Positions 1 through 64,000 of a DNA stretch of 64,000 nucleotides are shown here, in pieces. Location of the stretch: positions 3,782,001 to 3,846,000 of the forward strand of contig NZ_CP139368.1 of NCBI RefSeq assembly GCF_034120055.1, read 5' to 3'. Below the pieces are notes generated by a model, which was not told the DNA's origin, did not search any database, and saw nothing but the letters and a program-made list of their open reading frames with translations. Position numbers and translations under genes: made by a program. Position 1 is the first letter of the stretch. The number at the start of each line of letters is the position of its first letter. Source of the stretch: Microbacterium rhizosphaerae. GTDB taxonomy: Bacteria > Actinomycetota > Actinomycetes > Actinomycetales > Microbacteriaceae.

Positions 1-701
1 GTGACGAAGTCCTGGCCGAGCGAGTTCATGGTCGCCTCGAAGCTCGTCGTGATGTCGCCCGTGGCGAGCCACGGCAGGGCGATCGGGTGGTCCATCAGCT
101 TCGCCGCTGTGATGGCCTTGGCCGCGCTGATCATGTCATCGAACGTCTTGGGCACGGGGAGATTGAGCTTTTTGAAGATGTCCTCGCGGTACGCCATGAC
201 GAACATCTGCCCCTGCATCGGGATGGCGTACAGGTGCCCGTCGTAGGTCATCGCCTTGCGCATCGACTCGCTGAGGGAGCCGAGGTCGTACTTGTCCTTG
301 TACTTGGCGTAGAGGTCATCGAGGGCCACGAGCTTCTTGTCCGTCGCGAGGCTCGGGATGACGAAGCCGTACGTCTCGATGATGTCGTAGCTGCCGGTGT
401 CGCCGGACAGGGTCGCCGTGGTCTTGGTCACCTGGCCGCCGAAGTCGATCGGGTCGTGCTTGACCGTGACCTTCCCCTTGCTGCAGCTGGAGACCATGGT
501 GTTGGTGAAGGGGTCGATCGCGGACGAGTTGTACGCCAGGACATTGACGGTCGTGGCGTTCGAAGGAGCTGTGTAGTCGCAGACGACTTTCGTCGCGTTG
601 GCGTTCCCGGTGCGGCTGCCAGCGCTGCACCCGGCGAGGACGAGCAGGCCGGCCACGATGCCGGCCGTGAGGGCGAGGCCCCGGAGCTTCTTGGTAGACA
701 T
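1..701 (-). CDS. Extracellular solute-binding lipoprotein of a sugar-type ABC importer (3' end outside window)
   Basis: The minus-strand frame opens with ATG at 701 and stays open to the window edge, so about 233 residues are visible and the C-terminus is missing. The N-terminus has Lys4/Lys5, a hydrophobic stretch and a lipobox LAGC with Cys25, so it should be a membrane-anchored binding lipoprotein. The mature part has family-1 binding-protein features: alternating short hydrophobic strands, the YAIPMQGQ-type segment and 'FKKLNLPVPKTFDD'. Substrate cannot be read; family-1 proteins usually bind sugars. Permease genes would be expected further downstream on the minus strand, outside the window. 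Start choice: the lipoprotein signal begins right at this ATG. Confidence 0.85.
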   Translation of the reverse strand, partial: MSTKKLRGLALTAGIVAGLLVLAGCSAGSRTGNANATKVVCDYTAPSNATTVNVLAYNSSAIDPFTNTMVSSCSKGKVTVKHDPIDFGGQVTKTTATLSGDTGSYDIIETYGFVIPSLATDKKLVALDDLYAKYKDKYDLGSLSESMRKAMTYDGHLYAIPMQGQMFVMAYREDIFKKLNLPVPKTFDDMISAAKAITAAKLMDHPIALPWLATGDITTSFEATMNSLGQDFV

Positions 702-1083
702 GAGGCGAGCGTATACGTATGCACCCTGGTAAGGGAAGCCTTACTCCAGATATTGAACAGACATCCGATCGCATCGGTCTGCGGGACGTCGACGTCGCGA
801 CTGCATGTCGCCACGACTTACCGGCCACTTCAGGCGCAATGCCCTTCGATGAACCATGGCTCGGGGATTTCGTGCCCACTCAATCCCTGACCAGCTGCTC
901 GCCGGCCTCGACATCCTCCCCGCTAGCAGACTGCCAACCTGAGGTGCTCACGCCCTCAACCCGCGCGGCTCCGGAGATCCGACCCGGGGCTGACGGCCCG
1001 GCATGAGGCGGGCCCGGTCGAATCACGGCCTGGCCCGTCTCATCCGATCACTCACATCCGAAGCGACCCGACGGACGTCTCGT
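702..1083. promoter_or_regulatory. Gap upstream of the binding-protein gene with two small palindromes
   Basis: No convincing gene in these 382 bases. Just upstream of the binding-protein start lie two short palindromes: ATACGTAT around 711-720 and GTAAGG-N4-CCTTAC at 729-744. They are well placed to act as operator sites for the minus-strand transporter gene, but they are short and could be chance. The remainder up to the kinase stop codon shows nothing I can identify. Confidence 0.35.
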
Positions 1084-1737
1084 TCACGCCGACGGCGTCG
1101 CCTCCTCACCGTCCACGGAGATGACGAGGTCGGCGAACGCGCGGCGGGCGCGGATGCGGCGCGCGTTCGGCTCATCGACGGAGGCTACCCAGTCCTCGGC
1201 GTCCGCGCGGGCCTTCCCGAACGCGACGTGCCGCTCGACCAGGCGCGAGCGCCGAACGTCCGAGGGTACGTCGGCATACCAGATCTCCGCCGCGACATCT
1301 CGCACGAGCGACCAGGGTGCAGTGTCGTCGAGCAGGTAGTTCCCCTCGGTGACGATCAGCGCGCGGCCGGGCGGGATGACGCGGTCCGCGGCGATCGGCT
1401 GCTCGAGCGTGCGTTCGAACCCGGGAACATAGACGGGGTGAGATGGCTCCGCGAGAGCCCGCCGCAGCGCGGCGAGGTACCCCCATCCGTCGAACGTCTC
1501 GATCGCACCCTTCCGTTCGAGGAGTCCGAGCTCTGCAAGAGTGCGGTCGCCGAGATGGAAGCCATCCATCGGCAGCCACGCGACCGGGATGCCGCGAGCG
1601 CGCAGCGCATCCATCACGTCGAGCGCGAGCGTCGACTTGCCCGCTCCCGGCTCCCCTACGATGCCGAGGATCACGCGATCCGCCCGCGCTGCGAGCGCCG
1701 CCGCGCGATCCGCAATCGCCGTATCCAGGCTTGGCAC
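1084..1737 (-). CDS. P-loop nucleoside/nucleotide-type kinase (uridine kinase/phosphoribulokinase-like)
   Basis: A 217-residue protein with GTG start. It has a Walker A motif GEPGAGKST at about residues 28-36, a PMDGFH substrate-site segment near 57-62 typical of the uridine kinase/phosphoribulokinase/pantothenate kinase superfamily, a 'YVPGFERTLEQP' segment, and the strand 'RALIVTEGNYLL' typical of the small actinobacterial nucleoside/nucleotide kinase family. Relatives act on nucleosides, pantothenate or sugars; the substrate here is not readable. It is on the same strand as the sugar-type binding protein but 380 bp upstream, so a shared operon is possible, not shown. No stop or frameshift; length is normal for the family. 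Confidence 0.8.
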   Translation of the reverse strand: MPSLDTAIADRAAALAARADRVILGIVGEPGAGKSTLALDVMDALRARGIPVAWLPMDGFHLGDRTLAELGLLERKGAIETFDGWGYLAALRRALAEPSHPVYVPGFERTLEQPIAADRVIPPGRALIVTEGNYLLDDTAPWSLVRDVAAEIWYADVPSDVRRSRLVERHVAFGKARADAEDWVASVDEPNARRIRARRAFADLVISVDGEEATPSA

Positions 1738-2227
1738 GCTCGAACTCTACGGCGCGCCCGGGTACGGCTGCCGCATTTCCCGCTCCATCGCGCTCTCCGC
1801 GTGACGCGCATCCTGAAGCGATTCGCACACCTGCCCACGCGGCGATCGCGCGGGGATCGGCAACCCGCCGCGAAGGGAAGTCGCCTGTGACCGCCTGGCA
1901 TGCAGCATAGCGGGATGCCATCGCGGCGTTGCCGACGCGCTTTGCGGTGGTGCAGTCGGCCACGCCGGGACCGAGACGAGGTTGCCTTTGGCCAGACGTC
2001 CGAACTGCTGGGAGACGGAGGGAATGGCGCCCTCCGCCTCGGTTACCCACATGCCAGCTGCCTTACATCGCTGCGGATTGGATGCATGTTGCAGAGCAGC
2101 AGTAGCTCGCGCTCAACAGATCGGCGAGCTGGACGGCGCCCAAGTCAATGGGATTTGAGCGCATTCGTTCTTTCCCAGTTCTTGCCCACGGCGTTCGCAA
2201 AAGGAGCGCTGATCAGGGATTTTTATG
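1738..2227. other. Gene-free stretch left of the island boundary
   Basis: About 490 bases with no open frame that looks coding. Frames on both strands have arginine-rich, low-complexity translations and no ribosome-binding site. It ends at the tRNA-Ser fragment at 2228. If the island model is right, the bases just left of 2228 are the original chromosomal sequence downstream of tRNA-Ser(GCT). Confidence 0.5.
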
Positions 2228-2284
2228 GCGGAGACGGAGGGATTTGAACCCTCGGTCCCCTTACGGGGCTCCACCTTAGCAGGG
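2228..2284 (-). repeat. Truncated tRNA-Ser(GCT) copy; candidate attachment site at the far end of the island
   Basis: Read on the minus strand this matches the intact tRNA-Ser at 11877-11965 from the anticodon loop (TGCTAAG) through variable arm, T-arm (GGTTCAAATCCC) and acceptor 3' strand. 57 bases here match 58 bases at 11876-11933 with one missing base in the variable arm. The D-arm and 5' acceptor strand are absent: similarity stops abruptly at 2285. It lies in direct orientation to the intact gene. A displaced tRNA 3' end of this kind is the classic scar of site-specific integration into a tRNA gene. It cannot be a functional tRNA. Confidence 0.88.
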
Positions 2285-2403
2285 CGTCGATTGGCCCACC
2301 GGAGCCGACACTGCGGGCTCCACATACTCGCTGAGCACTCCATACACGGCGACCACAAGGCGGGCCGGTTCGCGCTGAGTCCGCTTGACGACGAGGCGTT
2401 CAG

Positions 2404-3348
2404 TTATCCCTCCGGCGCATCCCCATCTCCGGACTCAAGCTCAGAGCCCACGTCTTCGGCGAAGGACCGCACGACTTCTTCGAGCAGCCGGAGGAACCAC
2501 CGCCGCGCAGCCGTGGGGTGCAGTGCTGGGTTGGCGAAGAGGCGGACCTGGAAGTCCTCCAGGAGGTGGTTGACCGGGCGGGAGCTCAAGGGCCAGCGTT
2601 TCTCGAAAACGGCCGCGACGCGACTGGGCACAATCGCCGCGCTCTGGGAGCGGACGAGCGTCTCAGGAAGCGTCGAGAGGTGGTGTACCCGCAACGCGGA
2701 CGCCGGCACCACGCTTGCGGCCTCGAGAGTTCGACCCACCCGATCATGGCCGGACGACGTATCGATGAGCGCCAATCGGAGGGTGGCGAACTCGGACGGC
2801 ACCACCGGTGTCCCGATGAGGTCTTTCGGCCACGCCGCTACGCACACGTAGCTCTCCGTGAACAGATCGACCGTCGGCGTGCGACCAGTGGGAGGAGCGC
2901 TGCTGATCGCGGCGTCCACTTCGCCGCTGGAAATCCATCGGTCAACCGCGTCGATATCAACGGGTACGACGTCAAGGCTGACGGCCGGGGCATCGGTGGA
3001 CAACCTTTCCATGAGCGAGGGCAGGTAGGAGAACTCGCCCATATCGGTGAGAGCGATGCGAAAACGTGTACGGGCGGTTGCAGGGTCGAAGTCGCGCCCG
3101 GCGACGACATCGTCGATCGCATCGATGGCGGAGCGGGCCACGGCGTAGAGCTGCTCCGCCCGCGCGGTGGGAGCCATGCCCTGCGCCGAGCGGACGAAGA
3201 GCGCGTCGCCAAGATCCTGACGCAACCGCCCGAGGGCGTAGCTCACGGAGGGTTGAGTCACGTTGAGCAGGGCTGCTGCGAGGGTGAGGCTGCGACGCTC
3301 GTAGATCGCGACGAAGGTGCGCAGCAAATCCAGGTCCACAGTCGCCAA
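2404..3348 (-). CDS. LysR-type regulator divergent from the mandelate-type operon
   Basis: About 314 residues from a TTG start at 3348, chosen because a perfect AAGGAGG lies six bases upstream (3355-3361) and because the protein then begins MATVDLDLLRTF, the usual LysR N-terminus. An ATG at 3390 in the same frame would add 14 residues. The N-terminal winged HTH reads 'RSLTLAAALLNVTQPSVSYALGRLR'-like, followed by a LysR effector domain from about residue 90. It is transcribed away from the dehydrogenase gene at 3492, the standard arrangement for LysR activators of catabolic operons. The likely inducer is an aromatic 2-hydroxy or 2-oxo acid, inferred from the neighbours only. Confidence 0.9.
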   Translation of the reverse strand: MATVDLDLLRTFVAIYERRSLTLAAALLNVTQPSVSYALGRLRQDLGDALFVRSAQGMAPTARAEQLYAVARSAIDAIDDVVAGRDFDPATARTRFRIALTDMGEFSYLPSLMERLSTDAPAVSLDVVPVDIDAVDRWISSGEVDAAISSAPPTGRTPTVDLFTESYVCVAAWPKDLIGTPVVPSEFATLRLALIDTSSGHDRVGRTLEAASVVPASALRVHHLSTLPETLVRSQSAAIVPSRVAAVFEKRWPLSSRPVNHLLEDFQVRLFANPALHPTAARRWFLRLLEEVVRSFAEDVGSELESGDGDAPEG

Positions 3349-3491
3349 GAGGGACCTCCTTCGCGTCGGAGCACCCGAGGTGCCGCTCATAGAGGGATTC
3401 TATTCCTGACATCTGAACCCTCGTCTGGACACTATTAACATCGAGATATTGAATCGAATCAGCCCGAAGGCGGGTGCGAAGGGATTGTGCG
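3349..3491. promoter_or_regulatory. Divergent LysR/catabolic operon control region
   Basis: Short divergent spacer (about 100 to 143 bases depending on LysR start), visibly more A/T-rich than surroundings at 3408-3460, with ATTAACATCG and ATATTGAATCGAATC segments. LysR regulators usually bind T-N11-A sites in such spacers. No single site stands out enough to mark precisely. Confidence 0.45.
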
Positions 3492-4460
3492 ATGACGCAG
3501 CAGTGGACCCCGAGACGTATCGCGGTGCTGGGCGCTTCCGGCCTGACCGGCTCGGGACTCGCCCACCAGCTGTCGCTCAGCCCTGACTTCGACGAGATCC
3601 TCCTGCTGGATCTGAAGGACAGCCTTCTGCAGGCGCACGCGATTGATATGCGCGAGGCGCAGATCGTGACGGGGAGTACTCACGCAGCGCTGCAAGTGAT
3701 CCCGATGGAGCGGGCCGCCGAGCAGCGGCCGGTGGATCTGGTCGTGGTCGCCGCGTCACTGCCTGAGACCCCGGATGGCAGCCGAGAGGCATTCCTCGAT
3801 GCCAATCTCGGCGTGTTCCGCGCTTTGGTGCCGACAATCAACGCCCTTGCCGGGGACGACGCCCTCGTGATGATCCTGACCAACCCTACCGACGTGCTCG
3901 CGACCTGCCTGGCGCGCATGAGTGGCCTCGCCCCCTCACGCATCTTCGGGTACTGCTTGAACGACAGCGTGCGCCTCGTCGCGGCTGTCGCGCGCGAATT
4001 GCAGGTGTCACCCGCCAGGGTCCGGGCACTTGTCGTCGGCGAGCACGGCGACGGGCAGGTACCCGTGTGGAGCGGGATCGAGGTCGACGGCTCGCCGGTC
4101 CACCTCGCTGACGACCAGCGAGCTCGAATCGACGCGGACGCACGAGGCTGGTTTCGACGCTGGTCCGACCTGCGTCCCGGAAGGAGCTCCGGCTGGACGA
4201 CGCCAGTGGGCTCGGCGCGCACGATTACCGGGCTCATGTCCGGAGAGCCGATGCCGGTTGCTGCATGGTACGAGGACGGCGTGAGCGAGGGCTCTCACAC
4301 GACGCTTCTCGCAGTCGTGCGCGACGGATCGGTCGTGCCGATAGCGCTGGACTACTTGGACGACGCCGAACGCTCGGCTCTTGACGAGGCCTCGGCTGCG
4401 ATCGCCGAGAAGGCACGCCGCACAGATGCACTCGCGCGCTCCGGCGCAGAAAGGAACTGA
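3492..4460 (+). CDS. Lactate/malate dehydrogenase-fold 2-hydroxyacid dehydrogenase, candidate mandelate dehydrogenase
   Basis: A 322-residue protein from ATG 3492 with a GAAGGG-type Shine-Dalgarno; a GTG at 3474 is a less likely start. The N-terminal Rossmann motif is GASGLTG (14-20), with an acidic residue D40 at the end of strand 2, predicting NAD preference. Catalytic residues of the L-lactate/malate dehydrogenase family are all visible: Arg98, Asn131 (TNPTD), Asp158 and Arg161 (NDSVR) and His185 (GEHGD). In the mobile loop, the residue that separates lactate (Gln) from malate (Arg) dehydrogenases aligns with Glu92, so substrate is probably neither. It is followed 3 bp later by an aldehyde dehydrogenase and then benzoylformate decarboxylase. 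Context suggests oxidation of an L-2-hydroxy acid such as mandelate to the 2-oxo acid; this is inference. Confidence 0.8.
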   Translation: MTQQWTPRRIAVLGASGLTGSGLAHQLSLSPDFDEILLLDLKDSLLQAHAIDMREAQIVTGSTHAALQVIPMERAAEQRPVDLVVVAASLPETPDGSREAFLDANLGVFRALVPTINALAGDDALVMILTNPTDVLATCLARMSGLAPSRIFGYCLNDSVRLVAAVARELQVSPARVRALVVGEHGDGQVPVWSGIEVDGSPVHLADDQRARIDADARGWFRRWSDLRPGRSSGWTTPVGSARTITGLMSGEPMPVAAWYEDGVSEGSHTTLLAVVRDGSVVPIALDYLDDAERSALDEASAAIAEKARRTDALARSGAERN

Positions 4461-4463
4461 CCG

Positions 4464-5918
4464 ATGACGTTCTTCGACCCGCAGACCTGGGATGGCCGTT
4501 ACTTCAATGGCTCATGGATGCCGGCATCCAGCACCTTCCCCGTCGTCTCACCCTCCACCGGCGAAACGCTCGGCAGCGTCGCGAGCGCCACCGCCGACGA
4601 TCTTGCCGCAACGGTCGAGCGGGCGCGCCTCGCACAGGTGGCGTGGGCCGCGAGTCCTGCCGAGGAGCGTGCGGCCGTGCTTCGACGCGCCGCCGCCCTC
4701 CTCGAGGAGAACACGGGCGTGCTCGCACAATGGCTCAGTGATGAAGCCGGTTCATCACAGGGCAAGGCGCTCTTCGAGGCCGGCCTGGTGGCGAACGAGT
4801 TCCATCTCGCCGCCGCTACCGCGCTCATGCCGTACGGTCAGCTGCTGCGATCGGCGCGCCCGCGGCTAAGCCTGAGCCGACGCCGGCCGGTCGGTGTCGT
4901 GGGCGTGATCTCGCCATTCAATTTCCCTGGCATCCTCTCCGCCCGGTCCATCGCGCCGGCTCTCGCTCTCGGCAACGCCGTCGTGCTGAAGCCCGACCCA
5001 CGCACCAGCGTGAGCGGCGGACTGTTCTTCGCTGCCGTCCTCGAAGAAGCGGGCGTTCCCGCCGGCGTGTTCTCGGTGATCCCCGGCGGGGTCGAAGTGG
5101 GCTCGGCCCTCGTCGATCACCCGGACGTGCCGGTCATCTCGTTCACGGGATCGACCGAGGCCGGGCGGATCATCGGTGCACGAGCGGGGCAGCTGCTCAA
5201 GCGGGCGCACCTGGAACTCGGCGGCAACAACGCACTCGTCGTCCTCGGTGACGTCGACCTGGCAGCCGCGGCATCCGCGGGGGCCTGGGGTTCGTTCCTT
5301 CACCAGGGACAGATCTGCATGACCACGGGCCGTCACCTCGTGCACGACAGCATCTATGACGAGTACATCGCCCTACTCAGCGAGAAGGCCAAGGCCCTCC
5401 CGGCCGGCAACCCGACATCGGGCGCCCCTCTCGGACCGATCATCGACGAGCGTCAGCGCGACAAGATCGACGCCATCGTGCATGAAACCGTCGACGCGGG
5501 AGCGCGCTTGACTGCCGGTGGCCGCTACGACGGCTTGTTCTACGAGGCCACCGTGCTCGCCGACGTCGCCCCGGACCATGCGGCATTCCAGAAGGAGATC
5601 TTCGGGCCGGTGGCCCCCGTCACACGGTTCGGGTCGGTGGACGAACTCGTCGAGCTCGTCAACGCGAGCGACTACGGGCTTTCGCTCGGCATCCTGGCCA
5701 AGGACGCGTTCCGGGCCTACGAGCTGGCCGACCGCCTGCCCACCGGCATCCTGCACATCAACGATCAGACTGTGGACGACGAGTCGCAAGCGCCTTTCGG
5801 AGGCGTGGGAGCGTCGGGCACCGGCGCTCGCTTCGGCGGCCATGAGGCGAACATCGAAGCATTCACCGAGACGCAATGGGTGACGATCCAAGCCGACGTC
5901 GCGACCTACCCGTTCTGA
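4464..5918 (+). CDS. NAD(P)-dependent benzaldehyde-type aldehyde dehydrogenase
   Basis: 484 residues, starting three bases after the upstream stop. Aldehyde dehydrogenase signatures are intact: Asn153 in SPFNFPG, the cofactor region VVLKPDPRTS (173-182), FTGSTEAG (228-235), general base Glu251 in LELGGNN, and nucleophile Cys285 in QGQICMTTGR. The QICMTTGRH active-site context and PFNFPGILS are typical of benzaldehyde/vanillin-type dehydrogenases. Acting after the decarboxylase it would turn benzaldehyde (or a substituted one) into the benzoate, producing NADH. Translationally close to its neighbours, so part of one operon with 3492 and 5936. Ring-cleavage genes for the benzoate product are not in the window. 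Confidence 0.9.
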   Translation: MTFFDPQTWDGRYFNGSWMPASSTFPVVSPSTGETLGSVASATADDLAATVERARLAQVAWAASPAEERAAVLRRAAALLEENTGVLAQWLSDEAGSSQGKALFEAGLVANEFHLAAATALMPYGQLLRSARPRLSLSRRRPVGVVGVISPFNFPGILSARSIAPALALGNAVVLKPDPRTSVSGGLFFAAVLEEAGVPAGVFSVIPGGVEVGSALVDHPDVPVISFTGSTEAGRIIGARAGQLLKRAHLELGGNNALVVLGDVDLAAAASAGAWGSFLHQGQICMTTGRHLVHDSIYDEYIALLSEKAKALPAGNPTSGAPLGPIIDERQRDKIDAIVHETVDAGARLTAGGRYDGLFYEATVLADVAPDHAAFQKEIFGPVAPVTRFGSVDELVELVNASDYGLSLGILAKDAFRAYELADRLPTGILHINDQTVDDESQAPFGGVGASGTGARFGGHEANIEAFTETQWVTIQADVATYPF

Positions 5919-5935
5919 TTCACGACAGCCATCCC

Positions 5936-7525
5936 ATGCCCTCTCTCGACGTCGCTCACGCGTTCTACGACGTGCTTCGCTCCCACGGCGTGACGCGCAT
6001 GTTCGGCAACCCTGGATCGAACGAGCTCACGATGCTGAAGCATCTTCCGGACGACATCGAATACGTCCTGGCCCTGCAAGAGGGCGCGGCGGTCGCAATG
6101 GCCGACGGGTACGCACAAGCTTCCGGTTCCCTCGGCGTGGTGAACCTGCATTCTTCGTCGGGTACCGGCAATGCCATGGGCAATCTCACCAACAGCGCCG
6201 CCGCGCATGTCCCGCTTCTCGTGATCGCCGGGCAGCAAAGCCGACGGTACGTTCCCCTCAACGCCATGCTCACCAATCTCGACGCGACTCGGCTGGGCGA
6301 TCCGCTCATGAAGTGGTCGGCCGAGCCGCTCCGCCCGGAAGACGTACCGCTCGCGGTCTCGCAGGCCGTCCTGCTGGCGGAGTCCGCACCCACCGGACCG
6401 GTGTTCGTCTCGGTGCCACTGGATGACTGGGATCGCCCGGCGGATGATCGCGCCTCTGCCCACCTGACGCAGAGGACCGTGTCGGGTACACCCGTCCTCG
6501 CCGACGTGAGCGTCGAAGCGATCGCTGCGGCGCTCGACCAGGCTTCTGCACCTGTCCTCGTGCTGGGGCCGGGAGCAGACACCACTCACGGCTGGGAAGC
6601 GACGCGCCTGCTCAGCGAACATCGTGGGATGCCGGTCTGGGTTGCTCCCAGTCCGTCGCGGGCGCCCTTCCCGACGCGGCATCCGTACTTCCGCGGGGTC
6701 CTCCCGACGGGCTTGGGGGACGTTGCTGACGTCCTCTCCGAACACGATCTGGTGCTCACGATTGGCGCGGCGGTGTTTCGCTATCACCAGTTCGTCGACG
6801 GCAGTCCGCTGGCTTCCGGAACTCTGCTCATCGGCATCACGTCCGATCCGAGCGAAGCCTCGCGAGCGGCAGCTGGAACGCTCTACGTGGGAGATCCGTG
6901 TGACGCCGCGGTTCGGCTGGCCGCCCGAGTGAGGGAGGGAGAGCAGTCCGCGTCAGGGGTCGTCGAGATCGTCGACGCTCCGACCTCCGTCAATGGCCGG
7001 TACTCGGCGCACGCGATTCTCGATGCCGTGGATGCCGCCAAGCCCGACGATTCGGTGATCGTCCTCGAGTGGACATCCGCCGATACTCTCTGGGCCAGGC
7101 TGACTTTCGACAGCGCACAGTCTTACTACTTTCCCGCGAACGGCGGACTCGGATGGGGGTTGCCGGCATCCATCGGTGTTCAGCTCGCCAACCCTGATCG
7201 CCCCGTTATCGCGCTCATAGGCGACGGAGCCATGCAATACACGCCCTCGGCGCTGTGGACGGCCGCGCGCTACCAGGTTCCCGTGACATTCGTGATCGCG
7301 CAGAACGAGGAGTACGGCGCGCTGCAGCGCTTCTCGCGGATCATGCATGTGCCTGACGCCGGGTACCTCGACCTAGACGGCCTCGACCCCGTCTCGATCG
7401 CCAAAGGTTACGGCATCGACGCGTGCGAGCTCGCCGACATCGATCAGCTCGAACAGTTCGTGAGAGCTGCGGGGTCTGCCACGGGGCCACGTCTCGCCGT
7501 CGTCCCTCAACTCTCGCAGCGCTGA
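5936..7525 (+). CDS. mdlC: Benzoylformate decarboxylase (thiamine diphosphate enzyme)
   Basis: 529 residues from ATG 5936, 17 bases after the aldehyde dehydrogenase stop; an upstream in-frame ATG at 5876 lies inside that gene and is rejected. It closely matches the remembered Pseudomonas enzyme over its length: FGNPGSNEL with Ser28, LQEGAAVAMADGYAQAS with thiamine-activating Glu49, LHSSSGTGNAMG with His72, FPTRHPYFRG, and FRYHQF with His284. These correspond to the known active-site Ser26, Glu47, His70 and His281. The thiamine-diphosphate motif GDG (429-431) ends at Asn457, where the usual NN is QN. Reaction: benzoylformate to benzaldehyde and CO2, cytoplasmic. A role in mandelate or phenylglyoxylate breakdown follows from the enzyme family and neighbours. 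Confidence 0.92.
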   Translation: MPSLDVAHAFYDVLRSHGVTRMFGNPGSNELTMLKHLPDDIEYVLALQEGAAVAMADGYAQASGSLGVVNLHSSSGTGNAMGNLTNSAAAHVPLLVIAGQQSRRYVPLNAMLTNLDATRLGDPLMKWSAEPLRPEDVPLAVSQAVLLAESAPTGPVFVSVPLDDWDRPADDRASAHLTQRTVSGTPVLADVSVEAIAAALDQASAPVLVLGPGADTTHGWEATRLLSEHRGMPVWVAPSPSRAPFPTRHPYFRGVLPTGLGDVADVLSEHDLVLTIGAAVFRYHQFVDGSPLASGTLLIGITSDPSEASRAAAGTLYVGDPCDAAVRLAARVREGEQSASGVVEIVDAPTSVNGRYSAHAILDAVDAAKPDDSVIVLEWTSADTLWARLTFDSAQSYYFPANGGLGWGLPASIGVQLANPDRPVIALIGDGAMQYTPSALWTAARYQVPVTFVIAQNEEYGALQRFSRIMHVPDAGYLDLDGLDPVSIAKGYGIDACELADIDQLEQFVRAAGSATGPRLAVVPQLSQR

Positions 7526-7630
7526 CCCCACAAGAAGATCCGCACTGAGCCGCTCACCGCGGATGACACAAGAGAACACAGCTTGCCAGCAAGGGCGGAC
7601 CGACCGCCCAGCTTACAAGGAGGTAACAGC
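7526..7630 (+). promoter_or_regulatory. Spacer with stem-loop and very strong ribosome-binding site
   Basis: Downstream of the decarboxylase there is an ATCCGC/GCGGAT inverted repeat (around 7538-7564) and a GGGCGG/CCGCCC-like hairpin (around 7591-7608). An AAGGAGGT at 7617-7624 precedes ATG 7631 at ideal distance. This shows that a further gene of the operon once started here. Confidence 0.6.
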
Positions 7631-7686
7631 ATGACGATGTCCCAGACGCGGCGAGCACTCACTTCGGTACGGTCGAAAGAATCCCT
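7631..7686 (+). pseudogene. 5' remnant of a fourth operon gene, cut by the IS21 element
   Basis: ATG 7631 follows an ideal Shine-Dalgarno and opens a frame MTMSQTRRALTSVRSKESL that runs into the IS left end at 7687. Removing the IS and one TCCCT copy gives only four more residues (IKRN) before TGA at 9841, so the gene had apparently already lost its body or was further deleted at the right side. Position after the decarboxylase suggests an uptake transporter, but 23 residues do not allow a call. Confidence 0.6.
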
Positions 7687-7751
7687 TGTCGGCGGCGCTC
7701 GAAAACTGGACAGTAGCGGCGCTCGAAAAGTGAACACTCAACGATTGGAGA

Positions 7752-9760
<2,009 letters not shown>

Positions 9761-9822
9761 ACTGCCCGCAACCGTTCACAATTCGAGCGCCGAAAGCGAC
9801 CAGGATTCAGGCGCCGCCGACA

Positions 9823-10120
9823 TCCCTGATCAAGCGGAATTGAGCATTCTGCCCGCGGGCGGACTCGCAATCTCGCGACGCCCTCCACACACTTCAGAAT
9901 CGCTAAGAAACGAGCTGCTCAGAATGCTCGGGGTCACTTGGGGGTCACCTGGTTCTCGGCGCATCCACGACTCGACACCGATCCGCACGCGGGCATCATG
10001 CGGTCGAGGATCATATCGCGGACAGCAGCTGACACTCACGTTGCCAGCTGCGTACAGGCACTGCGCGGTCGAAGAGCGGTGGCGAATGACGGTGGGAATG
10101 TCGGCTACCTCCGCGTCCGC
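9823..10120. other. Non-coding debris right of the IS
   Basis: About 300 bases between the IS and the glycoside-hydrolase remnant. Open frames exist but have no ribosome-binding site and no recognisable protein character. It probably holds decayed sequence of the gene begun at 7631 or a deletion junction. Confidence 0.4.
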
Positions 10121-10845
10121 CTATCGCGCCTGGAACTCGACGAGAAACACCGACTGAGGTGCGAGGTCGAAGTCGAGCTGGATGTCGCCCGCGTCGGACA
10201 CCCGTGAATCGCTGGGGCCGTGGACGGCTCCTGTCGTCGAGGTGCGCGTGATGCTCACTGTTCGCCCAGCCCAAGGGAGGTTGCGAATGTCCACGCGGGC
10301 GGATGCGACACCCGCTGACGCCAGTTCTCGCCGTTGCGGAGGCAGGGCGAAGCCGAGCTCGATGCGCTGCGCGCCGATGGGGATGCGGAATGTGAACCGA
10401 TCTTCCTCCCGTTCGACGAGCGCCGCGTCGGGCGCGACGTAATTGGCCACGAGCACGCGCACCACATCTCCGTCCCGACCGGCCGCGCAGGCGAGACCCG
10501 ATTCGTCGCCGCCGGTGACCGCCAGGCGGTGTCCCCTGAGCGCTCGTCCGGCGAGGGCGAGCGCGCGGGACCGTTCATCGGGGGCGTCGTCCGCCGTTCC
10601 GACACCGGCCGGATCCACGAAGCCGTAGTGCGGGTCGCGCCCGCTGTCGGCGCGGAAGAAGAACGCGTGATCGATGACGGTGTCCTGGAGGTAGATCGCC
10701 GTCGCCGCCTGGAATGCGCCCTTCTCAGCGGCCGGCGCGGAGCTACTGGGAACGGCGAGGTAGTTCCAGTAGCAGAGCGTCAGGTCGGTGTCTGTGAAGC
10801 CGTGACGGTCGAGCAGGGCACGCAGTTCGGCAGACACGGAGCGGG
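10121..10845 (-). pseudogene. C-terminal fragment of a glycoside hydrolase (GH39-like)
   Basis: The minus-strand frame ending at 10121 encodes about 240 residues resembling the last part of a TIM-barrel glycoside hydrolase plus its beta-sandwich tail: LCYWNYLAVPSS, a 'KGAFQAATAIYLQDTVIDHAFFF' helix/strand and 'RLAVTGGDESGLACAAGRDG' followed by 'VRVLVANY' are typical of GH39-like xylosidases. The acid/base part of the barrel and any start codon are missing: homology ends near 10845, exactly where the plus-strand TetR gene begins, and the frame's in-register ATG at 10900 is inside TetR antisense. So the gene has lost its 5' half. Family assignment is moderate. Confidence 0.6.
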
Positions 10846-10847
10846 TC

Positions 10848-11423
10848 GTGGATGCCACGATCCGCCTGCTGACCGAGCGCGGCGATGGGGACTTCACCAT
10901 CGCCGAGGTGAGCGCGTATGCCGGCGTGGCTGTTGGAACCGTCTATGGGCGAGTGGGGAACAAGGAATCTCTACTGCTTGCCGTTCACGAGCGGGAGCTC
11001 ACCCGGATGGACCGCGAGACCGTCGCTCAGCTGGGCGCGGCGTCCGGGAGCGGCTCCACGCTGCGCGAAGCGATCGGTGCGGTGATAGCGGCCCGGACCA
11101 CAACACTCGCAGCAGAAGCTCCCCTTCTGCGCGCACTGATGCGGGTCGCCGTCGATTACCCGGCGATCTCCCGGCGAGGTCGCGAATCAGGTCTCATCGC
11201 GCAAAGCGCGTTTGTCGAAACTTTGACGGCGGTGTGCCGGCGGTTCGGCCTCGATCTCGCGGGAGAAGACGTGGAATGGGCGGACGAAGTGACTTATGCT
11301 GTTGCGGCGCGACAGCTCAGCATCGAGCTCGCCGATAGGGGCGCACCGATGCGAGTTATCCCTCTTGAGAGGCTGACGGCGCGGCTGACAGACACCATCA
11401 CGGCGTATCTGTCGTCTCAATAG
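10848..11423 (+). CDS. TetR-family regulator with shortened N-terminus
   Basis: 191 residues from GTG 10848. The HTH is complete (FTIAEVSAYAGVAVGTVYGRVGNKESLL, about residues 15-42) and is followed by a helical ligand-binding domain. The first helix starts late (MDATIRLLTERG), about ten residues shorter than usual. Upstream in frame are SSADTERVV-type codons that look like the true N-terminus but have no start codon before a stop at about 10810. This gene and the glycoside-hydrolase remnant are both truncated at the same junction, suggesting a deletion or inversion joined them. It may still be expressed, but function is uncertain. Confidence 0.7.
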   Translation: MDATIRLLTERGDGDFTIAEVSAYAGVAVGTVYGRVGNKESLLLAVHERELTRMDRETVAQLGAASGSGSTLREAIGAVIAARTTTLAAEAPLLRALMRVAVDYPAISRRGRESGLIAQSAFVETLTAVCRRFGLDLAGEDVEWADEVTYAVAARQLSIELADRGAPMRVIPLERLTARLTDTITAYLSSQ

Positions 11424-11845
11424 CTGTCCGGCTGCCGCCAGCCGCCTTCGGGGTTGCGTCCGGGAACCACGTGGCCGGCCTGGTGGTGGGAAGACTCAGC
11501 TGCTAATCGTGCGCTGACGTGTTATGCGCCCGTTGAGCGCCGCCGATCCTAGTCACGTGTGTGGCAACAAGGCACCCTTGTGATCGTCGTCCCTCAGGTC
11601 GCCGCGATTCGCGTTCTGGCGGAGACGGAGACTCACGGTCAGCATCAGACGTCATTCGAGGGGACACCACCTTTGCGGGGTCGGCTACTTCCGACTGGAT
11701 TTACCTTCTGACCACTCAAATACTTTGGTCAATCGCAGCCAGAAGACGCTCATGCGTACCAGATGCGAACCGAGGCGAACCAACGGTTCGCACTCAGTCC
11801 TCTCCACGCACTTCATACACAATTCGCGTTCGAGCCGAGATGAAA
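11424..11845. other. Gene-free stretch at the right end of the island
   Basis: About 420 bases with stop codons in all frames or short unsupported frames. No integrase or excisionase is visible here, where an integrase next to the tRNA would be expected for a typical island. Confidence 0.5.
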
Positions 11846-11872
11846 GAAAAACCCCAGTTGACCTGGGGTTTT
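11846..11872 (-). terminator. Rho-independent terminator of tRNA-Ser(GCT)
   Basis: AAACCCCAG-TTGAC-CTGGGGTTT is a perfect stem-loop. On the minus strand it follows the tRNA 3' end by five bases and is followed by TTTTTCTTT, a proper U-tract. Such a U-rich terminator is uncommon in this GC-rich window. Confidence 0.88.
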
Positions 11873-11876
11873 CACG

Positions 11877-11965
11877 CGGAGACGGAGGGATTTGAACCCT
11901 CGGTCCCCTTACGGGGACTCCACCTTAGCAGGGTGGTGCACTAGGCCTGACTATGCGACGTCTCC
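11877..11965 (-). tRNA. serX: tRNA-Ser (anticodon GCT)
   Basis: On the minus strand the 89-nt gene begins GGAGACG and ends CGTCTCCG. It has the D-arm GCATAGTCAGGCCTAGTGC, anticodon stem CCACC/GGTGG around the loop with GCT, the long class II variable arm GTCCCCGTAAGGGGAC, and a T-arm with GGTTCAAATCC. It is intact and flanks the proposed island; its 3' 58 bases are duplicated at 2228-2284. Confidence 0.95.
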
Positions 11966-12074
11966 TTGCCCGCCGGAGCGGACAGGCACCCGCCGAAGCG
12001 GGCGCCGCACCCGCGAGCGGGCACGTCCGTCAATAGTACCTGGTCGTTCCGGCGGCTGCGAACGCGGCGGCGGG

Positions 12075-13367
12075 TCAGCCGTTGCCGTTGTAGACCTGGC
12101 CCTTCGAGCAGGTCTGCTGGGCCGCCGTGGTGCCTGTGATGGTCGAAGGCAGCGCAGCCGAGTCGGTCGCCGTCGGCGACGGCGTGGGGCCCGTCGTCGC
12201 ACCGGCGGTGGGCGCCGCCGTGGTGGGGCCGGCGGAGGCCGTCGGTGCGGGCGTCTGCTGAACAGTGCCGACGCCGCTGTTGCCGGTCAGCTGCAGCTGC
12301 TTGTTCTGGCTGAGCGCCGTCAGGAGCTGTGTGGCGGCGGTCCTGTTCGGAACGACACGGTTGGGGTTCGCGGGGTCGTACCCGGTCGGGTACTGCACGA
12401 AGACGAACTGATCGAACGGGACGCTCTTGGCCGCGAGCGCGATCTGCACGAGCGTCATCGGGTTCGTGAGGCTCTCGCTCGGCGTGACGTTCTGAACCGT
12501 GGTCGAGGCCAGCTTGTAGAGGGTGGCGGGGTTCGACAGGACGCCCTGGCTCATGATCTTCTGCACCAGCCGCGACATGTACTGCTGCTGGTTCGAGATG
12601 CGACCGAGGTCGCTGCCGTCGCCGACACCGTGCCGCGTGCGCAGGAACTGCAGCGCCTGCAGGCCTTGGATCGTGTGGGTGCCCGCGGTGAGGTCGAGGC
12701 CCGTCAGGCGGTCCTTCAGGTGGCCCGAGACGCAGACGTCCACGCCGCCGATGGCGTTCGTGATCTGGATGACGCCGCCCCACGTGATCTTGGCCGCGAA
12801 GGGGATCTGGATGCCGGTGAGCTGCGTGATCGTCTTCGCGACGCACGAGAGGCCGCCGATGTCGTAGGTCGAGTTGAGCATGAGCTTGCTCGCCGGCGAC
12901 GACGTCGAGCCGTTCGGCCTCGTACACGAGGGCACAGGCAGCATCATGTCGCGGGGGAAGGAGATGACCGTCACGCGGCGGGGGTTGCTCGAGATGTGGA
13001 GCAGCATGTTGACGTCGTTGTTCTCGCTCGCCGCATCCGCCCCCTTGCAGCGATTGCCGAACAGGGCGTCGTACGCGGGCTCGCACTGGTCGGTGCCCAC
13101 GAGCAGCAGGTTGACGTCGCCCTCGTAGGCGCCGATGCCGGGCGGCGGCGCAGCCGCCTCGCCTTCGAGCTTCACGGAGCGGCCGGCGAAGGAGGACGAG
13201 AGGTCGGTCACCGCGTACGCGGCGACGCCGGCCCCCGAGACCAGGACCACGGCGATCGCGATCGCCAGTCCCTTCAGCAGCTGGGCGAAGGGATTGGGGC
13301 TCCGGAGCTGGCCGTGGCGGGCAAGCGGGCGGCGCGCAGCTCTGCCGGGCTTGGTCGTCTGGCTCAC
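12075..13367 (-). CDS. LytR-CpsA-Psr (LCP) family cell-wall glycopolymer ligase
   Basis: 430 residues from GTG 13367, chosen because it follows GAGAGGA and because the upstream ATG lies inside tRNA-Ser(TGA). A basic cytoplasmic N-terminus precedes one membrane segment at about 35-57. The LCP domain contains NLLLVGTD, NNDVNMLLHI, VTVISFPRDMMLPVP (signature Arg-Asp), LNSTYDIGG, and the 'LTAGTHTIQGLQALQFLRTRHG' segment with RTR. LCP enzymes transfer lipid-linked glycopolymers to peptidoglycan outside the membrane. The last about 70 residues are a Pro/Thr/Ala-rich tail with a final Cys-containing stretch. Confidence 0.9.
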   Translation of the reverse strand: MSQTTKPGRAARRPLARHGQLRSPNPFAQLLKGLAIAIAVVLVSGAGVAAYAVTDLSSSFAGRSVKLEGEAAAPPPGIGAYEGDVNLLLVGTDQCEPAYDALFGNRCKGADAASENNDVNMLLHISSNPRRVTVISFPRDMMLPVPSCTRPNGSTSSPASKLMLNSTYDIGGLSCVAKTITQLTGIQIPFAAKITWGGVIQITNAIGGVDVCVSGHLKDRLTGLDLTAGTHTIQGLQALQFLRTRHGVGDGSDLGRISNQQQYMSRLVQKIMSQGVLSNPATLYKLASTTVQNVTPSESLTNPMTLVQIALAAKSVPFDQFVFVQYPTGYDPANPNRVVPNRTAATQLLTALSQNKQLQLTGNSGVGTVQQTPAPTASAGPTTAAPTAGATTGPTPSPTATDSAALPSTITGTTAAQQTCSKGQVYNGNG

Positions 13368-13400
13368 TCGAGTCCTCTCAGGCTTCGCCTCCGGCTGTTG

Positions 13401-13485
13401 CGGAGGGTGTGGGATTCGAACCCACGGGACATTTCTGCCCACTGGTTTTCAAGACCAGGTCCATCGGCCGCTCGGACAACCCTCC
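13401..13485 (-). tRNA. serT: tRNA-Ser (anticodon TGA)
   Basis: 85-nt class II tRNA on the minus strand: starts GGAGGGTTG, ends CACCCTCCG, anticodon stem CTGGTC/GACCAG-type around loop CTTGAAAA with TGA, long variable arm (GGGCAGAAATGTCCC) and T-arm GGTTCGAATCC. It lies 34 bp upstream of the LCP gene on the same strand. Confidence 0.95.
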
Positions 13486-13560
13486 CGATGGTGTGCGCAC
13501 GCGCGCACCATCCATCAATCAGGCGTCGAGTCTAGCCGACGGCGTTCTCACCATTTTCCC

Positions 13561-13580
13561 GGGCCCGCCTGAGCGGGCCC
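13561..13580 (-). terminator. Stem-loop terminator candidate after the HAD gene
   Basis: GGGCCCGC-CTGA-GCGGGCCC is a perfect 8-bp GC stem 11 bases downstream of the HAD stop on the minus strand. It lacks a U-tract, as many actinobacterial terminators do. Confidence 0.55.
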
Positions 13581-13591
13581 TGAGTGGGACG

Positions 13592-14425
13592 TCAGAGCCG
13601 GCGCAGGACCTCGGCGGTGCCGCCCTCGTGGACGGATGCGGTGACCTCGGTCGCCGCATCCCGCACTTCGTCCGGCGCCTGCGCCATCGCGACGGCGCGC
13701 CCGCCCTGCTGGCGCGCCCACGCGAACATGCCCAGGTCGTTGCGCCCGTCGCCGACGACGACGACCCGGGAGCCGGCGACCCCCAGCTCGGTGCGCACGA
13801 TCTCGAGCGCGGTGCTCTTGTCGACGCCCAGCGGGGCGATGTCGAGCCACGCCGTCCAGCCGATGGCGTACGACACGTGGTGCAGGCCGATGCGCTCGAC
13901 GAGCTCCATGAAGTCCTCGTCGCTCTGCCCGGGCGAGACCACGACCACGCGGCAGACCGGCTGCGCCGACAGCTGCTCGAAGGGCACCTGCGTGGCATCC
14001 CGCAGATTCCAGTGGTCGAGCTGCTCGGTGTACAGGCGGTGCCCGTCGGGGAGCTCCACCATGTAATGGGCATGGGGCAGGTCGCGCACGAGAAGCTCCA
14101 GCACCTCGGATGCGTCGAACGTCTCGGTGTGGAAGCGCTCGTAGCCGTCGCCGGCGCGGCGCAGCACGACGGCGCCGTTGGAGCAGACGACGAACTCCGG
14201 CGTCATGCCGAGGGTGTGCAGCACCCACTCCGTGCCCGCCCAGCTGCGCCCGGTCGCCAGCATGACCTCGTTGCCCGCGGCCGCGGCGTGCGCGATCGCA
14301 TCGACGATGCCGGGGCTCAGCGTCTCGTCCTCGAGCAGGAGCGTGCCGTCGATGTCGAGCGCGATCAGGCCGGGTACGGCCTCGCGAGCGGAGGATGCGG
14401 GCACGCCGGCGGCCGTGTCGGTCAC
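13592..14425 (-). CDS. Cof-type HAD-IIB family phosphatase
   Basis: 277 residues from GTG 14425, which overlaps the serS stop by four bases (GTGA), so the two are translationally coupled. Motif I is ALDIDGTLL with nucleophile Asp24 and Asp26; motif II is MLATGRSW; motif III Lys is in DKSTALE; motif IV is [13 protein letters not shown]. The inserted cap is of the IIB type. Cof-like HADs hydrolyse phosphosugars, flavin or pyridoxal phosphates; the substrate is not readable here. Upstream extension of the frame into serS is a shadow and was rejected. Confidence 0.9.
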
Positions 14426-15690
14426 GCGATGGGCTCCAAGACCTCGAGTCCGCCGAGGTAGGGCCGCAGCACCTCGGGCACGACGACGGAGCCGTCCTCG
14501 CGCTGGTGCGTCTCCAGCAGGGCGACGATCCAGCGGGTGGTCGCCAGGGTGCCGTTGAGGGTGGCGACGTGCTGCGTGCGGCCGCCTTCGTCCGGTCGGT
14601 AGCGGATGTCGAGGCGCCGCGCCTGATACGTCGTGCAGTTCGAGGTGCTGGTCAGCTCCCGGTAGGCGCCCTGCGTCGGGACCCACGCCTCGACGTCGTA
14701 CTTGCGGGCCGCGCTCGACCCGAGATCGCCGGCCGCGACGTCGATCACCCGGTAGCTGAGGCCGAGGTCCTGCAGCATCGCCTCCTGCATCGCGACCAGC
14801 CGCAGGTGCTCGGCCTCGGCATCCTCCGGAGTCGTGTAGACGAACATCTCGAGCTTGTTGAACTGGTGCACGCGGATGATGCCGCGGGTGTCCTTGCCGT
14901 ATGAGCCGGCCTCGCTGCGGTAGCACGTCGACCAGCCGGCGTAGCGCTTCGGCCCGCGCGCGAGGTCGATGATCTCGCCCATGTGGTAGCCGGCGAGCGG
15001 CACCTCGCTCGTGCCGACGAGGTACAGGTCCTCCTTCTCGAGGCGGTACACCTCGTCGGCGTGCTGGCCGAGGAATCCGGTGCCGCGCATGACCTCCGGC
15101 CGCACGAGGGTGGGCGGGATCATCGGGATGAACCCGGCATCCAGCGCCCGCTGCAACGCGAGCGACATGAGGGCGTACTCGAGCCGTGCCCCCACGCCGG
15201 TGAGGAAGTAGAAGCGGCTGCCCGACACCTTCGTGCCGCGCTCCATGTCGATCGCGCCGAGGCGCTCGCCGATCTCGAGGTGGTCGAGCGGTGCGAACGC
15301 GAAGGATGCAGGCTCCCCGTGCGTGCGCAGCGTGACGAAGTCCGCCTCGCCGCCGGCGGGGACGTCGTCGATCACGATGTTCTCGATGCGGGCGAACGCC
15401 TCGTCGGCCGCCTCCTCGGCGGCGGTGACAGCGTGCTGGGCCCGCTTGACCTGCTCGCTCAGCTCCTTCGCCTCGGCGACGAGCGAGGGCTTCTCGTCCT
15501 TGGATGCCTGCGCGACACGCTTCCCGTGCACGTTCTGCGCGGCACGCAGCTCCTCGAAGGCCGTGATCGCAGCCCGGCGCGCCTTGTCGGCCGCGACGGC
15601 GTCATCCACCGTCTCCGGCGACTCCCCCCGCTTCTCCTGCGAGCGCTTGACCAGCTCGGGATTTTCGCGAAGAAGCACGGGGTCGATCAT
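14422..15690 (-). CDS. serS: Seryl-tRNA synthetase
   Basis: 422 residues, standard length. An N-terminal coiled-coil arm (about 30-105, '[20 protein letters not shown]'-like) binds the tRNA-Ser long arm. The class II core shows motif 2 ([19 protein letters not shown]), '[12 protein letters not shown]', the serine-binding '[19 protein letters not shown]', and motif 3 ([16 protein letters not shown]). It charges tRNA-Ser, of which two genes are nearby. Single essential-type gene, transcribed with the HAD phosphatase. Confidence 0.97.
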
Positions 15691-15741
15691 CCGTCAAGTC
15701 TCGCACAGCGTGTTCGCGCACCCGCGGGATATCTTGTCCCC

Positions 15742-16713
15742 ATGGGCGACGATCCGGAGCGGCACAAGCGCGCCGCTCTCGTCTACAACCCCATCAAGGT
15801 CGACAAGAGGATGCTGCGCGCCAGCGTCGTCCACTGGTCGAAGCGCTCAGGCTGGCTGCATCCCCTCTTCTTCGAGACCACGCTCGACGACCTCGGCGAC
15901 GGCGTCGCGCGGCAGGCGCTCGATGAGAAGGTCGACGTGGTCCTCGTCGCGGGCGGGGACGGCACCGTGCGGGCCGTCGCCGGAGCGGTCGCGGGATCCG
16001 ATGTGCCGCTCGCCATCGTTCCGAGCGGCACGGGGAACCTCTTCGCGCGGAATCTGCGGCTCCCCCTCGACCCGGAGCTCATGGTGGCCGCGGCCTTCGG
16101 CGAGAACATCACCAAGACCGACGTCGGCCTGGCCCGCATCACTCGCGAAGGGGGCGACGTGGAGGAGCACGCCTTCGTCGTCATGGCCGGTATCGGGCTC
16201 GACGCCGCGATGATCGCGAACACGCGTCCGCAGCTGAAGAAGCACGTGGGCTGGATGGCCTATGTCGACGGGGCCGCCCGCGCACTGCCCGGCGCCAAGC
16301 CGTTCCGCGTGATCTATGCGCTCGACGAGCAGCGCCTGCACACGGCGCGGGTGCAGAGCGTGCTGTTCGCCAACTGCGGGCAGCTGCCGGCCGGCATCGC
16401 GCTGATCCCGGATGCGTCGCTCGACGACGGGCTGCTCGACATCATGGTGATCCAGCCGACCGGGTGGTTCGGGTGGCTGGGCGTGTGGCGCAAGGTGTGG
16501 TGGGACAACAGCGTGCTGCGCCGGTTCCGCGCGGGGCGCCGCGTGCTCGAGCGCCGCGGCCGGGACACGTCGATCCACTATCTGCGTGGCGGTTCGATGG
16601 AGGTCGCGGCGACGGCCCCCCGGCCCATCGAGCTCGACGGCGACGCGTTCGGCGACGGACGGAGCATCGTGTGCTCGGTGCGGCCGGGGGCGCTGCTCAC
16701 GGTCACGCCGTAG
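15742..16713 (+). CDS. Diacylglycerol/sphingosine kinase-family lipid kinase
   Basis: 323 residues from ATG 15742, divergent from serS with a 51-bp spacer. The catalytic signature GGDGTVRAVA (71-80) and downstream GTGNLFARNL are diagnostic of the DAGKc domain. The C-terminal beta-sandwich holds 'ANCGQLPAGIALIPDASLDDGLLD' and ends with the usual 'IELDGDAFG'. Members phosphorylate diacylglycerol or related membrane lipids at the inner membrane face. Exact lipid substrate unknown. Confidence 0.9.
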   Translation: MGDDPERHKRAALVYNPIKVDKRMLRASVVHWSKRSGWLHPLFFETTLDDLGDGVARQALDEKVDVVLVAGGDGTVRAVAGAVAGSDVPLAIVPSGTGNLFARNLRLPLDPELMVAAAFGENITKTDVGLARITREGGDVEEHAFVVMAGIGLDAAMIANTRPQLKKHVGWMAYVDGAARALPGAKPFRVIYALDEQRLHTARVQSVLFANCGQLPAGIALIPDASLDDGLLDIMVIQPTGWFGWLGVWRKVWWDNSVLRRFRAGRRVLERRGRDTSIHYLRGGSMEVAATAPRPIELDGDAFGDGRSIVCSVRPGALLTVTP

Positions 16714-16760
16714 CCGCTCCGGCGGGAATGCGCGGGGATGCGCCAAGGTTGCCGCTGAGG

Positions 16761-17789
16761 ATGATCGCACTCTCCGTCCTCGACCTGATCCCCGTCCGCA
16801 CCGGCCAGACGAGCGCGCAGGCGGTCGCCGCATCCCTCGATATCGCCTCCCGGGCCGACGATCTCGGCTACCGGCGCTACTGGTTCGCGGAGCATCACAA
16901 CATGCCGTCGGTCGCGTCCACCACCCCTCCGGTGCTGATCGCCGCCGCCGCGGCGCGCACGTCTCGGATCCGCGTCGGCTCGGGCGGCGTGATGCTCCCC
17001 AACCACGCGCCGCTCATCGTCGCCGAGCAGTTCGCCGTGCTCGAGGCGATCGCGCCCGGACGCATCGACCTCGGCATCGGCCGCGCCCCTGGCAGCGACC
17101 CGGTGATCACCCAGCTCCTGCGCCAGGAGGGGACGACGAGCGACGTCGAGCGCTTCCCCGAGCACGTACGCGACATCGCCTCCCTCGTCGCACCCGGCGG
17201 TGCGACGCTGCGCTTCACCTCCGGCGGCGAATATTCGGTGCACGCGACACCGGCCGCGGCCGGGACTCCGGAGATCTGGCTGCTGGGCTCGAGCGACTAC
17301 TCGGCGCAGCTGGCGGCATCCTTCGGTCTGCCGTACGTCTTCGCGAACCACTTCTCCGGCGACGGCCTGGAGCGGGCGCTCGAGCTGTACCGGACGCAGT
17401 ACCACCCGTCCGAGGCCCACCCCGAGCCGCGTACCTTCCTGACCGCGAACGCCGTCGCGGCGCCCACCGCCGAGGAGGCCGAGGCGCGTGCCCTGCCCCA
17501 GCTGCGGGCCATGGGCCGACTGCGCTCGGGTCGCCCGGCGACGCCGCTCGAGACCGTGGAGCAGGCGCAGGCGGCCGAGCCGGATCCCGCCGTCGACGAG
17601 CTCGCAGCCCGCATGCGCCCGCGGTGGTTCGTGGGCACCGGCCCGGAGGTGCTCGCATCGCTCACCGCGCTCGCGCAGCAGCACGGCCTCGACGAGGTCA
17701 TGATCTCGCCCATCGCGGGATCGTTCGACGGTGAGCCGCTGGATGCCGCGCCCGGCCGGGTCCAGACCCTCGAGCAACTCGCGGCCTGA
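16761..17789 (+). CDS. LLM-class flavin-dependent oxidoreductase
   Basis: 342 residues from ATG 16761. Luciferase-like TIM barrel: starts IALSVLDLIPV, then YRRYWFAEHHNMPSVAS, VGSGGVMLPNHAPLIVAEQFAVLEAIAPGRIDLGIGRAPG, all typical of the 'MsnO8-like' subgroup of LLM oxidoreductases using FMNH2 or F420. No pathway context; follows the lipid kinase by 47 bp and could be co-transcribed. Substrate unknown. Confidence 0.9.
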   Translation: MIALSVLDLIPVRTGQTSAQAVAASLDIASRADDLGYRRYWFAEHHNMPSVASTTPPVLIAAAAARTSRIRVGSGGVMLPNHAPLIVAEQFAVLEAIAPGRIDLGIGRAPGSDPVITQLLRQEGTTSDVERFPEHVRDIASLVAPGGATLRFTSGGEYSVHATPAAAGTPEIWLLGSSDYSAQLAASFGLPYVFANHFSGDGLERALELYRTQYHPSEAHPEPRTFLTANAVAAPTAEEAEARALPQLRAMGRLRSGRPATPLETVEQAQAAEPDPAVDELAARMRPRWFVGTGPEVLASLTALAQQHGLDEVMISPIAGSFDGEPLDAAPGRVQTLEQLAA

Positions 17790-17795
17790 CGAGAG

Positions 17796-18479
17796 CTAAC
17801 GGAGGGCGCCGACGCTCGCGAGCGCCATGCGGACGAGCGTGCCGCGGCCGCCCTCCATCTCGGCGGCGAGGGCGTCGGAGGCAGCCTCCTGCGGCGACAG
17901 CCACGTGACCTCGAGTGCGTCCTGCCGCGGCTCGCACGTGCCGGTGACCGGCACCACGAAGGCGAGCGACACCGCGTGCTGCCGGTCGTCGTGATACGCG
18001 CTGACGCCCGGGATGGGGAAGTACTCGGCCACCGTGAACGGGTTCGGCTGCGGCGGAAGCAGCGGGAAGGCCATGGGACCGAGGTCGTCCTCGAGGTGGC
18101 GGAACAGCGCATCCCGCACGGTCTCTCCGTAGCGCACACGGCCGGACACGATCGTGCGCGTCATCTCGCCGAGCGGCGTGGCGCGCAGCAGGATGCCGAC
18201 CTCGGTCACCGCCCCCATGCCGTCGGTGCGCACGGGCACAGCCTCGACATAGAGGATCGGCAGGCGCCGGCGCACCTCGGCCAGCTCGACGTCGGTGAGC
18301 CAGCCCGGATTGGCGGTCGGACCGCCGAACGGCGGCTGCGCGTCGAACGGCGGATTCGATCCGAACGGCGGATTCGATCCGAACCCGCCCGACCCGCTGA
18401 AGGGCGGATTCGCACCGAACCGGCCGGGGGGCTGATCGCCGCGCTCGTCGGGATCCGGATCTGGGGTGCGGACAGGCAT
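17796..18479 (-). CDS. DUF4916-type Nudix hydrolase-like protein with NPPF-rich N-terminus
   Basis: 227 residues. Residues about 21-53 form a low-complexity tail with repeated NPPFG, GSNPPF and AQPPF. The rest is a Nudix fold as found in the actinobacterial DUF4916 family. The Nudix box (113-135) reads GRVRYGETVRDALFRHLEDDLG: the spacing G-x5-E-x7-R is kept but the catalytic REUxEE part is R-H-L-E-D-D, so the metal-binding Glu pair is replaced by Asp and activity may differ. It converges with the oxidoreductase gene (6-bp gap) and is divergent from the esterase. Confidence 0.8.
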   Translation of the reverse strand: MPVRTPDPDPDERGDQPPGRFGANPPFSGSGGFGSNPPFGSNPPFDAQPPFGGPTANPGWLTDVELAEVRRRLPILYVEAVPVRTDGMGAVTEVGILLRATPLGEMTRTIVSGRVRYGETVRDALFRHLEDDLGPMAFPLLPPQPNPFTVAEYFPIPGVSAYHDDRQHAVSLAFVVPVTGTCEPRQDALEVTWLSPQEAASDALAAEMEGGRGTLVRMALASVGALR

Positions 18480-18555
18480 GGTTCCTGTATACCCGTCCCT
18501 CCCCCGGCGCGCACTCAGGCTGGTTCGTGTCCTCCGTCCGCGCGATGATGGGCGG

Positions 18556-19257
18556 ATGACGCCGTCCGACGCCTCATTGGACCCCGACGTCGTCCGGTGG
18601 TCGGCGCCGCCGGCGGAGCGAGCCGGGCGCCCTCTGCTCGTGCTGCTGCACGGGTACGGCTCCGACGAGAACGACCTGTTCGGGCTCGTCCCCTACCTTC
18701 CCGACGACTTCGTCACGGCCTCGGTGCGCGCGCCGCTGACGCCGCCCTGGCCCATGATGGGCAACGCCTGGTACGCGATCGACGCGATGAATCTCGACGA
18801 CGTGGGCGCACGCCCCGGCGCGGCGGCCGCTCCCGACGAGGGCATGGGAGGGGTGACGGCCGCAGCATCCGCGTTCATCGAATGGCTGGATGCCGCGACG
18901 GATGCGCCGCACGTCGGCCTGCTCGGCTTCTCCCAGGGCGGCGCGGTGTCGCTGCAGGCGCTGCGCCTGCAGCCCGAGCGCTTCGCGTTCGCCGTCAACC
19001 TCAGCGGCTACGTGTCGCCGGGCGAGCTGCCGCGGGATGCGGAGCTCGCCGCACGCAAGCCGCCCGTGTTCTGGGGGCGCGGCACGCGGGATGACGTCAT
19101 CCCGCCCTCCCTCGTCGAGCACAGCGCCGAGTGGCTGCCCGCCCACGTCGACCTGTCGGGCCGCGTCTACCCCGGGCTCACGCACAGCGTGTCGGAGGAG
19201 GAGCTGGCGGACGTCCGCACATTCCTCACCCATCGTCTTGACGAACTCGCAGACTGA
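18556..19257 (+). CDS. Alpha/beta-hydrolase, phospholipase/carboxylesterase family
   Basis: 233 residues from ATG 18556. LLHGYGSDENDL oxyanion region, nucleophile Ser126 in GFSQGG, acid Asp179 in GTRDDVIP and His210 in GLTHSV form the expected triad. Typical of cytoplasmic carboxylesterases of the acyl-protein-thioesterase-like group. Substrate unknown. Its 3' end contains a promoter-like sequence for the downstream ABC-F gene. Confidence 0.9.
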   Translation: MTPSDASLDPDVVRWSAPPAERAGRPLLVLLHGYGSDENDLFGLVPYLPDDFVTASVRAPLTPPWPMMGNAWYAIDAMNLDDVGARPGAAAAPDEGMGGVTAAASAFIEWLDAATDAPHVGLLGFSQGGAVSLQALRLQPERFAFAVNLSGYVSPGELPRDAELAARKPPVFWGRGTRDDVIPPSLVEHSAEWLPAHVDLSGRVYPGLTHSVSEEELADVRTFLTHRLDELAD

Positions 19258-19268
19258 TGCGCTATCGT
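19238..19268 (+). promoter_or_regulatory. Candidate promoter of the ABC-F gene
   Basis: TTGACG (19238-19243) and TATCGT (19263-19268, fitting the actinobacterial TAnnnT -10) are 19 bp apart, slightly long. They overlap the end of the esterase gene and would give a transcript with an approximately 195-base untranslated leader. Confidence 0.5.
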
Positions 19269-19301
19269 GGCGAGGTCCTTGTTCCCCAGGTCAGGAATGA
19301 A

Positions 19302-19331
19302 ATGACGGAGATCGCCGCCATCGCGCTGTAA
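19302..19331 (+). CDS. Short leader peptide MTEIAAIAL ahead of the ABC-F gene
   Basis: ATG 19302 after a weak AGGAATGA site opens a nine-codon frame ending TAA at 19331, 139 bases before the ABC-F start. Short leader peptides of this type control inducible antibiotic-resistance genes, including ABC-F genes, by drug-stalled ribosomes. The IAAIA core is loosely like the IxxI-type stall motifs. Coding status rests only on position, start, stop and context. Confidence 0.4.
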   Translation: MTEIAAIAL

Positions 19332-19432
19332 GCGCTGATCGTCGATGTCCCTCGACGTGTCGCGCTCGCAGATTCCCTCTCGCGCGGTCGTCGATCTTCC
19401 TCCCCCGGTGTTCTTCCGGGCCCTTCGAGGTT

Positions 19433-19466
19433 CCTCGGTGTCGCGCGTCCGACACCACGAGGAGGA
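19433..19466 (+). promoter_or_regulatory. Hairpin partly covering the ABC-F ribosome-binding site
   Basis: GGTGTCG (19437-19443) and CGACACC (19450-19456) form a perfect 7-bp stem; flanking CCTC (19433-19436) can pair with GAGG (19459-19462), which is part of the Shine-Dalgarno GAGGAGGA. A second possible pairing is GAGGTCC at 19272-19278 with GGACCTC at 19464-19470 just before the start codon, and GACGTGTCG at 19354-19362 could compete for CGACAC. This is the architecture of a translational attenuator. Confidence 0.55.
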
Positions 19467-19470
19467 CCTC

Positions 19471-21249
19471 ATGCCCACCACACTGTCATCCGTCGTCCTG
19501 GACCGCGTCTCGTTCACGTGGCCGGACGGCACCATCGCCCTCGACGGGATCTCCGGCGCCTTCGGTGCGGGACGAACCGGTCTCGTCGGCCGGAACGGTT
19601 CCGGCAAGTCCACGCTGCTCCGCCTGATCGCGGGGTCGCTCACGCCGTCATCCGGCTCGATCTCAGCGGGCGACGTCGCATATCTTCCGCAGCACCTCAC
19701 GCTGGACGTCGGCCGCCCCGTGTCGGCGCTGCTCGGCATCGAGCCTGTGCTCGCGGCGGTGCGCGCGGTCGAATCCGGAGACGTCGCCCAGGAGCACTTC
19801 GACAGCATCGGCACGGACTGGGACGTCGAGGCGCGCGCGATCGCCGCTCTCGACGAGGCCGGTCTGCCCGGCATGCTCGACCGGCGCGTCGGCGAGCTCT
19901 CCGGCGGTGAGGCGGTGCTGGCGGCGGTGGCCGGCATCCGGCTGCGGAACGCATCCGTCACGCTCCTCGACGAACCGACGAACAACCTCGACCGGATCGC
20001 GCGCGCCCGTCTGTACGATCTGGTGCGCGGGTGGCGCGAGGCGCTCGTCGTGGTCAGTCACGACATCGCGCTGCTCGAGCTGATGGACGACACCGCCGAG
20101 CTCTACGCCGGTGAGCTGTCGGTCTTCGGCGGCCCGTACGCGGAATGGCGCGCCTGGCTGGAGGCTGAGCAGGAGGCGGCGCGACACGCCGAGTCGGACG
20201 CCCGCAAGGACCTCCGCCGCGAGAAGCGCCAGCGTATCGAGGCCGAGTCCAAGCTCGCCACGCGCGCTCAGATGGGCCGCAAGGCGTTCGAGGAGAAGCG
20301 CGTGCCGAAGATCGTCGCGAACGGGCGCCGGATGGCGGCCCAGGTGTCGGCGGGCAAGCTGCGCACCGAGGTACGCGAGAAGGAGGCGGACGCCCGTGCC
20401 GTGCTCGACGCAGCCGAGCGGCGGGTGCGCGACGACGACCGCGTGCACATCGACCTGCCCGATCCGGGTGTTCCGGCGGGAAGGCGCATCGCGACGATCG
20501 GCACGCACATCATCCGCGGACCGGAGCGGGTCGCCCTCATCGGTCCGAACGGCATCGGCAAGACGACGCTGCTGGAGCGCCTCGTCGCCTCGGCCGTTCA
20601 GCATTCAGGAGATCCGGCTGCGGCGGCCCCGGAAACGCCGGGGGATGCAGGGCCGCAGGGCGCGGATCTCCTGAATGCCGAACACCGGCCGCGGGCGAAG
20701 CCCGCAGACCTGGAGCCGGCGAAGCCCGCAGACCTGGAGCGGGCGAGGCCCGCAGACCTGGAGCGGGCGAAGCCCGCAGACCTGGAGCGGGCGAGGCCCG
20801 AACACCTGGGGAATGTGGGTCTCGGCCTCCACGTCGAGCACGTCGGGTACCTGCCGCAGCGCGTGGACGGCCTCGACGATCGGGCGACCGTGCTGCAGAA
20901 CGTGGAAGCGGCGGCGCCGAGCGTGCCGACGGCGGAGATCCGCAACCGGCTGGCCCGGTTCCTGCTGCGCGGCGACACGGTGCACCGCCCGGTCGTGACG
21001 CTGTCGGGAGGCGAGCGGTTCCGCGTCGCCCTGGCACGGCTGCTGCTCGCCGACCCGCCGCCGCAGCTGCTCGTGCTCGACGAGCCGACGAACAACCTCG
21101 ACCTCGACACGGTCGATCAGCTCGTCGACGCGCTGGCCGCCTACCGCGGGGCCGTGCTCGTCGTGAGCCACGACGACGCGTTCCTCGCGCGGCTCGGGCT
21201 CGACGCGACCCTCGAGCTCGATGCGGAGGGAAGCATCACGCAGCGGTGA
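19471..21249 (+). CDS. ABC-F family ATPase with a repeat-expanded insertion in the second ATPase domain
   Basis: 592 residues from ATG 19471 (GGAGGA Shine-Dalgarno; earlier in-frame starts are inside the leader). No membrane segments; two ABC domains: first Walker [10 protein letters not shown], signature LSGGEAV, Walker [11 protein letters not shown]; second Walker [10 protein letters not shown] (about 350), signature LSGGERF, Walker [12 protein letters not shown]. An arginine/lysine-rich linker (about 230-310) is between them. ABC-F proteins act on ribosomes, as translation factors or antibiotic-resistance proteins. Oddity: about 70 residues with five [12 protein letters not shown] repeats sit between Walker A helix and the next strand of domain 2. 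It ends 14 bp inside the convergent TetR gene. Confidence 0.92.
20601..20678. repeat. Palindromic insertion in the ABC-F gene
   Basis: A perfect 16-bp inverted repeat, GCATTCAGGAGATCCG at 20601-20616 and its complement at 20663-20678, encloses a 46-bp GC-rich loop that contains its own CTGCGGC/GCCGCAG stem. The unit keeps the reading frame and lies directly before the 24-bp repeats, resembling an inserted REP- or MITE-like element. Confidence 0.75.
20692..20811 (+). repeat. 24-bp in-frame tandem repeat, five units, in the ABC-F gene
   Basis: Five consecutive 24-bp units, each near CGGGCGAAGCCCGCAGACCT plus GGAG, encode octads R/P-A-K/R-P-A-D-L-E. Units 1-4 differ by one or two bases and unit 5 is diverged (RARPEHLG). 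The repeat is a multiple of three so copy-number change would leave the frame intact. Confidence 0.9.
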
Positions 21250-21847
21250 CCGTGCCCGGCTCCGCGCCCACCAGCACCTCGCTCGCCCGCGCGAGCCGGG
21301 CGACGAAGGGCGCGGAGTCGGTCCCACGGGCGAGGGCATGGGCGGCGAGGCCGTCGATCATGCCGAGCAGCTGCCATGCGACGGCATCCGGATCGTCCGT
21401 GGTGAAGACTCCGTCGCGGCATCCGTCCACGATGATCCCGGTCACGAACGCCTGCCACGCGGCCATCTGCTCGTCGATCGCGGCGGACAGGGCGGGATTG
21501 CGCCGCCCGTGCGCCCACGCCTCCACCCACACGAGGGTGACGTCGTCGCGGCCGTCGCCGAGGATCGTCGAGAACAGGCGCGCGAGCCGCTGGCCCGGCG
21601 TCCCGGCCACGACCGTCCGCACCTCGGCGAGCTCCTCGCCCACGACGTCGGCGAACACCTCCGCGACGAGCGCGTCCATGCTGGGCCGGTAGTGCGCCAC
21701 GAGCGCCGGCGTCACACCCGCCCGCTCGGCGACCGAGCGCAGCGTCAGGGCAGCCAGCCCCTGCTCGTGCGCAAGCGCCACGGCGGCCCGCTGGATCTCG
21801 GCCGCCCGCGCCTCGGGGCTCTTGCGGGTGCGCTGGGGTGTTGACAT
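21236..21847 (-). CDS. TetR/AcrR-family regulator (BetI-like)
   Basis: 203 residues. N-terminal HTH: '[21 protein letters not shown]' about residues 34-54, then a long helical effector domain with '[14 protein letters not shown]' typical of the BetI-like subgroup. It is divergent from the agmatine deiminase gene; a 20-bp inverted repeat lies between them. It probably represses itself and the deiminase/amidase pair in the absence of an amine ligand (inference). Its 3' end overlaps the ABC-F 3' end by 14 bp, tail to tail. Confidence 0.9.
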
Positions 21848-21874
21848 CGTGAACGCCAGTGTAGGAAACTCTGG

Positions 21875-21894
21875 TATTGATCGCTAGATCAATA
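21875..21894. promoter_or_regulatory. Probable TetR operator between regulator and agmatine deiminase
   Basis: TATTGATC-N4-GATCAATA, a perfect 8-bp inverted repeat in an otherwise GC-rich region, centred in the 98-bp divergent spacer. Size and symmetry fit a TetR dimer site and it would overlap both promoters. Confidence 0.8.
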
Positions 21895-21945
21895 ATGGAC
21901 CGCCGGATGCACACCGGCTGACAGCCGATTGCCGAAGGGGGCAGC

Positions 21946-22983
21946 ATGGCCTGGAGGATGCCGCACGAGGGTGCGCCGCACGATCGCACGTGGATGGCCT
22001 TCCCGGCCCAGGGACAGACCCTCGGCGACGACCCCGCCGAACAGGAGCGCTGCTACGAGGCGTGGAGCGCCGTCGCCAACGCGATCATCGACTTCGAGCC
22101 GGTGACTATGGTCGTCGACCCGGCCGAGGTCACCCGCGCCCGACGCATGCTGAGCGGCGAGATCGAGATCGTCGAGGCTCCGGTCGACGAGTTCTGGATG
22201 CGAGACCACGGCCCCACCTTCGTCGTCGATGACGAGACCGGCGCCCTGGGCGCCGTCGACTGGGTCTTCAACGGCTGGGGCGACCGCGGCTGGTCCGACT
22301 TCGAGAAGTCGGCGGAGCACGCCCGGCTCATCTCGGGGATCGTCGGCTCCGAGCTCGTCAGCTCGATGCTCGTCAACGAGGGGGGCGGCATCCACGTCGA
22401 CGGCGAGGGCACCATCCTCCTCACCGAGACGGTGCAGCTCGACAAGCGCCGCAACCCCTACGCCGACAAGGCGCGGGTGGAGGCGGAGTTCGCCCGCACC
22501 CTCGGCACGACGAAGGCCATCTGGCTGCCTCGCGGCCTGACCCGCGACTACGACGACTTCGGCACGAACGGGCACGTCGACATCGTGGCGGCCTTCGGCC
22601 GCCCGGGCACGGTCATGCTGCACCGGCAGCAGAACCCCGAGCATCCCGACTTCGAGGTCTCGAAGGCTCTCAAGGCGTTCCTGACGGGGCAGACGGATGC
22701 CGCGGGCCGGACGATCGAGATCATCGATCTCCCGGCCCCGGCGACGATCCGTGATGCGGAGGGGTTCGTGGACTACTCCTACGTGAACCACCTCGTCGTC
22801 AACGGGGGCGTCATCGCGTGCGGCTTCGGCGACGAGCGGGGGGATGCGCAGGCCCGCGAGATCCTCGAGGCCGCCTACCCCGGCGATCGCCGCGCCGTGA
22901 CGATCGACGCCCGGCCCATCTTCGCCGGAGGCGGCGGCATCCACTGCATCACGCAGCAGCAGCCGGCCGTGAAGGGGTCCTGA
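21946..22983 (+). CDS. aguA: Agmatine deiminase (peptidyl-arginine deiminase family)
   Basis: 345 residues. Conserved features: WMRDHGPTFVV with Asp87, VNEGGGIHVDGEGTILLTE, GHVDI (His about 205), and the C-terminal catalytic Cys334 in GGGGIHCITQQQP. These define agmatine deiminase, which converts agmatine to N-carbamoylputrescine and ammonia in the cytoplasm. Length is usual (about 350). One base separates its stop from the amidase start, so they are co-translated. The next enzyme normally required is a nitrilase-type amidohydrolase; here an amidase-signature protein follows. Confidence 0.92.
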   Translation: MAWRMPHEGAPHDRTWMAFPAQGQTLGDDPAEQERCYEAWSAVANAIIDFEPVTMVVDPAEVTRARRMLSGEIEIVEAPVDEFWMRDHGPTFVVDDETGALGAVDWVFNGWGDRGWSDFEKSAEHARLISGIVGSELVSSMLVNEGGGIHVDGEGTILLTETVQLDKRRNPYADKARVEAEFARTLGTTKAIWLPRGLTRDYDDFGTNGHVDIVAAFGRPGTVMLHRQQNPEHPDFEVSKALKAFLTGQTDAAGRTIEIIDLPAPATIRDAEGFVDYSYVNHLVVNGGVIACGFGDERGDAQAREILEAAYPGDRRAVTIDARPIFAGGGGIHCITQQQPAVKGS

Positions 22984-22984
22984 C

Positions 22985-24697
22985 GTGTTCGATGTCGTGG
23001 AAGCATCCATCGCCGATCTGCGCGCGGCGCTCGAGTCCGGACAGGCGACGAGCGTCGACCTCGTGCACGCGTACCTCGCGCGCATCAACGCCTATGACCC
23101 TCCCGGCACGAAGACCGCGCTGAACTCGGTCGTCGTGCGCAATCCCGAGGCGCTGGTGGACGCCGAGCATTCCGATGCCCGTCGCGCGCGCGGTGAGACG
23201 CTCGGGCCGCTGGACGGCATCCCGTACACGGCGAAGGACAGCTATCTCGTGCGCGGGCTGACCGCGGCGTCGGGATCGCCCGCCTTCGCACAGCTCGTCG
23301 CGCAGCGCGACGCGTTCACGATCGAGCGGCTGCGGGCCGGCGGCGCCATCTGCCTGGGCCTGACGAACATGCCGCCGATGGCGAACGGCGGGATGCAGCG
23401 CGGCGTCTACGGCCGCGCCGAGAGCCCGTACAGCGCATCCTGGCTCACGAGCGCCTTCGGCAGCGGGTCGTCCAACGGATCGGGGACGGCGACCGCGGCC
23501 AGCTTCGCGGCCTTCGGCCTCGGCGAGGAGACGTGGTCGAGCGGGCGGGCGCCCGCATCCTGCAACGCGCTCGTCGCCTACTGCCCGAGCCGCGGCGTCA
23601 TCTCGGTGCGCGGGAACTGGCCGCTCGTCCCGACGCAGGACGTCGTCGTGCCGCACGCGCGGACGACGGCAGACCTCCTCGAGATCCTCGACGTCGTGGT
23701 GGCCGATGACGACCAGACGCGCGGCGACTTCTGGCGTGTGCAGTCGTGGGTCGCGCTGCCCGCCGCGTCGGCGGTGCGACCGGAGTCGTATCGAGCCCTC
23801 TCCCCCGCGAGCGCGGATGCGGCCCGCCGGCGGCTGCGCGGCACCCGCTTCGGCGTGCCGCGCATGTACATCAACGCCGACCCGGATGCCGGCACCGGCG
23901 TCGGCATCGGGGGCTCGACCGGGCAGCGTATCGAGACGCGTGCATCGGTCATGGAGCTGTGGCGCGCCGCCCGCGCGGACCTCGAGGCGGCGGGCGCCGA
24001 GGTCGTGGAGGTCGACTTCCCCGCCGTCACGAACTACGAGGGCGACCGCGCCGGAGCGCCGACGATCGCCACACGCGGGCTCGTGCCCCCCGATTTCCTG
24101 CACAGCGAGGTCGTCGAGCTGTGCGCCTGGAGCTGGAACGACTTCCTCGACGCCAACGGCGATCCCGCGCTCCACAGCCTCGCGCAGGTCGACGGCGCCC
24201 GGATCTTCCCCGCGCCGCCCGGTGCGCTGCCCGACCGCTACACCGGCTTCGACGACGACATCAACGAGCTGCCGGATCTGTTCCGCACGCATCCGATCAC
24301 CGATCTGACGACGATCCCGCACATGGCGGAGGGACTGCGCGGCCTCGAGCAGACACGGCGCATCGATTTCGAGGAGTGGATGGATGCACTCGGTCTGGAC
24401 GCCATCGTCTACCCGGCGATGGCCGACGTCGGCCCGGCGGACATGGACGTGAACCCGGCATCCGCCGATCTCGGCTGGCGCAACGGCGTGTGGGTCGCCA
24501 ACGGCAACATCGTGCCGCGACATCTCGGCATCCCGTCCGTCACCGTGCCGATGGGCACGATGACGGATATCGGGATGCCGGTGGGCCTCACGATCTCGGG
24601 CCGTGCCTACGACGACACGGCCCTGCTGGAGCTCGCGGCGGCGTTCGAGGCGACGGGTTCCCGACGCACCGAGCCGCCGAGAACCCCGCGCCTCTAG
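22985..24697 (+). CDS. Amidase-signature family amidase paired with agmatine deiminase
   Basis: 570 residues from GTG 22985, one base after the deiminase stop. Amidase-signature fold: catalytic Lys84 (GIPYTAKDS), cis-Ser region GSGSSNGSGTATAASFAAFGLG (about 159-180) and nucleophile Ser near 186 in EETWSSGRAPAS, where the usual DTGGSIR is altered. Members hydrolyse amides or carbamoyl-amides. By context it could act on N-carbamoylputrescine or a related amine conjugate. It is not the canonical AguB, which has a nitrilase fold. Longer than typical amidases (450-500) by about 80 residues. Confidence 0.88.
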   Translation: MFDVVEASIADLRAALESGQATSVDLVHAYLARINAYDPPGTKTALNSVVVRNPEALVDAEHSDARRARGETLGPLDGIPYTAKDSYLVRGLTAASGSPAFAQLVAQRDAFTIERLRAGGAICLGLTNMPPMANGGMQRGVYGRAESPYSASWLTSAFGSGSSNGSGTATAASFAAFGLGEETWSSGRAPASCNALVAYCPSRGVISVRGNWPLVPTQDVVVPHARTTADLLEILDVVVADDDQTRGDFWRVQSWVALPAASAVRPESYRALSPASADAARRRLRGTRFGVPRMYINADPDAGTGVGIGGSTGQRIETRASVMELWRAARADLEAAGAEVVEVDFPAVTNYEGDRAGAPTIATRGLVPPDFLHSEVVELCAWSWNDFLDANGDPALHSLAQVDGARIFPAPPGALPDRYTGFDDDINELPDLFRTHPITDLTTIPHMAEGLRGLEQTRRIDFEEWMDALGLDAIVYPAMADVGPADMDVNPASADLGWRNGVWVANGNIVPRHLGIPSVTVPMGTMTDIGMPVGLTISGRAYDDTALLELAAAFEATGSRRTEPPRTPRL

Positions 24698-24779
24698 CTC
24701 GCCCCACGCCCGGGCCGTGTTCGAGATGTGTAAAGCATCCGGAGTTCACATCCCGTCCTGAACCGCGCGCTGGTGGAAT

Positions 24780-25469
24780 GTGATCGTGGATGCGCGGCGC
24801 GGCCTCGTCATGCTCGTCGAGGACGAGCCGGCGATCGCCGACGTCCAGCGCCGGTACTTCGCCGACGCGGGGTACGGCGTGCACGTCGAGCGCGAGGGGA
24901 CCGCGGCGCTCCGCCGCATCCGGGAGCTCCGACCCGTCGCGATCGTGCTCGACATCGGCATCCCGGGCATGGACGGCCTCACGCTGTGCCGCATGCTCCG
25001 CTCGGAGGGCGACTGGACCCCGATCGTCTTCGTGACCGCCCGCGACGACGAGGTCGACCGCATCCTCGGCATCGAGCTCGGCGGCGACGACTACCTCACG
25101 AAGCCCTTCTCGCCGCGGGAGCTCGTCGCCCGCGTCGGCGGCGTGCTGCGGCGCACTGAGCGCCGCAGCGATGCGCCGCCCCTGCGCGTCGGCGACGTCG
25201 CGCTCGACGAGCAGCGGCACACCGTCGAGGTCGCGGGAGCACCCGTCGACCTCACCGCCACCGAGTTCGCCCTGCTCGCACACCTCATGCGGGAGCCCGC
25301 CCGGGTGTTCTCGCGCGAGCACCTGCTCTCGGCGGTCTGGGGCACGGCCGCCTACGCGGGCACGCGGACGGTCGACGTGCACGTCGCGCAGGTGCGCGCC
25401 AAGCTCGGACGGATGGATGCGATCCGCACCGTCCGCGGCGTCGGCTACGGGATGGGCGACTCCCGGTGA
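24780..25469 (+). CDS. OmpR/PhoB-type response regulator
   Basis: About 229 residues from GTG 24780 (GTG 24786 is equally possible). Receiver domain with acidic pair VEDE, phospho-acceptor Asp58 in LDIGIPGMDG and Lys in YLTKPFSP; C-terminal winged helix with 'DLTATEFALLAHLMREPARVFSREHLLSAVWG' and 'RTVDVHVAQVRAKLG'. It overlaps the following kinase by four bases, so the two form a two-component system. Target genes unknown; nearby DUF1003 and PspC genes are membrane-stress-like but on their own units. Confidence 0.93.
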   Translation: MIVDARRGLVMLVEDEPAIADVQRRYFADAGYGVHVEREGTAALRRIRELRPVAIVLDIGIPGMDGLTLCRMLRSEGDWTPIVFVTARDDEVDRILGIELGGDDYLTKPFSPRELVARVGGVLRRTERRSDAPPLRVGDVALDEQRHTVEVAGAPVDLTATEFALLAHLMREPARVFSREHLLSAVWGTAAYAGTRTVDVHVAQVRAKLGRMDAIRTVRGVGYGMGDSR

Positions 25470-26842
25470 GGCGGTGGCTGCGCACGCTCGGCGGTCGCAC
25501 GATGCTGGCGACGACCCTCGTGGCCGTGGTCGCGGTGCTCGTGACGGCCGCCGCATCCCTGCCGCTGGTATCGCTCGCGGTCGACCTGCAGGTGCGCCGC
25601 CAGCTCACGACGCAGGCGCTGACGCTCGCGGCCGCCACCCCGGGGGTGCGGGACCGGGCGGTGGCGGCCAGCGGCCACGGGGGCGCGCGGCTCGCGGTCG
25701 TCTCGGCGGACGGCACGGCCCGCGGCTCTGCCGCCGCGCTGGTCACTCCCCGGGTGCGCACCGCCATCGACAAGCGGTCGGACGTCTCGACCACCGTCGA
25801 CGTCGGCGGGCGGACCTTCGTGCTCGTGGCGCGGACACTCGACGGCGGCGGGGCGCTCATCGCCGCCCAGCGCGTCGACGACGTGCAGCGCACGAGCCAG
25901 GCGATCGTGCTCTCGGTGCTCGCGGCGCTTCTCATCGGCCTCGTGATCGCGATCGGCGCCGGCGCGCTCCTCGCTCGGGCCACCGTGCGGCCGCTGAAGG
26001 CGACGGCCGCCCTCGCGCGACGGATCGCCGCGGGCGAGCGCGGCCTGGAGGTCCCCCAGCAGTCCGTCGCCGAGGTCGACGACATCGCGTCGGCGCTGAC
26101 CACTCTCGACCGCGCCCTCGCCGTCAGCGAAGACCGGCAACGGGAGTTCCTCCTCTCCGTCTCGCACGAGCTGCGCACCCCCCTGACGGCGGTGCGCGGG
26201 TACGCCGAGGCGCTGGCGGACGGACTCATCTCCCCCGACGAAGCCGCCGAGGTGGGAACGACGCTCGTCGCCGAGACGGTGCGGCTGGACAGGTTCGTCA
26301 GCGACCTCCTCGAACTCGCCCGGCTGGATGCCGACGACTTCACCCTGTCGTTCTCCGACGTGGACGCGGGCGTTCTCGTGGCGGATGCCGCGCGCGCGTG
26401 GTCGGGTCGCGCGAGAGCGCTGCAGGTCGAGCTCGTGACCGGGCCGGTGCGGCCGGAGCCCCTGCGCACCGACCCGATGCGCGCCAGGCAGCTGCTCGAC
26501 GGGCTCATCGAGAACGCGCTGCGCGCTGTGCCGCCAGGCGGGCACGTGATCGTCGCGCAGCCGGACGCGCGCAGCATCGAGGTCCGCGACGACGGCCCGG
26601 GCCTGGATGCCGACGACCTGGCGCACGTGTTCGACCGCGGCGTGATCCACGGACGCTACCGCGATGCGCGCCCGGTGGGCACCGGCCTCGGACTGTCCAT
26701 CGCCGCGCGCCTGGCCGCGCGCCTCGGGGCGGCGCTCACGGCCGGGAGCGCCCCGGAGGGCGGGGCGTCGTTCCGCGTGACATTCCCCTCGTCAGGACAT
26801 CAGGATGCGCGGCCCGCGGGCCCCGTGGCATCCTTTCCCTGA
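25466..26842 (+). CDS. Sensor histidine kinase
   Basis: 458 residues. Transmembrane segments at about 12-40 and 145-172 flank a small extracytoplasmic domain of about 105 residues. HAMP, then H-box VSHELRTPL with His234, N-box LIENALRAVPPGG, G1 DDGPGLD and G2 GTGLGLS. A complete kinase for the adjacent response regulator (GTGA overlap). The last 43 bp overlap the end of the convergent DUF1003 gene. Signal unknown. Confidence 0.93.
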   Translation: MRRWLRTLGGRTMLATTLVAVVAVLVTAAASLPLVSLAVDLQVRRQLTTQALTLAAATPGVRDRAVAASGHGGARLAVVSADGTARGSAAALVTPRVRTAIDKRSDVSTTVDVGGRTFVLVARTLDGGGALIAAQRVDDVQRTSQAIVLSVLAALLIGLVIAIGAGALLARATVRPLKATAALARRIAAGERGLEVPQQSVAEVDDIASALTTLDRALAVSEDRQREFLLSVSHELRTPLTAVRGYAEALADGLISPDEAAEVGTTLVAETVRLDRFVSDLLELARLDADDFTLSFSDVDAGVLVADAARAWSGRARALQVELVTGPVRPEPLRTDPMRARQLLDGLIENALRAVPPGGHVIVAQPDARSIEVRDDGPGLDADDLAHVFDRGVIHGRYRDARPVGTGLGLSIAARLAARLGAALTAGSAPEGGASFRVTFPSSGHQDARPAGPVASFP

Positions 26843-27336
26843 TCCGCGGGCGGCGCGACGACGTGCGCGTGGATCTGCGTCGTGAGGTCGCGGATCTGCT
26901 CGGACAGGTCGCGGATCGTCCGGGTCAGCTCGGTGTTCTCGACGAGGAGAGTCTCCTGGTCGGTGTAGTCGCGGTCGGCCTTCGCCTGCTGGAACGCGGC
27001 CTGCCGATTCTGCCCGATCATCACGAACGTCGACAGGAAGATCGCCTCGAGCGACACGATGAGCGTCAGCGTCGGCCACGGGCTCCTCTCGATCCACAGC
27101 ATCCAGACCGCGAACACCACGATGTGGAGATAGACGAACGCCATCGAGCCCGCGAAGGCGGTGATCCCGTCGGCGATACGCAGCTGGACGCTCGCTGCGC
27201 GTCGCTCGGCCTGGGCCAGCACGGCGGGGTGCAGCCGCGCGGGATCGACATTCTTCAGAAGGCGCGACGGCCGCAGGTACGGACCGCGCGGAGCCTTGGT
27301 CGCCGGCTTCGCAGGGGGTGCCGTGGTGGTGCTCAT
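26800..27336 (-). CDS. DUF1003 membrane protein
   Basis: 178 residues from ATG 27336. Two membrane helices (about 62-82 and 90-112) linked by 'WIERSPWPTL', preceded by 'ADGITAFAGSMAFVYLHIVVFAVW', the DUF1003 hallmark, and a C-terminal coiled coil (about 118-160, VENTELTRTIRDLSEQIRDL-like). Function of the family is unknown; members are common next to membrane-stress genes. Confidence 0.88.
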   Translation of the reverse strand: MSTTTAPPAKPATKAPRGPYLRPSRLLKNVDPARLHPAVLAQAERRAASVQLRIADGITAFAGSMAFVYLHIVVFAVWMLWIERSPWPTLTLIVSLEAIFLSTFVMIGQNRQAAFQQAKADRDYTDQETLLVENTELTRTIRDLSEQIRDLTTQIHAHVVAPPADQGKDATGPAGRAS

Positions 27337-27417
27337 GTCGTCCTCCGCCCGGCAGGCGCGTCCTGCCACGGTGGGAGGGTACTTCCGGCGGGCCCGCCCG
27401 CGCGAGAGGATGTCGCC

Positions 27418-27600
27418 ATGAGCACCCTCGTGAGACCGCGCAGCGGACGGTTGATCGCCGGTGTGTGCCTGGGCATCGCACGCCGGTTCGACGTCGACCC
27501 GCAGCCGGTGCGCATCCTCACCGTCCTCGGGCTGCTGTTCTTCGGCCTGTCGTTCTGGATCTACCTCTGGCTCTGGATCCTCATGCCCGCCGAGAGATGA
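27418..27600 (+). CDS. PspC-domain small membrane protein
   Basis: 60 residues: 'LVRPRSGRLIAGVCLGIARRFDVDPQPVRIL' followed by one strongly hydrophobic helix (LLFFGLSFWIYLWLWIL) and a short MPAER tail. This is a minimal PspC domain, normally involved in phage-shock/envelope stress. Divergent from DUF1003 with an 81-bp spacer. Confidence 0.9.
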   Translation: MSTLVRPRSGRLIAGVCLGIARRFDVDPQPVRILTVLGLLFFGLSFWIYLWLWILMPAER

Positions 27601-27645
27601 GGCTCGCCCGGACCCGATGTCGGGGGTCCGGGTAAGGATGGTGGG

Positions 27646-30600
27646 ATGGGCGACGTGCTCGATCGCTTCGGCGCGGCCACGCGAGACTGGTTCCGCGGCG
27701 CCTTCGCCGCGCCCACCGACGCGCAGCGCGGGGCATGGGAGGCGATCTCGTCGGGCAAGCACGCCCTCGTGGTCGCGCCCACCGGTTCGGGCAAGACGCT
27801 CTCGGCCTTCCTCTGGGCGATCGACCGGGTGTTCCACGAGCGCTCCGAGTCGTCGGGCGAGGAGAAGGTCGATGAGAGCAGGCGCACCCGCATCCTGTAC
27901 ATCTCCCCGCTGAAGGCGCTGGGCGTCGACGTCGAACGGAACCTCCGCTCCCCCCTGGTCGGCATCGGGCAGGCGGCGACGCGGCTCGGGATGCCGTTCC
28001 CCGACGTCCGGGTCGGCGTGCGCTCGGGCGACACGACCTCCGCCGACCGGCGCAAGCTGCTGTCGGCGCCGCCCGACATCCTCATCACGACCCCCGAGTC
28101 GCTCTACCTCATGCTGACGAGTCAGGCCGCCGAGACGCTCCGTGGCGTCGACACCGTCATCGTCGACGAGGTGCACGCGGTCGCAGCGACCAAGCGCGGC
28201 GCACACCTCGCGGTCTCGCTCGAACGGCTGGACGCCCTTCGACGGGCTCAGGGACCGGAGTACCGGCCGGCGCAGCGCATCGGGCTGTCGGCGACGGTGC
28301 GTCCGATCGATGAGGTCGCGCGCTTCCTCGGCGGAGCGCAGCCGGTCGAGATCGTCGCCCCCAAAGCATCCAAGACGTTCGATCTGCGCGTGGTCGTGCC
28401 GGTCGACGACATGCTGAATCCTGGAGGAAGCGTCGGCAGGATTCCGGCATCCGCCACTGCCCTCGACGAACCGGCCGGCAGCACCGAGATGACCGGGTCG
28501 CTCTGGCCGCACGTCGAGGAGGCGATCGTCGACCTCATCCTCGAGAACAACTCGACGATCGTCTTCTCCAACTCCCGGCGGCTCGCGGAGCGGCTCACGG
28601 GCCGGCTCAACGAGATCTACAGCGAGCGCCTCGGGCTCGAGCTGCCGGCCCTTCGACAGGCTCAGGGACCCGGTAGGGTGCCGGCCGCGATCATGGCCCA
28701 GGCCGGAGCGACGGCGGGAGCCGATCCGGTCCTCGCGAAGGCGCACCACGGCTCGGTGTCGAAGGAGCAGCGCGCCGAGGTCGAAGAGGAGCTGAAATCC
28801 GGCGCCCTGCGCTGCGTCGTCGCGACCAGCAGCCTCGAGCTCGGCATCGACATGGGTGCCGTGGACCTGGTGATCCAGGTCGAGGCGCCGCCGTCCGCCG
28901 CATCCGGTCTCCAACGTGTCGGCCGCGCGGGGCACCAGGTCGGCGAGATCAGCCGGGCCGCGCTCTTCCCGAAGCACCGCGGCGACGTGCTGCACACCGC
29001 GATCGTCACCGAGCGGATGCTCGCCGGCCAGATCGAGGCGATCGCGGTGCCGCAGAACCCGCTCGACATCCTCGCGCAGCAGACGGTCGCAGCCGCCGCC
29101 CGCGGCTCGATCGAGGTCGAGGACTGGTACGAGACCGTCAAGCGCAGCGCTCCGTTCCGGACGCTCCCCCGCTCGGCGTTCGAGGCGACCCTCGACCTGC
29201 TCGCGGGCCGCTACCCCTCCGACCGGTTCGCCGAGCTGCGCCCGCGGGTGATCTGGGATCGCGACCGGGGCACGCTCACCGGCCGTCCCGGCGCGCAGCA
29301 CATCGCCGTCACGAGCGGCGGGACGATCCCCGACCGCGGTCTGTTCGGCGTGTTCGTGGCCGGGGAGTCGCAGAATGCGCGCGTCGGCGAGCTCGACGAA
29401 GAGATGGTCTACGAGTCGCGCGTCAACGACGTCTTCACCCTCGGCACGACGAGCTGGCGGATCGTCGAGATCACGCACGACCGCGTGAACGTCGTGCCGG
29501 CCTTCGGCCAGCCCGGCAAGGTGCCGTTCTGGCACGGCGACGGACTCGGCCGTCCCGCCGAGCTGGGCGAGGCCCTCGGCCGGTTCTCGCGGGAGCTCAC
29601 GACGGGCCCGCGACAGAAGGCCGAGGCTCGCCTGGCCGACGCGGGGCTCGACGAGCGGGCCGCGGCGAACCTCCTCGCGTACCTCGACGAGCAGCGCGAG
29701 GCGACGGGCAGCCTGCCGACAGACAAGACGCTGACCGTGGAGCGCAGCCGCGACGAGGTCGGCGACTGGCGCGTCATCCTGCATTCCCCGTACGGGATGC
29801 CGGTGCACGCGCCCTGGGCGCTCGCGGTCAACGCCCGCATCCGCGAGCGCCTCGGCGTCGAGGGATCCGCTGTGGCGAGCGACGACGGCATCATCGCGCG
29901 GATTCCGGATGCCGAGTCCGAGCCGCCCGGCGCCGAGCTCTTCGTCTTCGACGCCGAGGAGCTCGACCGGATCGTCATCGACGAGGTCGGCGGCTCGGCG
30001 CTGTTCGCCTCGCGGTTCCGGGAGTGCGCGGCGCGGGCGCTGCTCATGCCGCGCCGGAACCCCGGCAAGCGCAGTCCGCTGTGGCAGCAGCGCCAGCGGT
30101 CCGCCCAGCTGCTGGAGGTCGCCCGCGAGCACCCCACGTTCCCGATCATCCTGGAGACCCTTCGCGAGGTGCTGCAGGACGTCTACGACCTGCCCGCGCT
30201 CCTGCGGATCACCCGCGCCATCGCCGAGCGGCGCATCCGTCTCGTCGAGACGACCACGAACCAGCCGTCCCCGTTCGCACGCGACCTGCTGTTCGGCTAC
30301 GTCGGCGCATTCATGTACGAGGGCGACTCGCCGCTCGCCGAACGCCGCGCAGCCGCGCTCTCGGTCGATCCCGCGCTGCTGAGCGAGCTGCTCGGCAAGG
30401 TCGAGATGCGCGAGCTCCTCGATCCGGACGTGATCGCGCAGTTCGAGCGTGAAGCGCAGCGACTCGAGCCGGGGCGCCGCGCGCGAGGACGGGAGGGCGT
30501 GGCCGATCTGCTCCGCGTGCTCGGGCCGCTCGACGCGGTCGAGGTCGCCGACCGCCTCGAGCCCGCGGCTGTCCCCGCGCGCGTCGAACCGGTCCCCGAG

Positions 30601-32466
30601 CTCGTCGAGGGGTCGCAGGGTCTCGCCACCCTGTCGGAGGCATCCGGGCATCTCGAAGCGCTCGTCACCGCGCGGCGGGCGATCCGGGTCACCGTTGGCG
30701 CCGCGACGCGCTATGCCGCGATCGAGGATGCCGGGCGCCTCCGCGATGCGCTGGGCACGGCGCTGCCCGTCGGCATCCCGACCGCGTTTCTCGAGCCGCT
30801 CGCCGACCCGCTCGGCGACCTCGTCGCCCGTTTCGCGCGCACGCATGCGCCGTTCCGGGCGGATGCCGTCGCCCAGCGATTCGGCGTCGGCGCCGCGATC
30901 GCGCGCCAGACACTGCAGCGCCTCGAGTCCCAGGGCCGCGTCGCGAGCGGTTACTTCCTGCCCGACCCCTCGACAAGCTCGGGGACCGGCGCGGGCGCGG
31001 GCTCGGGGACCGGCGCGGGCGCAGGCTCGGGGACCGGCGCGGGGGCGGGCTCGGGGACCGGCGGTACGGCGGGCTCGGGGATCACCGGCGGCATCGGAGT
31101 GGACGACCTCGAGTGGTGCGACTCGGAGGTCCTCCGACGTCTGCGGATGCGGTCGCTCGCAGCGATCCGCGGGAGCGTCGAGCCCGTGCCGCCCACGGCC
31201 TTCGCCCGGTTCCTCTCCGCCTGGCAGCACATCGACCGGCCGCTCGAGGGGGTCGATGGGGTGCTGGCCGTCATCGAGCAGCTGGCCGGCGTGCCGATTC
31301 CGGCGAGCGCGTGGGAGACCCTCATCCTCCCGATGCGCGTGTCCGACTACGCGCCCGCGATGCTCGACGAGCTGACCGCGACCGGCGAGGTGCTGTGGTC
31401 GGGGCACGGCGCACTGCCCGGCCGCGACGGATGGGTGGCGCTGCACGCGACGGATACCGCGCCCCTGACGCTCGGGCGAGAGCCCGAAGAGCCAGACCTC
31501 CTGCCGCAGGAGCAGCGCATCCTGGAGGTCTTGACGAGCGGCGGCGCCTACTTCGCGAACCAGCTCGAGCAGCTCGTGGGCGCACCGGACGCCGACGCGG
31601 AGCAATCGGTGATCGAGGCGCTGTGGGCGCTGACATGGGCCGGGCGCATCACCAACGACACGTTCGCGCCCGTGCGGGCGTTCCTGGGCGGCGGCTCGCA
31701 GGCGCACCGCGCCAAGCGCCGCGCGCCGCGTGCGCGCCTGTACCGGGGAGTGGAGCTGCGCCCGACCGCGACTCCCGCTCCGCGCGCACCCGTGCTCGCC
31801 GGACGCTGGTCGGCTCTGCCGCAGCCGGAGGCCGATCCGGCCGTGCGCGCCACGGCGACCGCGAGCATGCTGCTCGACCGCTACGGCGTCGTCACCCGCG
31901 GATCGGTGCAGACCGAGGGCGTGCCGGGCGGCTTCGCCCAGACCTACCGCGTGCTCGCCGGGTTCGAGGAGGCCGGGCACTGCCGCCGCGGTTACGTCAT
32001 CGAGAAGCTCGGGGCGTCGCAGTTCGCCGCATCCGCCACCGTCGACCGCCTCCGCGAGTTCGCCAACCTGCCGGATCCCCCGCCGCTGCGCGGACTCACC
32101 CTCGCCGCGACCGACCCCGCCAATCCGTATGGCGCCGCCCTGCCCTGGCCCGCACTCGACGGTGTCGGGCACCGTCCTGGCCGAAAGGCCGGCGGACTCG
32201 TCGTCATGGTCGACGGGGCGCTCGTGCTCTACCTCGAACGCGGAGGCAAGACCGCGCTCGCCTTCACGGACGACGAGTCCCTCCTCGAAGCGAGCGCCCG
32301 GAGCCTCGCCGAGACGGCCCGCGAGCGCCGCCTCGAGACGCTCACGATCGAGCAGGTCAATGGCGTCTTCGTCTACGCGACCGAAGTCGGCCGCGCGCTG
32401 CGCGCGGCGGGCTTCGTCGAGTCGCCGAAGGGCCTCACCCTCCGCAGCCGGAGCGTTCATGCCTGA
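27646..32466 (+). CDS. lhr: Lhr-family superfamily 2 ATP-dependent helicase, with in-gene repeats
   Basis: 1606 residues. Motif I APTGSGKT (about 44-51), Ia SPLKALGVD, motif II DEVH, motif III SATVRP, motif IV region FSNSRRLAERL, motif V ATSSLELGIDMGAVD and motif VI QRVGRAGHQVG form the Lhr core; a winged helix, beta-domain and long Lhr C-terminal domain follow. Lhr is a 3'-5' nucleic-acid translocase linked to DNA repair. It overlaps the Nei-type glycosylase gene by eight bases, and helicase/glycosylase pairing is common in actinobacteria. Oddities: at least four REP-like insertions and a Gly-Thr-Ala-Ser tandem repeat at about residues 1108-1145 make it longer than usual. Confidence 0.95.
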   Translation: MGDVLDRFGAATRDWFRGAFAAPTDAQRGAWEAISSGKHALVVAPTGSGKTLSAFLWAIDRVFHERSESSGEEKVDESRRTRILYISPLKALGVDVERNLRSPLVGIGQAATRLGMPFPDVRVGVRSGDTTSADRRKLLSAPPDILITTPESLYLMLTSQAAETLRGVDTVIVDEVHAVAATKRGAHLAVSLERLDALRRAQGPEYRPAQRIGLSATVRPIDEVARFLGGAQPVEIVAPKASKTFDLRVVVPVDDMLNPGGSVGRIPASATALDEPAGSTEMTGSLWPHVEEAIVDLILENNSTIVFSNSRRLAERLTGRLNEIYSERLGLELPALRQAQGPGRVPAAIMAQAGATAGADPVLAKAHHGSVSKEQRAEVEEELKSGALRCVVATSSLELGIDMGAVDLVIQVEAPPSAASGLQRVGRAGHQVGEISRAALFPKHRGDVLHTAIVTERMLAGQIEAIAVPQNPLDILAQQTVAAAARGSIEVEDWYETVKRSAPFRTLPRSAFEATLDLLAGRYPSDRFAELRPRVIWDRDRGTLTGRPGAQHIAVTSGGTIPDRGLFGVFVAGESQNARVGELDEEMVYESRVNDVFTLGTTSWRIVEITHDRVNVVPAFGQPGKVPFWHGDGLGRPAELGEALGRFSRELTTGPRQKAEARLADAGLDERAAANLLAYLDEQREATGSLPTDKTLTVERSRDEVGDWRVILHSPYGMPVHAPWALAVNARIRERLGVEGSAVASDDGIIARIPDAESEPPGAELFVFDAEELDRIVIDEVGGSALFASRFRECAARALLMPRRNPGKRSPLWQQRQRSAQLLEVAREHPTFPIILETLREVLQDVYDLPALLRITRAIAERRIRLVETTTNQPSPFARDLLFGYVGAFMYEGDSPLAERRAAALSVDPALLSELLGKVEMRELLDPDVIAQFEREAQRLEPGRRARGREGVADLLRVLGPLDAVEVADRLEPAAVPARVEPVPELVEGSQGLATLSEASGHLEALVTARRAIRVTVGAATRYAAIEDAGRLRDALGTALPVGIPTAFLEPLADPLGDLVARFARTHAPFRADAVAQRFGVGAAIARQTLQRLESQGRVASGYFLPDPSTSSGTGAGAGSGTGAGAGSGTGAGAGSGTGGTAGSGITGGIGVDDLEWCDSEVLRRLRMRSLAAIRGSVEPVPPTAFARFLSAWQHIDRPLEGVDGVLAVIEQLAGVPIPASAWETLILPMRVSDYAPAMLDELTATGEVLWSGHGALPGRDGWVALHATDTAPLTLGREPEEPDLLPQEQRILEVLTSGGAYFANQLEQLVGAPDADAEQSVIEALWALTWAGRITNDTFAPVRAFLGGGSQAHRAKRRAPRARLYRGVELRPTATPAPRAPVLAGRWSALPQPEADPAVRATATASMLLDRYGVVTRGSVQTEGVPGGFAQTYRVLAGFEEAGHCRRGYVIEKLGASQFAASATVDRLREFANLPDPPPLRGLTLAATDPANPYGAALPWPALDGVGHRPGRKAGGLVVMVDGALVLYLERGGKTALAFTDDESLLEASARSLAETARERRLETLTIEQVNGVFVYATEVGRALRAAGFVESPKGLTLRSRSVHA
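28235..28258. repeat. REP-like element 1 in lhr
   Basis: CCCTTCGACGGGCTCAGGG followed by ACCGG, an imperfect palindrome of the type found many times in actinobacterial genomes. It is translated in frame here, adding LRRAQGPE to a linker. Confidence 0.65.
28649..28670. repeat. REP-like element 2 in lhr
   Basis: CCCTTCGACAGGCTCAGGGA plus CC, 21 of 22 bases like element 1 and in the same orientation; again translated (LRQAQGPG). Confidence 0.65.
30589..30614. repeat. REP-like element 3 in lhr (inverted)
   Basis: CCGGTCCCCGAGCTCGTCGA followed by GGGG, the same family in opposite orientation, read as PVPELVEGS. Confidence 0.6.
30966..31081. repeat. REP-like element 4 leading into a 24-bp tandem repeat in lhr
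   Basis: CCCCTCGACAAGCTCGGGGA plus CCGG is followed by about four and a half copies of a 24-bp unit (CTCGGGGACCGGCGCGGGCG plus CGGG) encoding GTGAGAGS. The tandem repeat begins with the distal half of the REP element, suggesting it grew from it. Frame is kept. Confidence 0.8.
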
Positions 32467-33319
32467 GGGCGACACCGTCTGGCAGGCGGCGCACCGCCTT
32501 GACGAGGCGCTCCACGGCGCCATCGTCACACGGTTCGACCTTCGCGTGCCGCGTGCCGCGACGGCGGACCTGCGGGGTGAGACGGTGCACGAGGTCGTCG
32601 CCCGCGGCAAGCACCTGCTCCACCGCATCGGCGATTACACGCTGCACACCCACCTCAAGATGGAGGGCGAGTGGCACGTGTACCGGCCCGGCGAGAGATG
32701 GCGCCGTCCCGGCTTCCGCGCCCGCGCCATCGTCGGCACCGAGCGCAGCGAGGCGGTCGGCTTCGACTTGGGCGTCGTGGAGCTGATCCGCACCGCCGAC
32801 GAGCCGAAGGTCGTCGGCTATCTCGGTCCCGACCCGCTCTCCGAGGACTGGGATCCCGAAACGGCGGCGGCTCGCCTGGCCGCCGACACCCGCCCGATCC
32901 ACGTCGCCCTCCAGGACCAGCGCAACATCGCCGGCTTCGGCAACGAGTATGCGAGCGAGCTGCTGTTCCTGCGCGGCATCCATCCGCTCACGCCGGCGAA
33001 CGAGACGGATGCACCCGCCCTCGTCGCCCTCGGCGCCCGCACGATCCGCGCCAATCGCGAGCGTGTCAACCGGACGTTCACCGGCGACACGCGCAGCGGC
33101 CGCACCGACTGGGTCTACGGCCGGGAGAGGCGCGCATGCCTGCGCTGCGGCACGCCGATCCGGTCGATGATGCTCGGCGCCGATCCGACCCGCGAGCGCA
33201 ACGTCTTCTGGTGCCCGAACTGTCAGCCGGAGCACTCTGCGCGCACCGCGGAGAACGATGCTCCAGCCTCCGCGCAAAGTCACGAGAACACAACGATTCG
33301 CTCGCACAGATCGTCCTGA
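32459..33319 (+). CDS. nei: Formamidopyrimidine/endonuclease VIII-type DNA glycosylase
   Basis: 286 residues; the N-terminus MPEGDTVWQAA supplies the catalytic Pro2-Glu3 pair after Met removal and fixes the start at 32459. H2TH region: 'ALQDQRNIAGFGNEYASELLFLRGIHP'. C-terminal zinc finger C-L-R-C...C-P-N-C. PEGDTVW points to the Nei subgroup (removes oxidised pyrimidines) rather than Fpg (PELPEV). Overlaps lhr by eight bases and has an extra polar tail of about 25 residues after the finger. Confidence 0.93.
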   Translation: MPEGDTVWQAAHRLDEALHGAIVTRFDLRVPRAATADLRGETVHEVVARGKHLLHRIGDYTLHTHLKMEGEWHVYRPGERWRRPGFRARAIVGTERSEAVGFDLGVVELIRTADEPKVVGYLGPDPLSEDWDPETAAARLAADTRPIHVALQDQRNIAGFGNEYASELLFLRGIHPLTPANETDAPALVALGARTIRANRERVNRTFTGDTRSGRTDWVYGRERRACLRCGTPIRSMMLGADPTRERNVFWCPNCQPEHSARTAENDAPASAQSHENTTIRSHRSS

Positions 33320-33525
33320 GCCTGCCGTCATGGCGCGCAGGGCCCGCACATCACCGCATGATTTCGCAGATTTCGCGGATATTACGGCCGGGCCGGACAG
33401 TCTGTGCGGCCTGGCTATGGACGGGGTGATTTCGTCCGGTTCCGAATGATTCGCGTTGCAGCCATGCATCCGCCCGTATTGAATCTCAGGAACGCGGCGC
33501 CGGTGCTGCGACGGAGGTGCACCAC
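33320..33525. promoter_or_regulatory. Control region upstream of the polyamine-type transporter operon
   Basis: 206 bases, locally A/T-richer, with a direct repeat GATTTCGC at about 33360 and 33369 followed by GGATATTACGG, and TATTGAATC near 33478. Presumably the promoter of the downstream seven-gene run; no exact promoter can be fixed. Confidence 0.4.
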
Positions 33526-34674
33526 GTGACAATCGCAGATCCCTTGACCGCCCCGCAGACGAGCGCGGAGGCGCCCGGCTCGGTCGTGATCGAAGAGGTC
33601 ACCAAGACGTACGGCGATCAGTACGCGGTGAACGGCGTGTCCCTCGCCATCGAACCCGGCGAGTTCATCTCCCTGCTCGGCCCGTCGGGCTGCGGCAAGA
33701 CCACGACGCTGCGCATGATCGCGGGTTTCGAACAGCCCGACAGCGGCGACATCCGGGTGTCCGGCGCATCCGTCCTCGGCGTCCCGCCGTTCCGCCGCAA
33801 CGTCAACACCGTCTTCCAGGCGTATGCGCTGTTCCCGCACATGTCCGTCGCCGAGAACGTCGCCTACGGCCTCCAGCAGCGCCGCACCCCGAAGGCCGAG
33901 ATCCGCGAGCGGGTCGCCCAGGCGCTCGACATGGTGCAGATGCGGCGCTTCGCCGATCGCAAGTCCACGCAGCTCTCCGGGGGACAGCAGCAGCGCATCG
34001 CGCTCGCCCGCGCGCTCGTGAACCGCCCCGCCGTCCTCCTCCTCGACGAGCCGCTCGGCGCCCTCGACCGCCAGCTGCGCGAGGAGATGCAGCTCGAGCT
34101 GAAGCTCCTCCAGTCGCGCCTCGGCATCACGTTCGTCTTCGTCACGCACGACCAGGGCGAGGCGCTCTCGATGAGCGACCGCATCGCGATCATGCGCGAC
34201 GGGCGCATCGAGCAGATCGGGGATGCCGACACCGTGTACGCGCGCCCGGCCTCCGCCTACGTCGCGGCGTTCGTCGGTCAGCAGAACTTCTTCCGCGGCC
34301 CCGTGGTCGAGGGCGGTGCGGCGGTGCGGAGCCCGCACGGGCTCGTGCGCGGAGCATCCCCCGCCCTCGCGAACGCCGCGAACGGCCAGGCGGCCGTGCG
34401 CCCCGAGTTCGTGCGCATCCAGAGCGGCAGTGCGCCGGCCTCGGACGTGAACTCTGTCGCCGGCACCGTCATCGGCGTCGCGCACCTCGGCGAGACGATG
34501 CAGTACCTCGTCCGGATCGGCGAGGACCAGAGCATCATCAGCCGTCGCCCGACGCCCGAGGCGCCCGACCTCGTCACCGGCAGCGCCGTCGTCTGCTCAT
34601 GGAGCCCGGAGCACGTGCTGCTCTACCCCGGCGACCAGGACGCCGCGGGCTACGTCGCTCCGCCCACCGACTGA
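33526..34674 (+). CDS. potA: ATPase of a polyamine-type ABC importer
   Basis: 382 residues from GTG 33526, eight bases after CGGAGG (GTG 33517 overlaps that site and is less likely). Walker A GPSGCGKTT (52-60), Q-loop FQAYALFPHM, signature LSGGQQQRIALARAL, Walker B LLLDEPLGALD, H-loop THDQ, and a C-terminal TOBE domain ('EFVRIQSG...GTVIGVAHLGETMQYLVR'). This is the PotA-type spermidine/putrescine ATPase. Heads a run potA-D-B-C plus catabolic genes. Confidence 0.93.
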   Translation: MTIADPLTAPQTSAEAPGSVVIEEVTKTYGDQYAVNGVSLAIEPGEFISLLGPSGCGKTTTLRMIAGFEQPDSGDIRVSGASVLGVPPFRRNVNTVFQAYALFPHMSVAENVAYGLQQRRTPKAEIRERVAQALDMVQMRRFADRKSTQLSGGQQQRIALARALVNRPAVLLLDEPLGALDRQLREEMQLELKLLQSRLGITFVFVTHDQGEALSMSDRIAIMRDGRIEQIGDADTVYARPASAYVAAFVGQQNFFRGPVVEGGAAVRSPHGLVRGASPALANAANGQAAVRPEFVRIQSGSAPASDVNSVAGTVIGVAHLGETMQYLVRIGEDQSIISRRPTPEAPDLVTGSAVVCSWSPEHVLLYPGDQDAAGYVAPPTD

Positions 34675-34751
34675 TCCGAGACGCAACACCCGCGGGGCCC
34701 GACCCGCAACACACAGCAAACCCCATCCGTCCGCACCACCCGGAGGCCCCG

Positions 34752-35924
34752 ATGACCGAAGAAGTCCGCATCCTCGCGCACCGCAGCGCTGCCCGCATCA
34801 TCGACAACGAGCTCACCCGCCGCGGCTTCCTCGCCGCCTCGACGGCCGCCGGGCTTGCGGCGGTCCTCGCCGCGTGCTCGCCCGCCGGCTCGAAGGCCGC
34901 TCCGCAGGCCACCGGCGGCAAGCTCGAGAGCCAGCTGTCGATGTACAGCTGGGGCGACTACGACGCGCCCGAGGTGCTCAAGGCGTACACGAGCAAGCTC
35001 GGCCCGACAATCAAGATGAGCTCGTTCGGGTCGAACGAGGAGATGATCGCGAAGCTCGTCGCCGCCAAGGGCACGTCAGGCTACGACATCGTCGTGCCGA
35101 CGGGCGTGTTCATCCCCCAGATGGTGCAGAACAAGCTGCTCGAGAAGTTCAACAAGGACCTCATCCCGAACATCACGTACATGGACACGGCGTTCCTCGG
35201 CCGCCAGTGGGACCCGGACAACGAGTACTCGGTCTGCAAGGCGTGGGGCACCACCGGCTTCGTGTACGACAAGTCCGTCATCACCCGCGAGCTCAAGACC
35301 TGGAACGACTTCCTGGATGCCGCGCAGAACGAGGCGAGCGGCAAGACCTCGATGCTCGACGACCCGGCCGAGCTCACGGGCGTGTACTTCTGGGCCAACG
35401 GCATCGACTGGAACACGACCGACAAGAAGCAGCTCGACGCGGCGGAGGAGTTCCTCGTCACCAAGCTCGCCAAGCACGTCTCCGCGTTCAACTCCTACCC
35501 CGGCAGCGACGCGATCCCGCAGTCGTCGCAGGCCCTCATCCACGTGTGGAACGGCGACGCCCGCCAGGGGATGATGACCAGCAAGGAGCCCGACAAGTGG
35601 CAGTGGGTGCTCGGCGCCCCCAACACCGAGCTGTGGATGGACAACTGGGCCATCGCGGCAGGGGCACCGCATCCCGAGGCCGCCCACGCGTTCATCAACT
35701 ACGTCCTGACCCCCGAGAACGCGCTCAAGGAGGTCGACTACATCGGCTACCACACCGGCGCGAAGGACATCCAGGCCGAGGCCGAGAAGGCCAAGATGGA
35801 GAAGCTCGACATGGTCTTCTTCACCCCCGAGCAGCTCGCCACGATGCACACCGGCCAGGTGACCGAGGCACAGGCGCGCATCGTCGACATCTACAACAAG
35901 ATGAAGGCCGCCGCTGGTGCGTAA
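34752..35924 (+). CDS. potD: Polyamine-type substrate-binding lipoprotein with Tat signal
   Basis: 390 residues from ATG 34752. Twin-arginine motif TRRGFLAAS (Arg23-Arg24), hydrophobic region and lipobox LAAC with Cys42, so exported folded and lipid-anchored. The mature protein starts like PotD/PotF (LSMYSWGDYDAPEVLKAY, 'FGSNEEMIAKL', 'YDIVVPTGVFIPQMV') and has VYFWANGID, WNGDARQG and ELWMDNWAIAAGAPHPEAAHAFINY. Binds putrescine, spermidine or similar. Overlaps the permease start by eight bases. Confidence 0.93.
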   Translation: MTEEVRILAHRSAARIIDNELTRRGFLAASTAAGLAAVLAACSPAGSKAAPQATGGKLESQLSMYSWGDYDAPEVLKAYTSKLGPTIKMSSFGSNEEMIAKLVAAKGTSGYDIVVPTGVFIPQMVQNKLLEKFNKDLIPNITYMDTAFLGRQWDPDNEYSVCKAWGTTGFVYDKSVITRELKTWNDFLDAAQNEASGKTSMLDDPAELTGVYFWANGIDWNTTDKKQLDAAEEFLVTKLAKHVSAFNSYPGSDAIPQSSQALIHVWNGDARQGMMTSKEPDKWQWVLGAPNTELWMDNWAIAAGAPHPEAAHAFINYVLTPENALKEVDYIGYHTGAKDIQAEAEKAKMEKLDMVFFTPEQLATMHTGQVTEAQARIVDIYNKMKAAAGA

Positions 35925-36864
35925 GAGGAGCTTCGGAGCGCTCCTCGCCGTCCCGGCGTGGATCTGGCTCCTCTTCTTCTTCGTGGTGCCCGTGGGGCTG
36001 ATCGTCTACTACAGCTTCGGCTACAAGCCGGGCCTGTTCGGCACCCACGCCAACGACAAGATGTCGCTGGACAGATACGCCGAGGTGCTCACGCCGACGT
36101 TCTTCGCGACCTTCCAGAACACGCTCTGGATCGGTCTGGCCGGCACCGCGCTGTGCTTCATCATCGGGGCGCCGGTCGCGTACTGGATGGCGACGAAGGC
36201 CGCGCCGTCCAGGCGCGGCCTGCTGGTCGCCCTCGTGATGGTGCCCTTCTGGACGAACTTCCTCGTCCGCACGATCGGCTGGCAGGTCATCCTGTCGCCG
36301 GACGGGTGGATCTCGACCGTCCTGAAGTGGGTGGGCCTCGGCCCGCTCGACATCCTGTACACGCGGCCCGCCGTGCTGCTGGGCGTCGTCTACAACTATC
36401 TGCCGCTCATGATCCTGCCGCTGTTCGTCGCGTTCGACCGCGTGCACGGATCGCTGCGCGAAGCGTCGAAGGATCTCGGCGCGGGCCGCTGGACGACGTT
36501 CCTGCGGATCACGCTGCCCCTCGCGAGCCCGGGCGTGCTCGCCGGCGTCATGCTCGTCTTCATCCCCCTCATGGGCGACTACATCACCGCGACCGTCCTC
36601 GGCGGCGCGAAGGGCAACATGATCGGGCAGCTGGTCGCGAGCCAGTTCCAGACCGCGCAGAACTGGGCCCTGGGCTCGGCGATGGCCGTCATGCTCATCC
36701 TCATCGTGATGCTGACGGTCGCCGTCGGCATCGCGATCGTGTGGCTCGTGCGCCTGCCCGTCCGCGCGCACTACCGCGTCACGCTGCCACCCGAGGACGG
36801 TGGGGCCGCACCCGTTCCGGTCACCCGCACTGCCGAGCAGCAGCCTCAGGAGGTTCCGGCATGA
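35917..36864 (+). CDS. potB: Polyamine-type ABC permease, PotB-like
   Basis: 315 residues from GTG 35917. Six transmembrane segments; EAA loop 'REASKDLGAGRWTTFLRITLPLASPGVLAG' contacts the ATPase. 'NYLPLMILPLF' and 'FWTNFLVRTIGWQVIL' are typical of PotB. Overlaps both neighbours (8 bp with binding protein, ATGA with the next permease). Confidence 0.93.
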   Translation: MRKRSFGALLAVPAWIWLLFFFVVPVGLIVYYSFGYKPGLFGTHANDKMSLDRYAEVLTPTFFATFQNTLWIGLAGTALCFIIGAPVAYWMATKAAPSRRGLLVALVMVPFWTNFLVRTIGWQVILSPDGWISTVLKWVGLGPLDILYTRPAVLLGVVYNYLPLMILPLFVAFDRVHGSLREASKDLGAGRWTTFLRITLPLASPGVLAGVMLVFIPLMGDYITATVLGGAKGNMIGQLVASQFQTAQNWALGSAMAVMLILIVMLTVAVGIAIVWLVRLPVRAHYRVTLPPEDGGAAPVPVTRTAEQQPQEVPA

Positions 36865-37754
36865 CCACCGAGACCCGCGCCATGGCGACGCAGAAGTCGG
36901 CCGCCCGCGTCCGCTCGAAGCGCTCCTGGAGCGACGTCGGCTTCACCGTCTGGGGCGTGATCGTCTTCGCGTTCCTCTTCGCACCGATCGCCGTCATCAT
37001 CGTCAACTCGTTCAACACGGGGCGGCTGCTGGCCTCGTTCACGCAGTTCGGCTTCGACTCGTTCGCCGCGCTGTTCACCAAGGAGGTCATCCGCGACGCG
37101 GTGGTCGTCTCGGTGCAGACCGGCATCATCGCGGCGCTCGTCGCATCCATCCTCGGTACGCTCGCCGGCATCGCGATGGCCCGCCACCCCGGCAGGTGGG
37201 TGTGGTGGTTCCTGGTGCTGCTGCTGCTCGTCTCGGTGACGCCCGAGATCGTGGATGCCGTGTCCCTCCTGCCGTGGCTCGTGACCCTCGGTCAGGACTG
37301 GGGCATCTCGATCTTCAACGACGGCATCGTACGCCTCGTCATCGGCCATTCGCTGTTCTCGATCGCGGTCGTGTCGTACCTCGTCCGTGCCCGGCTCGTC
37401 GGCCTGGACGCGCAGCTGGAGGAGGCATCCGCCGACCTGTACGCGCCGCCGCTGCGCACGTTCTTCCGCATCACGCTGCCCCTCGCGATGCCGGCCGTGC
37501 TCGCCGGCTTCCTGCTGTCGTTCACGCTGAGCCTCGACAACACGGTCATCGCCGCCTTCGTCTCGGTGTCGGGCACGACGCCGTGGCCGGTCTACGTGCT
37601 CAGCGCGCTGCGCTCCGGTCTGCGCCCGGAGATCGCGGCGGTGTCGACGATCATGCTCGTGCTGACGCTGCTCGCGCTCGGCGCCGTCGCTCTCGTCCTC
37701 AAGCGCGCCGGGGACTCGGCCGCGGACATCGCCCGCACCATGGCAGGAGGCTGA
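36861..37754 (+). CDS. potC: Polyamine-type ABC permease, PotC-like
   Basis: 297 residues. Six predicted membrane segments, EAA loop 'EEASADLYAPPLRTFFRITLPLAMPAVLAG', and 'FAPIAVIIVNSFNTGR' near the N-terminus, as in PotC/YdcV. Start ATG overlaps the previous stop (ATGA). With 35917 it forms the membrane channel. The amidohydrolase gene starts four bases after its stop. Confidence 0.93.
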   Translation: MTTETRAMATQKSAARVRSKRSWSDVGFTVWGVIVFAFLFAPIAVIIVNSFNTGRLLASFTQFGFDSFAALFTKEVIRDAVVVSVQTGIIAALVASILGTLAGIAMARHPGRWVWWFLVLLLLVSVTPEIVDAVSLLPWLVTLGQDWGISIFNDGIVRLVIGHSLFSIAVVSYLVRARLVGLDAQLEEASADLYAPPLRTFFRITLPLAMPAVLAGFLLSFTLSLDNTVIAAFVSVSGTTPWPVYVLSALRSGLRPEIAAVSTIMLVLTLLALGAVALVLKRAGDSAADIARTMAGG

Positions 37755-37758
37755 TCGG

Positions 37759-39402
37759 ATGCCCTACGCGGATCTCGTCTTCACCGGCGGCCCCGTCTTC
37801 ACCGCCGACACCGTGCGCTCGCGCGCCTCTGCCGTCGCCGTATCGGGCGGGCGCATCGTGGCCGTCGGGCACGACCTCGGCGACCTGATCGGTCCCTCGA
37901 CCGAGGTCGTCGATCTGGCCGGGCGCCTGCTCATCCCCGGCTTCCAGGACGCGCATGTCCATCCCGTCTGGGGCGGGCTGGACATGCTGCGGTGCAACCT
38001 CGCGCCGTTCGAGACGCAGGCGGAGTACCTCGACGCGATCGCGGACTACTCGGCATCCCACCCGGACGACGAGTGGCTGCTCGGCGGCGGCTGGTCGATG
38101 TCGGCCTTCCCGGGCGGGACGCCCACCGCGCAGGCCCTCGACAGGGTCGTCGCGGACCGCCCGGCATTCCTGCCCAACCGCGACGGGCACGGCGCGTGGG
38201 TGAACTCGGCTGCGCTGCGCCGCGCCGGCATCGACCGGGACACCCCGGACCCGGCGGACGGACGCATCGAGCGGGATGCCGACGGCACCCCGACCGGCAC
38301 CCTCCACGAGGGCGCGATGACCCTCGTCAACCGCCTTCTCCCCGTGGAGCCGCCGTCGCGGCTGGTCGACGCCCTCCTCGAGGGTCAGCGCTACCTGCAC
38401 TCGTACGGGATCACCGCGTGGCAGGACGCCATCGTCGGATCGTACGGGGATGCCGGCGACCCCGGTCCCGCGTATCTGGCGGCCGCGGCATCCGGGCGGC
38501 TCACGGCCCGGGTGGTCGGCGCGATCTGGTGGGACCGCTCGGCCGGGCTCGAGCAGATCCCGTCGCTCGTCGAGCGCCGCGAGCGCTACCGCGGCGGTCG
38601 GTTCGTCGCCACCTCGATCAAGGTCATGCAGGACGGCGTCGCGGAGAACTTCACGGCCTCGATGCTCGAGCCCTACTGCGACGGCCACGGGCACCCGACC
38701 GACAACTCAGGAATCTCGTTCGTCGATCCCGAGATCCTGAACGAGGCCGTTCCGCGACTGGACGCCCTCGGATTCCAGGTGCACTTCCACGCCATCGGCG
38801 ACCGGGCGGTGCGGCAGTGCCTGGACGCCGTCGAGCACGCGATCGCGCGCAACGGGCGCAACGACAACCGCCACCACATCGCGCACCTGCAGGTGGTGCA
38901 CCCCGACGACATCCACCGGTTCCGCACGCTGGGAGTCGCCGCCAACATGCAATCGCTGTGGGCCGCGCTCGAGCCGCAGATGGTGGATCTGACGCTGCCG
39001 TTCCTCGGCTCCCCCCGCGATGCGTGGCAGTACCCCTTCGGCGCCCTGCAGCGCTCCGGTGCCGTGCTCGCGGCAGGCAGCGACTGGTCGGTCTCATCGC
39101 CCAATCCGCTCGCCGCGATCCACACCGCCGTCAACCGCAAGGCCGCGCCGGAGTACGCCGATGCCGAGTACGACTCATTCCTGCCCGAGCAGGCGATCGA
39201 CCTCACGACCTCGCTGACGGCCTACACGGCGGGCTCGGCGTGGGTGAATCACCTCGACGACGTCACGGGAACAATCGAGGCGGGCAAGTTCGCCGACCTC
39301 GTCGTGCTCGACCGCGACCCCTTCGCCGGGCCACCCGAAGAGATCGCGTCGACCGCGGTGCTCCAGACGTTCGTCGAGGGTGAGCGCGTCTATGCCGGCT
39401 GA
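37759..39402 (+). CDS. YtcJ-like metal-dependent amidohydrolase
   Basis: 547 residues. Amidohydrolase-superfamily fold with metal-binding His66/His68 in GFQDAHVHP, 'SIKVMQDGVAENFTASML', 'HFHAIGDRAVRQCLDAVE' (ligand His), 'NRHHIAHLQVVHPDD' and 'GSDWSVSSPNP' (active Asp). YtcJ-type enzymes hydrolyse amide or imide bonds of poorly known substrates. Placement directly after the importer suggests it acts on an imported acylated or cyclic amine. A second family member is at 50195. Confidence 0.9.
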   Translation: MPYADLVFTGGPVFTADTVRSRASAVAVSGGRIVAVGHDLGDLIGPSTEVVDLAGRLLIPGFQDAHVHPVWGGLDMLRCNLAPFETQAEYLDAIADYSASHPDDEWLLGGGWSMSAFPGGTPTAQALDRVVADRPAFLPNRDGHGAWVNSAALRRAGIDRDTPDPADGRIERDADGTPTGTLHEGAMTLVNRLLPVEPPSRLVDALLEGQRYLHSYGITAWQDAIVGSYGDAGDPGPAYLAAAASGRLTARVVGAIWWDRSAGLEQIPSLVERRERYRGGRFVATSIKVMQDGVAENFTASMLEPYCDGHGHPTDNSGISFVDPEILNEAVPRLDALGFQVHFHAIGDRAVRQCLDAVEHAIARNGRNDNRHHIAHLQVVHPDDIHRFRTLGVAANMQSLWAALEPQMVDLTLPFLGSPRDAWQYPFGALQRSGAVLAAGSDWSVSSPNPLAAIHTAVNRKAAPEYADAEYDSFLPEQAIDLTTSLTAYTAGSAWVNHLDDVTGTIEAGKFADLVVLDRDPFAGPPEEIASTAVLQTFVEGERVYAG

Positions 39403-39445
39403 CGCGTCTCCCGCCCGCGTCCCACTCCGAAACCGAGGCTGAATC

Positions 39446-39985
39446 GTGTCCCGACTCCTGCTCATCGTCGACATCCAGCGCGACTACTTCCCCGGCGGGC
39501 GCAACCCGCTCGTGGAACCGGATGCGGCGGCCGACGCCGCATCCCGCCTGCTCTCCGCCTTCCGCGCGGAGGGCTCGCCCGTCGTGCACGTCATGCACGT
39601 GTGGGAAGCGCCGGATGCTGCATTCTTCGCGCCGGGGACCCCGGGCGTGGAGATCGATCCGCGCGTGGCCCCACGGCACGGCGAGCCGCTCGTGGTGAAG
39701 GCGTTCCCCAACGCGTTCCGCGAGACCGACCTCGGCGACCGCCTGCGCGCGGCCGCGCCCGACGAGCTCGTCATCGTGGGCATGATGTCCTCCATGTGCG
39801 TGGACGCCACGGTCCGGGCGGCCGCCGACCTCGGCTACACCGTGACGGTCGCCCATGACGCCTGCGCGGCTCCCGACCTCGCCTTCGGCGACACGGTCGT
39901 GCCGGGAGCCCAGGTGCACGCGGCGTTCATGGCCGCACTCGCCGACAGCTACGCACACGTCGCGTCGGTCGACGACATCGTCTGA
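39446..39985 (+). CDS. Isochorismatase-like cysteine hydrolase
   Basis: 179 residues from GTG 39446. Cysteine-hydrolase triad: Asp9 (LIVDIQRDYF), Lys85 (VVKAFPNAF) and Cys118 (GMMSSMCVDATVRAA). Relatives include nicotinamidase, N-carbamoylsarcosine and ureidoacrylate amidohydrolases. In this operon it may release ammonia or a carbamoyl group from a nitrogen substrate. Exact substrate unknown. Confidence 0.9.
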   Translation: MSRLLLIVDIQRDYFPGGRNPLVEPDAAADAASRLLSAFRAEGSPVVHVMHVWEAPDAAFFAPGTPGVEIDPRVAPRHGEPLVVKAFPNAFRETDLGDRLRAAAPDELVIVGMMSSMCVDATVRAAADLGYTVTVAHDACAAPDLAFGDTVVPGAQVHAAFMAALADSYAHVASVDDIV

Positions 39986-40010
39986 ACGACGGCATCGGAG
40001 CTGATTCCCC

Positions 40011-41444
40011 GTGGGCACCACCGTCTTCGAACGACGCCGACCTGCCGCATCCGTCATCGCGAACTCACTGGACGGCACCGCCCACGCGGTGTTCTGGCGC
40101 GACGACCTTCCCGCCGAGCTGCTGCCCGATCGGGCGCCGCTGACGGGTCGGCATCGCGCCGATCTCGTGATCGTGGGCGGCGGCTACACCGGCCTGTGGA
40201 CGGCGCTCCTCGCCCAGAAGCGCGCCCCCGACGCGCGCATCGTCGTGGTCGAGGCGCAGCGCGTCGGGTGGGCCGCCTCCGGCCGCAACGGCGGCTTCTG
40301 CGAGGCGAGCCTCACGCACGGCCACGAGAACGGTATGGCCCGCTGGCCGAAGGAGATGCCGCTCATCGACCGGCTCGGGCTCGAGAACCTCGACGCGATC
40401 GAGGCGGCCGAGGCCGAGTACGGCATGGACTTCCACTTCGAGCGCACGGGACAGCTGGCCCCGGCCGTCGAGGCGCATCAGGTCGAGTGGCTCAAGGAGT
40501 GGGCCGCCGAGGGCGAAGAGGGCGTCGTCTACCTGGACGAGGCTGAGGCCCGGGCATCCGTCGCGTCGCCGACCTACCTCGCCGCCGTGTGGGAGAAGAA
40601 CACGTGCGGCATGGTCCACCCGGCGCGGCTGGCAGCGGAGCTCGCGCGTGTCGCGGAAGACCTCGGTGTCGCGATCTACGAGCGCTCCGCCGTCACGGGC
40701 ATCGAGACGCCCGACCGCACCGGCGTCTCGGTGGTGACGGATGCCGGGCGGGTCGACGCATCCCGAGCCGTTCTCGCGACGAACGTGTTCCCGTCGCTCA
40801 TCAAGCGCAACCGCCTTATGACCGTTCCGGTATACGACTACGTGCTGATGACCGAGCCGCTCTCGGACGAGCAGCTCGCGTCGATCGGCTGGCGCGACCG
40901 CCAGGGCATCGGCGACATGGCGAACCAGTTCCACTACTACCGGATCTCGAAGGACAACCGCATCCTGTTCGGCGGGTACGACGCGATCTACCACTACGGT
41001 CGCAAGGTCCGCAGCGAGTATGAGAACCGGCCCGAGACCTGGGAGAAGCTGGCCGCGCACTTCTTCACCACGTTCCCCCAGCTCGAGGGCCTGAAGTTCA
41101 GCCACCAGTGGGCCGGCGCGATCGACTCGTCCACGCAGTTCACGGCCTTCTTCGGTACGGCGCGCGACCGCCGTGTCGCATATGCCGCGGGGTTCACGGG
41201 TCTCGGCGTCGGTTCGACGCGCTTCGCCGGCGAGGTGATGCTCGACCTGCTCGACGGCGTCTCGAACGAGCGCACCGAGCTCGAGATGGTGCGCAGGCGT
41301 CCGCTGCCGTTCCCGCCCGAGCCGGCCGCCGCGGCCGCGGTCAACGTGGTGCGCTGGTCGCTCGACCGCGCCGATCACAACCAGGGCAAGCGCAACCTCC
41401 TGCTGAAGACGCTCGACGCGCTCGGCCTCGGGTTCGACTCGTGA
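40011..41444 (+). CDS. FAD-dependent amine oxidoreductase (DAO family, PuuB-like)
   Basis: 477 residues from GTG 40011. Dinucleotide-binding motif VIVGGGYTGLWTA (54-64), VVEAQRVGWAASGRNGGFCE, and C-terminal 'YAAGFTGLGVGSTRFAGEVMLDLL' are typical of gamma-glutamylputrescine oxidase and related D-amino-acid-oxidase-fold enzymes. It would oxidise an amine to aldehyde and H2O2/ammonia. The link to putrescine is supported by the adjacent polyamine importer but specificity is not shown. Confidence 0.9.
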   Translation: MGTTVFERRRPAASVIANSLDGTAHAVFWRDDLPAELLPDRAPLTGRHRADLVIVGGGYTGLWTALLAQKRAPDARIVVVEAQRVGWAASGRNGGFCEASLTHGHENGMARWPKEMPLIDRLGLENLDAIEAAEAEYGMDFHFERTGQLAPAVEAHQVEWLKEWAAEGEEGVVYLDEAEARASVASPTYLAAVWEKNTCGMVHPARLAAELARVAEDLGVAIYERSAVTGIETPDRTGVSVVTDAGRVDASRAVLATNVFPSLIKRNRLMTVPVYDYVLMTEPLSDEQLASIGWRDRQGIGDMANQFHYYRISKDNRILFGGYDAIYHYGRKVRSEYENRPETWEKLAAHFFTTFPQLEGLKFSHQWAGAIDSSTQFTAFFGTARDRRVAYAAGFTGLGVGSTRFAGEVMLDLLDGVSNERTELEMVRRRPLPFPPEPAAAAAVNVVRWSLDRADHNQGKRNLLLKTLDALGLGFDS

Positions 41445-41502
41445 TCGGCGGAGCACTGGTCGACGCCTGTTCTCACCGGGCGCCCGGGATGAGAATCGTC
41501 GC

Positions 41503-42351
41503 ATGGACTACGGCCACGACCTGCAGTTCGGCACGTTCATCACTCCGCGGAACTCTCCGCCGCGGGCGCCCGTCGAGCTCGCGCGGCTGAGCGAGCGCCT
41601 CGGCTACGACCTCGTCGCGTTCCAGGATCATCCGTATCAGCCGCGGTTCCACGACACGTGGACGCTGCTGTCGTATGTCGCGGCGACGACGACGACGATC
41701 CAGCTCGCGCCGGATGTGGCGAACCTCCCGTTGCGCCAGCCCGCTGTGCTCGCGCGGGCCGCGGCATCCCTCGATCTCCTCTCCGGAGGCCGGTTCAACC
41801 TCGGCCTCGGCGCCGGTGGATTCTGGGACGCGATCGAGGCGATGGGCGGGCGCCGGCTGACCCCCGGCCAGTCGGTGGATGCGCTGGCCGAGGCGATCGA
41901 GATCATCCACGGGATCTGGGACCCCGACGTGCGTGAGCCGCTGCACGGCGGTGACCTCTACCCGGTGCGCGGCGCGAAGCGCGGTCCGGCGCCGGCGCAC
42001 CGCATCCCGATCTGGATCGGCGCGTATCGCCCGCGCATGCTGCGCCTCACCGGGCGCATGGCGGACGGCTGGCTGCCGTCGCTCGGCTACCTGCAGCGCG
42101 CGGACCTCGCCGACGGCAACGCGCGCGTCGACGACGCGGCGACGGATGCGGGGCGCGACCCCCGAGACGTCCGCCGGCTGCTGAACATCTCCGGCGGCGA
42201 GGGCACCGAGGCGATCGCGGCGCTTGCGCTCGAGCACGGCTTCTCGACCTTCATCTCTGCGGGCGACGATCCCGCGGCTGCGGAGCGCTACGCCGCCGAG
42301 GTGATTCCGGCGGTCCGGCAGACGGTGGCCTCCGAGCGCGCCCGCGGCTGA
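41503..42351 (+). CDS. LLM-class (F420-type) oxidoreductase
   Basis: 282 residues from ATG 41503. Luciferase-like barrel: LQFGTFITPRNSPP, YDLVAFQDHPYQPRF, 'TTIQLAPDVANLPLRQPAVLARAAASLDLLSGGRFNLGLGAGGFW', 'IPIWIGAYRPRML' (phosphate/cofactor loop). The fold and VGA/GLGAGG features favour coenzyme F420 as partner. Last gene on the polyamine-type run; role unknown. Confidence 0.88.
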   Translation: MDYGHDLQFGTFITPRNSPPRAPVELARLSERLGYDLVAFQDHPYQPRFHDTWTLLSYVAATTTTIQLAPDVANLPLRQPAVLARAAASLDLLSGGRFNLGLGAGGFWDAIEAMGGRRLTPGQSVDALAEAIEIIHGIWDPDVREPLHGGDLYPVRGAKRGPAPAHRIPIWIGAYRPRMLRLTGRMADGWLPSLGYLQRADLADGNARVDDAATDAGRDPRDVRRLLNISGGEGTEAIAALALEHGFSTFISAGDDPAAAERYAAEVIPAVRQTVASERARG

Positions 42352-42394
42352 GCCGTTCGCGAGCGGCGCCGACAGCGGATGCGAGGGATCCGAA

Positions 42395-42445
42395 TGTTGT
42401 TTCTTGTGACTGCTTGTTGTTTTGCCTTGATTCGTGTTGTACTGT
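42395..42445 (+). promoter_or_regulatory. Promoter and probable DeoR/FruR operator of the fructose operon
   Basis: TTGTTT (42417-42422), 17-bp spacer, TACTGT (42440-42445) make a good sigma-70 promoter in a sharply T-rich island. TGTTGTTT at 42395-42402 and again at 42415-42422, two helical turns apart, with GTGTTGT further on, look like direct-repeat DeoR-family sites covering the -35 box. Confidence 0.7.
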
Positions 42446-42473
42446 GTGGGGATCGCAAGGAAGGAAGCGCGAG

Positions 42474-43259
42474 ATGTACGCAACGGAGCGGCAGAAGCTC
42501 GTCGAGCAGCTCCTCGCCCGGCAGGGGCGGGTCGCCGTGGTCGAGCTGGCGGGGCGATTCGACGTCACGACCGAGACCGTCCGTCGTGATCTCGATGCCC
42601 TCGAGCGGCAGGGTGCGCTCGTCCGCGTGCACGGCGGCGCCGTGCTCCCCGAGCGCGCGAGCACGACCGAGCTGACGCTGGTCGAGCGCGCCGAGCGACG
42701 CAGCGACGACAAGCAGGCGATCGCGCGACGCGCCCTCGATGTCCTGCCCGAAGGCTTCTCCGGCTCGATCTACGTGGATGCGGGCACCACCACCGCCGCG
42801 GTGGCAGAGCTCCTTCCGGCCAGACTCGCCGCCATCCACGGACGCGCCGACGTCGTCACGCACTCGCTGACCGTCGCATCCGCGCTCGCCGGCGACCCCG
42901 ACGTGTCGCTCACCCTCATCGGCGGACGCGTGCGCGGCGTCACGGCCGCCGCGGTCGGCGCATCCACCGTCGCGGCGATCGAGGGCCTGCGCCCCGACAT
43001 CTCGTTCGTCGGCACGAACGGCGTCTCCGCCGACTTCGGCCTCTCGACACCCGACCCGGACGAGGCCGCCGTCAAGCGCGCGATCGTCCGGTCGGCCCGG
43101 CGCGTGGTCGTCGTCGCCGACTCGTCGAAGCAGGACCGCGACCTCCTCACGGGATTCGCCTCGCTGTACGAGGTGGACGTGCTCGTGACGGATGCCGCCC
43201 CCGAGCCCGCTCTCGCCCATGCCCTCGCCGCTGCCGATGTGGAGGTATCGCTCGCATGA
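42474..43259 (+). CDS. fruR: DeoR/GlpR-family regulator of fructose utilisation
   Basis: 261 residues from ATG 42474 (AAGGAAGGA site). N-terminal DeoR HTH: 'RVAVVELAGRFDVTTETVRRDLDALERQGALVRVHGGAV', C-terminal sugar-phosphate sensor with 'YVDAGTTTAAVAELL' and 'VVVADSSKQDRDLLTGFA'. It is the first gene of a fruR-fruK-fruA-ptsH operon and overlaps fruK by ATGA. Fructose-1-phosphate is the expected inducer for such regulators. Confidence 0.93.
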   Translation: MYATERQKLVEQLLARQGRVAVVELAGRFDVTTETVRRDLDALERQGALVRVHGGAVLPERASTTELTLVERAERRSDDKQAIARRALDVLPEGFSGSIYVDAGTTTAAVAELLPARLAAIHGRADVVTHSLTVASALAGDPDVSLTLIGGRVRGVTAAAVGASTVAAIEGLRPDISFVGTNGVSADFGLSTPDPDEAAVKRAIVRSARRVVVVADSSKQDRDLLTGFASLYEVDVLVTDAAPEPALAHALAAADVEVSLA

Positions 43260-44203
43260 TCGTCACACTCACCGCCAACCCGTCGCTCGATCGCACGATC
43301 GTCCTCGAGGCGCCGCTGCGTCCGGGCGAGGTGCAGGCGGCCCTCGAGTCCCGGGAGGATGCCGGCGGTAAGGGCATCAACGTCGCCCGCGTCGTCGCCG
43401 CCGCCGACGTCCCTACCATGGCCGTGCTGCCGCTCGACGAGGCCGATCCGTACGTGGGCGCCCTGCGGGCGACGCGCGTGCCGAACCGCGCCGTCCTGGT
43501 GGCCGGCAACGCGCGCGCCAACGTCACGATCACCGATCCCGAGGGCGTCACGACCAAGCTCAACCTTCCCGGCACGCAGCTGACCGAGGAGGAGTGCGGG
43601 AAGGTCATCGCCGCCGTGGTCGACGAGTGCGAGGGAGCCGCGTGGCTCGCGATCGCCGGCTCCCTGCCCCCGGGCGTGAGCGACGGCTTCTACGTCGACG
43701 TCATCCTGGCGGTCCGTGAGCGGTGGGGAGACAAGGCTCCTCGCATCGCCGTCGACACCTCCGGCGCGGCCCTCGCCGCCGTGGTCGAGCGCGGATACCC
43801 CGACCTCATCAAGCCCAACGACGACGAACTCGCAGAGCTCACCGGAGTCGACATCCCCGACGGCGACGAGCACATCGAGGCGGTGCTGCCCGTCGCACGC
43901 CGGCTGGTGCCCTCCGCGGTCGGCGCCGCGCTCGTGACCCTCGGCGCCCGCGGCGCCGTACTCGTCACGGCCGACGGCGCATGGGCGGCGACACCGCCGA
44001 AGATCCAGGTCGTCAGCACCGTCGGGGCCGGCGACAGCTCGCTCGCGGGCTACCTGCTCGCCGACATCGAGGGCGCCCCGCCGGCGGAGCGCCTTTCTCG
44101 GTCGATGCTCTACGGCGCGGCCGCAGCATCCCTCGCCGGAACCCAAGCCCCCACCCCGCACCAGCTGCCCACGGGCGAGGTGCACACCACCCCGCTCAGC
44201 TGA
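43256..44203 (+). CDS. fruK: 1-phosphofructokinase
   Basis: 315 residues. PfkB fold: starts MIVTLTANPSLDRTI, EDAGGKGINVARV (substrate loop), KPNDDELAELTG and C-terminal VSTVGAGDSSLAGYLL with catalytic Asp in GAGDS. TANPSLD and the PTS neighbour identify it as FruK, converting fructose-1-phosphate to fructose-1,6-bisphosphate. Confidence 0.95.
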   Translation: MIVTLTANPSLDRTIVLEAPLRPGEVQAALESREDAGGKGINVARVVAAADVPTMAVLPLDEADPYVGALRATRVPNRAVLVAGNARANVTITDPEGVTTKLNLPGTQLTEEECGKVIAAVVDECEGAAWLAIAGSLPPGVSDGFYVDVILAVRERWGDKAPRIAVDTSGAALAAVVERGYPDLIKPNDDELAELTGVDIPDGDEHIEAVLPVARRLVPSAVGAALVTLGARGAVLVTADGAWAATPPKIQVVSTVGAGDSSLAGYLLADIEGAPPAERLSRSMLYGAAAASLAGTQAPTPHQLPTGEVHTTPLS

Positions 44204-44231
44204 GCCCCCACCTTGGCCAAAGGAGGTCACC

Positions 44232-46298
44232 GTGTCCAACACCATCACCCCCGAACTCGTCAGTCTCGACGTCGGGCTCGGATCCGACAAGCAGTCGGTC
44301 ATCAAGTCCCTCGCGGAACGCGTCGTCGCCCAGGGGCGCGCGACGGATGCCGACAAGCTCTTCCGCGACGCCTGGGCGCGCGAGGAGAAGGATGAGACCG
44401 GCCTGCCCGGCGGCATCGCCATCCCGCACGCCAAGAGCGCCGCGGTGACGACCGCGTCGCTCGTGTTCGCCCGTCTGAAGCCCGGCGTCGACTTCGGCGC
44501 CTTCGACGGCCCCGCCGACCTCGTCTTCCTCATCGCAGCGCCCGAGCACGCGGCCGAGGAGCACCTCGCGGTGCTCTCCAAGCTCGCGCGCAGCCTCATG
44601 CGCGACGAGTTCACGGCGGGGCTGCGCGCGGCCGAGACGCCGGCCGACGTCGTCGCGATCGTGGATGCGGCGCTCTCCGACGAGCCGGCTCCCGCAGCTG
44701 CCGCCGCTCCCCCAGCAGCCGCCGCTCCGGCCGCCGCAGCACCGTCGGCCGCGACCACTGCCACCGCTCAGGACCTCACGGTGGACGGGCGCCCCGCCCG
44801 GATCGTCGCCGTGACGGCCTGCGCGACGGGTATCGCGCACACGTTCATGGCCGCCGACGCGCTGACGGCGCAGGGCAAGAAGCTCGGTGTCGACCTCACC
44901 GTCGAGCCCCAGGGCTCGAGCGGCTACAAGGCGATCCCGCAGAGCGTCATCGACGGTGCGGACGCCGTGATCTTCGCGACCGACGTCGACGTGCGCGAAC
45001 AGCAGCGGTTCTCCGGCAAGCCGGTGGTGCGATCGAATGTCAAACGCGGCATCGAGCAGCCGAACGAGATGATCCACGAGGCCGTCGCGGCGGCCAACGA
45101 CCCCCACGCGACGCGCGTCACGGGTGCCGCGGCTGCCGCGAGCACGGCGGCGAGCGACGCCAACGTCGGCTGGGGCGCCAAGATCCAGCGGATCCTGCTC
45201 ACCGGCGTCAGCTACATGATCCCGTTCGTGGCCGGCGGCGGTCTGCTGATCGCGCTCGGCTTCCTCCTCGGCGGGTACAACGTCAGCGCGGATGCCAGCA
45301 AGGTCATCGTCGACAATGCGCTCTGGGACCTCCCTGCGGGCGGTCTCGGGCAGTACCTCGGATCTGTCGCATTCATGATCGGCGCGACGTCGATGAACTT
45401 CCTCGTGCCTGCCCTCGCCGGATACATCGCATTCGCGATCGCCGACCGGCCGGGCATCGCACCGGGCTTCGTCGCCGGTGCCGTGGCGGTGCTCATGAGC
45501 TCCGGCTTCATCGGCGGGATCGCCGGCGGTCTGATGGCCGGATTCGTCGCCCTGTGGTTCACCCGACTCAATGTGCCGCGCTGGCTCCGAGGACTGATGC
45601 CAGTGGTGATCATTCCGCTCATCGCCTCGATCGTCGCTTCGGGAATCCTGATCCTGTTCCTCGGGCGCCCGATCGCGACCCTGATGGGGTGGCTGAACAC
45701 CTGGCTGAACGGCCTGGCCGCCACCGGTGCCATCGTCGTGGTGGGTGTGATCCTCGGCCTCATGATGTGCTTCGACCTCGGCGGCCCCATCAACAAGGTC
45801 GCTTACGCCTTCGCGGTCGCCGGTCTCGCCGCCGGCTCGGAGACGAACCAGACGCCGTACCTGATCATGTCGGCCGTCATGTGCGCCGGTATGGTGCCCC
45901 CACTCGCGATGGCGCTCGCGTCGACGGTGCTTGCACGCGACCTGTTCCCGCCTGTGGAGCGCGAGAACGGCAAAGCGGCCTGGCTGCTCGGAGCCGCTTT
46001 CATCTCCGAGGGCGCGATCCCGTTCGCCGCGGCGGACCCGCTTCGTGTGATCCCCGCCTGCATGGCAGGCGGCGCCGTCACGGGCGGGCTCAGCATGGCG
46101 TTTGGTGTGACCTCCCTCGCTCCGCACGGCGGCATCTTCGTGCTCTTCGCGATCAACCCCATCTGGGGCTTCCTCGTGGCGCTCGCGGCCGGTACCGTCG
46201 TGACGGCGCTCCTCGTCATCGCCCTGAAGCGCTGGGTCGGTCGCAAGGAGCTCGAAGCGGCCGAGGCGCCGTTCGAAGCCGTCGCCGTGACGGCATGA
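44232..46298 (+). CDS. fruA: PTS fructose transporter, fused EIIA-EIIB-EIIC
   Basis: 688 residues from GTG 44232 with AAAGGAGG ahead. EIIA domain 1-150 with phospho-His66 (GIAIPHAKSAAV), an Ala/Pro linker (about 152-178), EIIB with phospho-Cys197 (VTACATGIAHTF), then EIIC with eight to nine membrane helices from about 310 ('LTGVSYMIPFVAGGGLLIALGF', 'FDLGGPINKVAYAF', 'EGAIPFAAADP'). Imports fructose as fructose-1-phosphate. All phosphorylation sites are present; EI must be encoded elsewhere. Confidence 0.96.
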   Translation: MSNTITPELVSLDVGLGSDKQSVIKSLAERVVAQGRATDADKLFRDAWAREEKDETGLPGGIAIPHAKSAAVTTASLVFARLKPGVDFGAFDGPADLVFLIAAPEHAAEEHLAVLSKLARSLMRDEFTAGLRAAETPADVVAIVDAALSDEPAPAAAAAPPAAAAPAAAAPSAATTATAQDLTVDGRPARIVAVTACATGIAHTFMAADALTAQGKKLGVDLTVEPQGSSGYKAIPQSVIDGADAVIFATDVDVREQQRFSGKPVVRSNVKRGIEQPNEMIHEAVAAANDPHATRVTGAAAAASTAASDANVGWGAKIQRILLTGVSYMIPFVAGGGLLIALGFLLGGYNVSADASKVIVDNALWDLPAGGLGQYLGSVAFMIGATSMNFLVPALAGYIAFAIADRPGIAPGFVAGAVAVLMSSGFIGGIAGGLMAGFVALWFTRLNVPRWLRGLMPVVIIPLIASIVASGILILFLGRPIATLMGWLNTWLNGLAATGAIVVVGVILGLMMCFDLGGPINKVAYAFAVAGLAAGSETNQTPYLIMSAVMCAGMVPPLAMALASTVLARDLFPPVERENGKAAWLLGAAFISEGAIPFAAADPLRVIPACMAGGAVTGGLSMAFGVTSLAPHGGIFVLFAINPIWGFLVALAAGTVVTALLVIALKRWVGRKELEAAEAPFEAVAVTA

Positions 46299-46336
46299 CG
46301 CGCGAAGTCCGCATGACGATCGAAGGAGACTGACCC

Positions 46337-46606
46337 ATGCCAGAACGTCAAGCCACCATCGCCAGCAGCTCGGGGCTGCACGCCCGGCCGGCGAAGCTCT
46401 TCGTGCAGGCCGTGCAGCAGAAGGCGGTCCCGGTCACGATCGCGGTCGCGGGCGGCCCGGACCTCAACGCCGGCAGCATCCTGTCCCTCATGGGACTCGG
46501 CGCGGCGCACGGCTCGGTCGTGACGCTCAAGGCCGAGGGCGACGGCGCCGACCAGGCGCTCGACGAACTCGTCGTGCTGCTGGAGACGGATCTCGACGCC
46601 GAGTAG
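46337..46606 (+). CDS. ptsH: Phosphocarrier protein HPr
   Basis: 89 residues. Phospho-His15 in SSGLHARPA, and NAGSILSLMGLGAAHG around the Ser46 region. Carries phosphate from enzyme I to FruA. Last gene of the fructose operon, 38 bp after fruA, followed by a strong terminator. Confidence 0.95.
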   Translation: MPERQATIASSSGLHARPAKLFVQAVQQKAVPVTIAVAGGPDLNAGSILSLMGLGAAHGSVVTLKAEGDGADQALDELVVLLETDLDAE

Positions 46607-46615
46607 CCGCTCCGG

Positions 46616-46657
46616 ACGACGGATGCCGCGGGCCCTCGGGTCCGCGGCATCCGTCGT
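46616..46657. terminator. Bidirectional terminator between ptsH and hydrolase
   Basis: A perfect 16-bp stem (ACGACGGATGCCGCGG and complement) with a 10-base loop. It begins ten bases after the ptsH stop and abuts the stop of the convergent hydrolase. Confidence 0.85.
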
Positions 46658-47539
46658 TCACGCGAGAACGCGGTGCAGGAACTCCACCTCGGCGCCGCCG
46701 ACCGTGTCGAACAGGGCCGACCGCTCGTGGAGCAGGCCGAAGTGCCCGCCCTCGATGCGCAGGAGCTCGCCGCCTGCGGCGGCGCACCCATCCCGCGCCA
46801 CGCCGGGCTCGGCGCCCGACATCGCGTCGTCGTCCGCGACGACCCACAGCGACGGGCATGCGATGTGCGGGGCCAGGATGCTCATCGTGAACGGCGCCGG
46901 CGCGCGCAGCGACGCCATGCGCGCCGTGTTGCGCCAGGTCGATCCGGGCCGCATCCCGTACTCGCCGAACCAGGCGGCCGCCGACGGGTCGGTGAGCAGC
47001 GGGTCCGCGTCCGCGCGATCCAGTGCGACGACGGGATGCGGGTCGCCGATGCGGGCCGTCGTCGGATCGACGCTCCGCGCGAACTCCGCCAGCGCCATGA
47101 ACTGCGAGCCGTCGGGATCCGGCTCTCCGAAGCTCGTCCCGCACGCGGGCACCTGCACGACCAGCGCCGCGATCGCCGGATACATCGCCGCGAGCGCCGC
47201 CGACACCGCCCCGCTGAAGCTGTCGCCCCACAGGGCGATCCGCGATGCGTCGACCGCCTCGTGCGACCGGACGAACGCGACCGCATGCTGGTAGCCGCGC
47301 AGCTGCAGCCATCTGCTGATGACGCCGGGCTCGCCGCCGCTGCGCCCGAATCCCTCGTGGTCGAACAGCAGAACCGCGAAGCCGGCCGCGTGCAACACCT
47401 CGGCGTAGTCGTCGACGACCATGCCGAACGCCGTGCACGAGAAGCCGTGGGTCATGACGACCGCCGGCCGCGGTTCGTCGTGGGCGTAGAGCCGGCCGCG
47501 GATCGTGGCCGCAGCGCTGGGGAACGAGACATCCATCAT
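46658..47539 (-). CDS. Alpha/beta hydrolase, acyltransferase/esterase-like
   Basis: 293 residues from ATG 47539 (or the next codon at 47536), seven bases after the LacI gene stop, so co-transcribed with it. THGFSCTAFG oxyanion region, 'DHEGFGRSGGEPG', nucleophile Ser107 in LWGDSFSGA, Asp in LWVVADDDAMSG and His in EGGHFGLLHE. The long upstream extension of the frame lies in the LacI gene and is rejected. Substrate unknown; probably hydrolyses a compound sensed by the regulator. Confidence 0.85.
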   Translation of the reverse strand: MMDVSFPSAAATIRGRLYAHDEPRPAVVMTHGFSCTAFGMVVDDYAEVLHAAGFAVLLFDHEGFGRSGGEPGVISRWLQLRGYQHAVAFVRSHEAVDASRIALWGDSFSGAVSAALAAMYPAIAALVVQVPACGTSFGEPDPDGSQFMALAEFARSVDPTTARIGDPHPVVALDRADADPLLTDPSAAAWFGEYGMRPGSTWRNTARMASLRAPAPFTMSILAPHIACPSLWVVADDDAMSGAEPGVARDGCAAAGGELLRIEGGHFGLLHERSALFDTVGGAEVEFLHRVLA

Positions 47540-47546
47540 CACGGCT

Positions 47547-48593
47547 TCAGTCTTGCCTGGGCCGATCCTCTCGGGAAGCGGGGGCCGTGGACTCGCGGAG
47601 GATGATCCGCCCGTGGTCGGGCTCGGGCACCCGGAGGTCGAGGTCGGGCTCGAGCTGGCGCAGCACCGCGGCGGCCGCCTGCCGACCGAGCGCCTCCGGC
47701 TGCAGGTCGACCGACGAGATCGACGGCGTCGCCGTGCGCAGGCTGTCGGCATCCGACCCGCACACGACGCGGATGTCGTCGGGAACCCGCACTCCCCGAG
47801 CGACCAGCCCTTCGACGAGACCACGGGCGTGCTCGCTCGTCAGGCAGTAGACGCCGTCCGGCCGCTGGGGCAGAGCGAGCAGCTCGTCCGCGGCCCGGAC
47901 TCCCGCCGCGCGCCCCTCGGTCTCCGGGGCGTACAGGACGATCTCCTCGCGGCCGGCCTCGCGCATCCGCTCGCGGTAGCGCTGCTCCGTCGCGGCGTTC
48001 CACTCGATCGGGTCGACGCCGTTCACGAGCGCCAGACGCGTGGCGCCGGCATCCGTCAGATGATCGAGCACGCGATCCGTGATCGCCGGAGTGGCGATGT
48101 CGATGACGTGCGGGTCGTCCGGGTCGTTCACGTCGGCCCCGACGAGGGTGTAAGGAGTGTGGCTCGAGCGCAGTCGGGCGACGAGGACGTCGTCGGCGAC
48201 GGGGTCGGTCACGACGATGCCGTCACAGGCGTAGGCCGTGACGGGGGCCCCCGACACGGTCGGATCGGCGACGAGCATGAGGGCGTAGCCGTGCTCCAGC
48301 GACGTCAGCGCGGCGGCACCCGCGAAGCGCGGGAAGTAGTCGACGTCACTGAGGTCCTGCGGGCGCTCCCCCACGGCAGGTCGCAGCACGAGCCCGATCA
48401 CGCCGAGCCGGCTCTTGCGCAGCCCGCTCGCCACGACATCCGGGTGGTAGCCGAGCTCGGATGCGGCGGCGCGCACCCGGGCCTGGGTCGCCGGATTCAC
48501 GACCCCGTTGCCGGAGAACGTGTGCGACACCGTGGTCACCGAGACACCCGCCCGGCGGGCCACGTCGCGGATCGTCGAGCGCTGCCGGGCCAT
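47547..48593 (-). CDS. LacI-family regulator
   Basis: 348 residues from ATG 48593. HTH 'TIRDVARRAGVSVTTVSHTFSGNGVVNPATQARV' at about 6-40, then a periplasmic-binding-protein-like effector domain with 'DGIVVTDPVADD' and 'PDGVYCLTSEHARGLVEGL'. Divergent from the NCS1 permease gene; a perfect operator-like palindrome is in the spacer. Probably controls hydrolase, permease and amidohydrolase together. Confidence 0.93.
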   Translation of the reverse strand: MARQRSTIRDVARRAGVSVTTVSHTFSGNGVVNPATQARVRAAASELGYHPDVVASGLRKSRLGVIGLVLRPAVGERPQDLSDVDYFPRFAGAAALTSLEHGYALMLVADPTVSGAPVTAYACDGIVVTDPVADDVLVARLRSSHTPYTLVGADVNDPDDPHVIDIATPAITDRVLDHLTDAGATRLALVNGVDPIEWNAATEQRYRERMREAGREEIVLYAPETEGRAAGVRAADELLALPQRPDGVYCLTSEHARGLVEGLVARGVRVPDDIRVVCGSDADSLRTATPSISSVDLQPEALGRQAAAAVLRQLEPDLDLRVPEPDHGRIILRESTAPASREDRPRQD

Positions 48594-48623
48594 GCCGGGA
48601 TCATAACCCGCGGATTCGCCTTG

Positions 48624-48639
48624 CCCAAATCGTTTTGGG
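48624..48639. promoter_or_regulatory. LacI-type operator in the divergent spacer
   Basis: CCCAAATCGTTTTGGG is a palindrome centred on CG with CCAAAnCGnTTTGG character, the standard LacI/GalR layout, 30 bp upstream of the LacI start and 80 bp upstream of the permease start. Confidence 0.82.
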
Positions 48640-48719
48640 TACGTAGCGTGGCCACCCGAGCGAGGACGACGACGTTCCGCGACCCGCAAGAGACAGCCCA
48701 GAATGACCTGGAGGATCCC

Positions 48720-50198
48720 GTGTCACAGACGACACCGACTCAGAAGACTCCCGCCCCGAAGACGACAGAGCAGCCGCCGAGCACGCCGGACGAATTCGCG
48801 CTGACCACCGCGACCGACAGTCCGACGCGCGTCGAGACCCATGGCATCGACTTCATCCCGGCCTCCGAACGGCACGGCCGCGCCCGCGACCTGTTCGCCG
48901 TGTGGGCTGCGCCGAACGTCAACTTCCTCGCGGTCGTCGTGGGCGCGACCCTCATGGTCATGGGCCTCAACCTGTGGGAGGCTCTCGCCGTCATCGTGAT
49001 CGGCAACGTCTTCTCGATCATCACCGGCATCGTCGCGGGCTCCGGCCCCGCGGCCGGCACGCCGAGCGAGGTCATCACCCGCGCGATGTACGGCATCACC
49101 GGCAACCGCTTCAACGTGGCCATCGCCGGCTGGCTGATCAGCGTCTGCTACCTCGCCATCAACTGGGCCGCCGCGACGACAGTGGCCGTCGGCCTCCTCG
49201 GCCGCATCGGCGTGCCGTCGAACGGCTGGACGATCGCCGTCAGCGCCGTCGTCATCGCCGCCGCGACCATGGTCATCAGCGTGTACGGCCACGGCCTGAT
49301 CATGCGGCTCTACCAGCCGCTCGCCGTCGCGCTGGCGATCATCTTCGCCGGCATGGGCGTGTTCGTCGTCGGCGGGGCGCACTGGACCTTCACCTCCGCC
49401 CATCCGCTCTCCGGGGTGGAGCTCGTGGCGATGATGGCGGCCGGCATCGCGCTCGTCGCATCCGCCCCGCTTTCGTACACGAACAGCGCCGACTTCTCGC
49501 GCTACCTGCCCAGCCGCACGCGCGTCCGCGACGTGGCGCTGTGGACGACGCTCGGCCTCGTCATCCCCGGCATCCTGGCGACGTTCGTCGGAAGCCTCGC
49601 CGCCAGCGCCGTGGACATGACCTCGCCCGAGGCGGGGCTCGAGAAGCTCCTGCCCGCGTGGTTCGCGCCGATCTTCCTGATCTCGGTCATCGTCGGCACG
49701 ATCGCCAACAACGCCATGACCGCATACAGCTCCGGGCTCGCCCTGCAGGCGGTCGGCGTGAAGCTGCCCCGCTCGCGCACCGTGCTGCTCGACGGATCCG
49801 TCGGCGTCGCGATGACCCTCTTCGCCCTGCTCGTCTGGAACTTCCTCGACAGCGTGTCGAGCGCCCTCCAGCTCGGCGTCACGATCCTCGCCCCGATCAT
49901 GGGCGTCTACCTCGCCGACATGCTGTGGCGCCGCAACCGCTACGACGGGCCCGCGCTCGCCGACGACTCGCGCACCGGCCGCTTCTGGTTCGCCGGCGGC
50001 TTCCATCTCGCCGGAGTCGCGGCCGTGCTCGTCGGCATCGTCGCCTCGCTCATGTGCAGCGCGACCCTCGTCTTCGTCGGCCCCATCGCGGCCGCGATGA
50101 GCGGCATCGACCTGTCCGTGCCGGTCGGCCTCGTCGTCCCGTTCGTCATCTATCTCGTGATGGTGCGGTCGTCGCGCCAGTCGAAGGAGTCCCTGTGA
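48720..50198 (+). CDS. NCS1-family cytosine/purine/allantoin-type permease
   Basis: 492 residues from GTG 48720. A polar N-terminus of about 55 residues precedes roughly 12 membrane helices. 'ERHGRARDLFAVWAAPNVNFLAVVVGA', 'GTPSEVITRAMYGITGNRF' and 'TNSADFSRYLP' are NCS1 hallmarks; CodB-like members import cytosine, and others purines, hydantoins or thiamine. It overlaps the amidohydrolase gene by GTGA, so the imported compound is likely its substrate. Confidence 0.92.
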   Translation: MSQTTPTQKTPAPKTTEQPPSTPDEFALTTATDSPTRVETHGIDFIPASERHGRARDLFAVWAAPNVNFLAVVVGATLMVMGLNLWEALAVIVIGNVFSIITGIVAGSGPAAGTPSEVITRAMYGITGNRFNVAIAGWLISVCYLAINWAAATTVAVGLLGRIGVPSNGWTIAVSAVVIAAATMVISVYGHGLIMRLYQPLAVALAIIFAGMGVFVVGGAHWTFTSAHPLSGVELVAMMAAGIALVASAPLSYTNSADFSRYLPSRTRVRDVALWTTLGLVIPGILATFVGSLAASAVDMTSPEAGLEKLLPAWFAPIFLISVIVGTIANNAMTAYSSGLALQAVGVKLPRSRTVLLDGSVGVAMTLFALLVWNFLDSVSSALQLGVTILAPIMGVYLADMLWRRNRYDGPALADDSRTGRFWFAGGFHLAGVAAVLVGIVASLMCSATLVFVGPIAAAMSGIDLSVPVGLVVPFVIYLVMVRSSRQSKESL

Positions 50199-51826
50199 GC
50201 ACCCTGATCCACTACCGCGGCGGTGCGATCTTCACCTCCGACACCCAGCCCTGGGCCGAGTCGATCGTGGTCGAGGACGGGCGCATCGCGTACGTCGGCG
50301 ACACCGCCACCGCGGACGCGCTTCCCGTCGACGAGGTCGTCGAGCTCGACGGCGCGGTCATGCTGCCCGGCATCGTCGACGCGCACACGCACCTCGTCGG
50401 CATGGGCGAGTCGCTCACGCAGATCGACCTGCAGGATGCCGAGGATCTCGCGGACATCCAGGGCCGGCTGCGGGATGCCGCGGCATCCGCCCCCGGCACC
50501 GAGCGCATGATCGGCCGCAGCTGGCTGTTCTCCGCCCTCGACGGACGCCCTCCCCACCGCGACATGATCGACGCCGTCGTCTCGGATCGCCCGGTCTACC
50601 TGAACGCGAACGACAGCCACTCCGCGTGGGTCAACAGCGCCGCGCTGGCCGAGCTCGGCATCGACGACGACACGCCCGACCCGCTCGGCGGGACGATCGA
50701 GCGGGATGCCGCGGGCCACGCCACCGGGATGCTGCGGGAGACCGCGGCCCTCGGGCTCATGCGCGACCGACTGGACGAGCTCGTGTCGGACGCCGCGCGC
50801 GAGGACGCCCTTCGCGCCGCGTTCGACCGCTACCTGGCTGCAGGTGTCACGGCGGCCGTCGACATGGCGCTCGGCGAGCCCGAGCTGCGGGCGCTCGTCG
50901 CCGTGCAGACCTCTCGCGGCGGAAGCCTCCCGATGCGCGTCGCGGCGCACTGGGTCGTGGACCGCACGGGAACGCCCGAGGGCGACCTCGCCGGAGTCGC
51001 CCGCGCGATCGAACTCGCCGCGGAGCACGCCGGCCCGTGGCTGCGGGTCACCGGCATCAAGCTCTTCGTGGACGGCGTGATCGACAGCTGCACCGCGGCG
51101 ATGCGCGCACCGTTCGCGGACGGCTCGCATCCGGAGGCGCTGTGGGACCTCCCCTCGCTGTCGGCCGTCGTGACCGCCGCGGATGCCGCGGGCCTGCAGG
51201 TCGCGATGCACGCCATCGGGGACGCGGCATCCGCCCTCGCCCTCGACGCCCTCGACGCGGCTGTCGCCGCCAACGGACCGCGCGCGGACCGCCGTCACCG
51301 CATCGAGCACCTCGAGACGGTGGATGCCGCCACCCCGACGCGGCTCGCACGCCTCGGCGTCATCGCCTCGGTGCAGCCGGTGCACAGCGACCCCGCGATC
51401 CAGGAGAACTGGCGCGCGATGCTCGGGGACGCCCGGGTCGAGCGCGGATTCCCGTGGGGCGAGCTCGCGGATGCCGGCGCCACCCTGGCGCTCGGCACCG
51501 ACGCCCCCACGGCTCCGTACGACCCGCTGGCGAACCTGTACATCGCCGCGACGCGGAAGTCGGCGTTCGACCGGTCGCTGCCGCCGAACATCCCGCGCCA
51601 TGCGATGGCGATCGCGGATGCGGTGCGTCGCGCGACCCGCGATGCGGCCTATGCCGCCCGCTGGGACGGCGAGCTGGGCGTGCTGCGCCGCGGAGCTGCG
51701 GCCGACTTCTTCGTGATCGACGTCGACCCCTTCCGCGACGGCGCCGACGTGCTGCTGGACTCGGCCGTGCGGTTCACGGTGCTGGCCGGTGAGGTCGTGC
51801 ACTCGGCTGCCGCCCTGCGGGCCTGA
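50195..51826 (+). CDS. YtcJ-like metal-dependent amidohydrolase
   Basis: 543 residues from GTG 50195. Metal His64/His66 in GIVDAHTHL, 'GIKLFVDGVIDSCTAAM', 'VAMHAIGDAASALALDAL', 'RRHRIEHLETVDAATP' and 'LALGTDAPTAPYDPL'. Same family as 37759, but paired with an NCS1 permease. Such pairs point to hydrolysis of a cyclic amide or nucleobase-like compound. Exact substrate unknown. Confidence 0.9.
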   Translation: MSTLIHYRGGAIFTSDTQPWAESIVVEDGRIAYVGDTATADALPVDEVVELDGAVMLPGIVDAHTHLVGMGESLTQIDLQDAEDLADIQGRLRDAAASAPGTERMIGRSWLFSALDGRPPHRDMIDAVVSDRPVYLNANDSHSAWVNSAALAELGIDDDTPDPLGGTIERDAAGHATGMLRETAALGLMRDRLDELVSDAAREDALRAAFDRYLAAGVTAAVDMALGEPELRALVAVQTSRGGSLPMRVAAHWVVDRTGTPEGDLAGVARAIELAAEHAGPWLRVTGIKLFVDGVIDSCTAAMRAPFADGSHPEALWDLPSLSAVVTAADAAGLQVAMHAIGDAASALALDALDAAVAANGPRADRRHRIEHLETVDAATPTRLARLGVIASVQPVHSDPAIQENWRAMLGDARVERGFPWGELADAGATLALGTDAPTAPYDPLANLYIAATRKSAFDRSLPPNIPRHAMAIADAVRRATRDAAYAARWDGELGVLRRGAAADFFVIDVDPFRDGADVLLDSAVRFTVLAGEVVHSAAALRA

Positions 51827-51831
51827 CCGCC

Positions 51832-52032
51832 GCCCCACTGTTCGGCTGTCACCTTCCTCGTCTGCAACCCAGGATCGTGACAGTCGAGCATCACTCGGCA
51901 ACTCGCCCCCACGGTTCGGCTGTCACGTTCCTCGTCTGCAACCCAGGATCGTGACAGGCGAGCATCACTCGGCAACTCGCCCCCACTATTCGGCTGTCAC
52001 CTTCCTCGGCTGCAACCCAGGATCGTGACAGT
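51832..52032. repeat. 74-bp tandem repeat, about 2.7 copies, each with a CTGTCAC/GTGACAG stem
   Basis: Copies are in register at 51841, 51915 and 51989 (TTCGGCTGTCAC...). Within each, CTGTCAC and GTGACAG are 24 bases apart (first pair 51846-51852 and 51877-51883). Copies differ at only a few positions. The array fills the gap between two converging genes. Confidence 0.92.
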
Positions 52033-52058
52033 CGAGCGGGCCCAGACCCACTCGACCT

Positions 52059-53681
52059 CTACCGGCGTGCGGCCCTCCGCACGAGCAGCGCGACGTGCAG
52101 GGCCGCCTGGGTCTCGCCGTCGTCGAGATCGGTGCCGAGCAGATCCTCGATCAGGGCGATGCGCTGGTAGAAGACCGAGCGCGAGAGATGCGAGGCGGAT
52201 GCGGCGGCCGTGCGGTTGCCCGGATGCGCGAGCATCGCGCCCAGCACATCCAGCAGATCGCCGTCGCGTGCGAGGTCGTAGTCGATGAGCGGCGAGAGCA
52301 TCCGCTCGCCGTGGTCGAGCAGCCGATGATCGTCACGCAGCGCGGTGAGCAGGCGCACGAGCGGCCGGTCGTCGCCGCGCCGCACCCGGAGTCCGCGCGC
52401 CTCGCGCCAGCCGCCTCCGGCGGCGAGGTCGATCGCCTCCTGCAGCGACGCGAGCGCCTCGTCGAGACCGGATGCCGACGCCCCGACCGACAGCACGGTG
52501 CGATCGGCGCCGTCGCCTGCCGCGGCGCGCGCGAACGCGCGAGCCGTCCGGTCGTCGAACTCGACACCGACCGGAAGGGACAGCAGCACGGCCGCCGCCG
52601 GAGCCGGAACCCCCGCGGGCGCCGAGCCGGTCAAGGCTCGTCCGCGCAGGCCGCGGGCCGCGGCATCCACCGCCTCCGACGAGATCGGCGCACCCGAGAG
52701 CACGAGACCGTACAGGCGTGCACCGGTCACGGGCAGTCCCGCGGCCTCGAGGCGGGCGGCCGCAGCGCCGGCGCCGGCGAAGCGGCCCGCCAGGAGGGCG
52801 TCGACGAGCCGGCGGCGGCCGAGCCGGGCCCACTCGTCGGAGTCGCCGTCGGCGATACGTCCCAGGGCGAGGGCGATGGCCCCCTGCTCGAGCACGCCAC
52901 GGCGGCCAGCGGGATGCGGCGGCCCGGGGAGCAGCAGCAGGTGACCCCAGCGCGTGCCGCGCGCCTCGACGGGAACCACGAGCCAGTCCCCCGGGTCGCG
53001 GTGCGCGGAGCGGGAGCGATACTCCCATCCCGTCAGCAGCTCCTCCTCGAGGGACGGAGGCATGTCCACGGCGATCACCTCGTGCGCGAGGTTCTCGAGC
53101 ACGACGGGTGCACCGAGGGTCTGCGCGAGCTGATGCACGACGTAGTCCGCCGGCGCACCGCGCAGGGCGAGCGCCGTGAACCGCTCCCGCACCTCGTCAC
53201 GCGCGCGCAGCGCCGCGGTCTGCTCCGAGATGATGCGGTTGTGCACCGCCTCGGTCACGGCGACGAACTTCACCTCGCGGTGGAGGGTGGCCAGCGCCAG
53301 GTCGTGCTCGCGCGCCGCCTCGCCCACGACGGCGGGTAGGTAGCGGTAGTGCGTTCCGAGCTCGAGGACGAGCCCCGACAGTCCGGCCGCGACGAGGTCT
53401 GCGATGAATGCGCGGAGCGCGGCGGGGTCGGCGGGCCAGCCGCTGCCCGTCGACAGCAGCAGCTCGCCGCCGTTGAGCAGTCGAGCGACGCCGGCGCTGT
53501 CGGACACGTGCACCCACCGCACGCGCGCGTCCAGCGCCGCCCCTCCGACGACGATCTCGGGCAGCCCGTCGACCACCTCCGGCAGGGCGAGCACCTCACG
53601 GACCGTGGGAAGGCTCGCGTCGGCTGCGGCCGCGTTCGGACGATCCGTTCGGATCGACGCATCTTCGCGACGATCATCCAT
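52059..53681 (-). CDS. PucR-family transcriptional regulator
   Basis: 540 residues. N-terminal PucR domain ('TVREVLALPEVVDGLPEIVVGG' through about 150), a GGDEF-like middle region and a C-terminal PucR HTH ('LLDVLGAMLAHPGNRTAAASASHLSRSVFYQRIALIEDLLGTDLDD'). PucR regulators activate purine, allantoin or amine catabolic genes. It is divergent from the semialdehyde dehydrogenase/aminotransferase pair and converges with the amidohydrolase across the 74-bp repeat array. Confidence 0.93.
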   Translation of the reverse strand: MDDRREDASIRTDRPNAAAADASLPTVREVLALPEVVDGLPEIVVGGAALDARVRWVHVSDSAGVARLLNGGELLLSTGSGWPADPAALRAFIADLVAAGLSGLVLELGTHYRYLPAVVGEAAREHDLALATLHREVKFVAVTEAVHNRIISEQTAALRARDEVRERFTALALRGAPADYVVHQLAQTLGAPVVLENLAHEVIAVDMPPSLEEELLTGWEYRSRSAHRDPGDWLVVPVEARGTRWGHLLLLPGPPHPAGRRGVLEQGAIALALGRIADGDSDEWARLGRRRLVDALLAGRFAGAGAAAARLEAAGLPVTGARLYGLVLSGAPISSEAVDAAARGLRGRALTGSAPAGVPAPAAAVLLSLPVGVEFDDRTARAFARAAAGDGADRTVLSVGASASGLDEALASLQEAIDLAAGGGWREARGLRVRRGDDRPLVRLLTALRDDHRLLDHGERMLSPLIDYDLARDGDLLDVLGAMLAHPGNRTAAASASHLSRSVFYQRIALIEDLLGTDLDDGETQAALHVALLVRRAARR

Positions 53682-53766
53682 GCGTCTCCCCCTCGGACCG
53701 CTGTCACACTTGAAGACATCAGCCTAGAGGATGGCCGCACGATCTGTCCGGAACGAGAGGGACACC

Positions 53767-55332
53767 ATGAGCATCACTGAGACTTCGCCGGCCGCTGCGG
53801 CCGAAGCATCCATCCCGCACATCGGCCATTGGATCGACGGCGCCGTCGTGGCGTCGACGTCGGGCCGGACCGCGCCCGTGTACAACCCGGCGACCGGCGC
53901 GGTCGCCGCCGAGGTCGCGCTGGCGGATGACGCGGAGATCGCGACGGCGATCGCCTCCGCCGTTCGCGGCTTCGAGGTGTGGTCGCAGTACTCGATCGCG
54001 AAGCGGCAGTCGGTGCTGTTCGCGTTCCGCGAGCTGCTGAACGCGCGCAGGGGCGAGCTGGCCGCGATCATCACGTCCGAGCACGGCAAGGTCCTCTCGG
54101 ACGCCGCGGGCGAGATCGCGCGGGGCCTGGAGGTCGTGGAGCTCGCCACCGGCTTCCCGCACCTGATCAAGGGCGCCTACAGCGAGAACGCCTCCACGGG
54201 CATCGACGTGTACTCGCTCAAGCAGCCGCTCGGCGTGGTCGGCGTGATCTCGCCGTTTAACTTCCCGGCGATGGTGCCGATGTGGTTCTTCGCGATCGCG
54301 ATCGCCGCCGGCAACGCGGTGGTCCTCAAGCCGAGCGAGAAGGACCCGTCCGCAGCCCTGTGGATGGCGAAACTGTGGCAGGAAGCGGGCCTCCCGGATG
54401 GCGTGTTCACCGTGCTGCAGGGCGACAAGCAGGCCGTCGACGGGCTGCTGACCTCCCCCGATGTCCAGTCCATCTCGTTCGTCGGGTCGACCCCGATCGC
54501 GCAGTACATCTACGAGACGGCGTCGAAGCACGGCAAGCGGGTGCAGGCCCTCGGCGGTGCGAAGAACCACATGCTGGTGCTTCCGGATGCCGACCTCGAT
54601 CTGGCGGCGGACATGGCGGTCAACGCGGGGTACGGCGCCGCCGGTGAGCGCTGCATGGCGATCTCCGTCGTCCTCGCCGTCGAGCCCGTCGCCGACGAGC
54701 TCATCGCGAAGGTGCAGGAGCGCATCGCGAAGCTGCGCATCGGCAACGGCGCGGGCGACGCGCAGGGCGAGCCGGACATGGGACCCCTCATCACCGGCGT
54801 GCACCGCGACAAGGTGTCCAGCTACGTCGACATCGCCGAGGCGGACGGCGCGACCATCGTCGTGGACGGCCGCAATTTCTCCGTCGACGGCCTCGAGGAC
54901 GGGTTCTTCTTCGGTCCGACGCTGCTGGACAATGTGCCCACGACGAGCCGCGCGTACACGGAGGAGATCTTCGGCCCGGTGCTCTCGGTCGTGCGCATCG
55001 AGTCGTTCCAGGAGGGGGTGGACCTGATCAACTCCGGCCAGTTCGGCAACGGCACCGCGATCTTCACGAACGACGGCGGCGCGGCCCGCCGGTTCCAGAA
55101 CGAGATCCAGGTCGGCATGATCGGCATCAACGTGCCGATCCCCGTCCCGGTCGCCTACCACTCGTTCGGCGGATGGAAGCAGTCCCTGTTCGGCGACGCG
55201 AAGGCGTACGGCGTGCACGGGTTCGACTTCTTCACCCGCGAGAAGGCCATCACCAGCCGCTGGCTCGACCCCGCCACACGCCACTACACCGAAAACCGTG
55301 GCATCAACCTCGGCTTCCCCCAGAACAACTGA
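53767..55332 (+). CDS. mmsA: CoA-acylating methylmalonate/malonate-semialdehyde dehydrogenase
   Basis: 521 residues from ATG 53767. ALDH fold with Asn165 (SPFNFP), nucleophile Cys296 in GERCMAIS, and LGGAKNHM at 262-269 where ordinary ALDHs have LELGG: absence of that general-base Glu is diagnostic of the CoA-dependent MmsA/IolA group. Converts malonate or methylmalonate semialdehyde with CoA and NAD to acetyl- or propionyl-CoA. Next gene is an omega-aminotransferase, which could make the semialdehyde from beta-alanine. Confidence 0.93.
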   Translation: MSITETSPAAAAEASIPHIGHWIDGAVVASTSGRTAPVYNPATGAVAAEVALADDAEIATAIASAVRGFEVWSQYSIAKRQSVLFAFRELLNARRGELAAIITSEHGKVLSDAAGEIARGLEVVELATGFPHLIKGAYSENASTGIDVYSLKQPLGVVGVISPFNFPAMVPMWFFAIAIAAGNAVVLKPSEKDPSAALWMAKLWQEAGLPDGVFTVLQGDKQAVDGLLTSPDVQSISFVGSTPIAQYIYETASKHGKRVQALGGAKNHMLVLPDADLDLAADMAVNAGYGAAGERCMAISVVLAVEPVADELIAKVQERIAKLRIGNGAGDAQGEPDMGPLITGVHRDKVSSYVDIAEADGATIVVDGRNFSVDGLEDGFFFGPTLLDNVPTTSRAYTEEIFGPVLSVVRIESFQEGVDLINSGQFGNGTAIFTNDGGAARRFQNEIQVGMIGINVPIPVPVAYHSFGGWKQSLFGDAKAYGVHGFDFFTREKAITSRWLDPATRHYTENRGINLGFPQNN

Positions 55333-55338
55333 GACGAT

Positions 55339-55380
55339 CGGTCGTCGAGCGAGCGAGGAACGAGCGAGACTCAACGACCG
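55339..55380 (+). repeat. Intercistronic palindrome between mmsA and aminotransferase
   Basis: CGGTCGT (55339-55345) and ACGACCG (55374-55380) enclose an AGCGAGCGAGGAACGAGCGA-like purine-rich loop. Similar GAGCGAGCG/CGAGACTC palindromes are frequent in Microbacteriaceae intergenic regions, from memory. May stabilise or attenuate the operon mRNA. Confidence 0.6.
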
Positions 55381-55404
55381 GCATGGAGTAAAGGACCCTC
55401 CGAC

Positions 55405-56772
55405 ATGAGCGACACCCTGACCATCGAACCCGACCTCGAGACCGAGGCACGGGTGCGGGCCGACGACCGCGCGCACGTCTTCCACTCGTGGAGCGCCCAG
55501 GCGCTCATCGACCCGCTGCCCGTCGCCGCCGGCGAGGGCTCGACCTTCTGGGACTACCAGGGCAACGCCTATCTCGACTTCTCGTCACAGCTGGTGAATC
55601 TGAACCTCGGGCACCAGCATCCCGACCTGGTCCGTGCGATCCAGGACCAGGCCGGCCGTCTCGCGACGATCCAGCCGTCGATGGCCAACGACGTGCGCGG
55701 CGAGCTCGCCCGCCGCATCGCCGAGGTCGCGCCCGGCGACCTGAACAAGGTGTTCTTCACGAACGGCGGCGCCGACGCCAACGAGAACGCCGTCCGCATG
55801 GCGCGTGCCGTGACGGGCAAGCGCAAGGTGCTGTCGATGTACCGCAGCTACCACGGCAACACGACCACCGCGATCTCGCTGACCGGCGATCCGCGGCGCT
55901 GGGCGAACGAACCGGGCGACGGCAGCGTCGCCCACTTCTTCGGTCCGTACCCCTACCGCTCGCCGTTCCATTCGACGACTCCTGAGGAAGAGGCGCAGCG
56001 CGCGCTCGAGCACCTCGAGCAGGTCATCGTCCTCGAGGGTGCCTCGACGATCGCGGCGATCATCCTCGAGTCGATCGTCGGCACGAACGGCGTGCTCGTG
56101 CCGCCGCCCGGCTATCTGCAGGGCGTCCGTGAGCTGTGCGACCGGTTCGGCATCGTCTTCATCGCCGACGAGGTCATGGTCGGCTTCGGGCGCGTCGGCG
56201 AGTGGTTCGCCGTCGACCGGTTCGGCGTCACCCCCGACCTCATCACGTTCGCAAAGGGCGTGAACTCGGGATACGTGCCGCTCGGCGGCGTCGTCATCTC
56301 GGACCGCATCGCGAGCCACTTCGACACCGTGGCGTTCCCCGGGGGCCTGACGTACTCCGGACACCCGCTGGCGTGTGCGGCCGGAGTCGCCACGTTCGAG
56401 GTGTTCGAGCGCGACGGCATCCTCGAGCGCGTCCGTGATCTCGGCACGCGGGTCGTGGAGCCTCGCCTGCGGGAGATCGCCGCGAACCATGCATCCGTCG
56501 GCGATGTGCGCGGCGCGGGGCTCTTCTGGGCGATCGAGCTCGTCAAGAGCACGGAGACGCGCGAGCCGCTCGTGCCGTTCAACGCGGCGGGTGCGGACGC
56601 GGCACCGGTCGCCGCCGTCGCCGCAGCCTGCAAGAAGGCCGGCGTGTGGCCGTTCACGCACTTCAACCGCCTGCACGTCGCCCCGCCGCTCGTCATCGCC
56701 GAGGACGAGCTGCGCCACGGACTCGACGTCATCGACCGCGCCCTCGAGGTTGCGGACGAGTACGCCGTCTGA
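55405..56772 (+). CDS. Class III PLP-dependent omega-aminotransferase
   Basis: 455 residues. Fold-type I class III: 'TNGGADANENAVRMAR', 'YRSYHGNTTTAISLTGDPRRW', Asp255 in FIADEVMVGFGR, and PLP Lys284 in TFAKGVNSGYVPLGG. Best fits beta-alanine/taurine/GABA:pyruvate or 2-oxoglutarate aminotransferases. With MmsA it would turn beta-alanine into malonate semialdehyde and then acetyl-CoA. Donor specificity is not readable. Confidence 0.9.
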   Translation: MSDTLTIEPDLETEARVRADDRAHVFHSWSAQALIDPLPVAAGEGSTFWDYQGNAYLDFSSQLVNLNLGHQHPDLVRAIQDQAGRLATIQPSMANDVRGELARRIAEVAPGDLNKVFFTNGGADANENAVRMARAVTGKRKVLSMYRSYHGNTTTAISLTGDPRRWANEPGDGSVAHFFGPYPYRSPFHSTTPEEEAQRALEHLEQVIVLEGASTIAAIILESIVGTNGVLVPPPGYLQGVRELCDRFGIVFIADEVMVGFGRVGEWFAVDRFGVTPDLITFAKGVNSGYVPLGGVVISDRIASHFDTVAFPGGLTYSGHPLACAAGVATFEVFERDGILERVRDLGTRVVEPRLREIAANHASVGDVRGAGLFWAIELVKSTETREPLVPFNAAGADAAPVAAVAAACKKAGVWPFTHFNRLHVAPPLVIAEDELRHGLDVIDRALEVADEYAV

Positions 56773-56786
56773 CCTGGGGAAACGGA

Positions 56787-56817
56787 GAGGGGATGCCGCG
56801 GCTCGCGGCATCCCCTC
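56787..56817 (+). terminator. Terminator of the mmsA/aminotransferase operon
   Basis: Perfect 14-bp stem GAGGGGATGCCGCG with a three-base loop, 14 bases after the aminotransferase stop; followed by TTC only. Confidence 0.82.
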
Positions 56818-56937
56818 TTCGCGTCTGCGTGCCGTCCGACCGCTCCGGATCGAACCATCCGGGGTGTCAGGTGCGTGACATCTGTGCGCCTGCTGAGTGC
56901 GGGAATGGGATGTCCTGCACCGACGTTGCATCTATTC

Positions 56938-56958
56938 CGGTGCATAGTGCATACCGGG
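56938..56958. promoter_or_regulatory. Imperfect palindrome upstream of the hexapeptide-repeat gene
   Basis: CCGGTGCA and TGCATACCGG flank TAG, an almost symmetric site about 27 bp before the next start. Could be an operator; weak evidence. Confidence 0.35.
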
Positions 56959-56984
56959 GATTATGCGCCGGCGGAGGGAAGACC

Positions 56985-57392
56985 GTGGGCAAGAACTACG
57001 TCGATATCGAAAAGGAAAGCGGCGAGACGCTGCGCTACCGCAAGCACGTCAATGGCCGGGGACTCATCGCGCACGGCGCGAAGGTCCACCCGACCGCTGT
57101 CGTGGAGACGGGCGCGTATGTCGAACCCGGAGCGCAGATCGCTGCCGGGGTGCACGTCCACCACGGAGCCTGGATCGAGTCGGATGCCGTCATCGGCCCG
57201 GAGGCTGACATCGCTGCGCACGCGCACATCGGCCCCGGCGCCGCCATCGGCGCGCGCGCGAAGATCGGGGTCCGCACGACGGTGGGCGATCACGCCATCA
57301 TCGCGATGGGCTCGCTCATCGGCGACGACGAGATCATCGCCGACCGCGAGCACGTCGCGACCGACAAGCGAGGTCTGCGCCTGGCCGCCTGA
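56985..57392 (+). CDS. Small left-handed beta-helix (hexapeptide repeat) protein
   Basis: 135 residues from GTG 56985 with GGAGGGA seven bases upstream. From residue 35 the sequence is a series of hexapeptide units ([IV]-x-x-G/A pattern: 'GAKVHPTAVVETGAYVEPGA', 'IGPEADIAAHAHIGPGAAIGAR'), giving about seven turns, then a short C-terminal tail. Transferases and carbonic-anhydrase-like proteins use this fold as trimers, but no acyltransferase catalytic His or cofactor region is obvious. Function unknown. Confidence 0.85.
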   Translation: MGKNYVDIEKESGETLRYRKHVNGRGLIAHGAKVHPTAVVETGAYVEPGAQIAAGVHVHHGAWIESDAVIGPEADIAAHAHIGPGAAIGARAKIGVRTTVGDHAIIAMGSLIGDDEIIADREHVATDKRGLRLAA

Positions 57393-57416
57393 TAGCGCGC
57401 AAACGCGTCGCGCCGC

Positions 57417-57815
57417 CTATGCGAAGAGCATGAGCACGAAGCCGATCAGCGGCAGAGTGCCCTGCAGCAGGGCGGCGCGTAGGTATTTCAGTCCGGTGGT
57501 CGTGAGCACGAGTGCCGCCGCGACCATCGAGCCGAGGCTGAACAGCACGAGTGTGCGACCGGCGACCAGTGCATCCGGTCCGCCCATCGCGAACAGCAGG
57601 ATGCCGAGACCTGCCCCGATGGCCAGGAACAGGTTGTAGAACCCCTGGTTGTACGCCATCGGCCGCACGGTGTCGGCGGCCTGCTGGTCGGCGATACCGA
57701 ACCGCCGCCAGACGACGGGCGTCGTCCACCGCACGCTCTCCATGATGAAGATGTAGACGTGCAGGAGCGCGGCGAGCGCCGCGAAGACGAGCGCGAGGAT
57801 ACCGATCATGCGCAC
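57417..57815 (-). CDS. DUF1304 membrane protein
   Basis: 132 residues, four predicted membrane helices. Conserved DUF1304 features: HVYIFIMESVRW near residue 20-30, 'NQGFYNLFLAIGAGLG' and 'KYLRAALLQGTLPLIGFVLML'. Function unknown. ATG 57809 is an alternative start. Converges with the hexapeptide gene. Confidence 0.9.
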   Translation of the reverse strand: MRMIGILALVFAALAALLHVYIFIMESVRWTTPVVWRRFGIADQQAADTVRPMAYNQGFYNLFLAIGAGLGILLFAMGGPDALVAGRTLVLFSLGSMVAAALVLTTTGLKYLRAALLQGTLPLIGFVLMLFA

Positions 57816-58064
57816 ACGGTACCGCGCGGCCCCTCCCCCGTCCGGGATTCAGTCTCCTCGACCTGCGGGTGCCGGTGGATGGCCGACTCGGTGCCTACCA
57901 GCGCGCGGCCGGACTGAATCCTGAACCGCATGCGCGGACCGAGGCACGAACGGGCATGGGGCCGAACGGGCGCCGACCGGCGCCGACCGGCGCGGGTCGG
58001 GACTGAATCCCGAACGGGGCATCGGGGCGAGCGCCGCCGCGGTCGGCGGGATACTGTGGGCGAC
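57816..58064. promoter_or_regulatory. Divergent spacer with three GACTGAATCC repeats
   Basis: The 249-bp spacer between DUF1304 and the LysR-domain gene contains GACTGAATCC at 57912-57921 and 58001-58010, followed both times by a C/T then GAAC, and in inverted form at 57845-57854. Between are CGACCGGCGC repeats (57970-57995). Looks like repeated protein-binding sites or an extragenic repeat. Confidence 0.65.
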
Positions 58065-58847
58065 ATGGCGAACGGCAGGCAGAGCGGCCCGCGCCCGGGC
58101 AAGCCCGGCGGAGGCAAGCCCGGCGGAGGCAAGCCCGGCGGAGGCAAGCCCGGCGGAGGGACGCCCGGCCCAGGCAAGCCGGGCGGAGGGAAGCCGACGA
58201 AGAGCAAGCCGCGGCAGCCGGCCGCGCCTCAGCCCGTCATGCCGGAACCCGAGCCGGCCGAGTCGTTCACCCTCGGGGCGGTCCCGGGCGCGACGCCCGG
58301 CAAGTGGATCGACATCTGGAACGAGCGGATGCCGCGCACCCGCCTCGACCTCGTCCCCGTGAGCGTCGCCGAGCAGCGCGACGCACTGCTGCGGGGTGAG
58401 GTCGACGCGGCGCTGGTGCGGCATCCGATCGATCAGGACCGCCTGCACGTCATCGGGCTGTATGACGAGGTCGCCGTGGTTGTCGTCGCCGCGGACTCCC
58501 ACCTCACCGCCGCCGACGAGCTCGACGCCGCCGATCTCGAGGGCGAGGTGCTCATCGTGCCGCAGGACGACGTGCTGCATCTCGAGGTCGACGGCACGGT
58601 CGCGCCGCGCTTCGATCCGCCCGAGACCACGGCCGACGCGATCGCCGCCGTGGCGGCAGGGGTCGGCATCGTGATCGTCCCGATGTCGCTGGCCCGCCTG
58701 CATCACCGCAAGGATGCCGCGTACCGGCCGCTGCGCGACGCTCCGTCGTCACGCGTCTCCCTCGCATGGGTCGCCGATCGCACGACCCCCGAGGTCGAGG
58801 CGTTCGTCGGGATCGTGCGCGGCCGCACCGCGAACTCCTCCCGCTGA
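58065..58847 (+). CDS. LysR-type effector domain without HTH, with KPGGG-repeat N-terminus
   Basis: 260 residues from ATG 58065. Residues 10-50 consist of about seven KPGGG-type units and a Lys-rich end (KPTKSKPRQP), a basic disordered tail. The rest resembles the LysR substrate-binding domain: 'TLGAVPGATPGKWIDIWNERMPRTRLDLVPVSVAEQRDALLRGEVDAALVRHP' and 'DAIAAVAAGVGIVIVPMSLARL'. There is no DNA-binding HTH. Similar proteins exist in actinobacteria from memory, function unknown. The basic tail could contact nucleic acid or membrane. Confidence 0.85.
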   Translation: MANGRQSGPRPGKPGGGKPGGGKPGGGKPGGGTPGPGKPGGGKPTKSKPRQPAAPQPVMPEPEPAESFTLGAVPGATPGKWIDIWNERMPRTRLDLVPVSVAEQRDALLRGEVDAALVRHPIDQDRLHVIGLYDEVAVVVVAADSHLTAADELDAADLEGEVLIVPQDDVLHLEVDGTVAPRFDPPETTADAIAAVAAGVGIVIVPMSLARLHHRKDAAYRPLRDAPSSRVSLAWVADRTTPEVEAFVGIVRGRTANSSR

Positions 58848-58895
58848 CGCGGCACCCGAGCCCCCATTCCTTTTCCGAACCCTCACCCGATTCAC

Positions 58896-59002
58896 GCGAA
58901 TCGAGCGTGGGCTCGCGAATCGAGCATGGGCTCGCGTCGCGCGTGGGCTCGCGAATCGAGCGTGGGCTCGCGAATCGAGCGTGGGCTCGCGAATCAAGAC
59001 GG
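58896..59002. repeat. 19-bp tandem repeat, about 5.5 copies
   Basis: Units of GCGAATCGAGCGTGGGCTC begin at 58896, 58915, (a 17-bp variant at 58934), 58951, 58970 and a partial one at 58989. Unit junctions form the palindrome GCTCG-CGAAT-CGAGC, so the array can fold into several small hairpins. It lies between converging genes. Confidence 0.9.
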
Positions 59003-59012
59003 CGCACGAGAG

Positions 59013-59054
59013 GCGGGGGATGTCGCCGACCTGGGTCTCTGCGACATCCCCCGC
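59013..59054. terminator. Terminator-like inverted repeat
   Basis: Perfect 14-bp inverted repeat GCGGGGGATGTCGC with a 14-base loop, after the 19-bp repeats. No U-tract. Could terminate the plus-strand LysR-domain transcript or act from either side. Confidence 0.65.
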
Positions 59055-59141
59055 GGATACGACGTACGGGCGATCGGCACTCCCCATGTGCCCCCCAGTG
59101 ATCCTCCGCTGCCCCCAGCAATGCGGGTGTTCCCCCCGGAC

Positions 59142-59180
59142 CCCGCTCTGTGCAACGCCGTTCCACAGTGTCAGAGCGGG
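59142..59180 (-). terminator. Stem-loop downstream of the CHAT operon
   Basis: CCCGCTCTG and CAGAGCGGG form a 9-bp stem 28 bases after the CHAT stop on the minus strand, with an inner CTGTG/CACAG pairing. Confidence 0.55.
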
Positions 59181-59207
59181 TGCCCCTACCCCTGATACAC
59201 GGAATCT

Positions 59208-61685
59208 TCAGAAACCTGCGCCGTGCACCTGGAACGACGAGACGAGGCCCGTCCGCGCTGATGCATCCGCGAGCGCAGCCGACGGCGTGAGCCCCGCGAC
59301 GAGGCCCGCGTGCATGGCGCCGAGCAGTTCGCAGGCGATGTCGTCCGCGACGATCACGGGGGTTGCGACGACGGCGTGCGTCCCCGCATGCAGCCACACG
59401 CGCGTCATCCCGACGGCCTCCTCGCCCCACCGCACGGAGGACCGGCCGACCTCGCAGGACGACAGCACGACGATCGACGGCACCCGCGGGATGCGATCCA
59501 CGTCGTAGCCGAACAGCGTGCCGTCGGCGAGCTCCATACCGGAGAACAGCGGGTTGGATGCGGCATGCCGCCCGTGCGCCGCGACGTGCAGGACGCCGAC
59601 CTCCGCGGCCAGGTCGGCCACCGCATCCACCGTCGCGTCCTGCCCGCGGAGCACCCGGGCGGACGGCCAGACGGAGGCCGCCGCATCCGTCTCCTCGTCC
59701 CCGCGAGCGACGCGGGGGCCGACCGCGAAGCCCGCCGTCCGCGCCGTCGCGGCGCCGGTGTGGGCGACCCATCGCGTCACCGACGCGGCGATGGTGAATT
59801 CGCGCCCACGCAGCGCGGGGAGCATCGCCCACGGCAGCCCGCCGAGGACGCCGGGCACCGTGATGACGATCCGCTCGGCACCGGCGAACGCGACCGCCTC
59901 CTCGAGCAGCGCCGTCGAGATCGCGGCGAGCCGGTCGTCGAGCGTGCGCTTGACGACCTCGACCATGGGGCCGGAGTGGATCGAGGCCGCCATGTCGAGG
60001 TCGGCGCGGAGCCCCGGCAGCATCCGGTGCACCGCATTCCAGCCCGGCAGATCGATGATCCTCGCGCGATCGCGCGTGAGGACGAGAGCTGTGAGCACGT
60101 CGCCGGAATAGACGAAGTTGAGCAGCGCCGTGCGGTCGTCCAGCGCGTCGCGCAGGGACTCGAGCGTGACGCGACGATGGATGCCGGCAGCCCCCGTCGC
60201 GGACCACTGGCGCTCCCGCGCGCGCTCCTCGAGCGCCGCAAGCCGAGGATCGCGGCGCCACGCGCCGGTCGGATCGTCGGCGCGCAGGTGGCGCAGCTCG
60301 GCGAGGTCGGCGGCCAGCTGCGGGTCCCGCGGCGGACGGATCGCGACCACCTGCTGGCTGAGGTGTCGGGCGCGCTCGGACCATTCGAAGAGCACATCGG
60401 GGCGCCGTGTCCGCACGGCCGATGCGAGCCCCGCGACGATGAGGTTGCGACCGTGCGCCGACAGCGACGTCTGCAGGTCGAGGCTGCCGAACGCGGCCTG
60501 CCACTCGGCGAGCTCGTCGAGCCCCGCCGACACGTGCCGGCGCACCTCGGCCTCGCGACCTGCGGCGACCGCACGCTCGGCCCGCGCCTCGTGGGCGAGC
60601 AGGCGCACCTCGAGCGAGGCGGTGCGCGGCACGCGCAGCACGCGCGTGCCGCTCGGGCCGGCCTGCGGATGCCGCGACCGCCAGATGTCGAGCGACAGCC
60701 GGAGCGCGGCGGCCTCGCTCGCGAAGCCGAACCCGTCGAGGGCGGATGCCACCGCCTCCGCCTCTGCGGGGTCCACGGCCCGCCGCGGCTCGGGCACGGG
60801 CCCACTCAGCGCGGGCGCGCCGGCCGCCAGTTCGGCGCGGAGGCGGATGGCGTCGGCCCGCGCCGCCCATGCCTCGTTGCCGACCGTGCGGAATCGCTTG
60901 GCGGATGCCGCGGCCGTCTTCCGGGCCTTCGGCGGGTCGTGCATGAGCTGCGAGCGCGCCAGCTGGAACTCCGTCTCGGCGCGCGACTGCGGCATGCGAT
61001 GGCGACCGAAGATCGGGGCGGATGCGGCGAGCAGCGCCTCCGCTTCGCGGGTCTGCCCCGCATCCCGCAGCACCTCCGCCCGGTCGATGTCGCAGATGGC
61101 GGCTGCGACGGGGGATGCGGCAGCCAAGGGCCGTGCCGCGAGCATCCCCTGCAGGGCCGACACGAGATCGCCCCGAAGAAGCTCGACGTACGCGCGGTTG
61201 TGCTGCGCCTGGCCTTGCTCGACGGTCAGCCCGGCCGCCGCGAACGTCTCGATCGCCGCGTCCATGTCGGCTATCGCGCCGTCGAAGTCCTGCATCTGGA
61301 GTGCGACCATGCCGCGGCTGAGCAGCATGCGGGCGGCCTCGACCGTTCCGGCTCCCAGGCCCTCGATCGCCGCGCTGAGCCGTTGCTGAGCCTCGACCAG
61401 CCGCCCGTTGTACATCGCAAGCGTTCCCACCTGCCCGAGGATGGCCGCCCGGGTCCGGTCGCTGAGCCCCACGATCCTCGAGGCCGCAAGGGCGACGTCC
61501 TCGGCCTCGTCGGGGTGACCGGTCCGCTGGAGCACCACTGCACGAGTGCCGAGGATGCGCGCACGCATGTCGGGATCCGGATCGCCTGCCTCAGCCAGAT
61601 CCAGGGCATGCGAAGCCTCGGCATACCGACCGCCCATGCTCAGAGCAACAGCGCGCCGATGCCAGGACTCCCCGGATCGAGACAC
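59208..61685 (-). CDS. TPR-CHAT caspase-like protease
   Basis: 825 residues from GTG 61685. Residues about 1-520 are helical TPR-like repeats (for example GRYAEASHALDLAEAGD, GHPDEAEDVALAASR, GRLVEAQQRLSAAIEG, QDFDGAIADMDAAIETF). The C-terminal third is a CHAT domain: 'ERIVITVPGVLGGLPWAMLP', catalytic His704 in LHVAAHGRH, and catalytic Cys744 in VVLSSCEVG. There are no signal peptide or membrane segments, so it is cytoplasmic. CHAT proteases are cysteine peptidases of caspase type that are usually activated by partner proteins. It is the third gene of a minus-strand operon after a small protein and a subtilase, 119 bp downstream of the latter. Confidence 0.92.
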   Translation of the reverse strand: MSRSGESWHRRAVALSMGGRYAEASHALDLAEAGDPDPDMRARILGTRAVVLQRTGHPDEAEDVALAASRIVGLSDRTRAAILGQVGTLAMYNGRLVEAQQRLSAAIEGLGAGTVEAARMLLSRGMVALQMQDFDGAIADMDAAIETFAAAGLTVEQGQAQHNRAYVELLRGDLVSALQGMLAARPLAAASPVAAAICDIDRAEVLRDAGQTREAEALLAASAPIFGRHRMPQSRAETEFQLARSQLMHDPPKARKTAAASAKRFRTVGNEAWAARADAIRLRAELAAGAPALSGPVPEPRRAVDPAEAEAVASALDGFGFASEAAALRLSLDIWRSRHPQAGPSGTRVLRVPRTASLEVRLLAHEARAERAVAAGREAEVRRHVSAGLDELAEWQAAFGSLDLQTSLSAHGRNLIVAGLASAVRTRRPDVLFEWSERARHLSQQVVAIRPPRDPQLAADLAELRHLRADDPTGAWRRDPRLAALEERARERQWSATGAAGIHRRVTLESLRDALDDRTALLNFVYSGDVLTALVLTRDRARIIDLPGWNAVHRMLPGLRADLDMAASIHSGPMVEVVKRTLDDRLAAISTALLEEAVAFAGAERIVITVPGVLGGLPWAMLPALRGREFTIAASVTRWVAHTGAATARTAGFAVGPRVARGDEETDAAASVWPSARVLRGQDATVDAVADLAAEVGVLHVAAHGRHAASNPLFSGMELADGTLFGYDVDRIPRVPSIVVLSSCEVGRSSVRWGEEAVGMTRVWLHAGTHAVVATPVIVADDIACELLGAMHAGLVAGLTPSAALADASARTGLVSSFQVHGAGF

Positions 61686-61804
61686 GACTACATCTTCTCG
61701 CGGATCATTCCCCTGCGTGCGTCGGCCGGACCCAGGGGCCGGGCCACGGGAAGCGAGGCGCCCGAACCGTCAACCGGAACGCCTGGACGGGCGTCCCGTC
61801 CCCG

Positions 61805-63517
61805 TCACTGCTCGCTCGGGGCCACCGCCACCCCCGCGTGCGTCTTCTCCAGGTGGGCCGCGACCCCCTTCAGCAGGGCGATGCGCGCCGCCCGGTCGAC
61901 CTCTCCGCCCATGAGGTGCTCGGAGAGGTGAGATGCGAGCAGCCCTGCGATGTGGGGCGCTGCGAACGAGGTCCCGCTCCACAGTCCGAACCCGCCCGTG
62001 CAGTCATCCGGGTCGATCGTCTCGCGGCGGAGGCCGTACCGATCGTTCCGAGTCCCCGCCTGGATGCCGCCATTGAACGGAGGCGTCGTGCTCAGCACCG
62101 AGACTCCGGGGGCGTACACCCGCACCCATCCACCGATGTTGCTGAACAGCGCGACCGTACGGTGGTTCGGATTGAGCGCCCCCACCGAGAGGTGCGGCGC
62201 CACGTCGTCCGGATCCTCGACGACGAAGTCCGCACCGGGCCAGTCCCACAGCGCGGCGGGGAATGCCGGGCGATCCGTCGCGTCGTTGCCGGCAGAGCAC
62301 ACGACTGCGCACCCCTGCCGGCGCGCCGCCACGAGCAGCTCGGACAACGTGTGGTCGAAGAGCTCGTCCTCGGGAGTCTCGTGGTAGTAGCCGAGCGACA
62401 TGTTGATCACGTCGATCCGGCGCCCGCCCTCGTCCTCGGGGGTCGCCATCCACCTGACGAGTGACCGCACCGCCATCATGAAGTCGCCTTCGAGAAGCAC
62501 GCCGGCGCTGTTCGCCACGCGGACCGCGATGAGGTCGGCCTCCGGTGCGAGCTGGCGGATGATCCCCGCGATGAAGGTGCCGTGCCCGGATGCGGGGTCG
62601 ATGGCCCCGTCGAACTGTCCGATGAGGTCGCCGTGCAGCTCGGGATCGGTCGCCGCGCGGTGCTCGCCGATCGCATGACCGTCGAACGAGGGCGTCCGCG
62701 TCACGATCTCGTCCGTCAGCCAGGGATGCACGCCGCATCCGGTATCGAGAATGGCCACGACCGGACGGCGTCCTTCGGACGCCAGCGCCCCGGAACGCGC
62801 GGGAGCCGGCCCGATGTAGTCGACCACCTGTCTTCCGCCGCTGCCCGGCTGGGCGTAGCTGTCGGTACCCGGCGCGTTCGTGCCGCCGAAAGGGTTCGTG
62901 CCGCCGAACGGGTTCGTCCCGCCGAAGGGGTTCGTCCCCCCGAAGGGATTGGTCCCGCCGAACGGGTTCGTCCCCCCGAAGGGGTTCGTCCCCCCGAACG
63001 GGTTCGTCCCGCCGAACGGATCGATGGTGAGCACATGGTCGAGGCTGACGCCGGGCACATCCGGCTTGCCGCCGTTCGTGCTGACCCGGGCCCGGGCGCG
63101 CTGCAGCAGGCGCCAGGCGTCGATCGGCGGCACCGGCTGATCGTCCTTGTCGGGGCTCGGCGCCGGGAAGATCGACACGCGGTGCACCGTGGGAAGGTCG
63201 AGCGCATCGCGCCAGCGGCGCGCACGGGCCGACGCATCCTCCCGGCTGACCGGCGTGCCGTCCATGTTCTGCAGCTCGATGCCCCAGCCGAAGTCCGACG
63301 CGGCCTCCCCCAGCAGGTCGAGCAGCGCGTCCAGCGCTCCGTCGGCGACCGTCACCAGCAGGTGCGACCGGTCGTACGAGGTCGGATAGGCGTTGACCCC
63401 CTGCACAGGCTCACTGGCCGGATCGAGCGGCACGCCCTGCGCTCGGGCGGCGTCGTACCGATCACGCCAGGAAGCGGCCGGGCGGTCAGCGGACGAGTCG
63501 GGGGGAAGGTCTGTCAT
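61805..63517 (-). CDS. S8 subtilisin-like protease, cytoplasmic, with eight NPFGGT repeats
   Basis: 570 residues from ATG 63517. N-terminal domain (1-160) has no signal peptide and an alpha/beta prodomain-like character. Residues 166-213 are DPFGGT plus seven perfect NPFGGT units. The protease domain follows: Asp258 (AILDTGCG), His312 (SGHGTFIAGI), oxyanion Asn411 (SAGND) and Ser517 (GTSFAAPHIAG); all are intact. Most subtilases are secreted; lack of an export signal and partnership with a CHAT protease suggest an intracellular regulatory protease. Starts 15 bases after the upstream gene stop. Confidence 0.93.
   Translation of the reverse strand: MTDLPPDSSADRPAASWRDRYDAARAQGVPLDPASEPVQGVNAYPTSYDRSHLLVTVADGALDALLDLLGEAASDFGWGIELQNMDGTPVSREDASARARRWRDALDLPTVHRVSIFPAPSPDKDDQPVPPIDAWRLLQRARARVSTNGGKPDVPGVSLDHVLTIDPFGGTNPFGGTNPFGGTNPFGGTNPFGGTNPFGGTNPFGGTNPFGGTNAPGTDSYAQPGSGGRQVVDYIGPAPARSGALASEGRRPVVAILDTGCGVHPWLTDEIVTRTPSFDGHAIGEHRAATDPELHGDLIGQFDGAIDPASGHGTFIAGIIRQLAPEADLIAVRVANSAGVLLEGDFMMAVRSLVRWMATPEDEGGRRIDVINMSLGYYHETPEDELFDHTLSELLVAARRQGCAVVCSAGNDATDRPAFPAALWDWPGADFVVEDPDDVAPHLSVGALNPNHRTVALFSNIGGWVRVYAPGVSVLSTTPPFNGGIQAGTRNDRYGLRRETIDPDDCTGGFGLWSGTSFAAPHIAGLLASHLSEHLMGGEVDRAARIALLKGVAAHLEKTHAGVAVAPSEQ
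62879..63022 (-). repeat. 18-bp tandem repeat encoding (N/D)PFGGT, eight units
   Basis: Eight consecutive 18-bp units in the subtilase gene (AACCCGTTCGGCGGG plus ACG type on the minus strand), nearly identical at DNA level with scattered silent differences. In-frame, so copy number can vary without loss of the protease domain. Confidence 0.95.
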
Positions 63518-63532
63518 CGCCTGTCCTCAAGG

Positions 63533-64000
63533 TCACACTTCGAACTGCGGGGTCTGGAAGTCGTGGAGGTCGCCTCCCTCGTCTCGCACGGCCAGCTTGA
63601 GGCGCGACACACCGGCAGGGACGCCGTCGAAGGCGAAGCGGCCGTGCTCGCCGAGCTCGGCCGGCAGCTCCCGGGTGGCCTGGACGAGGCGGACCGCGAG
63701 GGCCGAGGCATCCACCCATCCGTCGATCCGGTGCTTGCCCGACTCGGTCTGCGTGATGTGCAGCAGCACGGTCGTGGTGCCGTCGCTGAACTGCAGCGTC
63801 ATGGTGTCCGAATCGCTGCGGGTGGCGGCGAGGTTCGTCTCCACGAGCGTCAGCAGCGCGTACTCCCGCGACAGGTCCTCCACGGCGACCGCCGCCACCA
63901 TCCTGTCGACGAGGTCGGCCGGCATCGGGTCGACGTCCTCCCACACCGAGCGAAGTCGTGCGAAGAGCGCGGCATCCGCCGCGAAGTCCTCAGTTTGCAT
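63533..64000 (-). CDS. Small protein of the CHAT/subtilase operon, unknown function
   Basis: 155 residues from an ATG at the window edge (64000), so it could start further upstream. The first half is helical and acidic ('ARLRSVWEDVDPMPADLVDRMVAAVAVEDL'), the second beta-rich, with 'TMTLQFSDGTTTVLLHITQTESGKHRIDGWV' and 'HGRFAFDGVPAGVSRLKL', reminiscent of a carboxypeptidase-regulatory-like beta-sandwich. No catalytic motif. As the first visible gene of the operon it is a candidate sensor, inhibitor or substrate of the two proteases. The helical start resembles anti-sigma or sigma-linked small proteins only loosely. Confidence 0.75.
   Translation of the reverse strand: MQTEDFAADAALFARLRSVWEDVDPMPADLVDRMVAAVAVEDLSREYALLTLVETNLAATRSDSDTMTLQFSDGTTTVLLHITQTESGKHRIDGWVDASALAVRLVQATRELPAELGEHGRFAFDGVPAGVSRLKLAVRDEGGDLHDFQTPQFEV

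Follow-up and report, generated by a model that had tools for sequence, protein, structure and literature searches.

What do two proteases and a small protein of no obvious family do when they are encoded side by side, and what controls them? Such a set lies within the 64,000-nucleotide stretch of the Microbacterium rhizosphaerae genome analysed here (the window). As a first-pass annotation had claimed, it consists of three minus-strand open reading frames at 63533-64000 (155 amino acids), 61805-63517 (570 amino acids) and 59208-61685 (825 amino acids). A regulator or sigma-factor gene had been suspected beyond the window, and an ECF-type sigma gene was found there on the minus strand (7990-8700 of the fetched locus L003, corresponding to window 63990-64700, with its 3' end at 63990..64000). 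It encodes 236 amino acids from the longest start, overlaps the small-protein gene by 11 bases and was assigned from its reading frame and its domain matches, Sigma70_r2 (34.8 bits) and TIGR02937 sigma70-ECF (44.9 bits versus a cut-off of 42.9).

The first-pass annotation knew of no characterised function for this arrangement. However, section 3.3 of a review (PMC8999054) already places a subtilase, a CHAT protein and a 'carboxypeptidase' in the neighbourhood of ECF54 sigma factors and suggests that proteolysis controls the sigma factor, a proposal given in that section without an experiment on it. The protease arrangement itself is therefore not new, having been reported in 2022 for sigma group ECF54. 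What is added here, apart from the repeat words of the S8 linker and the paired promoter-like sites with their hairpin region described below, is that the sigma factor and the small protein form the core pair, which is also found without the proteases. Our own reading is a tentative one, possible but short of probable: the cluster may be a self-regulating ECF-sigma switch that is equipped with two cytoplasmic proteases and in which the small protein would act as a soluble anti-sigma factor released by proteolysis.

The 570-residue protein (61805..63517, minus strand) was recognized as an S8 subtilase from its reading frame, a Peptidase_S8 match (92.3 bits, residues 249-534; catalytic domain at 61916..62773) and the located triad Asp258/His312/Ser517, which is invariant in 39 aligned relatives. 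Alignments delimit an N-terminal domain (PTxY...DAWxLLQ...LDHV; 63026..63397, minus strand), and all eight matches to this domain among 396 genomes adjoin a small-protein gene. The 825-residue protein (59208..61685, minus strand) combines TPR repeats (TPR_12, 38.3 bits) with a CHAT domain (75 bits at residues 588-809; 59259-59924) that contains His704 and Cys744, so that the catalytic residues annotated for both proteases are in place. The CHAT residue patterns missed the His in nine proteins, of which three were cut, and the Cys in another count of four; these four do show a cysteine in the printed sequence. Inspection by eye revealed no signal peptide in any of the three proteins, in agreement with the annotated lack of an export signal.

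All 18 family loci, and all 47 Microbacterium loci whose sequence extends far enough, retain the quartet of sigma factor, small protein, S8 subtilase and TPR-CHAT protease. The first-pass annotation had named rarely neighbouring genes as an outcome that would refute its putative S8-CHAT cascade; in family and genus the genes are instead regularly adjacent, and this conservation of the neighbourhood makes the set more than a chance association. The sigma gene was immediately upstream of the small-protein gene in 28 of the 30 small-gene loci that make up the phylum sample and in all 18 of the family set. One survey leaves out six genomes with partial weak matches only and a second, partial match in G106; another omits seven genomes whose matches were weak and partial, as well as the second match in G127, also partial. 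In one search of 247 genomes at E ≤ 1, 186 of the 247 were counted and the five at E < 1e-13 were kept.

The small protein (63533..64000, minus strand) had been described as beta-rich. Its predicted structure (pLDDT 85.2, pTM 0.58) agrees with this in having an eight-stranded beta-sandwich at residues 66-149, but the sandwich is preceded by two N-terminal helices (4-23 and 30-56) and a low-confidence stretch (56-62); the structural comparison covered the sandwich part. The protein in the window had no Pfam match. The carboxypeptidase-regulatory-like domain CarboxypepD_reg (PF13620) matched 20 of 42 members of the family at E ≤ 0.1, and the sandwich may be of this kind. None of the 42 matched an anti-sigma Pfam family, and no membrane segment was seen by eye. 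Reading frame, predicted structure and family comparison together make the protein a candidate for a soluble anti-sigma factor.

In nine of the 30 phylum-sample loci, seven of which have the sigma gene, profiles from six family sequences detected neither protease in the stretch fetched. When these nine loci were searched with Pfam CHAT, eight had no CHAT on the same contig and one had a CHAT 27 kb away (G338); two of the seven sigma-small pairs come from genomes in which CHAT had no match at all (G528 and G532). The small protein follows the sigma factor more than it follows the proteases, which favours, but does not prove, a role in sigma control over one as protease sensor, inhibitor or substrate alone, as had been suggested. 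Where the protease module is repeated, the small-protein gene is repeated with it and the sigma gene is not: such modules (L046 and L047) carry extra small-protein genes and yet one sigma gene in the stretch fetched, L046 having three small, two S8, two CHAT and one sigma gene. The small protein is thus tied to both sides.

In all 55 Microbacterium loci a promoter-like site of the TGTATCA-N16-CTC type precedes the sigma gene. The full site GTATC[AG]-N15-17-CTC was found near the sigma start in each of the 55 and in 16 of 37 other loci (missing in 21), versus 49 of 1920 windows of 360 bases drawn at random from these loci. Six genomes contained 104 sites, about 11 of them in cassettes, versus 50 for the reversed pattern. 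A second promoter-like TGTATCA-N16-CTC site lies directly after the CHAT stop (59174..59199, minus strand). Downstream of CHAT, no more than 130 bases away, 47 of 51 Microbacterium loci have the site, as do 2 of 20 others; of the four Microbacterium loci counted as lacking it, L138 and L155 do show one.

The region of about 150 nucleotides after the second site (59006..59171, minus strand), possibly a sigma-dependent small non-coding RNA, ends in a strongly covarying hairpin (about 59013-59054). In 36 aligned loci, 8 of 12 pairs were changed on both sides, and none of 500 shuffles was as good. The alignment draws on the 46 loci with the downstream element and comprises 35 of the 37 whose best hairpin lies 123-144 from the site (L098 and L135 were left out), plus L003, whose hairpin was placed by hand where the script had picked another. 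It is quite possible, if on balance doubtful, that no RNA gene is present and that the hairpin is the operon terminator, the site being an operator or a remnant. The hairpin is indeed strong and GC-rich, in most operons it comes directly after the final gene, and Rfam gave five matches on L003:2700-3300, all below gathering scores. An RNA model, whose training set includes the region of the window itself, missed 10 of 18 untrained Microbacterium loci; it matched six strongly (L118, L123, L136, L138 twice, L140 and L156; E ≤ 2.8e-10) and two at E 0.013-0.017. It also matched three of nine cassette-bearing genomes, these three being its own training sequences, gave a weak, partial match at another place in the window (46578-46664, E 0.0038) and had no match in three Microbacterium genomes without the small-protein gene (G462, G686 and G770). 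A terminator, however, fits less well with the similar site-hairpin distance in 37 of 46 loci and the conserved sequence in between (GGAACGGCtC and G-rich blocks), with L126 and L155, where the site comes after CHAT and before S8, and with L138, where a second, partial CHAT is followed by its own site and RNA match.

Between the N-terminal and catalytic domains of the S8 protease lie eight repeat words, (D/N)PFGGT (62876..63022, minus strand; residues 166 to 214), the first being DPFGGT and the others of the NPFGGT type. Linker words occur family-wide in S8; they differ between species and are nearly always identical within one protein, although their synonymous codons have diverged. A merely flexible linker that expands by slippage seems improbable. 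The low-complexity position between two domains and the varying number of units would suit it, as would five arrays with few synonymous differences (L053, L054, L067, L069 and L099), which may be young. Against it, of 2797 codon pairs compared between units of 49 Microbacterium arrays, 36.1 % differed synonymously and 0.9 % non-synonymously; pS was 0.424 and pN 0.0000 in another set of 29 arrays (one counted twice), and synonymous differences in 28 arrays were 0.302 versus 0.390 for randomly drawn codons. Non-synonymous change is underestimated because array detection favours identical residues. Selection for sameness of this sort is unusual, and the words call for a binding partner.

Several known systems resemble the cassette. 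The likeness to ECF54 is one of gene context, a mainly actinobacterial ECF sigma factor accompanied by subtilase and CHAT genes; section 3.3 of PMC8999054 names a carboxypeptidase and no anti-sigma factor, whereas the place beside the sigma gene is held here by a sandwich protein, and that section has no mention of repeat words, promoter pair or RNA. In the type III-E CASP/Craspase system (Csx29, Csx30 and CASP-sigma), a TPR-CHAT protease likewise has a third protein and a sigma factor of ECF type beside it, and the logic proposed is cleavage of a sigma inhibitor; cleavage of Csx30 by Csx29, as given in the relevant part of PMC10028731, is the precedent. In contrast to that system, where Cas7-11 (gRAMP) and crRNA accompany the protease, no Cas gene was noticed by eye in the reading frames around the cassette, the small protein has 155 residues whereas Csx30 is much longer (that part of the paper numbers its residues up to 565), an S8 protease is added and the CHAT protein had no phmmer match to any PDB chain. 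The best NCBIfam match of S8, the type VII secretion mycosin TIGR03921, scored 73 bits, far under the equivalog cut-off of 278.75, and S8 differs from it by its own N-terminal domain, the repeat-word linker and the lack of a visible signal peptide. Finally, the RseA/RsiW anti-sigma factors, named in the same part of PMC10028731, are similar in being encoded directly downstream of sigma, often with overlap, and in a protease-gated release, which is a proposal for the small protein, but no membrane segment was seen by eye in the latter and it had no anti-sigma Pfam match.

Two other accounts of the whole cassette were weighed. The S8 and/or CHAT protease could degrade the sigma factor itself and keep the system off with no anti-sigma factor, which we consider unlikely. 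This is the proposal of section 3.3 of PMC8999054, whose passages on ECF54 hold that it has no anti-sigma factor and that the proteases act on sigma, and the shared operon agrees with it. So does AlphaFold2, which found no confident docking (pTM 0.42) for one chain holding both the sigma factor and the small protein of a relative (L069), the alignment being shallow and mostly unpaired. The proposal is at odds with the seven sigma-small pairs that show neither protease in the stretch fetched and with the carboxypeptidase regulatory-like matches of the small family; the review's 'carboxypeptidase' may be the small protein. Somewhat unlikely, too, is a protease effector system, with the small protein as inhibitor or substrate of S8/CHAT, growth arrest or cell death as the outcome of activation, and sigma serving only to make the set inducible. 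The extra small-protein genes beside a single sigma gene would fit, and in immunity systems proposed in the part of PMC8195603 concerned, ECF sigma and TPR genes are accompanied by caspase and trypsin-like proteases. However, PADLOC gave no match for the CHAT or the small protein and matched S8 to a generic subtilase model (3.1e-10) and weakly to IetS (9.2e-05), and the protease-free pairs again do not fit.

The sigma switch is supported because gene set and order are conserved, the operon is preceded by a promoter-like site that recurs downstream of CHAT, this genome has the catalytic residues in place, the hairpin covaries and the words are conserved at the protein level. Counting against it are the ECF54 review's view, the lack of confident docking, the CHAT protein's lack of a PDB relative by phmmer, the site's absence from 21 of 37 non-Microbacterium sigma loci, the many sites outside cassettes in six genomes, the loci missed by the RNA model and the chance that the hairpin alone is the terminator. 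In the switch as we picture it, the two helices of the small protein would hold sigma and the beta-sandwich would receive a signal or a protease. On a cue, TPR-CHAT (or S8) would cleave or remove the small protein, as Csx29 does Csx30. Freed sigma would then transcribe its own operon, giving more proteases and positive feedback, as well as the RNA of about 150 nucleotides adjoining CHAT. S8 is probably inactive until its N-terminal domain is removed, and the identical words at the junction of that domain may be partner docking or cleavage sites and not mere spacer. A bolder version, which we regard as a long shot, would make the cassette a CRISPR-free logic counterpart of Craspase: the small protein would represent a new class of soluble anti-sigma factor destroyed by TPR-CHAT, the dedicated sigma-transcribed RNA beside CHAT would serve the protease as a functional component, whether activator or regulator, and the S8 words would be a strain-specific recognition code that occurs in mixed form in small secreted proteins of the genus as well, which could let the switch sense a signal from neighbours.

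With these results, a short entry in a sigma-factor review becomes a circuit whose parts can be listed: a candidate inhibitor of sigma, a promoter with a name, a candidate RNA and the two proteases. Should the small protein prove to be that inhibitor, the release of sigma through caspase relatives would not be confined to CRISPR.

The three open reading frames that the first-pass annotation had placed at 59208..64000 of the window (minus strand) were found there in an ORF listing, their S8, CHAT and TPR domains were present in a domain search, and the catalytic residues it had named were located in the S8 and CHAT sequences. The regulator it had suspected upstream proved to be an ECF-type sigma factor gene just beyond the window, which has an 11-base overlap with the small gene and is preceded by a divergent class-I glutamine amidotransferase gene. 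The host genome is a single contig of 4.06 Mb. The next large ORF past the CHAT gene (window 57930-58847, plus strand) is convergent, contains a GKPGGG repeat stretch close to its start and has direct repeats beside it, each about 19 bases long, around 58930-59000.

When family genomes were searched, the small protein as query matched in 6 of 150 and its profile in 25 of 398, 18 of them near full length. Sigma factor, small protein, S8 subtilase and TPR-CHAT protease lie on one strand and in this order in all 18 near-full-length loci, three CHAT genes being truncated by contig ends. At one locus (L011, genome G106) a block of about 4 kb on the opposite strand (7243-11260; by eye TetR-like, phosphatase-like, ABC permease, ATPase and binding protein genes) separates S8 from CHAT. 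Among the named genomes scanned, 51 loci carry a close relative of the window's small protein, and 49 of these are labelled Microbacterium; the other two are an actinomycete MAG and a Planococcus-labelled record (L151, JASDDH010000029.1). The latter has a Microbacterium-type cassette, with 73% identity in the small protein, and is probably mislabelled or contaminated. The full quartet was found in 47 of the 51 loci, and the four that fall short (L137, L151, L158 and L166) sit at contig ends. Gene order was as usual in 45 of the 47, CHAT standing ahead of S8 in the other two, L126 and L155. In L155 (Microbacterium elymi, 7314-12852) the matches to sigma, CHAT and S8 are broken into overlapping frames, as in gene decay or sequence with frame errors.

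Outside the family the gene order is variable. In the phylum sample, the small protein was matched in 36 of 396 genomes (30 near full length), and 28 of these 30 loci have a sigma gene immediately upstream in the same orientation. Within the fetched stretches (about 11-19 kb), both proteases were present in 18, CHAT alone in three and neither in nine, seven of which have the sigma gene. With 11 candidates scored per genome, the S8 N-domain was found in eight of the 396 genomes, each time no more than about 5 kb from a small gene. Sigma factor and small protein are accordingly taken as the core and the proteases as a frequent addition. Tandem modules were seen at L046 (genome G499; S8, small, CHAT, small, S8, CHAT, sigma, small) and likewise at L047 (G246), and two S8 word types occur within one locus.

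The motif GTATC[AG]-N15-17-CTC occurs near the sigma start in 71 of 92 loci (Microbacterium 55/55, others 16/37), with a spacing of 16 in 56 of them, and in 49 of 1920 random windows from the same loci; a looser rule gave 70 of 72 core-bearing loci. It also precedes protease-free sigma-small pairs (e.g. L048, L052 and L056) and is read as the sigma factor's putative own promoter.

A second copy of this motif lies at most 130 bases past the final CHAT match; 47 of 51 Microbacterium loci have it, as do 2 of 20 loci elsewhere. L138 and L155 also show one after CHAT, leaving L143 and L153 without. It stands behind CHAT rather than behind the last gene in L126 and L155, and L138 (M. allomyrinae) has, behind a partial second CHAT, both a second site and a second match to the RNA model described below. 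Behind the site, 46 alignable loci share conserved G-rich blocks and a hairpin, which in the 36 loci aligned for folding is paired in 99.3% of cells, with two-sided changes at 8 of 12 pairs. This was equalled in no shuffle out of 500, and when the pairing was slid, no more than 68.5% of cells paired. The element is probably non-coding, since its indels, by eye, are not multiples of three, and it matched no Rfam family at that database's threshold. It may represent an RNA gene or else a terminator that follows the second site. A covariance model of the region (about 150 nt) recovered six of 18 untrained Microbacterium loci at E <= 2.8e-10 (L118, L123, L136, L138 twice, L140 and L156) and two at E 0.013-0.017, ten being unmatched. 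It gave a single match each in genomes G000, G489 and G718, all training sequences; three Microbacterium genomes that lack the small gene gave no match, nor did six other genomes that bear the cassette (G106, G648, G745, G057, G127 and G561). That the genome matches are training sequences and many loci were missed makes our favoured reading, an autoregulated proteolytic switch, slightly less likely and the terminator reading more likely. The covariance model also matched another part of the window weakly and partially (46578-46664, E 0.0038).

The S8 proteins carry tandem repeat units ("words") between N-domain and catalytic domain in 28 of 35 distinct cassette members; the seven without are short f5-family proteins (L063, L065, L066, L068, L070 and L071) plus L058. 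Arrays were also present in 49 of 50 Microbacterium frames with the serine motif, the sole miss being a 178-residue piece, and in 85 of the 112 database relatives that reach 480 residues. The NPFGGT repeats of the window are a family feature and no local oddity. No array was found in eight non-cassette S8 proteins from three cassette-bearing genomes (G000, G489 and G106), taken from nine regions of which one yielded no protein, and seven of the eight have, by eye, an export-signal-like start. Units are 5-8 residues long, occasionally 10-12, and the word varies by species (NPFHST, NPYGGKT, NPFTG, HPFWGG, GYGDGV and more). Of 2797 codon pairs within 49 Microbacterium arrays, 36.1% differ synonymously and 0.9% non-synonymously, and the other set gave pS 0.424 and pN 0.0000 (29 arrays, one counted twice), the within-array identity being somewhat overstated because array detection favours identical residues. 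Synonymous differences were 0.302 in 28 arrays, compared with 0.390 in codons taken randomly from the operon concerned. Even so, recent slippage does not account for most arrays; arrays L053, L054, L067, L069 and L099, with few synonymous differences, may be young. From the codon comparisons we infer that the words are kept alike by selection for sameness. One cassette (L132:8527-11804) has two separate S8 matches with differing words (NPFGKT and NPFTRT), and among 39 aligned S8 relatives one weakly resembles EACC1 (Effector Associated Constant Component 1), at chance level (E 0.046).

A small protein at L138:15488-15733 (plus strand) begins with a signal-peptide-like stretch and contains five distinct NP-words (NPFGQSN, NPYGSTN, NPHSKTN, NPFTGN and NPHGMTN) patterned as in the S8 linker. 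It has four database relatives (P0243-P0246) and occurs in 5 of 247 Microbacterium genomes, all of which also carry the cassette small gene; in four of them the word protein falls outside the roughly 9 kb around that gene. The genome's own S8 word was absent among the secreted words in all three genomes with an NP-type S8 word resolved.

The gene arrangement is already known in outline; in the open-licence literature no earlier report was found that treats the small protein as a partner of sigma or describes the S8 repeat words, the promoter pair or the putative RNA. The window's own small protein has no Pfam match, and a carboxypeptidase regulatory-like domain was matched in 20 of 42 relatives (E <= 0.1; best 1.6e-7); we suggest that the "carboxypeptidase" in the ECF54 description may correspond to this domain. 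The predicted fold of the small protein runs from two helices through a low-confidence stretch into a beta-sandwich (42 sequences, pLDDT 85.2, pTM 0.58). Docking of sigma and small protein as a single read-through chain from one relative (pTM 0.42) gives their binding no support. A second CHAT protein in genome C1 (L004:9412-12153, 913 residues) has membrane-like segments by eye, a CHAT domain at 88.7 bits and a match to the solved structure 8tl0 (4.3e-13); no S8 or small-protein match is known beside its gene.

The S8 words are placed where a zymogen would be cut, and the S8-CHAT cascade proposed by the first-pass annotation may exist. Section 3.3 of the ECF54 review (PMC8999054) presents proteolysis of the sigma factor with no anti-sigma factor. 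In the Csx29, Csx30 and CASP-sigma system, as outlined in PMC10028731, a TPR-CHAT protease cleaves a sigma inhibitor; the cassette is like this system in logic, and membership is not claimed. The small protein is a candidate sigma inhibitor, and the sigma-small pairing speaks for this role.
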